Positions 1 through 64,000 of a DNA stretch of 64,000 nucleotides are shown piece by piece. Every line of letters starts with the position of its first letter. Positions within the stretch are counted from its first letter, which is position 1. The DNA is from Fragilaria crotonensis (taxonomy: Eukaryota; Bacillariophyta; Fragilariophyceae; Fragilariales; Fragilariaceae), in NCBI GenBank assembly GCA_022925895.1, contig JAKSYS010000029.1, positions 124,001 through 188,000 on the forward strand, in the 5' to 3' direction. A program made the translations under genes and the position numbers. The notes beneath the pieces were generated by a model. That model ran no database searches and was not told the DNA's origin. It saw nothing but the letters and a program-made list of their open reading frames with translations.

Positions 1-1275
1 ATCTGTTTGTCCCACGAGCCAGCCTGTGTGCTCACAGCGATGGGCCACGTCCGCCGCAAGATTTCTTTGGTGGGAGCCACTTCGGTGCTTGACCAGCTGC
101 CGATCGTGGCCATGAGTTTAACAAGCAACTGGGGAGGTCAGCTTCAGCCAGGGTTGGTGGACGCCACTAGTATGCAGCGGGTTGTCTCCACTTCCAGATT
201 CCAGAGGACTGTCTTGTTGTTGATTGCATTGAATCACCGCATGTTGACGTCGCGCCGATCGGTTCGTGCACGGCGAGCAAGTCTGTCGTGATGGTCCGCA
301 ACATCGGTGACGAACTGACGTTGGCTCACAATTTACGCACCATCACCATGCACAACTCGCTCGTTTGACGTGCGGCGCCGGTGGTGACTGCAAGATCACA
401 TAAGGATGATGTCGGGACGATGCAACCCATTTGGACCAGCAGGGTACTACTTGATGGGATCATGATGTCTGAGTGCGCTGCAAACTCAAAGGTAATACCA
501 GCGAGGATGTTCCAAACTTTGTGCATTCCCTGGCAAGAATTGGTGGCGCAGCTTTCCCTGATGTTCTGGCTGTGATTTAGGATACTGAGTCGGATGCTGG
601 TGCACTTCATTGCACTGCAATGTCCGGTGATGGTGGTGGTTATCGTGTAGGCCACTCAGTCGACATGTCCATTGACTTGGCAAATGCGTCACACTGTGGT
701 GTCCATGATGCCTCCAAGGGCTTCAGCGTCTGGACCAAAGTGACGCCGGGTCTTGCCTCCAACTTGCACTTAATCATGCCCAATCTCCATGGCATTTCCG
801 TCAGCGGTAAAATATTCAACGGTGTCGCCATCAAACTACGCCACGGCATGGCGATCAGCTGGGATGGTCAGGTGATCAGGCATTGAACTTCCCTGTCCGG
901 ATGGACCCAAGAAGGGAAGCGTCATTGGACAGGGAACACGCAATCATCTCTACGGTACGTTCAAAGCGGCAAAGGAACATATCGTTCGCTCAGGCTGACG
1001 TGCCAAGGCGGCACTTTCCTCATGAACGCACAGCCGGGTGCGGTGCCGCTCCCTATACCGGTTCTGTGGCGCAGGAGAGGGATGGGCATCATGTCGATGA
1101 GGTGACTAGTATCAACGTTCTCGAGGCATCCTTTAACCCTCGGATTGAGGATGCAGATCCAGATTCTTCCCCACCACCCAAGGATAGAAACCTGATCACT
1201 TCTTGGATGAATTTCTATTGCTTCTTAAGGAAATGGAATCCTGAGGAGAGCGAAGTCAAGATTGGGAGTTGCTGA
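1..1275 (+). pseudogene. Decayed accessory gene of Plavaka-type transposon, copy 1
   Basis: This is a broken copy of the plus-strand gene at about 23.2-25.2 kb. The best match is the frame at 620-886, which shares the segment ending in ISWDG..IRH and the preceding SVWT, PG and MPNLHG blocks with the better copy. Matches continue upstream through VVMVRN...ITMHNS (around 290-360), where this copy reads through without the frame change seen at the same place in copy 2. The gene begins before the window. In the HxD position of copy 2 the aspartate is glycine here, so the proposed metal site is lost. The 3' part (883-1275) reads in another frame and ends with the acidic DADPDSSPPPKD tail that copy 2 also has. 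No function is expected of this copy. Confidence 0.75.
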
Positions 1276-1398
1276 TCCACTTGGTAATGATCAAAGTGCA
1301 TTGGCACGAGCCGCGTTGCTGATGGATGAGAACACCACATATTCCATTCCAAGGAAGAAGCGGAGGTCCTGAGTGCCTCTGCTAATTATTGTAGATGT

Positions 1399-1675
1399 TT
1401 ATTGTTGACTAGTACTATCTTCTGTTTCTTCATTATACGCATACACTATTTGGGTGGCCTCATAAAAGTTGGATGCCCATTGATGTTTATCATTTGCACC
1501 AAGGACACTTCCATCAGCGGGATTACTGACCAGGACAAAGCATGAAGTGACAAGCGCTGTTGCTGGTACAGTGTAACGCCTCTGTTGAACAACCAATCCC
1601 TGAAGAAGATGGACTCACAACCAGTTGGCTGGCCACAGCTTTGGACCACACGGTCAAACGTGTCGGGCATTGTTT
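1399..1675 (-). pseudogene. Plavaka-type transposase C-terminal fragment, copy 1
   Basis: Minus-strand remnant of the C-terminal end of the transposase at 25245-28137. Recognisable blocks are VQSCGQPTGCESIFF (copy 2 has VQSCYEPTGRESFLF) and a tail with DKHQWASNFYEA (copy 2 DRDKWPSYFYEA). It lies tail to tail with the accessory gene remnant, the same convergent arrangement as in copy 2. The reading is interrupted by frame changes and then by the Copia element that starts at 1676. The rest of this transposon copy resumes at 6771. Confidence 0.7.
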
Positions 1676-1929
1676 TGTTAACTTCTATCCGTACCACAGA
1701 CTCAATTGTATCATATCTAAAGGAAGCCCTCATTGGGACAGAAATGCCCAGAAGGGCAGCATGTTGATCGTCTTAATTAGTTTTGAAAATTATGGACGTC
1801 TCTTGTGTATCCATACTTGTACTGCACTACTGACGTCTTATGGCATGGTACAAATTGCAACGTTCCAATGCATACAGTAGGACAGTAAGTGTTAGCATAG
1901 AAAACAGTAAGCCTGACGCAATCTTAACA
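1676..1929 (-). repeat. LTR of Copia fossil (3' LTR in element orientation)
   Basis: 254-bp terminal repeat that starts TGTTAAC and ends CTTAACA on the plus strand, giving the TG...CA ends and short inverted termini expected of an LTR. It pairs with 6518-6770. Confidence 0.85.
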
Positions 1930-4900
1930 GTCCCAACAAATTGTTACTAGTACCTACTAGTAGGCACTACTCGAATTGAGCGATTTGCCATGTTCCCGAT
2001 CAACAGAGGCCTAGGGTATCTCCATTTTGGAGTCCCCGCTCTTCGCAAAAGGGGATGACTTTGTCACCATAGAATCCGACTCGCAGGTTCGCGAAGCGTA
2101 GGACCCGGCAAACACTTAGTCAGGATGTCGGCAATGTTAGTTGCCGTATCCTCTTTCGCCACACAAATTACACCAGCTGCAATTGCTACTTGAGTGCAAT
2201 GATTATTCACAACCGCACCATTCTTCTTCTTCAGCATTGATTCAGGGCTTATGGAATTGTTTACTACAACAGCATTGTTATCGCAGAAAACGTTGCATGC
2301 TGGTCCATCGATCCCGACACCCATCATACGCAGTCTGTACCTTAAACCTTCAATCATCTCAATCGTATTTCGCATTGCCACAAAGCCAAATGTAGACGAT
2401 TCGACGGTGTTCTGACGTTTTGAGAACCACATGATGGGAGCACGGTTCACAAAGATGATCACACCAGTGTGCGACCTCCGCGTCACACGACAGCCGGCGT
2501 GATCCGCATTGACGAAACACGACATAATGACACTCCTTCCCCTCACCGCTGGCATTCCTTTTGGTACAGCCTCTTCGGCACCAGGATACAACTCACTCCA
2601 GTCACAACAGGCCCGAAAACGTGTCTCGTCGAAACGAGGTTCAGTATCGTCAAACACCATAGCTGGTTGATCTGATCTCAGTGATTCCGTTTCAGCAACC
2701 TCTTCATCGTCATGATCCTCCAGAAGATCTGCATTCACCGGCAATAACATCTCAATCATGCCGTCGGCGGCTGCATCCTGAAGTGCGTCACCAATCTTAG
2801 AGTCAATGGCAGCATTCGACTCCCAATAGCCTTCTTTACAGCAACTCCGACACGGTCGTCGGTGGTTGGTCCCAACACCGTGGACCTCGCAATCGGTCGG
2901 CAGGAGTTTGCAAGAATCCAATAACAGTTGCTGCCCCCAATCACAGCGGCCAGTCCAAGCCATTTGCCAATCTTGGATTCACCATCAGTGTCACGATACC
3001 ACACGTCTTCATACCATTTGTGCTGGATCCAGAGGGAGATACCTGCAACTTAGGGACATCAGGTGCCGTGAAGCCCCTTAATGCTGCGACGAGCTCCCCT
3101 AGGAAGACCACCGCCTCTTAGGTGAACAGGACCTCTTTTTAACCTCCTGATGGACCTTTTGATCTCCCAAACATCCAGTTCCGCTCTGTTTTGCCATGGC
3201 AAGTATGGCTCCGTTGTTCACTGATTAATGCGGTACTCACTTACTGTTTTCCTCAATTCCTTAAAAGCCATTGTTGGATCATTATCAACAACCAAATATT
3301 CCATGACGCCAAAATTCTGTACAAAAGAACTGAGCGATAGGTGTGCATCTGCTTTAGACTCCAATGGCACAAACCGAGCAAAACCCAAACCATTGCCAAT
3401 CAGGAGTGCACACTTGAAACCTCGTACGGATTTTGTTGAAAAAAACGTTGTGTCCGCATAATAGGTCCCCTTCAGGCGTGGATACCTGAGATGGGGCATT
3501 GCATTGCGGAAACAACGCTGTGCAGAGTGTTTTTGAGTAAGAACACCAAGTTGTGTTGTGACCTGAAGTGTTTTAGCGTTTTAGCAGCAGTTGTCAAACC
3601 GATTTGACAATGCTTTGCGACCAGCATTTCAGGCATGATCACGGAGTAGCATCGCCTCAAACCAGCATATTCACTGCACAAGACAGCAGTCTTGCTTGAT
3701 CACTCTCTTCTTCATTCTCACTACGTACGGCTGCTATCAATCTGTCAGCCAAGTTATTCGATTCCGCCAAAGATATTTCAAGAAGAAGGTCGGGATCGTC
3801 GGTGGAGAAGCGTAAAGACTTCTCCCCAACTGTAAAAGCGGAATTCGTGCTCCGATAATTTCGGTCTTCGTCGTTCGATACTTCTCATTACGCAAATTCA
3901 GTCGCATACGGGTCCCAATCAACGTCTGATGTCAACTCAACCTGCAGAGTTACATCATCAAGCTCTTCGTCTGTGGGAATCCTCGTGACCAAACCGGATA
4001 TGACACCCCTCATTGTCAGCGGTATGACAAGGTCAGTACCCGGTACAGAGTTGCTGTGCGACGACGTAGCATCACACTGCTTCGGACAATCGTCGAAGTT
4101 CAGACCGGCGTTGTGTTGCAATTGATTTGGACAAAGCAAAGTATGTGCCAACTTGTCGAAAAAAAAAGGCCTCATTAATGACTAAAATATATTAGTCTTT
4201 CCCGTCGTAGGACAGTCATAAGCAGTTGCAACCGTTGCAATTGGAATGTCCTGAATTGCATCAAACGCTGTTTCGCAGATGGGAGACACAGCGACATGCT
4301 TCCCAGTGAAGTCAAGGACCACAGCTTACTGCCCGCTATGCATGTGTCTACACGCGTATCCAGCTCCACCCTTCCTTCGTTTCCCTGTGAAGCCAGTTGC
4401 GCATTGTCCATCACGAAACGTTGGGTCCTTGTAACCATTACATGTCTCTGTGTTTGTTTAGGAAGAGCTGCTTGTGTAGCCGTCGAGGAAATTGTGACCT
4501 TCTTCTTTTTATGCGCACCTCTACCAAACTCGTTTCCCGCCTGTTGCTCATTCGATTCGGCTTCCCCATCACCCTCACTGTCGCTTGCAGGCTCATCCTT
4601 ATCCTTTTCAACCGCGGAAGCTTTCCTTTTGCTCGAACCATTTATCCTAATTCTTATTCATCTTTTTTGCTTTCTTTAACTTGTCAAGTACTTTGCACCT
4701 CTCTTCCGCAGTAAGCTCCTTGTTCCATTCATCTTGTTCATAGAACCTAGCCTTTAACTTCTCCTTTGACTTGTTGCCCTTTTTTACCTTTCCTTTCACC
4801 AGACTCAGAGATTGAAACATTTTTATTGTCCCCACTTCCTGGCTTTCCTTGGCAATGAATCATATGATTCTTGGCAACCAAAGTCGTCCCCAAGAATTGT

Positions 4901-6517
4901 TGGGTGGCCTTAAAGCTATTGCTGTACCTGTCTTCGCTTGCACACAGGTTATGCCCGACTCGAGCGAAGAATCAGAAATCCCAGCCAAAAAGTCAGATAC
5001 TTTCTTTGTCTCCGGAATCGTTGCCGGCAATCTTCAAGCTTGTATGAGCAGCTTGATGAATAGCCACATATTGGGCAAAAGTAAATTGCTTCTGAATTCC
5101 TTCATAGACTGCCGACCCAATACTTCCATAGGCCTTATTCTTTCGCGTCTTGATTGAAGCACTGTTGCCTCAAAGCCTGGATGGCAGCTCAACCATCCAT
5201 CTTCTGATCATAACGCTTGATGAATGACCAGCCACCCAAAACCATTAATTACGAAGCTCTTTATAATCTCCCAAACACTACTGTTATTGGCCTCATAGTG
5301 CTGCCCTGGAAGGAGCACTATAGCACAGATTTCCTTTGAATGTGTGTCATATTCTTGTCCACAAATCTCCTCAGTGACTTCCTCGTGATCACAAACAACA
5401 TAAATTAAAGGTAGCCTTGCTGTACCCCTGACCCTTCCAAGATAATTCTTCAATTTCTCCCAGAATTTGAACCACTCCTTCTTGGTCTTCAAAGGATCTG
5501 GCTTAATTGGAACTTGTCCCAACTTAGCTGCTACTGCAATCTTGTCTTCCGCTTGCATCAATAAAAGGTACTCATCCATCACATCATTCGTATACAATTG
5601 AGAATTTGAAGGAAAACCACACATGTACCTTCCTCGGCCCAATACTTAAAAGCTCCCAACCTCCTAACAGATGTTCACGCAACAGTAATTCCAGCAGCTG
5701 GTGCTGCCCTGATGGCGTTCTTGATGCATCATCGAGTCGAAGCTCTCCTTGGATGCCATCAACAACTCCTCAGTTGAATCAGAACCCTGGTCAACAATCA
5801 AATAGTCGGCGGTGCCCCTATTCAGGCCGCAGCGCATCAGAGCATTCCGCATCTGATTAATAGCAGGTGCACGTCCTGCCATTGTACCACTCAAAACTCA
5901 CCAATACCTTGTTATTCGGAACTCAGAATTGTGAGCCAAAGTGGGGTTGGAAATGAGAAACAAGCAACTTCCAATTCCCCCATCTAACCAACCAACGCTA
6001 CCAGTCAACCCTTCATCGCCTCGCAATATTCAAGCCAACGCATGAGAAGTTCATGAAACCCATCCCTTCCCTGTTCTAGGAACCAAGAAGTTCAACGCAT
6101 CACTTCCCTAAGCCTCCGAGAAGTTGTCCCGGAAATTTTGCCACTCTCACGGACTTCGTTAAACAAAGGATTGATGGTAACAGTCCAATCATTTGAACGC
6201 ATGAATGGAGAAGCGGCAAAACGCCCATCGGCACGATATGAACATGTGAAGTTGATTGCCTCCTCGATTACCGAGTCCTTCCTCCTCCTGACTGACGCGT
6301 CGATGATGCCGCTGCACACCGGAAGACTCTCATCATGAAATGCTGATGCCTCGTCCTTCTTGCCTTGTTAGCCGCCGGCACTGATATCCGGCGCATGTAA
6401 CCGGTAAAATTGTCAACCCGGCAACTCGATTGGCGTATCCAGTGTAAACCCCATATACCGAAACAATTACAACCGACCACAACCTCAGCGGTAGGCCAGA
6501 TGGGTCTGATAAACTCC

Positions 6518-6770
6518 TATTAACTTCTAGCCATTCCACAGACTAAATTGTATCAATCTAAAGGAAGCCCTCATTGGGACAGAAATGCCCAGAAGGGCAG
6601 CATGTTGATTGTAAGTAGTTTTGAAAATGATGGACAGCTCTTGTTGTATATCCATCCTTGCACCGCACTACTGATGTCTTATGGCACGGTACAAATTGCA
6701 CCGTTCCAATACATACAGTAGGACAGGAAGTGTTAGCATAGAAAACAGTTGGCCTGATGCAAACTTAGCA
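6518..6770 (-). repeat. LTR of Copia fossil (5' LTR in element orientation)
   Basis: 253-bp partner of the repeat at 1676-1929, ending in TTAGCA. About 30 differences between the two can be counted by eye. The flanking transposase homology resumes immediately after it. Confidence 0.85.
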
Positions 6771-6960
6771 CTTTCATTACCACCGTTGTATTGTGGAATG
6801 CAAGACAATAGTATCCGACACGGGTAGTCGCGCGTTTGTCCGCAGTCGTCTTCGAACCTGATTAATGCCCAGTCAAGCCTGATACATCCACGCAATGTTG
6901 GGTTTCCTCATTGTGGCCTTGGGGTTGAAGTCAAAACCATCCACCTTAGGTACCGTGCAA
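6771..6960 (-). pseudogene. Plavaka-type transposase fragment with internal deletion, copy 1
   Basis: This continues the transposon copy interrupted by the Copia element. On the minus strand it reads VDGFDFNPKATMRKPNIAWMY (copy 2: LDGFDFNPKATTRKANIGWMY), followed after a frame change by DWALIRFEDDCGQTRDYPCR (copy 2: DWALIQFELSTGVKKDFPCR). In copy 2 those two blocks are separated by about 1.9 kb of transposase core, so this copy lacks the core and is an internal-deletion derivative. Upstream of VDGFDF (beyond about 6960) the homology ends. Confidence 0.7.
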
Positions 6961-8590
6961 GTAGACAGTGCAACGTTGCAAGTAGATTGTACAACAGTGT
7001 AAGTATCTTGCTTGAGGTACGGTAGTAGGAGGTACGAAGGTACATGGGCGTAGCAGGTAGTGTCTTGTGTTGACGTTATCAGTAGCCAGCAAGTGGGTAC
7101 TAGAACACTGGCTACTGTGGCAAGGGGACTGAACCATGATGATGGCAGGTAAAAAGTCATCATGGTCAGATTTGCTGCAAGAAAATTGTACATTGGAAAA
7201 TTAGGCCGGGCTGAATTTCTTTACAGTTGACGAGTTGTGCTGGGCGAAATTGTTGGTCATAAATGGGTGATCAACTTTGCTTCCTCCTGAGTGTCCCTTC
7301 TTGCAAGTGTTGGGAAACATGCACATCTGAAGAGAGCATGAGAGGCGAAGCATTGGGCAAGAAAATGATCATTTACATGGCAAACTACGTGAAAACCACG
7401 ATCGTTGCAATTTCTGAGTGGGCGGATTTGGCTGATTCCCGTATGACAGTAACGGGACGACGTATAGTGTTTACTAGTGCAATGTGCAGTCTTGTGCTGG
7501 ATATGTAGACAGTAAAGAAAACAGTTGGAATGGTACTGGAAGTCTGTCAGTGCGGTACACCACGCCACCATAATGCACCAAATACCAAATGATGCAATAA
7601 CCACCTCATCGCCCCTGTCCTTTTCTCCTTCATTTTGTTTTGGATGATTTGACTTCTAAGCTAAAACAGCATTTATGGAACTTAATCAGCATAAACAAGC
7701 CCTTGCAATTTCATTCAGAGGGACTCCATTGCAATTTTCACTGAATTGCAAGTCCTCTCTCCATTTGCATGGCTCACATCAACAGTAGCTAGTTAGGTAC
7801 ACAAACTCTGGTATACAGTCATGTACCTGAGTTATACCAGTGCATTCAGGACAATGAAGAAGTGTGCCATGACGCATTTTGACATGTGCTCCTTAGTAGG
7901 TGCTTTGGATATGAAAATTCCTTTGGATGTAGAAGTTAAAGATTCCTGATGAGCAGAGTGTGAGAAAGCAATATAGCTACATACAAAAATGTAAAGAACA
8001 GATAGATGGAACCCTGGATTGTTGGAGGGAGGATGTCCAGGACAATAGGAAGTTACTGGTGAGACAATAAATACAGTTGTTGGTAAAAATACTGATGATG
8101 TGACAATCATCTGATGGAATGTCAGATCCAAGTCAGGAGATGTGAACTCTGAAGCAACAAAATGACTGACAAACTGGGAACAAAAGAATTCACAATAATT
8201 GAAGAATGGAATTCCATAATTAACAACAACCCAGGATTCCATTTGAGGCCAGAACGAATGGAGAACCAATGCAGGACATTAATAGCAATGGAAAATGGAC
8301 ACCAGAAGTCCAGTTTAAAAGAAAACGGAAGAACAGGACAGAGACTCAAGGAAGGAAGAAAGCAGACTTGAGAAAATCTAATTGGACAAAAGGGAACCTG
8401 GAGAAGAGATTTCGTTTTTTCTTTTACTTTACTGATTGTGTCAAGGCCAGACAACCAAAGATATTGGCTGCCCCAGCAACATCAGAGCAAGTACTGTGGT
8501 ACCAACAAGCTCACATAAATCAGGGATTCTCAACACTACTAATAGGGGCTTGTAATACACTTCTTCCAGTTGTGCAAACTCCTTCCTCAG
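6961..8590. other. No recognisable gene; AT-rich spacer
   Basis: Short open frames occur on both strands (for example 7832-8269 minus and 8269-8649 plus), but they overlap each other, are low in complexity or hydrophobic, and match nothing I recognise. I call no gene here. Confidence 0.5.
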
Positions 8591-8597
8591 GGCAGGT

Positions 8598-9420
8598 TCA
8601 GTGGCCTTGCCATGTTTTTGAATGCCTATCTTTACAGCCAGTAATTTGATTCATGACATATCCAATAATGAATTTGCAGGTTTCTTCCACAGAGTGTAGT
8701 TGCTTACCTAGTTGTTTTTGCTCCTCAATGGACAAATTGCCTTGTTGGTAGGAAGCACAACTGTTGCGTGGTGGTGCATCCATCATGGCCTTGAAATCTG
8801 TATCATGCGGTTACCTTGTCTCAACTGATATGCTGGTATTGGTGTGCCATGGCATTCCTTGGACTGCTCCAGTAGTATGTTCTCCATTTGGTGTTCCTTG
8901 GGCTGCTCCAGTAGAATGTTCTTCATTGGGCACTTGTTGTGCTGCTCTGATATTTGCATGTTCATTGGTGCTCCTTCATCAGGTGCTCATTGAGCTGCTC
9001 CTGTAGGATTGTGATCAAAGTCTGTGACATTGTGTTAGTTTTGCATTGGTGTTGGCCTCAGCATTGTCATCGTGTTCATTGTGTTTGTCGAGGAAATAGT
9101 CCAAATCATCCAAATCAGCATCATTGCTATGAAACTCTCCATTTTTCTTGTTTCCTTGTGCCAGGTTCTTGTCTGGCGGCTCCTTGACCAAAATTGCTCC
9201 TGGGGCAGCAGCACTGTTTGCAGTCGGGGGACTGTAATGAGGGTGGCGGGAGTCGATGAGGAGGTTGTGGGCTTCGTCATTGTAAATGGGGTTGAAGTTC
9301 AATGCATCAAACTCATCCGGGATTGGGTTTCTGTCTGGTTGGTAATCACAATAGTATTCTGAATCAGTGATGGGATAATCTGGGCACCACTTGGCGACAC
9401 CCAGGCCATGCTCCTCAATG
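8598..9420 (-). pseudogene. Degenerate minus-strand coding relic, unknown family
   Basis: The minus strand has a run of short frames with protein-like composition. The clearest is 9015-9302, an acidic Asn/Asp-rich segment (LNFNPIYNDEAHNLLIDSRH, then DADLDDLDYFLDKHNEHDD). The frame stays open upstream towards 9420. Two lower frames (8783-8965 and 8598-8786) are Gln/Glu-rich and may be later parts of the same relic, including a repeated ILLEQ(P/S)KE motif. I do not recognise the family. It could equally be chance, since none of the frames exceeds 95 codons. Confidence 0.25.
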
Positions 9421-9429
9421 AGGGGTTGT

Positions 9430-10065
9430 TACTCATCAAGGGCAATGCTTCAACTCAGGCAATAGCTATAGTAAGTGTAAACCGTGGCAATGGACATGAA
9501 GTATTAGTTGCCATGTGTATATCCGGTTAAGGTGAGGGTAATAGGGCCCAATGATCACAATTTGAGGGTGTTGGATAGTTCGTTGTCTTGTCAGTGCTAA
9601 ACAAACTCAAGTCTGCTGTGGGTTTCTGATTACAATGCCCGCAGGGCTGCGAGTGTAATAGGAGATGCCGTTTTTCCAAGGAAATGGGTTGAGGCACCGG
9701 ACAGCATCGTTAACCATAGGATGAATCTATTGGCATGGGAGGCGTTTGAACAGAAGGCTGTGCCTTCACAATCGGACCTGGCCCGCTCCTTAACGGTGCG
9801 GATAGAACATTTAACTCCCCCCCACGTGGCTGTCGGCCGGGTCGGATACATTCGAGTTCGTTGTCGGCGTGTATGTCGCAGTCTTCAATCCGCGCGCGAG
9901 AGATAGAACGGCGTGGTCTCACGCAGTAATGTGGCGAGGCCGCGATCGAGTACCCGGTGAACTGTATGGAAACCGATTCCACTGGAAGTTGTGTGGTGTA
10001 GAAAGCAAGGCCTTGCACAAAAAGAAACCGGCACGCAGTTTAATTTCTGTGGTGTTCAGGATGGG
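9430..10065. other. No recognisable gene
   Basis: Short overlapping frames on both strands (9710-10018 minus and 9869-10348 plus) show no recognisable domain; the plus frame runs into the repeat that follows. Nothing further is supported. Confidence 0.4.
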
Positions 10066-10405
10066 GGCAAGGATGGGCTGTGCAACAAAAGTGGGTGCCG
10101 GAGGAGCAGCCACCTCTGATCAAGTTGTCTTGCCTTTGATTCTCGTGTCTGGAGAACATTTTCTTTTGCTCTGCTATAGTGGAAATCATGGATGGGCTTT
10201 GCAACAGTGGAAATCATGGATGGGCTTTGCAACCAAAGTGGGTGCCGGAGGAGCAGCCACCTCTAATCGAGTTGTCTTGCCTTTGATTACGGTGATGTCA
10301 GGGCCACGGCCAGATACAGGTCCCGGGCTTCATCTGCCACCTGTATGATATCTCGTGTCTGGAGAACATTTCTTTTGCTCTGCTATACTAGTAGTGGAAA
10401 TCATG
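10066..10405. repeat. Nested direct duplication
   Basis: A segment containing GTGGGTGCCGGAGGAGCAGC followed by a TTGTCTTGCCTTTGATT block occurs twice, offset 148 bp (10087 and 10235). A 28-bp unit beginning GTGGAAATCATGGATGGGC is tandemly doubled at 10179 and 10207. A TCTCGTGTCTGGAGAACATT block recurs at 10141 and about 10351. These are layered duplications of one local segment, probably unequal exchange. Confidence 0.8.
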
Positions 10406-11154
10406 GTGCAATGTGTGCTCCTTAGGCACCGTGCAGACTGCAGACCTCGGCGAGCGGAAGGATATAGACAATCAGATCTCTATTGAAAGATACCTCACCA
10501 AGGTTTGGGGACATCTCAGACCATATTCAAGTCAAGTCTTGTTGGTGTTCTGTTTGTGATGGCTCTGAGTGAGGACGGATGTACTGTCCCTCACGTTCTT
10601 GAGCATGTTTTCGTTTTTGAACACAGAAAACGTAGAAAACGTAGGGATCAATGCCATGTCCTCCAAGTTAGGCAACCATAGGAGCATACTGTGACAGTCG
10701 CTCGCATAGTGTCCGGTGTCCGGTGTGTTGAGACTTGCAGCACGTTATGCCGTCATGCTCAAGGCCATTGGTTCCAGCGATCGAACCTCGTTGTGCGAAC
10801 GTCATCACCTCCTTTGGGGCTCGGGGCTTGCAATCAGGGTTGAATACGCGCTGCCGTCCTGGTGACAGCGTTCATTGGTGTCTTGTATCGTACGAGTAGA
10901 ACTTGAGCAGGGGTATGATCCTTACCCATAGCGAACGAGTTCCAGAGGTCTCAAATGAAGGTACCGTACTTGCCGGGGTCGGCGCCGTGAATCAGGACGA
11001 AGGCAATGGTGCACTTGCGCCAAAGTGCCTGTCTTTCCTCGGTGGATCTCATGGTCCTGTTTTCACTTTCCTCTAGGACCAGCTTATAGTTTGTCGCAAC
11101 TGTTCCTCCGTGAATCTCTTAAGGTTAAACGCCGTTTTGAAAGACGTTTAGAGA
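10406..11154. other. No recognisable gene
   Basis: No open frame of useful length. Composition is near 50% GC and resembles decayed coding sequence more than the AT-rich DNA that follows, but no family could be named. Confidence 0.4.
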
Positions 11155-12900
11155 ATGGTTGAAAATACAATTGCTAGAGAAGCATGGAGAACGTTCAAAG
11201 TGATCCGTAATTTGACAACAAATGACATAACGATCACACATATAATTTGGAAAAATCCAATTGGTGGGGAAATCAAGCGGCAAATGCTTCGAAATTCTTC
11301 CCCGCCCCAGGAAAACTTGGATCTTTTAAATCAAGAGATATGTAATTAATTCTTAAATAATCAATAATCAATATTTTGTCGTAGTATGTTCAATTGAATT
11401 AGAGCTAAGTAGGAGGTTTGATGAAACGAGGAAAATGGTCTTCACGAGTTATGATGATGTACATCTAAGGGAATGTGGTATCATCAACATGGCTTTTCCT
11501 ACGATAGATGATGAGAGGTATGAAACCAAATATAGCGAGGTTTCATGATGATTGCTGAACCAATGCCGGATGTCAACGCATTAAATGCCGCATTATTCAA
11601 GGTCGATCTAGGTGTTGACACGAACGTTACCCATTGGGGATGAGCAAAAGCATTGAAAGTGCCAATAAATCTTTGATTATGGATATTATTGTGCATGTTC
11701 AAATGACTAAAGTTGAGGGAAGACTGGCCGCGAAACAAGGTTGTTCGTCCTTTCCGTGAAATTTGAATTTGCATACGAAATCAAAAACAAGAGTGATGAT
11801 GTTCATCTCAGGGAAAGTAGCGAAGTGAACAAAAGTTTAGCCTACGACTTATGATAGGAGACATGAAACGAAATGAAATGAAGGGATTACTGAATCAATA
11901 CCGGATAATCAACACAAAGGAATATCGTTTTGCTAAGGGTCTATCTGAATTTGTCAGGTGATCGACTCGTTTGCAAGTTCAACACGTGAGATAGCCAATT
12001 TTGCGTGTCATAGTGGGGCACTTGTTATTCTCAATAAAATTTATGGTTCGGGTCGTACTTGTGGCCTGCTAAGGAAGCCCTTTCAACATTATTTCATCTT
12101 ACAAGGATGTGTCAATTTTGTATCCACGCTAAGGAACACCGTAGCGTATCAGTGAATCAAGGTGATCATCAACGTCATGAAATTTTCCTTTAAAAAGAAT
12201 TGAGAATTGAGTGACTAGATCATATTTCAGATTCAACGGATTTTTACACATTTATATGAGTCAAGGTTATGACTTACATGTTTATGGTGCACATTTTTCA
12301 TATAACTCAAGAGCGATTGATCATTTTCATGTTTGAACGTTTATGTATTTTCCCACTCCATTTGTTTGGTCGAATATGAGAGAAGGAGAGAATTCACATC
12401 GAAATCGCGACTGATTTCGACGACCAGCACAGTTCTCCTTAACTTTATTGAACTACGACAAAGGATCCAAGTATCTCCACATATCCTTATCACAATCGTT
12501 GTCAGCTATTATTTGCTGCAGAAAATTGTTTACTACCCATGATTAAGGTGCACGTTCGTCATTGAAGAGGTCAAGTATAGGACGCATCGTCTCATTTTCA
12601 CAAACTGCATAGCCCAATTCTACTGCTGAGTAACAGAAGCAAATCCGTCTCACCAAAAATTAGCCTCCAACAGAGTTAAGCGTTGAAAATGTGAACATCA
12701 AAGGTTGAAGGTGCACGTCCGTCATTTTGGAGGTCAATTATGATCATCGTCAGAGGGTCTTTCCTCCTCCCAAACTGCAAATGGCAAAAAGGTGATATTT
12801 TGGCGAATACTGGTCCCTTAAAGGGGAAAGTATAATATTGAGACATTTCGATACAAATGTTATCTCAACATGAAAACGACTTTCATGCTGTCTTTCCGAG
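11155..12900. other. AT-rich DNA without recognisable genes
   Basis: A 64-codon plus frame at 11155-11349 matches nothing I know. Two diverged direct duplications are visible: about 140 bp at 11455-11595 matches 11795-11940 (GATGATGT.CATCT.AGGGAA at the start, CAATRCCGGAT near the end). A second, about 80 bp, at 12543-12620 resembles 12705-12785 (AAGGTGCACGT.CGTCATT). Otherwise I see nothing. Confidence 0.5.
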
Positions 12901-13014
12901 ATGTCTTGCATGTACTGTACTACCTTTTAATTGTTGTCAAGCTCTTCATCACCGTCACCGTACTTCGATGCCTCCGTTGGCACAGACAATTTGTAATCCT
13001 ACCATCTTGAAAAG

Positions 13015-13266
13015 TTAAAATTGGCGGGTCAGTTTCAGGAATGCCAAAGATTCTGCCAGGGGAGCCGAAGTGTCAGCCGACTTCCTCTTTTGAAGGATAT
13101 GAAATGGCTGAAACCCTGATATGGCTGCCATCGCCATGGAGAATGACCGAGAAGTTCGCGGCGCTGCTCCAACTACGGATAAAGTATTAAGTGATAATGA
13201 AAAGTTGAAGACATCATTGATTTGTTCAGAGCGGACTGAACACACCTTCTGATGAAGGGCAACCAT
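13015..13266 (-). other. Short unrecognised open frame
   Basis: An 83-codon minus frame (MVALHQKVCSVRSEQINDVF...) with no known domain, just upstream of a tandem array. Retained only because the surroundings are otherwise poor in open frames; it may be chance. Confidence 0.15.
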
Positions 13267-13363
13267 TACAGTTCAGCACACAGTTCACGGGCTTTAAGCT
13301 ACGTAGTAACAACAAGCACCACTATAACCTAGACCACATACCATTATTACTTTTTCAAAGGCA

Positions 13364-13896
13364 TACTCCAGAACTCCTACAATGAGTTTTACGTTGTTGT
13401 TGGCGGAAAGAATGTAGCATGCAACTCGAAGCTGCGACTCTGAGTTCAAGGTGTGAATGCATTGACTGGCATGTTGAGACAACCGGTACGACTAACATCG
13501 GGTTGCAACTACTTAAGCACATACACATTTGCATCATACTCCAGTACTCCTACAATGAGTTTTACGTTGTTGTTGACGGAAAGAATGTAGCATGCAACTC
13601 GAAGCTGCTACTCTGAGTTCAAGGTGTGAATGCATTGACTGGCATGTTGAGACAACTGGTACTACTAGCTAGCATCGGGTTGCATCTACTTAAGCACATA
13701 CACATTTGCATCATACTCCAGTACTCCTACAATGAGTTTTACGTTGTTGTTGACGGAAAGAATGTAGCATGCAACTCGAAGCTGCTACTCTGAGTTCAAG
13801 GTGTGAATGCATTGACTGGCATGTTGGGACAACTGGCTGGTACTACTATCATCGGGTTGCAACTAGTACTTAAGCACATACACATTTGCATCATAC
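13364..13896. repeat. Tandem repeat, three units of 173-180 bp
   Basis: Three consecutive copies start at 13364, 13537 and 13714 with TACTCCAG.ACTCCTACAATG, and each contains GCATGCAACTCGAAGCTGC and TTGACTGGCATGTTGRGACA. Period lengths are 173, 177 and 180 bp, growing by small insertions such as CTAG before CATCGGGTTGC. The array stops at TCATACTTG near 13897. The units are highly similar, so the amplification is recent. Confidence 0.9.
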
Positions 13897-14050
13897 TTGC
13901 TATTAGTTGGCATGAATAAAAGTACTATAGGCATACTGACATGATAAAAGTACTATACTAGGCATAGTACTACATTCCAATAGAGTACTCATATACCTTT
14001 TCCAGCAGGTATGCGTTAAACCTTTCATTTCCATTTCCAATCATGTTCAC

Positions 14051-14146
14051 TCATCTCCGCTTGTTTTGTCTTTGCTTTTGCCACCCATTGTTCATCAGTC
14101 ATCTCAGCTTGTTTGACTTTGCTTTTGCCACCCATTGTTCATCATG
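14051..14146. repeat. 48-bp direct duplication
   Basis: TCATCTCMGCTTGTTT...CTTTGCTTTTGCCACCCATTG is present at 14051 and 14099, exactly in phase (48 bp = 16 codons), so a minus-strand frame is preserved across it. Confidence 0.8.
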
Positions 14147-14289
14147 GTCATTTTGCTTGCAAATGTCATCAATTTCTTCTTTATGTCCTCAGCACTGGAT
14201 AAGGTAAATTTGGGAAGACCAAGAGGTTGATGAAATTGATAGACATTATCTAAAATAGTCACAAAATTGCAAACTCGGAAATTAATGAT

Positions 14290-14379
14290 GATTGAACAGG
14301 GCACTGTGCATGGATGAGTCCTGTTGGGAAATCTGATTGAACAGGGCACTGTGCATGGATGAGTCCTGTTGGGAAATCT
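14290..14379. repeat. 45-bp tandem duplication
   Basis: A 45-bp unit beginning GATTGAACAGGGCACTGTGC is present twice, identical by eye, at 14290 and 14335. The unit is 15 codons long and gives a repeated RFPNRTHPCTVPCSI peptide on the minus strand. Confidence 0.85.
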
Positions 14380-14704
14380 GGAACATCTCAACACATGTAC
14401 AGATAGTGAAGGATTTTTCCATTTTGAGTGGCTTTGGAGGCATTGTTTTTCAAATGTCTCAATAGACTTCTAATCTTGACATCATCATACATTCTTGAGC
14501 TGTGTCAGAGTTAAAACCACCATCTGCAAGAAATTTAGCCTCACTTATACTACTGTTTTTTGTGCAGGAAGAGGATTATGTTATGAAGCTCAACATGGCT
14601 AAGTGAGAAGAAATGTGCTGAGCTTCAAATGAACCAAGCCATTCTTCAAACTTTTTGAATTTTGGCATCAGGTTGATGACCACACCAACAGACATGCCTT
14701 AGTC

Positions 14705-15540
14705 TCATTGGAGGAAAGCATTAACTCCAAGGCGGGATGGAAAATCAGAGCTTTGTCCTTCATTTTGGCTGCCATCAAAGTCAATGTATGATGGGCCTAT
14801 CAATTTTTTTACGCAATCTGATTCTCTCAGCCAGCTGCAATAAAGAATTTTTGAGGCAAAATATTTGATAGAATTGTAATTTATTGTCAATAGGAGACAA
14901 TAGGAAGCACAGTCAAAGAGGAGCGAGTAAATGGAGACTGCGGCTCTTATTTGTGGCCCCTTTGTATGCATAGTTGCACACATCCTGAAATCTTTGTGAG
15001 TTCTGCATTTCTCATGTTCCTGTCATGACTTTGCATTGTTTACATTCAAAAATCCTCAATGAATTGCTCACCAAATGTGACATTGACAAGTCTCAGAAAA
15101 GTACTGGCCCTCCGTGACGATGCAATGGTAGCTGGTGAAATGCCATTCGTTTCCATGTTGTCCATACTGTCAAAGCATACAGCAATGGATTTTCGGATCT
15201 CGAACTTACTGAGCAAACCGACATGCCTCATTCCCAGGTTTTTGCACAGTTGCCTAAGATGATCAAGAACTAGGGTTTTTAACTCCACAACCCTGTCAAC
15301 GTGATTAATTTGGACTGCCACTGATTGTGCAACAAGCTGATCAAGCCCAAAGTGCTTGCTTTTCATTTTGTATCAACCTCCATAGCAAGAACAGCAACAT
15401 CCTTCCTGTCCTGATCAGTCACCCATGCAAGTTCGGGTGGAAACTTCTTTACGACCTTCTGCCGTTTTGGTTCTGGTAGCACTGCCATCCTGAGACAGTG
15501 CTCCAGCAGCACTGCTGGTGCCGAGCAGCTAAGCACATTC
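14705..15540 (-). pseudogene. Degenerate protein gene with LCKNLG-type motif
   Basis: The best frame is 15046-15366 minus, which contains LVLDHLRQLCKNLGMRHVGL followed by LSKFEIRKSIA. This helix-rich block resembles the SAP-like 'LRQLCKNLG...SKFE.R..IA' segment found in repeated hypothetical proteins of diatoms; that is family memory, not a database result. The strand stays open upstream with FPPELAWVTDQDRKDVAVLAM in a neighbouring frame (about 15370-15450), and a further frame lies at 14705-14983. The separate frames point to a frameshifted transposon-borne gene rather than a working host gene. Confidence 0.4.
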
Positions 15541-16715
15541 AAGTGGTGTCAGAGCGACGTATACTAAACTCTTTTATACATGTTTATCATACGTCTATTT
15601 CTAGGCGGATGCATTTCATGTTGCTGGCACTTTCGGGCGGGCGGTAATTGTTTAGGCACCACAGATGGAGATAAAGAAGCAGTACGGTACCAAAAGCTAC
15701 GCATCAGCATAGAGGACAACACCAACTCATGTGGGTGCAAAGGGCAATAGGAAAAAGAAGCAGTACTTGTAGCAGGATGCTACGTAGCAGCAGAGGAAGT
15801 GATGGTAGTGCAGTACAACAGTACAATACTGAGAACTCATTCAGGTTGAAGAAGTTCTGGTGGACTGGTGGTATAGCGGACAAACCACCAGTGAATGTCT
15901 GTGATCAGAAACGCCCACTTGAAGTGGGAAAGATAGACGGGAACCAGCAGCTTGCTGTAGTACACATGGGCAAAGTAGCTTGCACTCCGGTTCCAGAGAA
16001 AATACTGGTATTGTAAGTACCAGCCAGTGCTGAAAGTTGTTGTGAAAAGTGAAAAAACAGCGATCGCTGTACAGTAGAAATGTGGCCAGTAGAGATACCG
16101 CGAGCAAAGTCAAATGCACGGTGTTGAGTCTTGACCATGGTGGGTGGATCCACCTCGGTTTGTCAACCATGCAGCAAGAATGGACTGAACAGCGAAGCAA
16201 GAGATCACAGAGATCCGTGCTCCGCTGGAAAAAGGCATTGAACCACCATGGTGGTGGGCTCCGACACAACCACGCGTCCCAGCACACAAAAAACGGACCG
16301 ACAGACAGACCGGATTTTCGGAGTTGGTGAGAAGAAATTGTGTTGGTGTCAGATCGACATGTGCTTTTGTGAAGATTGCAATTGAAAGAATGCGAGAGAT
16401 GATGTCCAGATGGCACAGATCATCACCATCCAAAATTCTTCTCTCAAAGAGACGCTTTTGGAATAGCAATAGATACGCTTCCATATGGAATAAATAGAAG
16501 AATTGCAAAACTTGTGGGGCTTGTGACTTGTGAAGCAATTGTGAAGCAAGAATAATTGATGGATAAGAATGGAGACTAGTTGTGGGCCATATCAGTGACA
16601 TGTCATGAAAAAGAAAGTTTTCTTTTTGGTTCATGCTTGCAAATCCCTGATGCAAAACATGGGTTCTGTTAGGAAAGACTCTGAGAAATAACTTCCATTT
16701 GATGTCTAGCTGGCA
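15541..16715. other. No secure gene
   Basis: Long frames overlap on both strands (minus 15841-16416 and 16110-16886; plus 15729-16016 and 16049-16330). None has recognisable domains, and the longest minus frame runs into the terminal repeat of the neighbouring element. I make no gene call. Confidence 0.4.
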
Positions 16716-16718
16716 TAA

Positions 16719-17377
16719 GGTGGTGTGTATACAGCAAAAATTTCCGAACTTGGATCCAAGTTTCCATGTTTCCAACGGAATCTCACCACCAAAAACCAAA
16801 ATGGATTCCCTAACTTTTGACTTAACTTGGATTTCCAAGTTAGTAAGACTCAACTTTGATCCACTTGGGCATCCAAAGTTGATCACATTCTTTTAGCCAA
16901 GTTTGGTATGCGCTCCATTTGCGCGCTCTTCTTTGTACTCCAGTACCAGTACTGCACTCAACCGAGTGCATTCATCGTCGTCGCATGCTATATCAATTAT
17001 GAGCACCACGAACACCACACCAGGTGGCACTCATCATGTAGTACTCGATGATTTCCCCAGTTCTATTTTAGCAGTTCTGTCTATGATAGTGAAAGCAATT
17101 GCTTCAACCATTGTATTTCTATTTTGTTCTTGCTCTTGTTTTGTATGCTCTTATTCCTGCTCTTGCTCTAACTCTTGCTTCGTGCACTCATTTGCTACTC
17201 ACGTTCGTTTCTTCAAAGAAACTTGGGAGTTACCTACTTGGATTCAAAGTTTCAAATATGCTGTATACATGCCAGTGGACCAGGACAAAATTGAAGCTTC
17301 TAATTTCTTTCCCAAGATTCCGTTGGGAACTTAGAAACGATCCAAGCTTGGAAATTTTTTGCTGTGTACACACCGCC
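16719..17377. mobile_element. PIF/Harbinger-like non-autonomous element (MITE-like), TAA target duplication
   Basis: 659-bp element with inverted ends: GGTGGTGTGTATACAGC on the left and GGCGGTGTGTACACAGC as the reverse complement of the right, both continuing with AAAAA.TTTCC and ACTTGGATC-type sequence. Similarity continues imperfectly for roughly 60-160 bp inward, including a shared CCCAACGGAATCT-like block. The element is flanked by TAA on both sides (16716-16718 and 17378-17380), the 3-bp TWA duplication typical of PIF/Harbinger. It encodes no transposase. A Ser/Cys-rich plus frame (16903-17334) crosses the interior but looks like chance. Confidence 0.75.
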
Positions 17378-17504
17378 TAAAACTGGATATGCCGGCATGA
17401 TTATTGCAGCAAGAAAAATTTACTAAAAATGCTGACATTTTTCTTGCAAAAAGCATGTCTACATACATAAAATAAAGTAGGGTTTGTTGCTTACGGAAAA
17501 TCAA

Positions 17505-17642
17505 ATTTGCTTTGCCAGCAAAAAAATTGCTTACAGAATTTGGCTTTCTAGTAGATGCTGCTGCAGACATGATATTTGCTTTGCCAGCAAAAAATTGCTT
17601 ACAGAATTTGGTTTTGTAGTAGATGCTGCTGCAGACACAAGA
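17505..17642. repeat. 69-bp tandem duplication
   Basis: ATTTGCTTTGCCAGCAAAAA...TTGCTTACAGAATTTGG...TAGTAGATGCTGCTGCAGACA occurs at 17505 and 17574. It lies in a wider tract (17.4-17.9 kb) rich in TTTGC/GCAAA words. Confidence 0.8.
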
Positions 17643-18359
17643 TTTCTCAATCATCATCTATATCATGAAGGGCATGCAGTGGTGTATGTATGACATCCCA
17701 GAGCCAACATAACGTTCATTCCTTGTTCTCCAGCTCTGCAGGATGACCAATTTGCTGGATTGCTGACACAATTTGCCTACAGATATTTTATTTGCTGAAT
17801 TCTGATGTAATTTGCTCACAAAATCAAATTTGCAATAGGAAAAATTGGCTAGCAAATTTTGCTGCCAGGGTAAAACTGTATCCTTACAGAAGTCGACCGG
17901 TAGGCTGATATGTACTCTGGTATATTCCTACTACTCCGTCAGTCTGCCTACGTCACCATGCCCCTTCTTTGAGCCAGTCAAACTTTTATCTGCGTAGCTT
18001 AATGAATCCCTGTCTGCAAGACATATGGCGATACCTGTATGTGGTACTCCAGTATATACATACGACCACCAAAAGCTTGCGGGTTAAAAATCACCTAAAG
18101 CACTGAATTCAGTGCCTCACGTATCTGCCTTACCTCAATCATTACTGCTATTCTGAATCTGCGGAGGCACCTTTAATTGATCCTTCAGTCTGCTACAACT
18201 TTGTAACAGGAAGTACTGTCAAGGCTCCAATAGATAAAAAGTTATAGAGATCAAAGTTCGGACTACAGATTTTGTTTTTCGGTCACACTGAATTACGTGC
18301 CTCACTCACGAGCTGTCAACGACCGATGCTATATGTATACCGATGCATGTGGGGCACAT
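17643..18359. other. Spacer with a relic of a small inverted-repeat element
   Basis: No gene seen. Positions 17951-18000 (CGTCACCATGCCCC, GAGCCAGTCAAAC, TTTTATCTGCGTAGCTT) match one arm of the small inverted-repeat element at 33999-34217, so this is a decayed relative. An ACTGAATTCAGT palindrome at about 18105 is shared with about 29290. Confidence 0.5.
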
Positions 18360-19927
18360 TCAATTCCCCACCATGATTTTGCAATACGTCCTTATGCGTT
18401 TCTGGCAACCCAATGTGTGACAAACGTGTTGTGGGTACCTGCTTGCGAGCAACTCCCATTTTGTTCCACTCCATGACCCGGCAGAAGGTGGCGCAGTTTC
18501 AACTCCACATTTTGATGTCATGAGCATAGAACCTTGCTTGGACTTGCTCCTCTCATCCCTATTCATTGTTGAGGAGAATGAGAAGAGCTCCTTCGCGAGG
18601 GTTCGGCGAAAATCAAGTTGGCTCATTGGGGGCCTCTTTACAAAGTATGCGATGGCAAGTCTCGCATTCACCTCAATCAGCGCCAACACAAACGTGAAGA
18701 CCCTCAACTTCCAGTCCTTTGTGCTGATTGACTCCTCTAACAAGATGGGGGGAGAGTGCCTGAGGTTGTTATGGTCATCAACCTGGTGACGGTATTTAAA
18801 GTGATTGTAGAAAGGTTCGGTGTAATGAAAGCTCACATTTTCACGCTGACCATTTCTTCGAGTAACGGATCGCTGCGTCTTCCCTTCCTCAATCTGCCTC
18901 AACGCACCATACGTGGCCATGAGCTTCATTACATAATCTTCTTCTTTCATGCAGTAGATTCGAAACTGTACTCCATCCATCACCCCCGGAAGACTCTCAG
19001 TTGTGCCGATCTCTTTGGCTTCAAAATGAGTATCGATTGCACCGCCATTGATGTACTTAGGCCAGTAGCGACGTTTCTTTATCACCGCAGAAGCAAACAC
19101 TCCAACCAATGCAAGCTTAATCAATGCCTTCAGAACACTAAATCCGCTGTCCATGATTACAACCCTGCAAGAATGGGCAATTGAATCCGTCAATCGGAGT
19201 AGCAGTCCCGTAGTCTTACCATGTTCTGAATATTTTGCAGGCTGTTCTTGTCGTGGCCGATCTTTCCTTCAACAAGCTCAATAGCATACATGATCCCACT
19301 AACACCGCAGCAAAGTGAATGGTATTCATTTCCCATTGGGTGTGGTTTCCTTGGTACAAACATCCAGCCAGGACAGGTCCACATGCTGGTCCACACCGAC
19401 ATGCTCTCGTCCAAACAGTTGACCCACCCTGGACTGAAACAAGATTGAGTGTGGTGATTGAAAGCAGCAATCAAGTCATTTACCAGATGAAAAGGGTGCT
19501 TGAATGCAGGGGATTCCTTTGTAGTAAATTGGTGCCTTGACATGTAATCATGCATTCAAAAAGGTGCACCAAAGAATTTATCTGGACTGTCATTTGCCCA
19601 AAAATCTTGCCTTGGAATTCCTTGACACATTGCAAGCAAGAACAGAATACCTAAGAATTGTAGAAAGTCTTCCCATGTGAGAGGATCTGAAAGAGTTTCA
19701 TTTGTGGCTGTGATGACGGTTGTCTTGAAGTAGTCAATCGGAAGAAAGTGGAGAAAGTAGCCCAAAACCGTATGCAAACTTGGCTCGGCTCTCACCAAAC
19801 TGGGCTGAATATCCCTCACCCCGGAGTTCTTCTGGGGTCTAAGGACTCGCTCACTTCCCCAGGGAAGGTACATGTTATCCATGCCCTGGTCTTGTGGGCT
19901 TGGTATATTCTCCATCAGGGAGTGCAA
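18360..19927 (-). pseudogene. piggyBac-type transposase pseudogene (DDE_Tnp_1_7 family)
   Basis: Three consecutive minus-strand pieces spell one piggyBac-like transposase. 19927-19556 holds the N-terminal block (YFLHFLPIDYFKTTVITATN, then PLTWEDFLQFLGILFLLAMC). 19555-19190 holds LDESMSVW...CPGWMFVPRKPHPMGNEYHSL and SGIMYAIELVEGK, the catalytic-core region. 19193-18360 holds VVIMDSGFSVLKALIKL...SAVIKKRRYWPKYI and the later block HFKYRHQVDDHNNLRHSPP. Pieces 1 and 2 are in the same frame, separated by a single stop at 19556-19558; pieces 2 and 3 differ by one frame near 19193. Two lesions in over 500 codons make this a recently dead copy. It would have acted in the nucleus as a cut-and-paste transposase. 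Terminal repeats with TTAA flanks were not found. Confidence 0.8.
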
Positions 19928-20231
19928 ATCTCTGATTTGTACATCTTTATTTACAATACTTTGTAAATGTTTCTGTAATGTTTCACCGAATGTTTCTTAT
20001 ATTCATATTTACAAGTTTCTACTTTTTTATTTACAATTCAAAATTAATATGTATAAAATGTAGAGAAATATTTGTTGTGTCGAACTCAGTTTTATTCATA
20101 ATTGATTGAGAAATATTCACAACTTCTTTTGTGGTTTCAGCTTGCTGCTACGACCAATTCTGGGGGGTTGCAATCTGTTGCAGTGCTGTACTGTTATGGT
20201 TTCTAAAGTTCTACTACCAGGTATCACAAAC

Positions 20232-21888
20232 CTACACGGCTTCTTGAACTCTGTCGACATCATCTTCTTCAGGAGCTGGTGGTTGCAGTTGTTGGTGCTG
20301 TGCATGGGCGATCAGGAGCTGCATATTGAATTCATTATACACAATTGTCGGTGCTGCGTTGACAACTTCTGCCTCGATGTTTTCCCTTCCTGCATCTCGA
20401 TTACGATCACCGTATGATTGTATCATTTCCCGAAGGAACCACTGATCGAACTCTTCGCCCCTTTCCCTTCTGTCGTTATAGACCAATACAGCCAGGTTAT
20501 TGAAACGCTCCATTCCTTCCCTTGACCAACTTCGCTTGGTGCCCCTTGTTTTGCCCGTGTACCGTGGGTTAATGACTTCAGGTGCAGGTTCGTCGGCGGG
20601 CGGTCCATTTCTGTTAACCATCCATTCGTAATGCCATTGTTGCCAGTAATTTTCAAGACACAAGAGGAGGAATGCCTCATCTGTGACAGTGAACCACTCA
20701 CTTAGATGTTTCTCGCACCTATTCTCCTTGAATTTGGTGGCTCCAACCACAGTCTTCAGCAAGTCGTCCAATAAGTCCATGTAGATTTCACCCTCCAAAG
20801 CGTCATTTCTCAATGCTATGATTCGGTCCATGCTAAAGACTTCATTAAATCTGCCTTTCCTTGGCAGTATAATATCTGTGTATCGAGGAGAAGAAGGCAG
20901 CACACACTCAGGGTTAGAAGTTCAGAATTAAATGGTTGAAATGGACGCTCGCAACCATCTTACCTTGGAATACTGTTTTTATCTTCTTTATTGTGTTGTT
21001 CCTGTGCCTATATATCGACTCTTTCACTGTTTTCCTTGCAGTCTCCCACCAGTTCTCAATATTACGATTGTCTACATCTAGCGCCGCCATGCATCGACAA
21101 ATGGACATTTCGTTGTTGCTGAAATCTAGGTCGCCATCAGTCACAAACTTTTGTTTGGGGAACACATATTCCTTCACACACTTTTGAATTGCAAACTTAT
21201 CCGCACTTCTTGCAACAGTGTTGCGTTGTCCTCCTTGTCCGCCTTGCCTCCTCCTTGTTGCTCCGCCACCTTGTATAGCAACTCCACCCCCTCGTTGAGC
21301 AAGAAGCGCCTCACCAACAAAATCTTGTCCAAGGTTTGCAGGCATAACTGCTGCTGGTGCAGCATTTATGCCTACGCCTGCATAGGCACGGGCAGTAGCA
21401 ACAGCTGCTGTTCCTGGTCCTGGTGCTGGAGCTTGCGCAGCAGTAGTAGTAGGAACACGCCGGGCACTGGCATGTGGAGCAGCACGGGAACGCCGGCCTC
21501 CTGCAGGGATATCAGGTGCTGATGGACCTGGTATCCCTGTAGCAGCACCCAAACTGGCACGAGCAGCTGCACCTCTTGTGTTTGGTGATGGTATGACTGT
21601 TGAAACCGACGCCGCCGCCACTCTGGCAGCTGCACCTCTTGTATTTGGTGATGGTATGACTGCTGTTGAAACCGATGCCGCCGCTTCAGTGCTCACAGGA
21701 GTTGTCCGACTGTTTTCAGGTGCTACTCTGCTGCGCGTTACTCTTGCTGCTGCTGTACGTGGTGACTCATCAGGATATGGTTGTGGTCTTGCCTGGTTCC
21801 GCCGAGTATTCACGTTCCCTTGTGCTGCACCTTGCGCATTACCCCTTAGTAATCTTGTGCTCTGACGCACTGGGGACGACGACATCAT
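20232..21888 (-). CDS. Two-exon transposon-associated or repeated hypothetical protein (DNA-binding-like)
   Basis: Minus-strand gene with exon 1 21888-20964 and exon 2 20875-20232. The 88-bp intron (20963-20876) begins GTAAGA and ends ACACAG in phase 1, joining ...KTVFQ to DIILPRKGRF. I start at ATG 21888 (MMSSSPVRQSTR); the open frame extends further up but looks non-coding. About 200 residues of Ala/Pro/Arg/Gly-rich sequence, with a repeated TVIPSPNTRGAAAR segment, precede a conserved-looking block (FPKQKFVTDGDLDFSNNE, then SICRCMAALDVDNRNIENWW) and a basic stretch. Exon 2 has a second globular block (TDEAFLLLCLENYW; WSREGMERFNNLAVLVYNDR). Both blocks resemble repeated diatom hypothetical proteins. 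The gene lies upstream of, and in the same orientation as, the piggyBac pseudogene 300 bp away, so it may be that element's second gene. Function unknown. Confidence 0.55.
20876..20963 (-). other. Spliceosomal intron, 88 bp
   Basis: Donor GTAAGATGG and acceptor CTCGATACACAG. Removing it restores one frame between the two halves of the gene. A TTCTAACCC about 50 nt upstream of the acceptor could serve as branch site. Confidence 0.7.
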
Positions 21889-21899
21889 GCACCGCAATG

Positions 21900-22635
21900 A
21901 TATCAACACACAAATCCTCACCTCCTTACCTTCTGCAGCTATGCGACAGCGGTTGGCAACCGTAGCAGAATTCAGCAATGTCACACTATATGGCACAACA
22001 AAGCTGTGTTCTTTAATCCAGGTTTCAATGCATGCAACAACGCCTTCTTCTTACTAGAAGGCAAAAAGAGTAAGAGTAATCAAACTGGTGTGGTGACTTC
22101 TAGTGGTGGTGGCGACCTTTTTGAATGGACTGATGCTGTGGTGGTGTTGCTGTACAATTATCTATAAATGAAAAAGTTGTTACGTTTCAAATATGTATGT
22201 ATCTTATATACTTTAATATTTATATAATATAAGTTAAAACTTATATACAAATGCAGAATAAACTGTTCAACGCATATTTAGATATACATTGGTGAAATGG
22301 CGAAGGCTTTGGTTTGAATCCTGCGTACATAAACATACAATTGCTTAAGTAGCTACGTTCAAAATATATATGATCATTGTGTACCGTTGTATTTTCATAT
22401 TGTACTTTAAAAGACATGTTTATACCTTATACGCTACTAAACGCATATGTATGTACATGAATAGGCAGTCAAATATACGACAGCGAGTTATACCGGCAGG
22501 CTCTCGCATGTCTCTGCAAAGGAACTATATTTTTACTTAGAGGAATATGCGTTGCACAATGTTATACTCCTTTAAGTGTTCATATATGTGTATAAATAAG
22601 CGATACGTCCAACCGTTTATCTTCTTACGGATAGC
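21900..22635. other. AT-rich spacer, no gene
   Basis: Rich in TATA/ATATAT words with no open frame of useful length. A GGTTTGAATCC word at 22310 resembles a tRNA B box but has no tRNA fold around it. Confidence 0.6.
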
Positions 22636-22896
22636 CTAGTATGCTTTGGACCTTCTTCGCTGCCGTACATTTGGTACTGAGGAACTACGTAGCAGGTAAA
22701 ACACTTTTGCTAAGTAATTTTGACCATGCGTCCCGTGATTTTCTCGTACGTAGTCGTAGTACATTTTGTACCACGGCTGTACTTCGCCGAAAATGTCGTT
22801 CAGTATTTCAGCGAAATACACAAGTTTTGTTGATTTCAGGTCCTCCTCACTGCAACAACACATCACAACACCAATTACAAGCAAGAACACTTCACA

Positions 22897-23019
22897 ACAG
22901 TTGCTTTGTTGAAGTCTGCCATATAGCTGACGACAACAAAGCAAAGCACCCGCCATTTGAAGAAAACCACAAGCAACAGTTGCTTTGTTGAGGTCTGCCA
23001 TATAGCTGACGACAACAAA
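22897..23019. repeat. Direct duplication within an unrecognised minus frame
   Basis: CAACAGTTGCTTTGTTGARG followed by TCTGCCATATAGCTGACGAC is present at about 22897 and 22975, about 78 bp apart. Both copies lie inside a 194-codon minus frame (22636-23220) whose only protein-like part is near its 3' end (ILNDIFGEVQPWYKMYYDYV). I do not call that frame a gene; the part above 23090 overlaps the next element. Confidence 0.6.
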
Positions 23020-23157
23020 TCTATCTTTTGTTTCCACCTGATTATCATCGTTCTGTCCCTGCCATATAGCTTGGACATACTTTTGCATGATCAGGAACTT
23101 CGACAACATTCGAATTTCAAGACGTGGGCGGACTTCAATTTGCAGATCCAGCGTGAT

Positions 23158-25187
23158 GAACCTGGGAAATAACCCAAGAGTGTTGGGCGTGGATGAAGAG
23201 AATGACGGAGGTTTTGGCATGCCACGAGTTCGTACGGAGCGGAGTTTCCTGCCATCTCACTCAATGGCATTGAGGGTTGCCGTGAAGTGCATCCCCTTCG
23301 GGGCGAGAGTTGATGGAGCATCGATTCCAAGAGGCAATGACAAAAGGAAGGGCAAGGGCTGGCGATGACGGTTGTTTGTGTGCAACTCCTGTTCGATGGT
23401 TTAAGGAGGGTTTCGGGCCTCAGTACAGGGTATGTCAGCTCAATTCAATGGATGAGATGTTTCCGAGCCCTGGGATGCGCGACGACCTTTCGGAATTCTT
23501 TCTGATGGACGTCATCCTCAACCGTAGAATTGTCACCCCACGGAATGACGATGACGTCGCTGAACCTGACCCGGACTCTGTTGTCATGGTGCGAGCGTAT
23601 GGTGATGGCGATCTCGTGGATGACGTGGACTTCAAATATCGAACATTGGTCGCCTTCCTCCCCGGTGCTGGCGTCTTTACTGTGCACGTGAGCGTCGTCG
23701 GTCGGAGGTGGGTTGCAACAACGCCCACATCCAGCTTGATGCAAGTTGGTTCCGATTTCAAGAGGATGCTCTGGTGGCTCCCTACAACGGTCGATTTTCG
23801 TTTGGCGTCGGTGGATATGTAAAGCGACTTGCCCAAGAACGGAATTACCATGTCCCCGATGGGCGAGTGTCGATTTGGAGGGTATCGACAAGTATTGTTC
23901 CAAAGCTTCAGAGACGTCTTGTATATTTGGCGAGTCAGTGCTCTGACTCCGAAGGTCCACGCATGGCGCCCGATGTCATTGGTGGCCACAACATTGCTGC
24001 TTGGCCGAACGCAGATCGTGGCCAAGCTTTCAACGAACGACTGGCTTCTGCACTGTCTGCGAGACCTGGTGGAAGGCACTATGCTAAAGGTTGTTTGCAC
24101 CAGCAGATTCCTGGTGACTGCCTTGTCATCGACGGCGTTTCTGCCCCTCATGTTGACATCATTGTTGACATCGCACCGATTGGAACGTACATGAATCGAA
24201 AGTCAGTTGTGATGGTGCGAAACCTCCTCTCCCCCAGAACTGGAGCAGATGTACTGGGGTGACGAGGGCTGGCCCTACTTTGTTGGAGAGCTGCCCCTGA
24301 TCACGATGCACAACTCAGTCATTAGGAGACACGTCCGCGCCGGCCATGCGAGGTCAGACCAGGGTGATGTTGGTGCCATGCATCCGATTGGAACGAGAGT
24401 CATGCTTGATGGCATGACCCTTGCGGAGTATGCTGTCGGGAAGAAGGTTTCCTCGCAGCTATCGAGACGATTTGTACATGCACTTGCACGAATTGGAAGT
24501 GTTGTCTTCCCTGATGTGCTGTCTGTGATTCAGGACACAGAGGGAGACGCCGGTGTAAGACCTGCTCCTGTCATGGCCGGTGATGTCAAGGGCAATCGTG
24601 TTGGAGGCTCCATCGACATGTCAGTTGATCTTGCGAATGCATCGCACTTCGACATCAACGATGCATCCCAAGGGTTCAGTGTCTGGACAGAGGAGATGCC
24701 AGGTGTGGCGGACAACTGGTATTTTGTCATGCCCAACTTACATGGAGTTTCGGTTGACGGCAGGGCTTTCGAGGGTGTTGCCATCAAACTTCGTCACGGC
24801 ACGGCCATCAGCTGGGATGGTCGTTTAATCCGGCATTGTACTTCGCTTTCACGACCTGACGGTGTGGGAACCAATGTTGTGGGTTCCGGGAAAGGATCGC
24901 TCAATCACCTGTATGGCACCTTCACCTGCGCAAAGGAACGCCTTGTAAATGCAGGGCGTAGGAGGGCGAAGATGATGCAAGAGATGGAGGAATTCGCATA
25001 CACCGATGAGGAGCGCTCACGAATTTTAGGCGATGAGCAGGAGCCTTCGGATGAGGACGAGATATTTGCACCGACAATCAAGGATGCTGATCCTGACGAT
25101 GGCCCTGTTCCCAAGGATGGATGCCCGACGACATGGTTGGGATGGTATTGGCGACGAGCGATGCTTGAGAAACGAGACGATGCATGA
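23158..25187 (+). pseudogene. Accessory gene of Plavaka-type element with possible 2OG-Fe(II) dioxygenase-like pattern
   Basis: Coding homology starts near 23158 (NLGNNPRVLGVDEENDGGFG...FLPSHSMALRVAVKCIPFG), continues in the frame at 23310-23822, then in another frame at 23708-24262 (HVDIIVDIAPIGTYMNRKSV), and finally at 24249-25187. Frame changes lie near 23.3, 23.7-23.8 and 24.23 kb; copy 1 reads straight through the last one, so that one is a lesion and not an intron. The last segment holds the most striking block: SHFDINDASQGFSVWTE (residues 132-148 of that frame), MPNLHG, then GVAIKLRHGTAISWDGRLIRH and CTS. H133-x-D135 followed by H183 or H196 is compatible with an HxD...H iron site of the TET/JBP-like dioxygenase kind, which are known partners of some eukaryotic DNA transposons. 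That is a hypothesis from the motif alone. The C-terminus is acidic. Confidence 0.55.
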
Positions 25188-25244
25188 AAACCAGCCTCGA
25201 TGGTGAAATTGCAACAAGGAAGAAGCAGAAAGTCGGGTTCTAAC

Positions 25245-28137
25245 TTAGTCTTGCATGTTATATTCTACGTTTGCAGCTTCGTAGAAGTATGACGGCCATT
25301 TGTCCCTGTCATTTACGACAAGGACATCTCCATTCAAGTCACTGCTGCAAAGAACGAGGCATAAGGCGACCAGTGCGGTTGCACTCACAACATGGAAGTC
25401 TTTTCTGAACGACCACTCGGTGAAGAGAAACGACTCGCGACCGGTTGGTTCGTAACAGCTTTGTACGATTAGGTCAAAAGAGAATCCGTTGTCAGTTTGT
25501 CTTGGAACACAAGCCACTACACGACATGGAAAGTCCTTTTTCACCCCTGTACTAAGTTCAAACTGGATAAGTGCCCAGTCGTACCATGGATATCCCTTGG
25601 CTCTGAAATTGGGATGGCAGCGAATGCATATCATCTTTTCCTTCGTGATGGAATCAGTCTTGTGGTATTCTGTGCAGCACGCGATGCTGCCTTCCCCCTC
25701 GTTCATCAAGGTCGGAGGAGCCATAGTACTGTATGATGAACATCGAAAGATTGTCCTCCAAATGCATGGGTCCTCTTGTTTGCGTGGTGAACTTGACGTC
25801 TCGTACCAAATGATCACCATTTTCGGGATCTCGAAACGACCTGATGCAATACATTGTTCCACGGCCTTCTTCTATTGCGGGATTGTCACCGTCAGTGTTG
25901 ATGCCAACATACGGAGGACGATAAGTGGGAGTGTCAATGCGGTTCTTGTCGACACTCCCAAGAACATTTCTTTCTTGGAACAACCCATGCATGGTATCAA
26001 TAACAATGGTGTCGGCAATTCTGCGCGCACACTGCTGGTCGATGGTGTTCATGTCCTTCTGTGAACGTCGGCCGGGACGTTTTGCATGCGCTTTGTGATG
26101 CTCCTCAGGACGGGACGCATTGTAGCCACGGGGTGCACCAAACACACCGATAAAGCGGACGATGTGCTTGATCTCATGAAATTTTGAAACCTTCCACCCA
26201 TTGCCCTTCAATCGCGGAAGATACTTCACGATGAGGCGCATAAGAGAAGCAATTGCAGCTTCAGCCTTGTCCGCCTCACCAGTTGTATCGTTGACATCCC
26301 AAAATGTGAACTGATCCAGCCAAGCCTCAAAACACAGAAGGCATTCGATTGTTCCCAAAACAGCCTCCATATCTGCGAAGTGTCTCTCGAGGAGATGCCA
26401 TCCTTCAACTTGCATTGTAAGGGCCGCAAGCAGGAAGAGAGTGCCGGACTGTTCAGAACATTCGACCTGGGAGAGGTTTGTGATTCCACGTGAGAAGTCA
26501 GTCCGTGGGAAACTAGATCGTATAGTTTGACGACAGGTCTTGTCAAAGGAAAATGCCATTCCATCAAGCTTTGCCAGTGATTCATTGCTAATCCCTTTCT
26601 TGAACGATTCGAGGCAGTACATGATGATACCATGTTGTATAGTATGCATGACATCAATGACAGCGCACATAAAGATACCATGTGCGTTTTGCCCCATCTG
26701 AATGCGGTTGAAGGCATTATCAACCTTGTAAATCGTGAGTTCCTGAAGGTCGTCGTCGGAGCCGTTGCGACAGATATCATTGATCGTGTCGACATCAAGA
26801 AAAGTGCACTCAACATCTGGATTGTCAAGATCGTCAAAGAGACAGTCGCATGATCGATGATGACGATTCATACTACTGTGATGTCCATTCATGCGGCCAC
26901 AAAGTTGATCCCCTTGCTTGCCATCGTTGATGACAAAGAGCAGAGGACAGACGATATCAACAACAATCCACTTCCCACAAAGTTTCAAAGGAACCTTCTT
27001 CAGTCGACAATCTTTGCCGGCTTGCGCTTCGACCATGCCCCTCATCATGGCATCCATCACTTTGTGAAAATTACGAGTCGTTCTGCAAATTGATTCATGG
27101 CACCTGATCGTCCGCGGTTCAGGTCGGGGACGTAACCCAGGACACGCCATGCACCACTGTCTCTGCGGACCTTCTCCGTGAACAAAGAAGTTGTGAACGA
27201 CACCGGACATATTTCGATGTGACCTTTGCTGTCAATGGCGGTCCCATCGAGGTACAGAATGATCGGAACTAGGAGCTGATTTCTTCCTGGAGTGATCAAT
27301 TGATTGTATAGGTCACGATAGCGCTGACCGCTGTTTGCCTCCCCAAGTTTGCCATCCAATGGATGATACATCGAAGTTGGATCGTCCCGATTGATCACAA
27401 GGTTTTGCGGCAACATAAGTTCATCATCTTGCAGCATCGACAAAAGAGAAACACCAAAGTCAAAACACACAATGTCTTGAGCTGCCTCTTGGTCCTCGAG
27501 TTGTCGAGATCACATGAGGCAATCGTTGATGTGACTGTTCCAGACACCGGTACATCCACCCAATATTTGCCTTCCTTGTTGTAGCTTTGGGGTTGAAGTC
27601 AAAGCCATCTAATTTTGCAATGTACGCCCATTGCAAAATTTTCTGCAACATGTAGTCGGGACATTGGGCATCCTCCAGAATCTTAAGTAGTTCCACAATA
27701 TTTCTGTGTTCGACATCATGTTGCAAATTCAGGATGCTTTGGCGATCGCTGGCTTTCATGCGTTCCATGATTCCATGTAAAACAGAGGGAGAGACATTTT
27801 CTAGACCAGAAATCGATGAGGCAAAGCCATCTAAATGGCCGTACATGTCATCGAGTGCCGATGTGTCGTCACCATCAAAGTCATCGGATGGTGCATCATA
27901 CTGAAATTCTTCATATGGAGCATACAATGGAAATTCGGCATTCATTTCATAGTTCAGGCGTGTGCATTGAACTCCATATGCTTGACGCCGTGTGCTATTA
28001 ATGGCCTCGATACCGGCATCAGTATCCCTTTGTTCCAACATGTAATCCTTGCAGGCAGAACTGTGCCACAAATGCTGTTGTAAACCGCGTTCAGTTCGGA
28101 ACTGCGAGTAGCAGTTCATGTTGTAGCAAACAAACAT
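25245..28137 (-). pseudogene. Plavaka-type (CACTA superfamily) transposase, frameshifted
   Basis: Start at ATG 28137 (MFVCYNMNCYSQF), which opens a C2H2-like finger (C..N..C...F....L..HL..SAC) as in Plavaka/CACTA transposases. The region around 27.6-28.0 kb is acidic. 27057-27470 contains the conserved run LPQNLVINRDDP, GKLGEANSG, PIILYLDGTAIDSKG and WRVLGYVPDL. 25654-27210 contains LKLCGKWIVVDIVCPLLFVI, NDGKQGDQL, and HEIKHIVRFIGVFGAPRGYN followed by a HHKAHAK motif. The tail (25245-25862) carries WALIQFE and FPCRVVACVP blocks. Candidate catalytic acids are the D of YLDGT, the D of INDGKQGD and an E in NASRPEEHHK. Four frames alternate, with changes near 27.5, 27.1-27.2 and 25.7-25.9 kb, and a TGA lies in the expected frame near 27.53 kb. 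It is therefore a damaged but nearly full-length transposase. Confidence 0.75.
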
Positions 28138-28609
28138 TCTCTTAACGAGGAAATGCAGAAGGGATGCTTCTATGTTGGAATCAATGAATATAAAGCATAC
28201 AACAGACGACAACGTAGAGAAAAAATGAGGGAGAATGATGCCTCCTTGTAGTCGTAATACTAGCATTTGACGCTCATCACACAAAGGAAAAATTGGCGCG
28301 TGAGTATAATGAGAAGACGGTGAGTATGTAGTATACGCAGTATAGGACTCACTGCACAAGTCACGATTATGGAAGGAAGAGACGATGGAGAAGAAGAGGA
28401 ATGGAACTGAAACTGCCAAAGTAATATGTGCAACAGGCAGTATTTAGGGAAAAAATGATGTGAAACTCAAATATTTATGTAAAACGTAAAACAGAATGTC
28501 CGAGAATTTGGATCTTCAACCCACGATATGCATTTGCATAATGATGTAGAATATACATATTTTTTATAAAAACTCTGGTCATCACATTATTATGTAATGA
28601 AATATTACA

Positions 28610-29081
28610 TTAAAATGGATAAACCAGAGATTTGCGTTCCCTGATGTCTGGGGCTGGCTTGTTGTTGTCAACAGCAAAACCCTGTGCTCGATAATTTGAG
28701 ATGTCTTCGTTCAAAATTGAAGGTATTTCACGCCCTTCAATCTCATCAGCCTCTCCAGCCACACGACCCCCACCTTCCAGATAGTCTTGTGATGGTATCA
28801 AATAATGATTCAACTGGTCCTTCTTCTTGAACCTTGCAGAAACGGGTCACAGCATGGAGTATCTGACCGTCGTCAAAAACCGCGTGATGCATCATGATAC
28901 AGCTCTGCAGTCGTTTGCAGACGACTTTCTCCTCCTGTCCGATGACAAGGAGGTCATCCAACACATCATTCTTTGATGCATTGGGATATTTAGCACATAC
29001 CACTGCTCGTGGGTGGAGAAACTTCTTGTAGACGGAGATCATGGCTCCGACGCCATGGCGTAGCCGTTTAATTTTGGGCAT
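28610..29081 (-). pseudogene. Small repeated-family protein, frameshifted
   Basis: ATG at 29081 opens MPKIKRLRHGVGAMISVYKK followed by FLHPRAVVCAKYPNASKNDV, a DDLLVIGQEEKVV block, an HHAVFDDGQILHAVTRF block and KVQEEGP. After EGP the frame must change (near 28.80 kb) to continue as LNHYLIPSQDYLEGGG...EIEGREIPSILNEDISNYRA. The block pattern resembles proteins that recur near transposons in diatoms, as far as I recall; no function is known to me. It lies between the Plavaka-type element and the MULE and belongs to neither by position. Confidence 0.45.
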
Positions 29082-29340
29082 GCTAATTTTCTAACATAAA
29101 AATTTATTCGTTTTATAGTACAACATTCAGTCATATCTCAACTTCTATCAATCCAATTAAGCTCATCTTGATAATCTGTATTGTACTCATTCACTATTTT
29201 CGTATTGTACGGAAGTATTCTTCTCTTGAACGAAAGGATCCAAAGTTAGATTTATTTTTAAAAACGACAGTGAATTACGTCGAATTTACTGAATTCAGTG
29301 GGGGTGGTCCAATATCCGCTTGAGTTTGTGTTTCCCGATG

Positions 29341-29349
29341 TTTTTTTAA
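29341..29349. repeat. 9-bp target-site duplication, left
   Basis: TTTTTTTAA directly precedes the left end of the MULE and is repeated exactly at 33876-33884. Nine bp is the Mutator-like target-duplication length. Confidence 0.9.
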
Positions 29350-29886
29350 GGGGAAATTGCTATCGTACCTGTTATCTATTCCAAAAATTGAAAACACCTG
29401 TTATCGGCTATAATATACCCCCTCAAATGACAATAATAGCATGCTAACTTTTACTATATCAAAAACACCTATTATCTTTTTGCCATGTTTTCAATAGCAC
29501 CATTTATGTTTTACACAACTTGCAATATCACCTATTACAATTTGCAATAACACCTGTTTTGATTATGCCAATTTCAACTCCACGCAAATTATCGTACCCC
29601 ATAACGTAGAATGCCAACACATTGACACACTTTCAAAGGTAAGGATCTCACGCATTGCTTAGCATTATCATGTGCTTCTCACTGATGAAATAAGCTGTGT
29701 TATTCCGTTGACAATGCTTGGTGTGATGGTGTGAGGAAGTATCTGGTCATCTTGTGTGCTCTTGGGTACATTCTGGTCGCATTGTCATATGCCTTCAGAT
29801 TTCTCGGGCTTGAGATGGGTCAGTAACAAAAAATCGCTCGTATACAGTGGTGTACAAATGTACAACGACGATCTTTTATGACACCA
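29350..29886 (+). repeat. Left terminal inverted repeat of MULE
   Basis: About 537 bp, AT-rich at the tip with repeated CACCT.TTA words (CACCTGTTATC, CACCTATTATC, CACCTATTAC, CACCTGTTTTG). Ends near CGACGATCTTTT. Such subterminal repeats often serve as transposase binding sites. Confidence 0.9.
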
Positions 29887-29988
29887 ACACAACACAATCT
29901 CATCAGCCATTCATCATCATCAACAGCATCACCCTCTCCCTCCCCCTTCCCTTTTTGACAGTCCCTGACACTGATTTCTTGTCTCATT

Positions 29989-30720
29989 ATGCCACCAAAG
30001 AAGAAGCCAAGAAGAGCAGCAGTTGAGAAGAGCTTTTTTTCCAGGAGACCCAAGGTTCTCTATTCCTCTCTCGGCACATGCAGAAGATGTGCAGGCGCTG
30101 CAGGAGAATAAGTATTTGAGTACAAACCTGTTGGACTACTTGATCCAAAGAGGAGCTCCATCTCCCACACCACCGTTGCTTCCTCCCTCTCAGGATGAAG
30201 ATATATCCGCACCACCATTGTACATTGGTGGATTAGCAACAACTTTCTTCATTGAGAAGGCAAATGAACTGGTGCTCCAATCAACGTCGCGAAAGAGCCT
30301 TGAAATCATTCAAACAAGCCTGAAGAGCTACAAAGCCACCACCCTTGCCAGGGGATCAAAGCTTGTTGTGCCAATGGTTCATAAGTCACATTTCTTTGTC
30401 CTTGTGATTGAGTTGACTGGAAAGCATGGTTGTGAATTCTACAAGGGTATTGAGTGCTACGACTCGATGGATTTTTGCAGTGCACCTACGACAAGGACAC
30501 GAGGTGCAGCAAGTCATATTCGTGCATTTCTTGCTGAATTTCACAAATTCGCGCTTTACTTTGTCTGTGATGATAAGTTTAAGATAGGTCGCCCTCAAAC
30601 TCAGGTCAAGCACTGCCCATGTCCGACTCAAGGTAATCTGATTGATTGTGGCCTCTTTTTCGATTGGTGTGGTTCTGCACATCATCGACAGTATTCCAAT
30701 CACCAATGAAACTTTCAAAC
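29989..30720 (+). pseudogene. Ulp1-like (C48) cysteine protease domain of MULE protein
   Basis: A likely start is ATG 29989, giving the basic MPPKKKPRRAAVEKS, possibly nuclear-targeting. The frame then changes within the seven-T run near 30033-30039 to the long frame that continues SIPLSAHAEDVQALQENKYL and STNLLDYLIQRG. The catalytic pattern of Ulp1/SENP proteases is complete: H in VHKSHFFVLVIE, D in ECYDSMD, Q in CPTQGNL and C in IDCGLF (residues 123, 147, 203 and 209 of the frame opening at 30023). Such enzymes cleave SUMO-like proteins or conjugates in the nucleus; what it would do for a transposon is unknown. At the T5 run just after DCGLF (about 30655-30660) the frame changes again to ...SIGVVLHIIDSIPITNETFK, the expected C-terminal helix. 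So the protease is whole in motif but needs two frame changes. Confidence 0.8.
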
Positions 30721-33235
30721 AAGAACATATGACAAAACTACGTTCTGATTTGGCAACTCACCTTGCCGCTGTTGAAAACTTATCCAAGTATCCACTTCCT
30801 TGCAGTGTCATCAGAGGATGCTTTCCCGCATTGCTCACCATGGACGACACCGATGATGGCAGCATTGTGGTTCTTGGAGTATCAAAAAATGCAGAGGACT
30901 CAGCAAATGCCGAGTCCTCAACTACTGAAGTTGAGGTCATCATGGACGGAAAAGTATCAACAAATGATGTGTCTGCTAATGCTGCAGAGTCATCCGCAGC
31001 CTTCTCATGTAATGTCATTGAGGGTATAGTGGATGGTAATGTAGCAACTAAAGAGTCAGCAGCAAAGGATGCAACACAGTCGCCTGGCATGCTTAAGCTT
31101 CTCATGGAAATGATCTCACCGGCAAGCCGTGCCATGAAGAAGTGTGGAGGCAAGATATTGAGATTTGAGGAAGGAGAGGAGAAGAACGATAAGAACGATA
31201 CTGAAAAGAAGAAGGTTGCTGGCGGTAGCGATATTGTACTAGTGCAAGCCCAGAAGACAGACTCCCAGGGCATGCCAAGTGAAGGTCAGGAACAACAAGG
31301 ATGCCAACCACTACAAGCACCTAACAAAATGAACACCGACGCAAAAGAGCATGTTGAAGATGTTGTATTTTCCAAACTAGTGAAGGAACTCAAAATTGAG
31401 TCCTTCAAAAGCCTTGCTGATGTGACTCCAGTCATGGAGCAATACCAGAAGCAGTCGGGATGTCAGGTTGCGATTCGTCGAAGTGAAGTGGACAAGTTCC
31501 GGGTCTACAAATGCGCTGAGCACGTCAACTGTGTGTTCAAGGTTCATGTTGGGAGGAGACGAATAGATGGCAAGTATGTCATCAAGAAGCAATCTGTGTT
31601 GCGTCACACAACGGTCCGTCGTCCACTCAAAGCAAGTGATGGGCGACAGTGGAAACAGCGGCGCGCTGAAAAAGTTCAGGAATACATTGAAGAGGCTGCA
31701 AAAACGAAGGTTGGAATACCAACTGCCCGAGATGTGATGAAAACGGGATCTCTGAAGGGAGATTCTGTGTCTTACTTTGCTGCCTACCGTGGCCTCCACA
31801 AAGACTCACTAATGTCAAAGCACAGAGCAAAAGAAGGCTACCAGCAAATGATTCCATACCTGCAACAGCTACTGAAAGGCAATGCGGCTTCAGTCATCGA
31901 GGGGAGACAAATGAGGATCATGAATTACTACAGGCTATGGTGATTCCGGGATTTATGGATGGCATCCTTAAGTTTGTACGCCCCGTGATCTCACTCGATG
32001 CGGCGCATATGAAATGTGCAGACCATGTTGGCACTCTTTACATTGCTTCTGTATTGTCAGGAGCTAACGAGGTATATCCGATTGGCTTCCTGCTGTCTTC
32101 TGGAAATGAAGACCGAGAAACATGGACACACTTCCTGACAAAGCTGAAACAGGCTTGCCCTTCTTTGTGTGAAAGGGATGCGACAACTGAGCTGAATCCT
32201 TTCATCTTTATCTCAGATCGTGACAAGGGACTTCAACAAGCCCTGGATGACGTGTTCCCAGACAACACAAACGTGCTGTGTGTCAAGCACATTGAAGCCA
32301 ATGTGAAGCAGAGGTTTGGTGCACAATGTGCGGCATATGTATTTCGGATTGCACGCACATTCTCTACTCGGCAGGAGAAGTTCTTCATTGATCAAGTACG
32401 GAAGCTAAGACCAGCCGCTGCAACCTACATAGAAAGCATTGATGGATTGTGGAAGAATACATCTTGGCTGGATGAGAACATGAGACTTCCGCCTCGGTAT
32501 GGAATCATTACATCAAACACAAGCGAATCTGCCAATAGCATGTTCCTTGCACCTCGCAGCATGCCATGGCTCGCAATCGAGAAGATTATTGACATCATGA
32601 CGAGTCGCATTTCAAGAAATAGAATGAAGTATGTTGACAAGAATCCAGATAATGTTGTTGCTGCTGTCTGGCAAAGGATTAGAGATGAAAGGGATGCTTC
32701 GGCCGGCTTTGATGTGTACGAGTTGGCAAGTGGAGGAGGGCAATATAAGGTAACACCTCAAACACAAGAAATGAGTTCGGGGGATCGTGCAACACACATA
32801 ATTCGGGTAATCGAAAGGTGGTGTACTTGTGGCTTCTGGCAAGATATTGGTATTCCGTGCCGTCACTTCATGGCATGTTTTCGAAAATTGAGAGATAGAA
32901 TGGAATTCACAAGTCTGTTGTCTGAATCACACGATGGCATACCAGACTTTTACAAGTACAAGGCACTGCAGCTTCTTTATGAACCGAACATTGTTCCAGT
33001 TGTGGTAGACACAATTGGTTATGACGGAAAAACAAAGCCTCCTCCACCAAGAATCAAGAGACAACCTGGTAGACCAAAAGTGAAAAGATACCGCAGACGG
33101 AGTGAACTCTCTGACCCATCAAAGTCGCCAATTGTGTGTTCCAAATGTAGAGAGCGTGGACACAATCGCCGAACATGTGGAATGAAACCAAAGGTGGTCC
33201 TTACAGAGGTTGCTGACAACAAACAAGAAGAATAG
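30642..33235 (+). pseudogene. MULE transposase with WRKY-GCM1-like, DDE, SWIM and CCHC zinc domains
   Basis: Frame 30642-31943 begins inside the protease helix, passes through a Ser/Glu-rich linker and reaches a MudrA/FAR1-like DNA-binding block (RVYKCAEHVNCVFKVHVGRR...HTTVR). Frame 31937-33235 holds the catalytic core: D21 in VISLDAAHMK, the ISDRDKG aspartates (94/96) with VKHIEANVKQRF behind them, and E197 in TSNTSESANSMF. Then come a SWIM finger (C296xC298, C308xH310), an AT-hook-like KRQPGRPKVKRYRRR and a CCHC knuckle C401-x2-C404-x4-H409-x4-C414. The two frames overlap near 31.94 kb, and the true crossover is slightly upstream at a GGGG run near 31900, where the second frame reads GETNEDHELLQAMV into the core. 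With that one change the transposase is complete. It would act at the element's ends in the nucleus. Confidence 0.88.
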
Positions 33236-33339
33236 TAGCTCTTAAAGTAGTTCAAGTTGCATGTATATGTGGTGTTGTGGCTGTTGCTCTTGATCATGAA
33301 GAACAGCTACTTCATGATGAGATTGTGTTGTGTCACTTG

Positions 33340-33875
33340 GTGTCCAAAAAAGATCGTCGTTGTACATTTGTACAGCACTGTATACAAGCGATTTTTTGTT
33401 ACTGACCCGTCTCAAGCCCAAGAAATCTGAAGACAAATGGCAATGCGACCAGAATGTACCCAAGAGCACACAAGATGACCACATACTTCCTCACACCAAC
33501 ACGCCAAGCCTTGTCAATGGAATAACACAGCTTATTTCATCAGTGAGAAGCACATGATAATGCTAAGCAATGCATGAGATCCTTACCTTTGAAAGTGTGT
33601 CAATGTGTTGGCATTCTACGTTATGGGGTACGATAATTTGCGTGGAGTTGAAATTGGCATAATCAAAACAGGTGTTATTGCAAGTTGTAATAGGTGATAT
33701 TGCAAGTTGTGTAAAACATAAATGGTGCTATTGAAAACATGGCAAAAAGATAATAGGTGTTTTTGATATAGTAAAAGTTAGCATGCTATTATTGTCATTT
33801 GAGGGGGTATATTATAGCCGATAACAGGTGTTTTCAATTTTTGGAATAGATAACAGGTACGATAGCAATTTCCCC
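33340..33875 (-). repeat. Right terminal inverted repeat of MULE
   Basis: Inverse of 29350-29886, with about 16 differences over about 535 bp by eye. The match begins at TGGTGTCC (about 33340) and runs to AATTTCCCC at 33875. Confidence 0.9.
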
Positions 33876-33884
33876 TTTTTTTAA
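33876..33884. repeat. 9-bp target-site duplication, right
   Basis: TTTTTTTAA, identical to 29341-29349. Confidence 0.9.
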
Positions 33885-33998
33885 TGCCGGTAAAAAGTAT
33901 CCTGAGAGTGAAACACACATATATCTAGAATGATTCGGCAATTAATTTCTCCAAGTCGATTTATTTAGAAAGTTTGGCCGATTCCAAAAGGGGGGAGC

Positions 33999-34217
33999 GG
34001 GGAGCCCGTCTATGTCCCCTTTTTCGAGCCGGTCAAACGTTCTTCATAAATCGACTTCGTGAAATTTACTGCGTTATTAGCCAACCATTTACTTTTTATG
34101 GGATAAAAAAGCACCTCCAGAATCTCATCTCCGGATGGTATTCGTATAGACAGTGATGTAGAAGCTACGCAAATAAAAGATTGACCGGCTCGAAAAGGGG
34201 AAACAGACGGGCTCCCC
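33999..34217. mobile_element. Small inverted-repeat element (MITE-like)
   Basis: 219 bp. The left end is GGGGAGCCCGTCTATGTCCC followed by CTTTTTCGAGCCGGTCAAAC. The right end, reversed, is GGGGAGCCCGTCTGTTTCCC followed by CTTTTCGAGCCGGTCAATC. Arms of about 45 bp flank an unremarkable centre. No target duplication is obvious. A relic of the same arm lies at 17951-18000, so it is a dispersed family. It sits about 105 bp upstream of the TPR gene start, where it may contribute promoter sequence. Confidence 0.65.
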
Positions 34218-34322
34218 AATTATCGCGTATGCAACGCCACGATGCGAATTGTTTAGCTCGATCATGTTCGTTGCCTGCCCTATCAATAATGAGCACACTC
34301 GTAGAGTAAAACGAATTAAACG

Positions 34323-36458
34323 ATGACTGCTTCAACAAAGCGAGTCTTTGACGATGAACTTACTGAAGCAACTGACGATCGCGAGGAAGTAGGAGCCGGT
34401 GGAGTACCAAGTGAAGCCCAGCTTGTGCTTTTGTGCCTCGATTATCTGCGAGACCTTCGACGCTCGTACACTGAACAAGATTTGGTATCGGCTGAGGGCA
34501 TTGACGCTGATTACCTCTCGGTCGCCATCTACTCCTTGAGCAGAAGTTTCTTGCGCCCTCCTCAGCTTCTCATAACCAGCGAATTTGGAAACGATGCTTG
34601 GCTCGACCGACAAAAAGCCAACTCGATTGACCCTGAGACGTTTCCCCCTTCACCACCATTGGTAACCCGGAATCGAGTCGAACTCCCTGATCTAACTTCC
34701 ATTAACAAAGAAATCATGTATTCAGAATATCCCGAGAAGACTGCTCGTGATATCACTGTCAACGACGATAACGATGACGAGCAAGACGATGCCACTTCTT
34801 TGTACGCTTACGACGATGCGCATCCCAGTAACTCTCATCGCTTCTATCATTTGAATGGGTTGGCTTCGGGACAATTCTTACATGGACCTTTGACTCTTGG
34901 TGAGATCGCAGCTGCCGGCTTAGCTGGGCTCGGTGCAAGAGCTCGTTTAGATGCGGAACGTGAGATGATCAAATCCCCGCTTTTCGAACAATTCGTCGAA
35001 GCTGTTAGGGCCAAGGGATTTTTTCGAGACCCTGACACTGAGGGTACACGTGACGACCCAGAGGACGAACTGTTGCGACAACAGCGAGCACAGGAAATCT
35101 ATGAGGATAGATACCGCAAGGTTGTAGCCAAGTTCCGTACCAAACTTGCAACGAAGGCACAACAAGAAGCAAAGCCTTCCGCTGGATTCGGTAGTCCGTT
35201 TCCCGGTAGCCACGTTCCCTATTCTGCGGCGGAGAGACAACGTCGACGACGAGAGAAGCGTATAGCATTAGCGAAATCTAAGGCAAATACCCTCAATGTT
35301 GAGCACAGAGACAGGGCTTATAATAACAATTCGGCTCGTGCGAATGCCACGGATTCGTTGTGGGAAGCGCAATCGGTCGCGGTGTCTGTTGCGGCATCAA
35401 CGCACAACGTTCTTGACCTGGACGAGGCAGAGCGTCTTAAGTCACAGGGAAACCTGCATATGCAAAGGAAGGAGTACCAAGAAGCTGCTGATGCGTATAC
35501 AGCTGCACTGAAACTCAGTCCATCAGGGCCTCAGAGTCACGTATACTTTTCAAACCGAGCTGCCTCACTTTTAAGCATGAAAATGTTCAACGAGGCGATT
35601 TTAGACTCTGAACGAAGTTTGGCATTGAAGCCTGATTATGGCAAAGCCCACGCCCGCTTGGGGCTGGCTCATTTCTTGCTTGGCGACTACCGTCAAGCTA
35701 TGGAAGCATACACTGTTTCTCTGAAGTATGATCCAGATAACAAGAGCTCGAAGAGTTACTTGGAAAAGGCGGCAAGGCGGCTGGCGAAACAAGAAAAAGA
35801 CAGGTCGAGTGACGCACTTGTTACAGATTCGAGTTTCTCAGTTGTTACAGAGTGGGATAAATCGGAAGCAGGAAAATCGAAGAAAACTGGCGCCTCCTCG
35901 TTTGATAAGCAAGATGAGAGAAAGAAGTTGATCGATGAAAAAGAGGCGGAGAAGTACAAATTGAGAGGCAACTCATTCATGGCCAGCAGAGATTATCAAT
36001 CTGCGTTTGATGCATACTCTACCGCTCTCAAGCTTTGTTCGGATGGGAAGAACTCTCATGTTTACTACTCTAATCGTGCAGCAGCCTTGTGCTATCTGGA
36101 GCGATACGAAGAGGCGGAGGAAGACTCCGCGCGAAGTCTAACACTCGAACCTACGTATGGGAAGGCTCACGCTCGTCTCGGCTTATCTCGATTTTTTCTC
36201 GGAGACTATTTGGGAGCGGTTCAGGCATACACAGCTGCTCTCGAATATGATCCGAACAGTTCGGCTAGTAAGTCTTACTTGGCGAAAGCGAAAGCCCGCC
36301 TTGATCGTGAGAATCGCACCTATGGAGAAAAGTACGCGGATGGTTCCATCGACGCATTTCCGAATGACCAAGCGGCGCATGCTTCTGCAGAGACAGAGCG
36401 ACTCGCTGAGGGGTCGATGGCTAAGTCAGCAATGACGGAGTCCACTAAAGGACATTGA
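34323..36458 (+). CDS. TPR protein with two Hop-like three-TPR clusters
   Basis: 711-residue intronless protein from ATG 34323. The N-terminal third has a helical block (EAQLVLLCLDYLRDLRRSYT) and an acidic stretch; a basic coil (ERQRRRREKRIALAKSKA, about 304-321) follows. Residues 369-490 and 543-660 are two closely similar three-TPR clusters (AERLKSQGNLHMQRKEYQEA; AEKYKLRGNSFMASRDYQSA), an internal duplication. Both keep the carboxylate-clamp set that binds the EEVD tails of Hsp70/Hsp90: K373, N377, N411, K441, R445 in the first and K546, N550, N584, K614, R618 in the second. A cytosolic co-chaperone or scaffold role is inferred from that. No DP domains of Hop or other catalytic domains were seen. 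It is convergent with the ankyrin gene, 124 bp away. Confidence 0.88.
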   Translation: MTASTKRVFDDELTEATDDREEVGAGGVPSEAQLVLLCLDYLRDLRRSYTEQDLVSAEGIDADYLSVAIYSLSRSFLRPPQLLITSEFGNDAWLDRQKANSIDPETFPPSPPLVTRNRVELPDLTSINKEIMYSEYPEKTARDITVNDDNDDEQDDATSLYAYDDAHPSNSHRFYHLNGLASGQFLHGPLTLGEIAAAGLAGLGARARLDAEREMIKSPLFEQFVEAVRAKGFFRDPDTEGTRDDPEDELLRQQRAQEIYEDRYRKVVAKFRTKLATKAQQEAKPSAGFGSPFPGSHVPYSAAERQRRRREKRIALAKSKANTLNVEHRDRAYNNNSARANATDSLWEAQSVAVSVAASTHNVLDLDEAERLKSQGNLHMQRKEYQEAADAYTAALKLSPSGPQSHVYFSNRAASLLSMKMFNEAILDSERSLALKPDYGKAHARLGLAHFLLGDYRQAMEAYTVSLKYDPDNKSSKSYLEKAARRLAKQEKDRSSDALVTDSSFSVVTEWDKSEAGKSKKTGASSFDKQDERKKLIDEKEAEKYKLRGNSFMASRDYQSAFDAYSTALKLCSDGKNSHVYYSNRAAALCYLERYEEAEEDSARSLTLEPTYGKAHARLGLSRFFLGDYLGAVQAYTAALEYDPNSSASKSYLAKAKARLDRENRTYGEKYADGSIDAFPNDQAAHASAETERLAEGSMAKSAMTESTKGH

Positions 36459-36582
36459 GCTTAGTGTTAACAGTTATTTCTGGTTATAGGTTATAGGAGA
36501 CTAACCTCGACGGCCCGCGAGATCCCATGTGTTTTCAGTCTTCTGCTTGCTGATGTCCGAGTATAGTATTCGCGATTGTATA

Positions 36583-39054
36583 TTATTGGCGACTGTATCT
36601 ACTACTATCAATGTCACTTTGACTTGCTTCCTCGGATATCCTTATCATCCCCATTCGCATCCCCGAACTCATTCCCGCGTACTGGCCCAGCGAACCTTTA
36701 CCCTTGTCGTGAGGAAAAGAACTCGCACCTCGACTCGAAGAGTCAGTATCGCTCTCGTCGATGCTGCCACTGCTGGCTGTGCTCGAGGAGTTGTTTGAAT
36801 ACTCATCAAGGCTTAGAATCGCAGCAGCCTTCGCGCGTGCTGGAATACCGGACGAAGCTGTTCGCGACATGGACGTGTTCCCAGGTGTCGATGACGATGT
36901 TGTGGTTGAACCATCGGTGAAATTAACGGTTCGATTGCTCTCCATCACATTGATCATTCTGGGCTTTTCACGAGTTCCGTTGGGGTGAAACAACGAAAGT
37001 TGACCGCTTGAGGCTGTCAAAGTTCCATACGATGTGCTTTCTGTCCCACTTAGATGACGTCTGTGTCGTCCACTTCCTTGATCAGCTCGGGTCTCGAGAA
37101 GATGCAGTAGATTTCCCTCCGGTTGTTCGGTGATAGAAGGACCTTGCCTTTGTTCCTCGCCTCCGCCTTCAGTTGACGAAGGGACCCTATTCTCCTGTAC
37201 GGTATTACTCGACGGGAAACTCTGCCTGGAGCTCCTGCTAGTGTACGTCGACGACGAGGGCGACTTTTTTCGCGACATCGACTGCTCCGAGCTTGCATTT
37301 CCCGCGACTCGTCTTGTCTTTTGGCTGCTTGACGTCGACTTAGCTTCATACGTGGCATCGGTGGAGGATATTGCGATTCCGAGGCGCTTCGAAGATTCGG
37401 CAGAGGAAACAGCAGACGGTGAGACTAAGTTCTCAGTTTGGAGAATTCTCTGGCGCTCTAAAGCAGCAGCACGTGCTTCGCGGAAGTCCTGCCTCATGCT
37501 AGAGATAAGTGAAGCGCTTCTGTCCCTCTCGTCCTTCCCAAATTGAAGCACTTCAATCTCCTTTTGTTGGAAATCTTCTAACATCTGCTCCTGATTCTGA
37601 ACAGAAGCGTTGAAGAGTTCCCACTGCTTCCTCAGACAACCTAAAATCTGAGTTCTTTCCATCCTCATTATCTCCACAAGCTCGGCCTCCGTCCTCAGAC
37701 TGGCATCTAGCATTCGATCGTGCTCAGCATTAAGAGCACCATGTGAGCTCAGGACACTGCTCATTTGTTTGTTCACCTCGGTCAACTTCAATTGCAATGA
37801 AGTGGACTTCTTGGTCAGTTCGTCGACGCTTCGCTTCAACTGAATGTTTTCGTTTTCGCTGATATCACGCTCGTGCGTCAACTTCGTTTTCTCCTGCTGA
37901 AATTGAGCCTTTAAGTCCGAAAGTTGAGTTTCAAGCTCCGCCACTGTTGTCGTTAAATACTCTTCGTTGGTGAACCGAGAGCGTAGCTGTGACTCTAGGG
38001 CTTCTGCCATGGCTTTCGATGTGGATGCCTCGCTTTTGAGCTTTGCCATCGTGTCAGAGCGATCCTGGCGATCGCCTTCGAACTGCTGGTGCAATGACCT
38101 TACAATATTTTGATGCTCTTCCAGTTGATTTCGTAACATCTCATTCTGGCCCAGGAGATCATCTCGTTCGCGCTTGACCATGTGAACAACGTTTTTGCTG
38201 GATTCCAAGTCGTCCTTGAGTTGTTCTACTTGCCTTTTCAGCATTTCGAAACTCCCTTCGCCATCCTTGTTTCTATTTTCCAATTCTTCCAACTGTTTCC
38301 GACTTTTTTCCAGTTCTTCTTCCAGTCTTATAATGATTCGTTGTGATGCCATTCTTTCGTTGGAGGCACTTTGCTTCAATGAGGTAATTGCATGAGCATT
38401 CTTCTCTGCGAGGGCGTCGACCATCCTTTCCGTTGATAATTTTGCCCTCGACATTGCTCGTAAGGCTGCTTCCTTCTGGATTCCACTTTCCGCTTTCTCA
38501 TTGACTATATCCACAGGTGTACGTCCGTATTTATCCTTGACGTCCACCCCCGTCGGATATGCCATGAGTAGCTGATTCAGAATCCTTTCATTTGGGTGTG
38601 ATGTGTTTGCAACAGTGAGATGGAGAGGCAGCATGCCTTGATCATCAGGACTGTTTGCTCCGTCTGGATACGCCTCAAGCAGAACGTCGATGAGGTCTTC
38701 AATTTGACGAGTGGCAAGTGATGTGTTGTCTGAGGATCCTGTCTCACTTTGCATGCAAACCAAGTGAAGTGGAAGATGTCGCCATAGAATCCTCCCATCA
38801 GAGCTGTGACGACTCACAATCCACGTAGAACATTCATCAGGGTGACTCAACACCCGTGCCTTTGCTCCATCCCATCGACGATAGTTGATCCACCGAAATA
38901 GTTCTGTTGGATTGAGATAATAGTCGACCTCTTTCCTGTTGTTTGACAAGGACGACCCAGATTCTGCAGTGTCGCTGGGAGACGTCGCAGCTATTGACAC
39001 CTGGTATGGGTCAACGGAACCATCGACGGCTATCTTTCCTTGAGCTGAATCCAT
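36583..39054 (-). CDS. Ankyrin-repeat / long coiled-coil protein
   Basis: 823 residues from ATG 39054. The N-terminus has two or three ankyrin-like repeats of the diatom type (HLPLHLVCM at about 93-101; EAYPDGANSPDDQGMLPLHL at 127-146; LMAYPTGVDVKDKYGRTPVD at 163-182). From about residue 205 to 570 the protein is a continuous Glu/Lys/Leu/Gln coiled coil (RLEEELEKSRKQLEELENRN and similar). The C-terminal 250 residues are Ser/Thr-rich and disordered, with several basic RKK/SR patches and an acidic ESDTDSSS tail. This suggests a structural or scaffold protein; no enzymatic domain is visible. No intron is needed. Tail to tail with the TPR gene. Confidence 0.85.
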   Translation of the reverse strand: MDSAQGKIAVDGSVDPYQVSIAATSPSDTAESGSSLSNNRKEVDYYLNPTELFRWINYRRWDGAKARVLSHPDECSTWIVSRHSSDGRILWRHLPLHLVCMQSETGSSDNTSLATRQIEDLIDVLLEAYPDGANSPDDQGMLPLHLTVANTSHPNERILNQLLMAYPTGVDVKDKYGRTPVDIVNEKAESGIQKEAALRAMSRAKLSTERMVDALAEKNAHAITSLKQSASNERMASQRIIIRLEEELEKSRKQLEELENRNKDGEGSFEMLKRQVEQLKDDLESSKNVVHMVKRERDDLLGQNEMLRNQLEEHQNIVRSLHQQFEGDRQDRSDTMAKLKSEASTSKAMAEALESQLRSRFTNEEYLTTTVAELETQLSDLKAQFQQEKTKLTHERDISENENIQLKRSVDELTKKSTSLQLKLTEVNKQMSSVLSSHGALNAEHDRMLDASLRTEAELVEIMRMERTQILGCLRKQWELFNASVQNQEQMLEDFQQKEIEVLQFGKDERDRSASLISSMRQDFREARAAALERQRILQTENLVSPSAVSSAESSKRLGIAISSTDATYEAKSTSSSQKTRRVAGNASSEQSMSRKKSPSSSTYTSRSSRQSFPSSNTVQENRVPSSTEGGGEEQRQGPSITEQPEGNLLHLLETRADQGSGRHRRHLSGTESTSYGTLTASSGQLSLFHPNGTREKPRMINVMESNRTVNFTDGSTTTSSSTPGNTSMSRTASSGIPARAKAAAILSLDEYSNNSSSTASSGSIDESDTDSSSRGASSFPHDKGKGSLGQYAGMSSGMRMGMIRISEEASQSDIDSSRYSRQ

Positions 39055-39421
39055 CGTAGGACAACAGACTTCAATTCTGAATTGATGTCATCGATGTGTT
39101 CCGAGCATTTCGTCGGCATATACTTCGCTTGTACTACCGTAAGTACTGAATGAAGTACATGTATGGATAGTGCATACGTTCTATGCAGGCGTTATTTTGG
39201 GAGTCTGCAAAGGAAACTTTTAGCGATGTTCATGTGGAACACTCAGCAACGTGTACTGTACAGATTTACCCTGGTTCCCTGGGAGGTGCGGGAAAGTACT
39301 GAAATCTACGATGTTTGGTTGGAATAGTATTTTAAGTGTACACTGCCGCTAAACGGTGCTACTCGTACTGGTATACGGTATACACGCGTTTTGAAACTGT
39401 TTTGTCGAATGGACGATACGC
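39055..39421. other. Intergenic, upstream of ankyrin gene
   Basis: Presumed promoter side of the ankyrin gene. Contains many GTAC/TAC words (GTGTACTGTACAG, GGTATACGGTATACACG) but no frame or recognisable motif. Ends at a target duplication of the next element. Confidence 0.5.
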
Positions 39422-40227
39422 CAGGCCTCCTAAGAATATGGATATCCAGATAATAACAAAATTAGCTTAATTTACGGACAGCAGGCCGCTTATTTTATGG
39501 ATTTCCTTATTATAAGCCCCAGGAGGTTGTTTATAGTTCAAAGTGCTGTACTAGGGACAGTTAAAAGCGCTATACTACTAGGGACGACAAGAGTGTGCGC
39601 TGCTTTGACTGCAGAACACCGTCAAGTGTGAGACTGGTCATGGATGATCGAAACTCGTCCATTTCCCATTTAGGGACGGAGAAATCCGATTCAACTGCCG
39701 CAGTGTTCGCGAACACAGAGCCCAATCGCCTGCGACAAACTGCCTAAGATACGCAAACCGCCCCTTGAAGGCGTCCCAGCCAACATTGAAGATGTTGGCC
39801 GTTCGTTGACGCTTTGCTGCTTGACCACGATTGTCTTCCTTGCCAATGTAAATGCAGAACAAGCACTGCACACCGATCACCTGTGATGTCTTCGGATCTC
39901 GTTGACACACCTCGAGGCCGTACTCAATGCAATGGCCTGGTTGAAACTTTGTGGGTTTCTTCTTGGGCTTGGGAGATCGATCGGCAACATGATGAGCAGG
40001 GGTGTCCATGGTGTTCAACACAAGAATGCGATTCGATCATGGAGAACACCTCTCCGGAAATACAACAAAGTACGAAGTACGCAGTACGCACCCCGTCTAA
40101 TCGCTACTCATTCCCCTTTTGTGACATAAATATAGCATTTTTATTTTTTTATTTTGTGGACACAGTGATTCTTAATTTACGTTATTTTAAGGATTTTGGA
40201 CACAAATCCATATTCTTAGGAGGCCTA
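39422..40227. mobile_element. hAT-like non-autonomous element with 8-bp (or 9-bp) target duplication
   Basis: 806-bp element with ends CAGGCCTCCTAAGAATATGG at left and, reversed, TAGGCCTCCTAAGAATATGG at right, followed by looser similarity (GCTTAATTTACGG versus CGTAAATTAAGAATC). CGATACGC directly precedes the left end (39414-39421) and follows the right end (40228-40235); an extra A outside makes a 9-bp match ACGATACGC if the terminal base belongs to the flank. The CAGG start and 8-bp duplication suggest hAT; a 9-bp reading would suggest Mutator. It carries one minus-strand gene with a BED-like finger. Confidence 0.75.
39638..40009 (-). CDS. BED-like zinc finger protein inside hAT-like element
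   Basis: Start at ATG 40009 (MDTPAHHVADRSPKPKKKPT); the longer open frame above has no ATG. 123 residues: a basic N-terminus, then KFQPGHCIEYGLEVCQRDPK with VIGVQCLFCIYIGKE (CxxC pair), and a later AKRQRTANIFNVGWDAFKGR segment and FAYLRQF. The order CxxC, basic segment, then aromatic helix resembles BED-type or related fingers at the N-terminus of hAT transposases, but the closing H...H/C pair is not convincing. The protein ends without a transposase domain, so the gene is either truncated or a repressor-like derivative. It reads away from the right end of the element. Confidence 0.45.
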   Translation of the reverse strand: MDTPAHHVADRSPKPKKKPTKFQPGHCIEYGLEVCQRDPKTSQVIGVQCLFCIYIGKEDNRGQAAKRQRTANIFNVGWDAFKGRFAYLRQFVAGDWALCSRTLRQLNRISPSLNGKWTSFDHP

Positions 40228-40235
40228 CGATACGC

Positions 40236-40990
40236 TCACTTCGTCGACGCGTGCGTCGATGGTCGACCGAAGCAACATTTGCATGGCCACCATTATACAA
40301 TCTATGTACCAGGTACAAGTACTGGAGTACTCCCTATAATAGAATGATATAGTACACTACCTTTTCAATTACTAATTCTTTAGAAGCATTGTACTGCCTG
40401 TAGACACTACCGGTAGTTGTACAAGGCCATGCAATCTGGCGCCAAGGGATTCAACGTGCCGTCGTTCATTCCCTCCATGATAATTTGCGCAGCTCCTTTC
40501 CTCTTGTCCATCATGGTTCCACTTCCCTGCTGGTGTTCTTACCTGCAGAAGCAGAAGAAGTTGCTACAATCATGATGGTGCCTTACTTTGACGGAGGATA
40601 CTGGTGTCTGAAATGTTGCCTTCCGTCAATTTGAGGAGATGAACGCTTGAGTTGCGAGTTGGGAATGGTTTAAGAATTGTAATCGGCGGCGGATACATGA
40701 CTGCGAAATTGTAAGTGATATTTTCGACGTGCCAATTCGATCCTGAAGTAGAAAGTGTCATACCTAAACTCCGTACAATTGTACGTGCATAATTCTGGTT
40801 GCCTCGCAACGTGTGCTTCTTGTTAGACCAAGTATCCACATTAGCTCCACATTGAACGTACAGAATGTGATGTACAATGTACATTGAGCTAAGTAAATTC
40901 TTGATAAGGTAAAAACCGTTTCCTGCCTTGAACACACAGCTATATAAGGATCGTGATAGTGTGCGAAAGTTAATCGGCTCAGTCACGAAC
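40236..40990. other. No secure gene
   Basis: A 164-codon minus frame (40570-41064) covers this stretch but has no recognisable domain and runs into the fold-back repeat. Left unassigned. Confidence 0.4.
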
Positions 40991-41640
40991 ACTAAATCGT
41001 TCAGTGTCGTCTCTGAACGTCGTTCAGTGTCGTCAATGAACCTGGCAAGACGGTCGAAAAACACCGAAACTTCCCAAAAGTCAAACTTTAAATGCCCATA
41101 ACTTGAGCAATAAAGGTGCTACATCAAAAATGAGACTGATTTGAAAAGCTGTGAGTACGAGCTTTCCAAATCCGTGCTCCGATTGGTGGTATCTTGCTTT
41201 ATCGATGAACGTTCGTCGATTGAAAATCGCATTTTGGTGAAACGAGACAAGTGTGCGTGCTTATAACGTAACGAATATAACTCTAAAATATAAAAGTAAA
41301 ACGGATTCAAATAGAAGAGATCAAGGGCTTTCCAAATCATTCCGGTATTTGAATGTAGTACCTTTATTCGCCATGTTATGGGCTCTCAAAGTTTCGTAAA
41401 ATCATTGACGGACGACACTAACGTCATTGAACGTCGTCACTAACTCGACACAAACGTTAGTGAACGTGACACATGCTCCTCGAAAACTCGTTTTGAGTCA
41501 ATGCACGAAAAACGCGCATGCGTCTACGACGCTCCTCGTACAACAAAAAATAGTGAACTTAGTGAACGACGCAGTGAACTTAGTGAACTTAGTGAACGAC
41601 GACAGTGTCGTTAGTGACGTGACTCAACAAGAATTCACTA
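40991..41640. repeat. Imperfect fold-back repeat with GTTCAGTGTCGT-type motifs
   Basis: The left arm (about 41083-41165: AAACTTTAAATGCCCATAAC..GAGCAATAAAGG, TGATTTGAAAAGC) is matched by the inverse of about 41320-41395 (AAACTTTGAGAGCCCATAAC..GCGAATAAAGG, TGATTTGGAAAGC). Outside the arms are clustered motifs GTTCAGTGTCGT (two near 41000-41030) and their inverse-type GAACGTCGTCACT, GTGAACTTAGTGAACGACG (41420-41625). Likely a decayed fold-back transposon; the ends are not resolved. Confidence 0.5.
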
Positions 41641-41755
41641 TTTTACAGGTAGTTGACGGTTTTTAGTAACATGTGGTGCAAGAAAATACATAGGTACTCT
41701 GAGCATTTGTATGAGAATGGCCGAACGAAGTTTCAAACGACCTCAGCTGCGCATA

Positions 41756-42149
41756 TGACTGAACGCACACTTGTTTCTACATTAGTAGTAAACAAAATGT
41801 ATATGTCATATGTAGGTTCGCATTGACTGAACGCACGCTTCTTTCTACATTAGTAGTAATCAAAATGTATATGTCATATGTAGATTCGCATTGACTGAAC
41901 GCACGCTTCTTTCTACATTAGTAGTAATCAAAATGTATATGTCATATGTAGATTCGCATTTGACTGAACGCACACTTCTATCTACATTTAGTAGTAAACA
42001 AAATGTATATGTCATATGTAGATTGGCATTTGACTTCCTTCTACATTAGTAGCAATCAAAATGTATATGTCATATGTAGATTCGCATTTGACTGAACGCA
42101 CACTTCTTTCTACATTAGTAGTAAACAAAATGTATATGTCATATGTAGA
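41756..42149. repeat. Tandem repeat, six units of about 67-70 bp
   Basis: Units begin TGACTGAACGCACRCTTCTT, continue CTACATTAGTAGTAAWCAAA and ATGTATATGTCATATGTAGA and end TTCGCAT(T). Starts are near 41756, 41824, 41891, 41960, 42031 and 42090; the fifth unit lacks part of the opening. Units are over 90% alike by eye. Confidence 0.9.
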
Positions 42150-43141
42150 CATTGCAACTCGGAGTTCTTGCTACATACATATCACATGTCGGTCTACGTT
42201 CTGTATAAGCTTTATGCAAGTTTTGCCATAAAGATACTGCACCAGCAGCACTACCCGTGGCCCGTGGTACCCAGTACAATGGTACGAAATCCTTGTATCA
42301 CTTACGATGGAGGCGTCAATACATAATTACGGTATTGCAAAAATCGTATCTTACGCTACTTTCCCGCAGCTCCCTGGGGTACTCTTGGAGTACTTGTACT
42401 TGGGTAGTATGATAGTACAAGTACTTTTAGTATGCTGATACACGCATGGGACTCGGAGCACGAGGCACCAGGCACCCAGCAGGCCTATGCTACGCTCTTA
42501 CATGTACCTGGTACTATCATACCCATAATAGGGAAGCACGAATAGCTGTATGCAAACTTGTACCCCGTAGCGGAGTTGACAACGGCGAATCTGCACGAAT
42601 CGCTAAAACATACTCGTAGCTCGTAGTATAGTACCGGTAGTGTAGCCGTGACTACGTGACCTACTAACCATGGGCCGAAGTACGGAATTGAAGGAGAGAG
42701 TAGAGAGATCCGATGATTGAACTTCCGAGAAGACCAAGACTGCTGGAAGACCATAGTGCCAAGAAGAACTTCCTGGTGGCATGCAGGAATCTATTAAGAT
42801 ATTCAAGAAGGCAGACATGTATGAGAATTGAACACGAGATTGGTGTAAGATTTCCCAGGTATGTGAAAAATGAAGACCATATTGGTGTAAGATACACCAG
42901 GAAAGCAAACTCGGGTCAGGTCTAGACAATTAAGTGTGTTGTGTGGAATGTACAGGGAAATTCTTTTTATCTTGTTGAAGCACTTTACTGGCTCTCACCT
43001 TTGATTGATTATGACTTACAATGCACTGTTAAGAAGCAAATAATTCACAATTCTACAAAGAAGCAGAGGAAGGGCATTGATTTAAAAGCAGGTGTAATTA
43101 AAAGTACAGTACAATTCTAATCAGAGTACTTGTAGCAACTA
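42150..43141. other. GTAC-rich intergenic DNA
   Basis: No gene called. 42250-42520 is dense in GTAC/TAC words. Opposing frames at 42485-42929 (minus) and 42713-42925 (plus) overlap without any domain, so neither is credible. The stretch ends at the TA flank of the next element. Confidence 0.5.
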
Positions 43142-44374
43142 CTAGTGTCTAGCCTCCCGGAGCCTTGGGGTTAATTAACCCCGTCAATTGCCTTAATTAA
43201 CCCCGTCATTTTCGTACATGTGCAAGACGCTTTTCTGTACATTTAATACCACGGGCCACAGAAAAAAGTGCTCCAATTGCAGTCATCTATGTTGCAAGAT
43301 GACGATACTTAAGTGCATCCATTTGATCCATATTCCTTTTCTTTGTTTTCAGTGGAAGTCACTGATGTGAAAGAAAAGCGCGATACTTTGTCTTTTCATC
43401 CCCGATCAGTTTCTGACTAAAGGTATGCAAACGTGCGTAGAGTGTGGTAGAGGTTCTACGTAACTTCAAAACAGTTTTTTTTTTGGAAGTCCAAATTCAT
43501 TCAACTCTGCAAAGCCAAATTGAGACGTTGGAAAAACATTACTGCGTGACCGGTGACCGACAACTTTTCGAAGTATCTGGCATCCTCACTCCTTAAGCCG
43601 AGCGCTTGAAATCATCTTCTGACTCTTAATTCAAAATCTGTCATAGTAGAGAATTTTTTCCAACGCTTGGTACAAATTCTACACGATTTCTGCGTGAAAT
43701 TGTCCGTTGGGGTTCCTTTTTCCGATCAACCTATACTTGTGAATTCTTTGCTGGTCAAATGTCCTGAGTACTTCATCACCATTGAAGGTATACTGAAGAT
43801 GATGATCACCTCAGCTTTTCTATATGTAGATGAGAATTATGTAAAACCGGGGGATTCGAAACCACCTACTCCTTCGTAGACTTTGGTATATTTTCTACAC
43901 GATTCTTCTGCATTTTTTTTTCTGGTTTGATGTCGTTCTTTAATTGATTGCTGTCGCTTAAATATTGAGCGCCCGACAAGTTTCATGTTTAGATACAATA
44001 CTTCAATGTATTTGACACACAATAGTCACCTTACTTTTGGTTGAATTCGACATGAGCGTAAACAAACCGCAGGCCAAAAGGAGTCTCAGAATAGTGAGTT
44101 TTACGTAGAATCGGGTATAATTTCTACTGCTAGTAGTCTTAATCAGAAATGACAGGAAAAAATCAGAGGGTCAAGAAAATCGATGCAGAAAAACTCTTGT
44201 TTCTCGATGAAAAACAATATACAGATACTGGGCTTTGACGGCATGCACAATCATGGGGTCCTTGAGCCACTGCCCAAGTTTCTATTCGAACGGAAGATTT
44301 GCACGTAGTAGCGAACAATTTTTGTGATGTGCAAATACGGGGTTAATTAATCCCGTCGGGAGGCTAGACACTAG
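43142..44374. mobile_element. TA-flanked inverted-repeat element, possibly Tc1/mariner-like, non-autonomous
   Basis: 1233 bp. The left end is CTAGTGTCTAGCCTCCCGGA, then GGGGTTAATTAACCCCGTCA. The right end, reversed, is CTAGTGTCTAGCCTCCCGAC, then GGGATTAATTAACCCCGTAT. TA flanks both ends (43140-43141 and 44375-44376), although the local ACTACTAGT palindrome makes the exact boundary ambiguous. The interior has no convincing transposase; a 70-codon plus frame (43667-43879) is the longest. A second GGGGTTAATTAACCCCGTCA-like word at about 43185 is partly duplicated near the left end. Confidence 0.65.
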
Positions 44375-44926
44375 TAGTAGAGGTGTAGTAGCAGTTTTAT
44401 AGTCCTTGCGCACTTGCCGACCAGGTACTTGTACTAGTACCAGGCACATGTACTACTACTATATACCGTACGACTAATGATACTTGAAGAGGTGAAGAAA
44501 CTCTGCTAATAGAGTACAGTACATGTAGTACGAAGTAGGAAGTGTGTGTCATATTCGGAGTTGTATGTTACTCCCGGTATATCAGACACGTAGAGTATGA
44601 TGTAATGCGGTAATGCGGTATCAAAAGTGTGAGTATTATCGGGGAACAAATACTCGTACTCGTATCTGGAGGTTCCGGAATTTCGGCTCTTTTACCTATA
44701 AGTGCCTACTACTGGCTACGGATACTAATTCTACAACTTCGTTCGTCACGCCGGACAAATATTCCACGTTCCATCACTTCAAATGTCCGGATCATTAGGT
44801 ACATCAATCTCATGACGTGACAAATTTTGAGCTGCAACTAAAGAACTTGAGATTAGACTATGCGACAACGGAATCGACGTTTTATGAAAATCCTACTTAA
44901 GGATATTCGACATTTGAAGTGTCGGC

Positions 44927-44995
44927 AGCCGTTGTCTCAAGAGCCGTTGTCTCAAGAGCCATTGGCTCAAGAGCCGTTGTCTCAAGAGCCAACGG
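44927..44995. repeat. 15-bp minisatellite, left arm
   Basis: Four consecutive units of type CCGTTGTCTCAAGAG or CCATTGGCTCAAGAG, then CCAACGGCT. Confidence 0.85.
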
Positions 44996-45217
44996 CTGAA
45001 CAACAGCCCCCGGCGAAGTCAAACTCAAGAACACACGTTTTGTGTGTGTCATAGAGCTCGTCCTCAAAAGTGCTCGCACTTTATGTCATACCAATAGGAG
45101 ACGTAACGCATACGCATACCATCGACCTTAGATGACCTGTCATTTTTTTCGGTTCCCCGTGTGGCGAGTTCTCATTTAAAGAAAACACGTTCCTCGACTA
45201 GTTGGACGAGGTAAATT

Positions 45218-45305
45218 GGCTCTTGAGCCAGTGGCTCTTGAGCCAGTGGCTTAAGAGCCAATGGCTCAAGAGCCAGTGGCTCAAGAGCCAATGGCTCAAG
45301 AGCCA
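45218..45305. repeat. 15-bp palindromic minisatellite, right arm
   Basis: Six units of GGCTCTTGAGCC or GGCTCAAGAGCC (one GGCTTAAGAGCC), separated by AGT or AAT. Each unit is its own inverse, so the array can form many short hairpins on either strand. Confidence 0.9.
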
Positions 45306-45556
45306 ACGTCTTTTTTGACTATCCCTACATAGTACTAGTTCATCCAAGACATTGAATCGATGTCGTACTTGTCATAACAAACGATGTTAACAACAGTTCC
45401 AAAATAAAGCACGGTTTTAATTATAGTGTATCAACAGAAGATATTCTATCATTTTGGAAACGTGGATTTATTTAGATGTTTGTCGAACAAATTTCTGGTA
45501 GATAATCTGCATAAAAGGTACGAGACACATAAAAGAGCCGAAATTCCGGAACCTCC

Positions 45557-46710
45557 TGGTACTAGTACCATTCTGGACCACCCATCCTTTGCGCAGTCAA
45601 ACTTCTGGACCACCCATTACCCACCTACTACCGGTAGAGTACGACTGGTAGCGTCTTGCGAATACATTCAGCCATTATCGTACTCGTACATACAGTACAG
45701 TGGTATATGGGCATGGGCAGGTGCTACTGGTTGGGTACGAGTACGGGGTCTGGGTACAAGTACCTATGATGCCCAAGACCACCGGCAAGCGGCAAGTGGT
45801 ACTCCAGTACAAGTATGCAGTATGCATACCAGGTACAGTACAGAAAACAGAAGCATGCATACGCAATACGCAGGGTAGAGACGAGAGTTGAGGTCTACGG
45901 TCTGTACGACTGTACGATGTACTAGAGTAGTACTCCTGTAGGACAAGTACCGGTACCACGTAACAGGTACAGCACTCAGAGTACGAGGTACAAGCACATG
46001 GTACGAGTACCAGGTACTACTACCGGTAGTACCGCTGGCGGCTGGGACTGGAGGCTGGAGTCATTGCGTAGCGAGAACTCCTACTGTTACTCGAATGCAC
46101 CGGTACAATGTGTGCTATCCGTCCGTATAATATGTGAAGTTTTACAACTATAACGCATATACGACTACATGTACAGCATGTACTCGGAGGCGTACACATG
46201 AACGGAGAATACCTGACGGCTGGAATAGCAGTGTCTCCTTTCACTGTTCACTCTACTGGAGTACTTGAATGTCACGCTGAGCAGAATTCAGACTGATGCG
46301 GCAAGCATCAACCAGAACGTCAGAATATATGGAATATGAAGAGGTTGGGCGTGCAAATTTTCTGAATTTCTGCAGGTGAGGATATCTGCTCAACGACGGT
46401 GTTGACGTTGAGACCCCACCGGACATCATCGAAAGCTCGTTCCACGTTCCACGTTCCAGGTGCATCGATATCTGCAATCTTTCCACAGCTTTGCGCCAGG
46501 TTTTATCATCAGTTGCTTCAGACGCATACTCAACAAGACGTGTCCTAGGTTCTAAGCACACTACCCGAAGCACTGCAATCAGATTGCCAGAGGATAGTCG
46601 CACCCCTCTCCCGACTCCCGACTGTCGCGCCCATCAAACATCAAACATCCGATAATATCATTGTGGTTCAGGTTAGGCAGCGTGTACGCTTGTGGATTGC
46701 AATCTGAGCT
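45557..46710. other. GTAC-rich intergenic DNA upstream of PPR gene
   Basis: 45560-46050 is saturated with GTAC, TACCGGTA and ACTAGT-type short palindromes (for example GGTACTACTACCGGTAGTAC). Frames on both strands here (45426-45878 plus and 45675-45997 minus) merely translate this repetitive DNA. A minus frame at 46253-46603 has no ATG start. The last 100 bp before 46711 are the likely 5' leader of the PPR gene. Confidence 0.55.
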
Positions 46711-48630
46711 ATGAAAATCAAAACAAATGATTGCGTGATTGCGGCTCTTCTTGCGGCCTCGTCGATATCGCACTCTGTAGGGCTTCGAGTACCTCTCGTT
46801 CGATCAAGACATCGTGTTGTGTCGGCTTCCACGGCGTCCCTGCTTAATATTCCGGAAGCCATTACCGCAAATGGCGAGGAAGAGCATCGAAATCTCGACT
46901 CTTTCGGAGCCGAAAAGCTCGTCAAGAAACCTCGAAACCAGAACCCAGCCATGGGCGACACTGCCTTCCTACGGAAGAGGACTGCACATCTGCTTCGAAT
47001 CACTTCGGAAAACTATCCGTCAGGCGCAGGGTCAAACGATCAGCTTAGTAGAAACATGAAGGTCGACAAGAAGACTTTCCATTGGTTGATTGATTCATGG
47101 GCTTTCTCTGGTGAGCTTGACGCCTCCGACAAAGCTCATGCTCTCCTTACACGGATGGAGGATCTTGATTCATCAGCCACGCATACAAACATCAGACCAG
47201 ATGTCAGAAGCTACACGAAAGTCATCAACGCGATTTCACGCTCTGGAAGTGCCGATGCTGGTGACATGGCAGATAAAATCTTCAAGAGAATGGAATCCCT
47301 GTATCAATCTGGAAAGAATCCAACCGTCAAGCCGAACACTTTTACTTACACAGCATTGATCGAGGCCCACGCAAACAGTGCGGCCCCCGGCTCAGCTGCA
47401 AGGGCCGCCGAGTTGTGCGACATTATGGTACAGAAGTGGGACGATGGAGATCCAGATGTCAAGCCCACATCTAGATGCTTCAACGCAGCGATCAACGCCT
47501 ACGCCAAGAGTGGCGAACAGGATGCCGCACAGCAGGCAGAGAGCCTATTTGAGCACATGATTGAGGTTTACGAGTCTGGCAACGATGAATGCAAACCCAA
47601 CGCCTTCAACTACAACGCCGTAATTGCTGCGCTAGCCAATGGCGGGGAGGACGGATATGCTCGACGGGCTGAAGAATTCCTGCAACGCATGGAAGAACAG
47701 TGCAGAGCTGGCGATGAAGACGTCAAGCCTACAACAGTAAGCTTCAATACAGTTATTGATGCGTATGCCAAGAGCGGGGCTGACGATGCTGCAGAACGCG
47801 CCGAAGACTTGCTTCGTCATATGGACGAGTTGAGCGAGAGTGGCGAAAACGCTGACGCAAAGCCTAACGTCCGAAGCTTCAACACTGTAATCAATGCGTA
47901 CGCGAAAAGTGGCCGCGCGGACGCGGCCTTGAAGGCCGAAAGTGTTCTTGATCTCATGGAGAAGCTTTACGAAGCGGGAAATGACGAGGTCAGACCTGAT
48001 GTGCACAGTTTCAGCACCGTGATCAATGGTAAGTTAACACTGTTCCTTCCCTTACCGTGTGATGGCTGCTCCCTAACTGTGTTCCTAGCCTGGGCGAGAA
48101 GCCAGCAAACTGGGAAGGCAGATCGCGCCCAGAATCTGTTTCGTGAAATGAAAAAGTTATATCAGGCTGGAAATGTGCATCTTCGACCAAATGTTGTGGC
48201 ATACAATGCTGTCATGAATGCATGTGCGTTCACGAACGGCGACGTTCACGAAAGCAATCGCGCTGTCGAGATAGCTCATGCCGTGCTTCGGGATTTGGAG
48301 CAATCTGGGTTCGGGGCCCCTGACCAGGTCACGTACGGAACCTTCCTCAAAGTGTGCGCGACTCAAATGGCTGATTGTGATTCGAGAGACAAGGTGATCG
48401 AAATGCTGTTCAGAAAGTGTTGCAAGGACGGACAAGTCGGAACCATGGTCCTGCAACAATTGAAAGGCCTAGCCAAAAACGACCACTACGTTCGACTCAC
48501 GGGAAGAGCAAATTGGGAGGAGATCAAGCTTGAGGAGCTACCTAGTGATTGGTGGCGAAATGTTGTGGAGGGAAAAGGCCCGCGCCGCAGACGACGATAC
48601 GATAAACCTGGAGGCAATAAGCTGAAATGA
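46711..48630 (+). CDS. Pentatricopeptide repeat (PPR) protein, one 60-bp intron
   Basis: ATG 46711. A spliced product of 619 residues is predicted: exon 1 46711-48028, intron 48029-48088, exon 2 48089-48630. About ten PPR units can be seen, each opening like PNVRSFNTVINAYAKSG or PDVRSYTKVINAISRSG, with a period of roughly 38-43 residues because Gly/Asp/Glu-rich turns lie between helices. The N-terminus (VIAALLAASSISHSVGLRVP) is hydrophobic then basic, consistent with import into an organelle; it lacks an obvious diatom ASAFAP plastid motif, so mitochondrion or plastid cannot be decided. PPR proteins bind organellar RNA for processing, stability or translation. No DYW, E or SMR domain is present. 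The C-terminus is basic (GPRRRRRYDKPGGNKLK). Convergent with the cohesin gene, 132 bp apart. Confidence 0.92.
   Translation: MKIKTNDCVIAALLAASSISHSVGLRVPLVRSRHRVVSASTASLLNIPEAITANGEEEHRNLDSFGAEKLVKKPRNQNPAMGDTAFLRKRTAHLLRITSENYPSGAGSNDQLSRNMKVDKKTFHWLIDSWAFSGELDASDKAHALLTRMEDLDSSATHTNIRPDVRSYTKVINAISRSGSADAGDMADKIFKRMESLYQSGKNPTVKPNTFTYTALIEAHANSAAPGSAARAAELCDIMVQKWDDGDPDVKPTSRCFNAAINAYAKSGEQDAAQQAESLFEHMIEVYESGNDECKPNAFNYNAVIAALANGGEDGYARRAEEFLQRMEEQCRAGDEDVKPTTVSFNTVIDAYAKSGADDAAERAEDLLRHMDELSESGENADAKPNVRSFNTVINAYAKSGRADAALKAESVLDLMEKLYEAGNDEVRPDVHSFSTVINGKLTLFLPLPCDGCSLTVFLAWARSQQTGKADRAQNLFREMKKLYQAGNVHLRPNVVAYNAVMNACAFTNGDVHESNRAVEIAHAVLRDLEQSGFGAPDQVTYGTFLKVCATQMADCDSRDKVIEMLFRKCCKDGQVGTMVLQQLKGLAKNDHYVRLTGRANWEEIKLEELPSDWWRNVVEGKGPRRRRRYDKPGGNKLK
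48029..48088 (+). other. Spliceosomal intron, 60 bp, length divisible by three
   Basis: Starts GTAAGTTAAC and ends GTGTTCCTAG, in phase 1. Splicing joins TVIN to AWARSQQTG, restoring a perfect PPR helix. It contains no in-frame stop, so retention would insert 20 residues. Confidence 0.85.
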
Positions 48631-48762
48631 GAAGACGAGAGATGAATCGCAACACGAAAAGGGGCGTTCCTGTTATGTTGGACATTTTGCAAAACTGACT
48701 AAGAAAACATAACAAGATTGGATTTGCCAAAGCGTCCTGTGTATAAAAGTAGTGTTGCGCAT

Positions 48763-50656
48763 CAGTTCGACGGAGGGCTTTCGTGGAAACGAATACCAGG
48801 AGTGATTCTGATATCACCGTAGCTCTCCTCCTGGTCCAACTCGATGAAGTCCCATGTCTTCAACTGGAGCAGCTCAAAGAACACGCTGGCGGCAGTGTGA
48901 CGAGAGCATCCCTTGCTAATCTGATCATAGCTGAGTTCCCTCCTCTGTTTCCATGACTATCCGTGCCTTCCATGTTGACGATCTGATTCTTCAGCATCGA
49001 CAGAACCTTGACGGTATGTTTGTGCCACTTCGAATCACTCGAGACTGCGTCAGTCCCCGCTGCTTGTCGTGGATCACTGTCGAGATCCTCCTCAAAGTCA
49101 TTGACCAAACCCAGCTCAAACGCAGATCCTCGCGGAGATTTGGCTTCATCCTCCAACGAGCCGGCTCTCGGAGGGTGATCAGCTTCATCATCGAATGCAA
49201 CGTGAATGTCCTCATCCTCCTCCGGCATAGCAACCGGATCATCTTGTTCCAGAGGAAATTCCTCGTCGTCCATCGACGTCCGCGGCTCAAATGACCCACT
49301 ATCACGAGCGTGGCGACCGATCTCCACGTTTTCTGCTGGAGAGTCCTGCTCAACGCTTTGCTTGGTTGCGTTCTCTTCGCCAGCCTTGCCACGAAGAGAA
49401 ATAGCCGATTGCACGCCGCGCGCTTTAGCCGTGTTCGCCATCCACAAAGCCAGGACACTGGGCACCAGAGCAGCATCGTCCGCAAGTTGAGGCCGGACCA
49501 TGAGCCGATCAAAAGGTAGATGGCGACGTAAATCTCTCGCTTTGAATTGTGTATCTTCCCCCAGAACATAATCAGCTGGATGAATGCGACTGTGCATGAC
49601 GATGTCGGCGGTGTCGTCAAGCATCGATTTGATGTGCTCCCCGGAAAGCTGAGTGTTGTCGTTGTCGATGACAACTTTCCGGCGTTTTCTCATTCTCTTC
49701 GGGCCATCCTGAGTACGCTTTTTCTTTTTATCCTTGTCGTCCGGCGAGACAGCCAATCCTCCAATAGAATCGTCGACCTTGCTGTCGGTCTTTGGAGACA
49801 CGAGGTCAAGCATGAGCTCTGATTGGCGGGCTTGATATCCTTCTCGCGAATCGTCGTCAAAAGGAACGGGACCAAAGTCGTCATCATCATTCCGTGGTTG
49901 ATATTCGAAGTCTGCGTTTCCAGGCGTGGCGGGCTTGTCATTTGATGTATCCAGCACGGAGATTCGGCCACCCTCGGCAGTGGTCATACTGTCTTCGGCT
50001 CCTCGAACAAGTTCTACATCTGATATCTTCGAGTCGTTGTGCTGGTCATCGATGATTTGACCACTATCATCTGCATCTGGGTCAAACGCAGTCCATTGTT
50101 CTTCGTGATCTTGTTCTGGCCTGAAGGCATCCGAATCTAGAGTGAGATCCATGGCGCGGCGGGCTTCAGGTGCGATATACTGTGAATCCTCCATGTCTTC
50201 CGCTGTCGCCCACTCCTCAGGAGCCTGCGTTTGGAGTGCATGGAGGTCGAAAGGAATCGCAAAGGGCTGCGGATCATCAAGAAGATAGGCGTCTGAAATC
50301 TCACCGAAGTTGGCGACGTTGAGGTTATCAGTCTTTGAAGGATCAAGATCGACAATGACCTCTTTGATTTGCCCATTGGCAGTAGAAAATGCCATCTTGA
50401 TTTTGACCATTGCTTCTTGACAATCATGCATCAAGTACTTTACCTTCCTCGAATAGATTCGAACCACACCAAGCAATAAATGTCCAGACACACGTAGAGC
50501 CAATGGCACTGATGGATTCACAATTGAATCGACAGAGGATGAAATATCGGTAGAGAAAATTTGAGGTCGTCCTAGTTTCTTGTCTCCCCAATGCGCTGCC
50601 AACCAAACCTTTCCCAACGGCCCTTTCTTGGCGAGAATGATTTGAGAGTAAAACAT
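48763..50656 (-). CDS. RAD21: Rad21/Scc1/Rec8-type kleisin subunit of cohesin
   Basis: The start is ATG 50656 ([20 protein letters not shown]), the canonical N-terminal kleisin domain that binds Smc3; it continues [20 protein letters not shown] and [21 protein letters not shown] disordered acidic middle carries a basic nuclear-localisation-like run ([18 protein letters not shown]) and ExxR sites (DVELVR and NVEIGR) that fit separase cleavage sites. After [16 protein letters not shown] the main frame runs into a non-conserved tail and stops at 48860. The expected C-terminal winged helix that binds Smc1 is present in another frame, 48944-48763 ([40 protein letters not shown], then GDI). A small intron or a frameshift near 48945-48980 must join them; the exact junction is not clear. 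About 650 residues in total. Acts in sister-chromatid cohesion. Rec8 or Rad21 cannot be told apart here. Confidence 0.88.
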
Positions 50657-51516
50657 TGTTACCAATCTTTTTTCCAGTAGGGCTGAAAGTGCGAAGGATG
50701 TATTAAAGAGAAATTAGAAAAAACGATCAACAACAGCAGAACAATTCACGTATGTAAAACAGAAACCGCAGCAATCACATCCCATGTTCGACTAACGCTA
50801 TCTCAGATCGTACCTTTTGTTCCTTCAACAACTTGACACTATGGCACAGGCGTTATGAAAAGCTAGAGGACGACAAGATTCAAACGACAGTCCCGAGCCG
50901 ATTCTTGGAGAAGGTATAATATTGTGTTGTGACAACGAACAATGAACAATGAACAATGAACAATGAACAATGAACAGTGAACAGTGAACAATGAACAAAG
51001 AACGATTTTGATGCAACTGAGAAAGGGCGGGCGATGTGAAATTTGCCTCCGTTGTGTACTGTCTACTGTATGCTACGCAGGGTAGAGTACTACCGTGCAT
51101 AGATCATAGATCTGTCCGGGGTGCTCTACGATGCTAAATCACTACTAGTAGTAGTAGCTTGTACTCGAGTTCATGCTGTATGTACAATGTCATACAGATA
51201 ATAGGCTGCAGTTCCTATAGTTGCTGTACTTGTACCCGGCATCACGAACATTTCTCGTCTTCAATTTTCTACGAGAGTGCATAGTACTTTTGGGGTACTT
51301 GCCGACAACAGAACCGTATTTTCTGGCATAGAGATGAAAGTACGAAGTGCACAAAAGGCACATTTCAAAAAACATGGCGCGCCATTTTAGCACCAACGTC
51401 GACCGACGACAGTACCTGGTAACAGTACGAACTAGTACATCTTACGGCGCTAGTACATCACCGCATGATTACAAGGTACTCGTATAAACATAGTACATGT
51501 ATATGGACGAATTAAA
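50657..51516. other. Upstream region of cohesin gene with microsatellite
   Basis: Contains a 7-bp microsatellite (see the 50937 entry) and, from about 51060, GTAC/ACTAGT-rich DNA. Minus frames here (50825-51100 and 51190-51396) only translate repeats or lack domains. This is the promoter side of the cohesin gene. Confidence 0.5.
50937..50996. repeat. GAACAAT microsatellite, 7-bp period
   Basis: Eight consecutive units, six GAACAAT and two GAACAGT, about 280 bp upstream of the cohesin start. Confidence 0.9.
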
Positions 51517-54500
51517 TTACGACAGTACCCGGACAGATTGACAAACGCGTTGTTTGACCCTATCCATTCACGAAGATCTTTGAATGCGCTCTGTAGAGAA
51601 TGACAGTGCATGCAAAACGATAGAGGGTCACCGTAGCTACTTTGTGTAGGGGAGGACTATTTCAAAAGATGGCGCGACTTAAAAAGTTGATGTTTTTTTG
51701 TTAGACACAATTCGAACTTCGTAATTTAATTGCTCATTCCTGCATGATGATAAGATATATTAGGAATGGCAGTAGTGCTTCTGCGACTCCGTCAGTTGCG
51801 GTTGGTAGGCCAACGGCCCAGTACACGATCGAAGATGCAGTGAGAATGGTACGTAATTCATTTCTTGAGACTATCGCAAAGATGGACATGGTGGAATGAA
51901 AAGTGACGTGAAAAAATGAGTTCATCCTGCATATCAATTCTATTATCTCTACACAGATTTTGTACTAACTAAATTTATCGCACCATTGCTCCACAAAACC
52001 AACGCAGGTGATTGTAAATGGTATCACCGCTGAGCAAGCCCTCGGGGCTTGTCAGATGACTGGAACTGTTCCATTGAGTACACTCTACTCACGAGTCAAG
52101 GCAGCTAGGGATAGAGGCTCCTACAACGATCACATACGAAGAGCAGACACAAGGAGAATCGGTGCTTTTATTGACATTACTGAAGACGAGGAAACTATGG
52201 GAGTGGTATCGCCGGTTACCATGGATACTACCTTGCTATCCTTAACCTCATCACAGCCAGCAGCACCACCGCGAAAGAAGACCCGACGCTCCTCAAAGCA
52301 AGCAAGTATTGCCCGACTTGATGCCAAACGAAGTAGGGTGGATTACGAAGGAAGGTTCAAGGCTGCATTCAAGGATGCCACGAACCTCGTATCTGCGAAG
52401 GCCCGTGCTGAGTCCGTTCAGAGTATATGCTCGAGACTCAACATCGCATATGGCCTTGATGGAAAGCGTCGTCTGACGCGTTCTACACTTTATCAAGCAA
52501 CAAAGGACGGTCTGGCAGGGACCAGTCCCAAGAAGAAGGGACCAGCGTCGAAGATTCCTGACACACTGCTTGCGGTGGTGGCGACACATGCTGAAGTGTG
52601 CCAGGTGGGAGATGGCGAGTTAAAGGGTCTCGATTGGTGCTTCCATAGTTGGAACAAGGCATGAGACATTCCAGGTTGAATCAGTTTGGAGGAAGGTTCG
52701 CAGCGAGTATCCAGATGCCCTCCAAGCAGCAAACAAGATATCTGTTGAAGACGCTCGCGCACAATGGACAACACACGACAATTTGAATCAGTGGTTTGAC
52801 GATGCCAAGAAGGATTTAGTTGCAACAGGTCTTGTCGAGGACAGAGCGGTGCATGATGAGAATGGGAAAGTGGTGTCAGAGGTTTACTTCAAATGTGATT
52901 CGCAGCGACGCATCATCAATATGGATGAAACTCACCATAATTTGGCTATTACTGGCGACAGAGGAGGTCCGCGAGCAGTATCGTATCATAACCCTGCTTT
53001 TCAGCGGGGTGCATCCAGAGGAGTGAAGTCAGGTCGTCACGTCACAGGTGTCTATGCGACAAATGCAGAAGGAGAAGCACTTCCTCTGTTCTACATTTTT
53101 GACTCGACAGCAAAGTCTGAAGAAAACTTTCGTGTCAAGATGGATTGGCTTGTGGGTTTGCCGACAATCGAGGGAAGGTTCGGTTGCCCATCCAAGGAAA
53201 AGTACGACAGCTTTTACGCCGTTCGCTCTCGTGGATCAATGGACGATGAGTTGCTTAATCAGTATATCGAAACCGTCATACTCCCGCTGTATCCCAACAT
53301 GAATAAGACAGCAATCTTCGATGAAGGAGGAAGACTTCTACAGGGTCCAGTTATCTTGAAGGTCGATGCAGGGCCTGGAAGGATTGTATCGTCACAAGTT
53401 GTTTTAGCAAAGCGCGAGGCACTGTTTGAAAAAGGATTGATCATTCTTCTCGGCTTACCAAATGCAACCAGTGTCCAACAAGAAATGGACGCCTTGTATG
53501 GTCCATTCAAGTCGGCCACATATTCTCGTGGTGAGAAGGTGGTGCAGCAAAAGTTGAAAGAGAGAGGGCTTGCAAGGAGGAACGGACAGCAACTCAGCTC
53601 TGCTGTTCTTAATCTGAACTTCGAGGACCTTCCAATTATTGTTAATGGAACGGCAACCGACGTCGTTGCTGACAAGCCATTTGATCTCCACTTCACAAGG
53701 GACAAGATCCTTTGGTCGTGGGCAAAGGTTGGCTTCGTTGCTTTACAAGAAGCTGTTTGGAAAATCGAAGGGTTAGAAAGGAGCTTGGACAACACAACAA
53801 GGATTCAGCACTCGAGGACTTACAGTGTCGCTACAATTTCCTTGTTGATGATTTAGAAGGCGACGGATTCAACCCCGGAATATTTGACGCCGTGATTCCA
53901 ACAGCAGCTCACGTTCATAGGGCAGCAACAGAGAATGCGCAGATTGAAGAACTGCTAAAGAGTGGCAAAGCTTTCTCCGCCTCCGGACAGTGGAACTTCT
54001 GTGATTCTCGAATTGGTAATGCAGGCGTCACGTTGCGCGCTCAGAAGCTGCAACTACAATTGAATGAAACTGCGCGGACAAACACTGCAAACAAAAAGAA
54101 TGAGGCACAGTTGAAGACGTTGGACCGAGCACAAGCAGCACTCACTAAATATGAAGCAGATACAGGGTCACTTACCGAAAAGGAATGGGGAGAAATCGTC
54201 CGCTGGGTGCTGCCTGCGGCAAGCGTGCCCTATCTCTTGAAAGATCTCAAGAAGCGAGATCAAATTCTTGCAAAACTTGAAACCTTTCCCAATGCTTGGA
54301 CCACTTACATTCCTCGCAGAGAGGTTGCAGTGATCATTCCACCAACAACAGTGTAAGAGTGCACATGAAGGGTGATTGTAATTGTGAATGGATTGATAGT
54401 ATGATTGTGTTTGATCCTCGAATCCAGCTGGGTCCTCAAACGGGACTTTCGCTACGAAGTGCAACGAAATTTCCTACGTGACTAATAACGGAAATTCAAA

Positions 54501-54660
54501 GATCTTAAAAAACAGATATTGCATTTCTGAAGCCGCAGACTCCTAGCTGATCCAATGCTTATAAACATCTTAGTGTAATGGAAGAGAATAGGAACAAGGG
54601 AATGCCGTAAAGGACTCAATCTGCTCAACTAGTGACTCGACAGTCCGGATACTATGGTTA
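51517..54660. mobile_element. pogo-like (Tc1/mariner superfamily) DNA transposon, ends tentative
   Basis: The element is defined mainly by its transposase (51744-54356). Candidate inverted ends are TTACGACAGTACCCGGACAG at 51517 and, reversed from 54660, TAACCATAGTATCCGGACTG: 15 of 20 positions agree. Both include TA near the tip, as expected for a TA target duplication, but offset by one base, so the boundary is only a proposal. Confidence 0.45.
51744..54356 (+). pseudogene. pogo-like transposase with Pipsqueak-type HTH and DDE_1 domain, frameshifted
   Basis: Exon 1 (51744-51848, from ATG in MMIRYIRNGSSASATP) ends QYTIEDAVRM. A 159-bp GT-AG intron (51849-52007) leads into VIVNGITAEQALGACQMTGT and VPLSTLYSRVKAARD, so the intron splits the Pipsqueak/pogo-type helix-turn-helix. 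A second basic HTH-like segment follows (about 52320-52560). The catalytic domain lies at 52783-53856: first D in IINMDETHH, second in VILKVDAGPGR, third in LPNATSVQQEMDALYGPFK, the last closely matching the pogo block NTTS.LQPMD. The tail (53712-54356) includes KSGKAFSASGQWNFCDSRIG and NAGVTLRAQK. Frame changes near 52.62 and 53.74 kb are needed, so this copy is inactive. It stood for a nuclear cut-and-paste transposase. Confidence 0.78.
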
Positions 54661-54768
54661 AGAAAATCAAGGAAAAAAATATTTGATTAACGATATCTTC
54701 ATCATTAATGGTCAAATATCAAATCTGAATAGATAGAAAGTATGCCCGACATCATGTATACATATATC
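54357..54768. other. Spacer, no gene
   Basis: Tail of the pogo-like element and AT-rich DNA. Nothing further seen besides the candidate right end at 54641-54660. Confidence 0.5.
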
Positions 54769-55134
54769 TTAACCTTGACGGAAATGACAACGCAGTGTGC
54801 GTTCACTGTGAATAATTTTACTCGTCCGGCTTCTATGTTTATACTTGTACGGTGCTTGTACAAAGTAGGGGTATAACAGTACTACAGTAGACGGTTGCAG
54901 CTTGCAAAGTTGCAACTCGCAACGACTCCTCTTGCACTCGGAGTACATCGCACCTATCGTCACCTCTTCGCTCCAACATCCCACATCTCGCACCGATGTC
55001 ATGAGATTTGAGATTGTCAACGGGATGAAGGCGATGCGATCGTGCGGAGTGACGCACTCGTCGTAATACATAGCATCAAACATTCCAGGTACCTGTACGT
55101 TAGCAGGGATGAAAATCAAGGCGTCCACCGACAT
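54769..55134 (-). other. In-frame open extension beyond the PDI stop codon
   Basis: The TGA that ends the PDI-like gene is followed immediately, in the same frame, by ATG and 120 further sense codons (MSVDALIFIPANVQVPGMFD and AMYYDECVTPHDRIAFIPLT). It has mixed, protein-like composition, but no recognisable domain and no ER-retention tail at its end (...TLRCHFRQG). It could be stop-codon read-through, a separate small gene, an old 3' exon, or chance. Confidence 0.3.
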
Positions 55135-56967
55135 TCATCCCTCGATGGCTTCCTCGGCTTCGACGTGTTCAGCGTCGCCGATCAATTGCAATAAATTATC
55201 TGTGTCAAAGTCCCCCTGTGATAACATCCAATCCAGAATCTCAGTCGGGTCTCGCAATCGACCCACCGACTCACCAGCTTCATCTTGAACATCAAACTGC
55301 ACGAAATCCTTTTTGTTGGGAGAAGGAAGGTAGTATAAAGCAGGTAAGAAACCAGGATCGATGTTGACCTCAATAATCTCATTCTCAGTCGCGTCTATTT
55401 GCACAATATCCAAAAAGGAATCCCATTTTGCGGCCTTCACCATTCTCGCGAGCTCATTCCAAACGCTTGCAAACCGCTTACAATGACCGCATGTCGGCGA
55501 GTGGAGATAAAGAAGCGTATGTTTGTCCTGTCGCTCCAAAATCACCCGTGAAAAGTCGTTACCAGATATGATCTCAACACCATGAGAATTTCTATGAGCC
55601 GTTTTCACTGAACTTTTGCGCTCCGGAGTGAGCTCTCCATTCCAAAACGCATCCATGAATTTTTGGATGTTATTCACATCTCCCACCACATCCACAGCAT
55701 CTAGATAATATCGTCGGAACTTCTCATTCCGTTGATCCGTTATCAGCAAAACCGGAAGAACTTCGGCACCTGAGGTTCCATGGCTCACTTTAGCGTCGAG
55801 TGAGGTCCAAGTGTCGATTCCAAATTGAGTCATAATACGTGTCTCTGTCTCTGATACAACCATGCACACCATATCTTCCTCGTGATTGTTGCGTACCTCT
55901 TGGCAGCAACGCTGGAACGATCGAATTGCTAGATGTGATGAATGGTCGTAACTGAGCCTTACGAAGAGAATTGCATGGATTTGTCGATGTTTGGCGAACG
56001 CAATGGGTCCAGTACTGATGCGATCATACAACAAGACAGATGGTGTCGACATGATAACAGCAAATTGACGCAAGCTCATTTCAGGCGGCTTGAGACGCAC
56101 ACCGCCAAACTCCCAAGTATTTGGATCCACACGAATGGAAAGAATGCCATCATGCGCGCCCACATTAGCGCAGTCAGCAATGGAAAATAAGGCCACGTCT
56201 CGTTGCGTCGCAACAATCGCTGCCAAGGCGGATAATGATTTGGACGGAGAATCTTTACACTCAACAAGCAGAGTGTAACGGTCAGGTTCATCATCGTTGC
56301 TGTTCATCAACCATCTGATAACGTCCTGTTCGCTTTGAGAATAATCTGGATTAATAGAAGGAACAACATGGCGCAGAAATCCCATACCATGCTTCCTGAC
56401 AAATAATTGCAGTTGCTGCACATCGTCCATTGTAAAAATAGGCCCCAAAGCATGGCGATACCAGCAATGCAAGGTAGTGTCGACAATGTCGATTGGATCT
56501 CGCTTTAAACCCGAGTACTCCATGACCACAGTTTCGTCCTTCACTTGTCGAAAGAAGAAGAGGGCGGGGTACGCATCTATGCCCAAAGTTTGGATCCAAG
56601 ACCGGTCAACCTTGCTTGAATCGATTTTCGCTATTCTAGGAGGAAGTGAGGCCATGTGACCACTGACGAGATCTATGGCTCCGAAATAGTCCGACAATGA
56701 TGTCGCAGCATGATCCAACGTTTTCAGCAGTTTATTGCTAAAGGGGCATGACGGAGAGTAGAGAGCCACTAGCAGAAGGATGCTTTCATTCCTGTGGAGA
56801 AGGTCGTTGACTTGATCCACGTTGCTGAGGACCAGCACACCAAAGTCGTTGCTCTTCTCCTCCCAAGAATTCAGGGTATCGACATCACCAGCAATGGTGC
56901 GAGACAATGATAGTTGAGTGAAGTAAAGTAAAGCCAGAAGACGGCTGGTCCACAGTCTTCTAATCAT
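55135..56967 (-). CDS. Protein disulfide isomerase-like protein with N-terminal CPFS and C-terminal CGHC thioredoxin domains
   Basis: 610 residues from ATG 56967. The N-terminal MIRRLWTSRLLALLYFTQLS is a typical signal peptide. Residues about 40-165 form a thioredoxin fold with a monothiol-type site C74-P-F-S (SPSCPFSNKL) and the cis-proline region DAYPALFFF. A redox-inactive middle (about 180-450) with scattered Cys resembles PDI b-type domains. Residues about 460-590 form a second thioredoxin domain with the classic C493-G-H-C496 (HSPTCGHCKRFA) and cis-proline GFLPALYYL. The C-terminus EEAIEG lacks a KDEL-type signal. Such proteins form or rearrange disulfides in the ER lumen; the unequal sites suggest that only the C-terminal domain is a full oxidoreductase. 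No intron is needed. Confidence 0.9.
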   Translation of the reverse strand: MIRRLWTSRLLALLYFTQLSLSRTIAGDVDTLNSWEEKSNDFGVLVLSNVDQVNDLLHRNESILLLVALYSPSCPFSNKLLKTLDHAATSLSDYFGAIDLVSGHMASLPPRIAKIDSSKVDRSWIQTLGIDAYPALFFFRQVKDETVVMEYSGLKRDPIDIVDTTLHCWYRHALGPIFTMDDVQQLQLFVRKHGMGFLRHVVPSINPDYSQSEQDVIRWLMNSNDDEPDRYTLLVECKDSPSKSLSALAAIVATQRDVALFSIADCANVGAHDGILSIRVDPNTWEFGGVRLKPPEMSLRQFAVIMSTPSVLLYDRISTGPIAFAKHRQIHAILFVRLSYDHSSHLAIRSFQRCCQEVRNNHEEDMVCMVVSETETRIMTQFGIDTWTSLDAKVSHGTSGAEVLPVLLITDQRNEKFRRYYLDAVDVVGDVNNIQKFMDAFWNGELTPERKSSVKTAHRNSHGVEIISGNDFSRVILERQDKHTLLYLHSPTCGHCKRFASVWNELARMVKAAKWDSFLDIVQIDATENEIIEVNIDPGFLPALYYLPSPNKKDFVQFDVQDEAGESVGRLRDPTEILDWMLSQGDFDTDNLLQLIGDAEHVEAEEAIEG

Positions 56968-57769
56968 TGTTGTCGATTCAAATCCGAAGTATACTGGAAG
57001 GGTTCAGGTGAAGTTGTGAAGAGTCGTTCGCCCTCTCTTCAGGTCACACGGTATGGCCATCATTAGTCCTGAGTCCTGAGTGCATCCTGAGTCCTGAGGT
57101 CGATGGCAAAATATGTATGCATTCGCAGGTGCAACAGTACAAGTACCTGGACTTAAAAGTTCGTGTAGTAGTACATGTACTTGCTTATGATATGAAGGTA
57201 TGCATACTGTGCCGGTTGCTGTGTAGGTGCACTCACTGTACTATGCGACGCAGTAGACCACTTCCTGTGAATGAGATATGAGATGCCTCACTTGACTCTT
57301 CTGATACGAAATACTTGTACCAGTACCTGGAACTGTCCATGCCCGTTCAACAGTACTTGAAATTTGGAATTGTTCCAAGTGTCTGCATGGGATATTACTC
57401 CGTACTCGTACCTGGTATGAAGTACGAACGTCGTACACGTATGTATGCATACCAAGTACATTGTGTTTTCTACTATGCATACTCGTAGGTATGACATCCC
57501 GGACACAAGAGTCTACTTGACGCATAGCCAACGCACTTTTTCTACTGTACTACAAGTACTACTTGTTAGGAATCTACCGTCACTCTGTCACACTGTCTCT
57601 CGTATTACTGTAAGGTTAAACACCATACGGTAATACAATAGACAGTCCATTATTTTTCTTAGTCTGTCCGTGACCCGTTCCCGTAGAATGCTACGGATCA
57701 GAACCTGGTACTACCGGTCTGCAACACAAAACTATTTGAATTTACTTCCTATGTAATTCAAATCATGAG
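56968..57769. other. GTAC-rich intergenic DNA upstream of PDI-like gene
   Basis: Contains a tripled CCTGAGT block (57066-57096) and many GTAC/TAC words (57120-57560). Short minus frames at 57241-57531 translate this DNA. No gene. Confidence 0.55.
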
Positions 57770-57991
57770 TGTTGTTGATAACTTCAACAACACTCTTTTT
57801 ACTATGGACAACACTTCCCAAACACCACTCAGGAAGTGGGACTAAGACAACACTTCATTTGTGAGACTCCAACTAATGTTGCAAGTCTCACCTTCATTTT
57901 TCATTCCAATTCATCTTATAATTTCCACAAACCAAAAACAGTAAAGGCCTTTACTAGTTAGCATCTACATTTCTACATCCTTGTATCAACA
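57770..57991 (+). repeat. Candidate 5' LTR of the right-edge element
   Basis: 222 bp starting TGTTGTTGATAAC and ending GTATCAACA, so it has TG...CA ends with TGTTG/CAACA inverted tips. The start overlaps a hairpin (GAGTGTTGTTGA...TTCAACAACACTC). No second copy is in the window, so this rests on structure alone. Confidence 0.4.
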
Positions 57992-60900
57992 AATCTACCG
58001 CCATGGTGTATGTCTACAAAACACCATCGCCCAAAGCTGGACGATCCGTCAGGTTCGCTTCCTCACCCGTCAAGTCCAACGTTAGACTTCTGGGTCCTAC
58101 TAACCTTAAGTCTACCGTCGGCCAGTACTCGTGTACCGATCACACGAACACTGTCATGGTTGCTCGCCTCGAACCACCGGTCCAAGGCTCTACCGTCGAG
58201 AGAAATTACTCGTCCGATCATTGGGCGAACCTTCGTACGGCCGTTAACAATTTGAGTTTAACTGCTATTAATTTCCCTCCTCACGGACTCGCCAGCAGCA
58301 ATTTAAACTCCCCATTGAAGAACAGAAGCTTCCCAAGTCCACCATGAAGAACGCCATCCCGCCCACCCTTGCCCCTCGCATCTCTAGGTCCGCCCGTAAG
58401 GCCGAAGACCGCGATGCCTTCGACGATAACGTCGACGTCCGCGCCCCATCGGCGCGAATCCTGTCCCTCCCGACACGCCCACCCATCCTGGCCTCTATCA
58501 TGGAGCCTTAGCTTTCGGATCTCCCAGAGGATCCAAGCATCAACGTGTCCACCGTTTTCCTTCTCCCAACACTACCCCTGATGACGATCAGGATCAACCA
58601 ACCAAGAAGAAGAGGCGCACCTCCATCAAGAAAGGTCCCCAAGCCGCCTACCATGCCAACAATTCCGACGACAATTTCGACCAGATCATCCAGGAGGATC
58701 GCAACCTCCACTTCAACGAGCGCAACAACAAGATTGCAGCTCCTTCTCCTCAGGGCACCAACATTAGCCACAGGGCTACTACTCCAACCAAGATGGCTGC
58801 AAAGATGCAAGCCACTTCTCCAACTACTCCAACTACTTTAACCACTACGGATGACAACAAAAAGGGCACTACTACTGAACCAGATGATCACACTACAAAG
58901 CATTATGCATCTACCAATGCCAACTACAAGGACATTGGACCTACAGATGATAATGAGGAGGACAGCAACAACCACAGGACTACAAGTACTACAACTACCA
59001 ATATCAGCACCAAAAGTACTTTCAACAACATGGCACCAAAATCCACAACCAACGTCGCGCACTCCGATGCCGCCACCCAAACACCAACACAGGAACTCGT
59101 TTCGCCCCCTACGGTTTCCTCGAAGCGCAGGAATCGCGCTCGCAGATTTTATCCCCGTCGTCACCCTCGCACGTCGCGACCCCAAATCGATCCATACGAC
59201 GATCCGACGTCGCTGCAACACCTTTCCCAAACCATTTTGGAATCGATCGATGACACATTCCCCAATTCTTCCCCCTACCTTTCGCTCCATCACGTCGACG
59301 CAGACGATTCGCGCCCGCTCGCACCTCCTCAGCTCGCCGATCCAAATTCTGATCATCATTTGCCAAATTTTCACAGCAACTTGAAGTGGGACGTCATCGA
59401 CTTGGCTCGCTACATTCGACAAATTAACGCATTCACCGAAGATGAGGTACCAATTAACACCTCCTATACCCTGGGAACGATCCAAGATGACGTTGACAAA
59501 GTCATCAGAGCAACTGCCGACGAACATGTGAAGTCACTTCAAAACACACTCACCATGATCGCACATGCACTGGTACGCCACACCACGCGTTGCCAGGCGC
59601 CACAGTACAACCTTCTCAGCCACCACTCCAAATTTGAGCGAATTCGAAGCGACAGATCTCGAGAAACGACTGTTCAAAGTTCTAAGAGTCATTTCGGCAC
59701 TTTGGTGGGTGCCGACAACTCAGCAGACTCGCGACTCAAAACTATGACGTCTGATGAGAACAGTGATAACGGCTCTGCTACCCCGCAATTTTGTACTGAT
59801 TTTTCCCGATTGACCCAGAAATCCCGGATTCCCCCAAACTCCCACAGCTACCTCGCCCACGTTCTACGAACTATACCCCGAGTACAGCCCTGCTCTTTTC
59901 CGGAATCCGATCCCGAACCAACTCGCGACGACAACTCAACAACCCTCGATTCCGTTTCAAAATTTTCCACGTCAAGTCCGATTCCTGACGTCGTTTTGGA
60001 GATTTCCGATTCTGTGAAACGTCCGTTAACGGTCCTAACGCATCGCTCTCGTACTGTGCTGCCGTTGACACGGGAAACGCAGCTACTGTCGTTCGTACCG
60101 CGGTTTCCTCCCCAACCCACAACAATGGGCCTGCAGAGCCCACAATCCGACCGTTTCCTCTGAGACTTTGACCTATTTGGATGTTCAGCACCCTGTCCCA
60201 ATCAAATTGGAAGATTTGCCAAGCTCCCAAGCTGATGATGCCGATGTTTTCCTTGCCGATCATTGTTACTCCTGCAGTAATAATGACTCAACTAGGGAAA
60301 CTGTTAACTTTATCCTGATGCCGACCCAGATCCGCTACCAGAAGTTGCAAACGACCTGATCCCGAACCAATGGACATTGTGGAGGATGATCTTGACAATA
60401 ATGGCGACGCTAACCGAGATATTGGTGAACCTAATGAGGTACCAAGTGCAGCTATACAACAACTTGTCAGACTACTGCCTCCTCTGCGCCCTGCCCCACC
60501 GTTACGATCGCCAACCCCTCGACGCCATTCATCACCACCCTTTTCGGATGTTCCAACACTTCCATCACATTCCGTCACGCGACCTGTTTTTCACCGAGGC
60601 AATGCTAATGGACACAATCAACGGCACGATTCACCTTCGCGACCTACCGCTTTGCGTTCGCACAAGTGCAACTATATCTGCCTTTTGCATCAACACACTC
60701 GCCGACCCACCCGAACTCAACATCATCCGTGGCCTCGACAAGCACTTCATCCACCACATCCTACTTCACGTCATACGCAACCACATGTATATCGACGAAC
60801 TGATCTCCGGCACCAACATCCCACTTCTGAATGTACGACCCGATAAACTCCTGCTCCTACGTAGCATGAAGCACACCCTCAATCGCGCTACCAACATGGT

Positions 60901-63900
60901 CGTCCAACACCTCAACGAACAGCAACGCTCCCAGTTCCTGCCCCGCCGAACTCCCCGAGCATTCAGCGACATCGACGACGCGTTCCACGACGACCCCAGA
61001 CTGTCCGATGGAAACACGATGCGCAGTCGCCATCATCTACGCGCTCAGATTACTATACATCACGCATCACCGCAACTATTTCAACCGCGACCATGGACTA
61101 GCTGAGCACTATTTTTACCCGGACCATCTCTTCGCAATCGCAAAGGAAATCAAATCAACTGCCGCCGCTCTAAGTCTCCTTCCCGATACAACAACCTTCA
61201 ACCTCCTGCCCCGTTTTGTTCACGATGCCTTTGACGAAGTCGACGACCTATTCCCCGGAACATCCCTTGGCCACCGTTCTGATCAATATTATCGCGACAA
61301 ACTGCCCTATCTCCAAACGGAATTCGAACTCGTGCAACCTTATGTAACGGACTACATCAATTCTTTCCCGACGCCATCCACCGAAGCCAAAGAGATTGCG
61401 TCTGACCGCGCCTGCGAATTGATTAACGTCGCCCTTTTCAACATGCTATCATCCATCGTATGTCAAAGAAGCGTTCCAAGCAACCTGAACTCAACAACAA
61501 CCAAGTTTTCATTGGCAACCTCCCCTGCAGACATGTTCCTTTCCAGTTTTGCTACCTGCTACCCAATGATCACCAACCTTCTGATGTCCAACTGACCTTT
61601 GACAATGTTACTGAAGATACTTTGGCCATCAATCATGTGATTTGCAATCCCCTCATCCTTCAGGAGCTCATCGCCATGAACCGATTCGACAGCGATCCCC
61701 TTCAATACATGGAGATTTACAACCGCCTCACCCGATAGCGACCGACACCGTCAACGATTCAATTGACTTCCTCCCCATTTCGAATACATCCTATTCCGAG
61801 TTGTGCAACTGCTTCATCCCAAAGACCCAACTGGCATTATCAGAGAGAACTACCCACCTACCAATGTTGTTATTTTCCAGGGCTCCCCACTCCAAGCTCC
61901 CACCTACTGCTTTGGCTCCCCAACTGAAATTGCTATCCCTACTCCAACAACTGGTGCCTTTCCATCAACCTTGACCATTCTGGAGATCCCATCATTGTCA
62001 ACAATATTTCTGGTGAAGCCTACAATCGTTCCACAGTTCAACGCCTCTTTCGGACCCAGACTGCCAAACCAATTCATCCTGATCAAGTTAATGACCCGGA
62101 TTGGATACCACGCCACACTGCCGATTTACGTCGCCACCCCGATGCCGACTTGTACCACGTTGCCTGCGACCCCAAACGCATCCCGTTTTCCTTGGCTGTC
62201 CGCTTGATTCCAGTTTATACCACAGGCCCCAGTGGACAGACTATTTATCAAGCATGGGCTCTTCCACACCTTAACGATGCCCTCCGCGACCCTGAGCTGC
62301 AACTATTCAACAATTTCCTCTCTTACTACCACACTGCAAAGGAAAACCACCCTGAGTTCCCATTCATTGATCTCATGGGATCTGATTCACCTGTTCCAAA
62401 CTATGGTGAGTCTAGTTCACAATGTTTACATTATCCTGGTTGTTATGCTGGTTACTTACCTCTTTCTATCTGTGACAGTCTAAGCTGTCCCAATCAGATA
62501 GAATCAGTTGCAAGTAACAATATAATTACCTTTCAACAGGATAATAGTACATTTTCTGGAACACATTTTGCATGTCTTGCCGTTTCAACTCGCCGTTCAT
62601 CTTTATTATCGGATCCGACTCGAACCCCGGACCCCAGGACGAAATTCCTGCACAAATCGACCCGCAAACGCAAATTTTGCACCAAACGAACCCCAAACTG
62701 CAATTTTACACGACGAACACGGCGACGAAATTCCTGCGCAAAACGACACTACCGGCGAAAATCCAACGCAAAACACCACCGACAGCCCGGAAATTCACTC
62801 CCAACAGCTAATTTCCGACGCAGAAACTACATACGACGAACACGCACAAACAACTCAACAACTGCCCGGAACTCAACCAAATCTCGCATTTTTACCACCA
62901 AACTCGCCCGAAACAAGCAGTTCACACGCCGAAACACCCTCCAACTCACCTCCAACTGCGAAATCAACAACTGGGCCTCTAAAACGCTTCTCCGATGCAT
63001 TTTCAGGCATTCTCACGCCGAAAAACGTAAAATTACCTCACAATCCGGACGCCACCGAATCGAACCCACAACCTCCGATTTCGACAACTTTTTCGACGAC
63101 ACCCAAAATTATACCTACCAAAAGTTCTCACCCCAAAATTTGAACCCCAACCACCAAATCCGTCGCAAAATCTTTCGCAACCCCATAATCAACACAACGA
63201 AATTATTCAACCTCCCAGCACGAAATCTGCCAAACCTACGCAAAATCACCTAATTTTGGAAACGACGACCAAAACCCCAAAATGCACCAAAATCCGTTGC
63301 AACACGCCCAACTCCGCGCCAGGCGACCCACGCAACCTTCACATACCCTCCCACTGTTGAAACCTTCTTTGATGAGGACACAGACCATGATTCAGAACAA
63401 GAACCCAAGCACATTCAACACACATCCCCTGATGCGCTCACATCATCAACGCGAACCGATTTTACTTATCCGCCAATCGAAGACCTCACGAAAACACTTT
63501 TGAAGTACGCCAAAAATGCTAACCTTCGCAAATTGTCCTACCCAACCGACCTTCAAGCACGCCGCCGACATTTAACACCTTCATTGACAACCTTCGAATT
63601 GTTTGCAACATTTCCCCGTGGACGCGCCAAGTCTTTGATCTTTGGCCAAAACAAGTGTCCTATTCACACCCTTTTGTTGGCACTGCTATCTACAATTTGA
63701 TCTTCACAAACGTTTGCGACCCTTGCCAGAAACACATCATTGATGGCCCACCGGACGCTCGGACTGCAATTCTCACTCTACGACGCCACTGCGCTCCGCT
63801 AACTCCTGATCATGTCGAACGAACTCGCGAAGCTTTCTGCTCAATCAAACAACCACATCATGAAGTCGCAACCTCCTACCTCAACCGCATTCGCCTTCTC

Positions 63901-64000
63901 ACGCGCGACTGCTATCATGCTGGAATACCCAACACTGACGCCGAACTCATCAAACGCACCGTTCGTGGTGGAAGCAATCACTCCTTCTACGCCGCATCCT
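57770..64000 (+). mobile_element. Broken LTR-retrotransposon-like element (fossil), runs off the right edge
   Basis: Begins with a candidate LTR (57770-57991) and continues on plus to the window edge. A long leader from ATG 58003 to about 63.3 kb holds several Pro/Thr/Ser/His-rich plus frames (the longest 58793-60163) that I cannot assign to a known domain. The last 500 bp read protein blocks typical of retrotransposon gag (RRHCAPLTPDHVERTREAFC; SYLNRIRLLTRDCYHAG). Pol, the 3' LTR and the far end lie outside, so Copia or Gypsy membership cannot be settled; the gag blocks look most like diatom Copia elements to me. The copy is broken, with roughly ten breaks visible. The plus strand is strongly C/A-rich throughout, unlike the host genes. 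Confidence 0.6.

Follow-up and report, generated by a model that had tools for sequence, protein, structure and literature searches.

Layout and termini of the element

The sequence analysed here (the window) is a stretch of 64,000 nt from the Fragilaria crotonensis assembly GCA_022925895.1 (contig JAKSYS010000029.1, positions 124,001-188,000, forward strand). It contains a Mutator-like element of 4526 bp (29350-33875), in which a Ulp1-type protease, a probable DNA-binding region, a MULE DDE core, a SWIM zinc finger and a CCHC zinc knuckle follow one another on a single strand. The inverted ends (29348-29880 and 33345-33877) are 533 nt long and 97% complementary, very close to the 535 bp and 97% given in a first-pass annotation of this DNA. 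With blastn the match extends to 29350-29905 for the left repeat (plus strand), which starts with GGGGAAATTGCT, and to 33315-33875 for the right repeat (minus strand), at 96.4% over 561 columns. A genome search with the end sequence returned 44 matches, which excludes chance as the source of the inverted ends.

The sequence TTTTTTTAA lies immediately 5' of GGGGAAATTGCT (29341-29349) and again immediately 3' of AGCAATTTCCCC (33876-33884). This is the exact 9-bp duplication that had been reported, and MULEs duplicate about 9 bp of target. The features by which a MULE is recognized, namely a MULE-type DDE transposase, a 9-bp duplication and terminal inverted repeats, are all present.

Nine near-full copies of the window family are 97.2-99.6% alike, indicating a recent multi-copy spread, as the earlier annotation had supposed. 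A test set beforehand was whether further copies share these ends but have 9-bp flanks of their own. Indeed, exact 9-bp duplications flank seven of the nine copies, at five distinct sites, all AT-rich. The other two copies stop at contig ends; one of them retains five bases, with no match in register. The copy in the window inserted recently, and its reading is interrupted in this assembly. Searches with its flanks for the empty site gave repeat relatives only, and no insertion-free allele. On the right these belong to a 217-bp MITE-like repeat, on the left to a 69-76% repeat.

Protein domains and reading frames

The coding part of the window copy is divided among three separate readings, all on the plus strand. 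The first (29975-30709, 244 amino acids) covers most of the Ulp1 domain and has, in its N-terminal part, the motif FPGDPRF (30038-30058). The complete H-D-Q-C pattern noted earlier is found here (30389-30649): H at 30389-30391, D at 30461-30463, Q at 30629-30631 and C at 30647-30649. The second reading (30642-31943, 433 amino acids) carries the end of the Ulp1 domain, a linker and a C..H..C region (about 31401-31640) that likely binds DNA. Since the DBD_Tnp_Mut matches in sister families are weak and sub-threshold, we infer this role rather than assign it. The third (31691-33235, 514 amino acids) is the MULE transposase. Its DDE core (31985-32299, with SLDAAH and SDRDKG) matches PF10551 at 37.9 bits (E 2.5e-9; Pfam cut-off 27.6) and its SWIM finger (32804-32875, motif at 32819-32866) matches PF04434 at 21.1 bits (cut-off 19.6). 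The CCHC knuckle CSKCRERGHNRRTC (33137-33178) was read by eye, Pfam giving only a sub-threshold C2H2 match at this site. The downstream order of DDE core, SWIM and CCHC on one strand had thus been read correctly.

In the window copy's own reading, which breaks just beyond the catalytic Cys, Peptidase_C48 scores 17.5 bits, just below the cut-off of 20.7; in two sister copies it reaches 28.7 and 29.5 bits. The protease resembles the SUMO proteases (Ulp1/SENP) in its H-D-Q-C set and in its sequence. A profile built from seven protease sequences matches SENP1 with an E value of 9.5e-8, the catalytic residues being aligned. The genome also holds SUMO-like genes (nine PF11976 matches).

The proposal of one polyprotein-like reading stands in part. 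Sister copies L010 and L011 of the window family have MULE and C48 domains above the Pfam cut-offs in single, unaltered readings, whereas protease and transposase do not share an open frame in the window copy, owing to three frame-breaking indels near 30.03, 30.66 and 31.90 kb relative to the majority of the nine copies. A complete unbroken reading was found in none of the nine. The C875 reading starts just upstream of the catalytic His, and the C54 reading runs across a deletion of 224 bp where the MULE core borders on its neighbouring sequence.

Related families in the genome

The genome contains 58 Ulp1 matches, half of which (29) are followed on the same strand by a MULE core 1016-1634 bp downstream. 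For another 24, no MULE match lies within 4 kb. These include four that represent the two exons of a presumed host gene, which is duplicated, one window-family copy at the edge of a contig and three that belong to family F6; among the remaining 16, 13 are known from search matches alone. Loci examined in sequence were sorted into seven families, a count that leaves out lower-scoring Ulp1 loci and nearly all Ulp1-less MULEs and takes F4 and F5 (97%) as one. The H-D-Q-C set is kept in one sequence from each of the seven. In four of them, F4, F7 and F8 not being among these, a fused reading lies above both cut-offs; for three sister families such readings are those of L060, L047, L052, L048 and L040. 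At C873 there is an unbroken natural reading of 1042 amino acids that includes the Ulp1 domain. The broken frames of the window copy, and the many private indels that distinguish the copies, might suggest that assembly or annotation had joined two elements into a one-frame fusion. Such an artefact is extremely improbable, given that four families, on separate contigs, show the fusion in an uninterrupted reading and that the spacing is alike in 29 loci.

An F3 element at C49 is complete (about 4.35 kb), with ends of about 490 bp at 93%. It has TTTAAAAAA on both sides, as read by eye, and the same terminus as the window family, GGGGAAATT. The left end of this element has one more G than the right end has C. 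For F2 the right boundary was located and a search for the left end did not find it; the right end of F6 was not reached in the sequence examined. The target-site duplication of the long C20 element was looked for and none was seen. The locus C129 belongs to F8 by sequence, and no MULE match was found there. In F7 the protease, the C..H..C region and the CCHC motif are kept while the DDE core and SWIM are lost, and the unit lies antisense to another MULE transposase. Two scans for relatives in IMG/VR viral contigs gave no matches in the first and 98 stretches in the second, none of them confirmed.

Ulp1 and MULE trees of five families conflict at one of two internal splits (F3+F6, support 1.00, versus F1+F3, support 0.895); strict co-inheritance of the two domains is therefore not supported by the trees.

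MULEs frequently capture genes. It might be argued that the protease is a mere passenger, a host gene fragment taken up in Pack-MULE style and devoid of any role. A review has termed plant MULE-Ulp1 transduplicated (PMC13317346), and one Ulp1 pair, that of F7, has a dN/dS of 1.32, calculated from about 3 changes. However, in the other six of seven pairs dN/dS is 0.12-0.44 (3 to 31 changes per pair, with sequences shared between pairs), the catalytic residues are kept across families that are only 26-65% alike, and order and spacing are constant in 29 loci. The protease is also distant from its presumed host counterpart. C460/C52 appears to be the host SENP-like gene, judging from its top scores and split exons and from the fact that no MULE match lies within 4 kb of it. 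The element protease is 12-20% identical to it, a value that refers to the N-terminal exon of C460 only, without the catalytic Cys, as against 26-64% between element families. On this comparison a recent capture from the host gene was rejected as improbable, in keeping with the initial reading. A passenger without function is thus quite improbable.

Known Ulp1-bearing elements and the role of the protease

That Ulp1-bearing MULEs are described in plants, as the first-pass annotation stated, agrees with PMC2528002 and PMC13317346. The window family had moreover been likened to the Kaonashi type, with which it shares a MULE with a Ulp1 (C48) domain and many copies. The Kaonashi (KI/KIU) MULEs of Arabidopsis are described, however, as non-TIR elements with the ULP domain reversed relative to mudrA (PMC2528002), in which three genes are present and ULP is one of these (PMC13317346). 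In the window family the TIRs are long and the protease lies on the same strand as the transposase, in the same frame in two sister copies; this family is therefore not of Kaonashi build. ULP-MULEs of melon, rice and grapevine, land-plant hosts considered here by description only, have ULP in both direct and reverse orientation, and those of melon include TIR-MULEs; a same-strand, perhaps same-frame, Ulp1 in TIR-MULEs is hence not new in itself. Mutator (MuDR) elements of hydra, lancelet and maize, other hosts likewise compared by description only, encode Ulp1 and are aligned within 'Mutator TPases' (PMC2836005). Ulp1-bearing MULEs are thus already known from plants, hydra and lancelet, and the window family is a variant of these.

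The MULE-Diatoms (group 37, Dupeyron et al. 2019) resemble the window family in their stramenopile host, SWIM finger and single ORF, but are described with TIRs of 123-124 bp, a TSD that is absent or not indicated, and no extra domain; Ulp1, C48 and peptidase are absent as terms from the main text of that paper (PMC6446971). Within the open-licence literature, beyond which lie most subscription papers and Repbase, no Ulp1-MULE of a diatom was found in print. The analysis supported a diatom-like algal host, in line with the alga supposed in the first-pass annotation, and the present finding extends the Ulp1-MULE association to MULEs of a diatom. Ulp1 domains occur in MULE, CACTA, Ginger and Crypton elements (PMC2528002, PMC2836005, PMC3212892). 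In Ginger1, whose Ulp1 is C-terminal (PMC2836005), and in CryptonS/CryptonF, a protease of this kind likewise accompanies a DNA transposon, either joined to it or carried by it, but the transposase or recombinase is of another class. CryptonS elements, some of which encode C48, are known from oomycetes and a single diatom (PMC3212892).

Very probably, the window family consists of cut-and-paste Mutator-like DNA transposons that natively encode a protease-transposase fusion. This single protein would comprise, in order, the Ulp1-type domain, linker, C..H..C region, MULE DDE core, SWIM, a basic GRPK stretch and CCHC. From what is known of MULE biology, it would bind the long inverted ends, cut, paste and duplicate 9 bp.

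What the protease does is less certain; for plant MULEs, a recent review describes the role of the Ulp1 domain as unknown (PMC13317346). The spread through the genome of related elements with the same join suggests that it is useful to the transposon. One possibility is that it releases itself from the transposase by self-cleavage, in the manner of viral Ulp1-like proteases. A protease at the N terminus, followed by a long linker in the same frame, would suit such processing. Ulp1 enzymes cleave after Gly-Gly, and F1, F2, F3 and F4 have a Gly-Gly pair in the stretch from the catalytic Cys to the C..H..C region. However, in the sequences as read by eye the positions of these pairs are unrelated save for one common to F2 and F4, and F6, F7 and F8 have none. 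Self-processing at Gly-Gly was rejected for this lack of conservation, which leaves the polyprotein-like processing initially envisaged without support. Furthermore, in F7, which has lost the DDE core, protease and C..H..C region remain joined. Self-cleavage thus seems improbable, if a little less so than a passenger.

A role in countering silencing is the reading that we tentatively favour, at somewhat less than even chances. Because it is carried on a DNA-binding transposase, the protease would act on proteins at the element. There it may remove SUMO or a like modifier, most likely from silencing or repair factors, which would help the element to stay expressed and to complete transposition. 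Alternatively, it may deSUMOylate the transposase itself, or repair proteins at the break, and so serve strand transfer or repair. Ulp1/OTU domains have been proposed to act in repair during Ginger transposition (PMC2836005). This alternative is possible but on balance doubtful; by itself it leaves unexplained the persistence of protease and C..H..C region in F7.

The one-protein join, the retention of the catalytic residues in diverged families and the DDE-less derivative with protease and DNA-binding region make it testable whether the protease serves transposition chemistry, repair or escape from silencing. A broader extension of the anti-silencing model, which we regard as speculative and rather unlikely as a whole, assumes that the entire transposase lineage carries a DNA-targeted deSUMOylase that strips host silencing. 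The lineage would also have spawned F7, a transposase-free version that lies antisense to the gene for an unrelated MULE transposase and would act as a ready-made anti-silencing gene. The plant Kaonashi/VANC arrangement would then have an independent counterpart here. In layout, F7 is closer to Kaonashi than the window family is.

The window element and its close copies

The element (window 29350-33875, 4526 bp) is delimited by inverted ends and a flanking duplication. Both of these, long near-identical ends and an exact 9-bp duplication, had been claimed in the first-pass annotation and both hold: the ends are 97% alike over 533 nt (96.4% over 561 columns by alignment), and TTTTTTTAA is found at either side. 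The interior consists of three readings, all on the plus strand. Peptidase_C48 scores 17.5 bits in the Ulp1-like reading, under its cut-off of 20.7; a middle reading separates this from the third, in which the MULE core (37.9 bits) and SWIM (21.1 bits) are each over cut-off. A CCHC motif lies downstream of SWIM.

Just to the right of the insertion, ahead of a TPR-like reading (34320-36458), lies a MITE-like repeat some 217 bp long (window 34000-34217; at least 17 further genome matches at 86-94%, some partial). The left flank is also repetitive, with a 148-bp repeat (28500-28647; 87-99%) and a longer sequence (28647-29321), 69-76% alike at many places, that stops about 28 bp short of the insertion. 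Tandem repeats occur elsewhere in the window (three 177-bp units, 13362-13897; six 68-bp units, 41750-42149).

A genome-wide search (62.1 Mb, 881 contigs) with the end sequence gave 44 matches. Nine copies are near full length, namely that in the window and those on contigs C329, C875, C54, C71, C285, C298, C566 and C62, with a pairwise likeness of 97.2-99.6%. Further copies with the same ends and different 9-bp flanks had been anticipated and were indeed recovered by the genome search, exact duplications being present in seven of the nine. The duplicated target is TTATTTGTA at C875, TATTATAAA at C285, TATTTATAA at C566 and TACATATAA at C71, C298 and C62. Since these last three contigs have their flanks in common, they represent one insertion site present three times, either as a duplicated locus or as separated haplotypes; two of the three copies have lost two terminal bases. 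The C54 and C329 copies run out at contig ends, and the five bases remaining at C329 do not match the left 9-mer in register. A derivative of about 880 bp on C870 (L024:1241-2119) comprises little beyond two inverted window-family ends, its flanks being alike at 8 of 9 bases when read by eye; it is likely a non-autonomous element.

A multi-family lineage with fused readings

Profile searches of the genome gave at least 58 matches to the protease (PF02902, E up to 0.01) and at least 91 to the MULE core (PF10551, E up to 0.001). Among the 58 protease matches listed, 29 are followed by a MULE match on the same strand (gap 1016-1634 bp, median 1125), five have the two domains on opposite strands and 24 are without a MULE match inside 4 kb. 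Seen from the MULE side, 57 of 91 listed matches are without an Ulp1 match inside that distance. The loci sampled fall into seven families: F1 (that of the window), F2, F3, F4 (including F5), F6, F7 and F8. In an alignment of one Ulp1 sequence per family, identity among families is 26-64%, and H, D, Q and C are retained in all seven. Recent capture of the protease from a host SENP gene, an origin the first-pass annotation had allowed for, is not supported, since the element sequences share just 12-20% identity with the SENP-like host gene on C460, the host side of the comparison being its N-terminal exon. A profile built from seven element sequences matches SENP1 best (E 9.5e-8), followed by SENP2, SENP7, yeast Ulp1 (8.3e-5) and SENP5 (0.0015), among others; SENP8 ranks lowest (0.87).

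The suggestion that protease and transposase form one reading fails for the window copy, which has three frame-breaking indels relative to the majority of the nine copies, but stands for C54, C875 and three other families. None of the nine near-full copies has a whole unbroken reading. Single unaltered readings with both domains over cut-offs are present at C54 (801 aa, crossing a deletion of 224 bp where the MULE core borders) and at C875 (858 aa, starting just ahead of the catalytic His). Individual copies carry between 0 (C62) and 45 (C566) private frame-shifting indels, which may reflect decay or assembly error within repeats. Single unaltered readings hold both domains in F2 (L060 on C873, 1042 aa, with SWIM too; L052 on C165), F3 (L047 on C509; L040 on C631) and F6 (L048 on C636). 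The fused reading is thus present in four of the seven families; it was not seen in the loci sampled for F4, F7 and F8.

The terminus GGGGAAATT is common to F1, F3 and F6, and the right end of F2 is AATTTCC(CC). F3 on C49 is a complete element of about 4.35 kb. Its ends, some 490 bp long, are 93% alike, and its 968-aa reading contains the catalytic residues and a PF10551 match; the flanks of this element read TTTAAAAAA by eye, although the automatic comparison returned False. The flanks of F6 are unlike one another at three loci. An inverted window-family fragment lies directly downstream of the F3 element on C509 (L062:5055-5603), and also on C631 and C646.

The best matches of a light-harvesting protein of this genome are fucoxanthin photosystem-I antenna chains (FCPI-7, 6ly5, E 1.4e-87), an entry of diatom origin, which points to a diatom or a near relation as host. 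C48 is reported from Cryptons of oomycetes and from part of CryptonS, to which a diatom element also belongs (PMC3212892). The diatom elements of a MULE survey are given no such domain (PMC6446971). No report on Ulp1-bearing MULEs of diatoms was found in the open-licence literature searched, where the Crypton study and one on Vibrio came up and neither deals with them. As far as seen, the novelty lies in a multi-family lineage of a diatom-like alga that combines long TIRs with a protease placed N-terminally in a single reading.

A DDE-less derivative

On contig C20, the F7 reading (502 aa, minus strand) consists of Ulp1, the C..H..C region, likely DNA-binding, and CCHC; it has neither DDE nor SWIM. 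The plus strand encodes a 795-aa MULE transposase of a different type. Both readings lie within a long MULE unit (L061, C20:8676-17229, about 8.55 kb) with short ends GGATCCGATTAACTG. Many copies of the unit have an identical left boundary (C20:8676), and an inverted match of 39 bp is present at its right end; no TSD was seen for this unit. This arrangement is reminiscent of Kaonashi, whose ULP domain is described as reversed to mudrA (PMC2528002). The region around the Ulp1 start is full at six loci (C20, C579, C313, C137, C193 and C166) and partial at C346 and C91, while C780 and six other places (C54, C876 twice, C311, C571 and C394) match farther out only. Thus one long-MULE subfamily has the protease and another, judged by this region and by the genome-wide protease search, seems to be without the antisense Ulp1-DBD-CCHC gene. 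Such a DDE-less derivative of the Ulp1-MULE lineage is, as far as seen, also new.

Selection on the protease and its possible role

Ulp1 dN/dS in seven pairs is 0.40, 0.32, 0.14, 0.13, 0.12, 0.44 and 1.32, with low-local-identity stretches removed, 3 to 31 changes per pair and sequences shared between pairs; the value of 1.32 reflects about 3 changes. In the remaining reading, dN/dS is 0.13-0.81. Ulp1 and MULE trees of five families have one of two internal splits in common (F2+F4) and disagree on the other, Ulp1 joining F3 with F6 (support 1.00) and MULE joining F1 with F3 (0.895; F1 long-branched). Co-inheritance is therefore not proven, and domain swaps between families are possible.

Given its family membership and the flanks, the MULE core would carry out cut-and-paste transposition with a 9-bp duplication. 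The putative protease would most likely strip SUMO or a similar modifier at the element. A reported effect of SUMO, in animals and plants as well as in yeast, is to favour silent chromatin (PMC8131101). Arabidopsis VANC (KIU) genes with Ulp1 reportedly bring about hypomethylation of related elements, the Ulp1 function being described as unknown (PMC13317346). Anti-silencing is a plausible role for the protease, held tentatively and at a little under even chances. F7, which has no DDE and keeps the protease and the C..H..C region, suits it better than a catalytic role. DeSUMOylation of the transposase or of repair proteins is somewhat less likely, and self-processing by the protease decidedly improbable. 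SUMO-like genes are represented in the genome by nine PF11976 matches.
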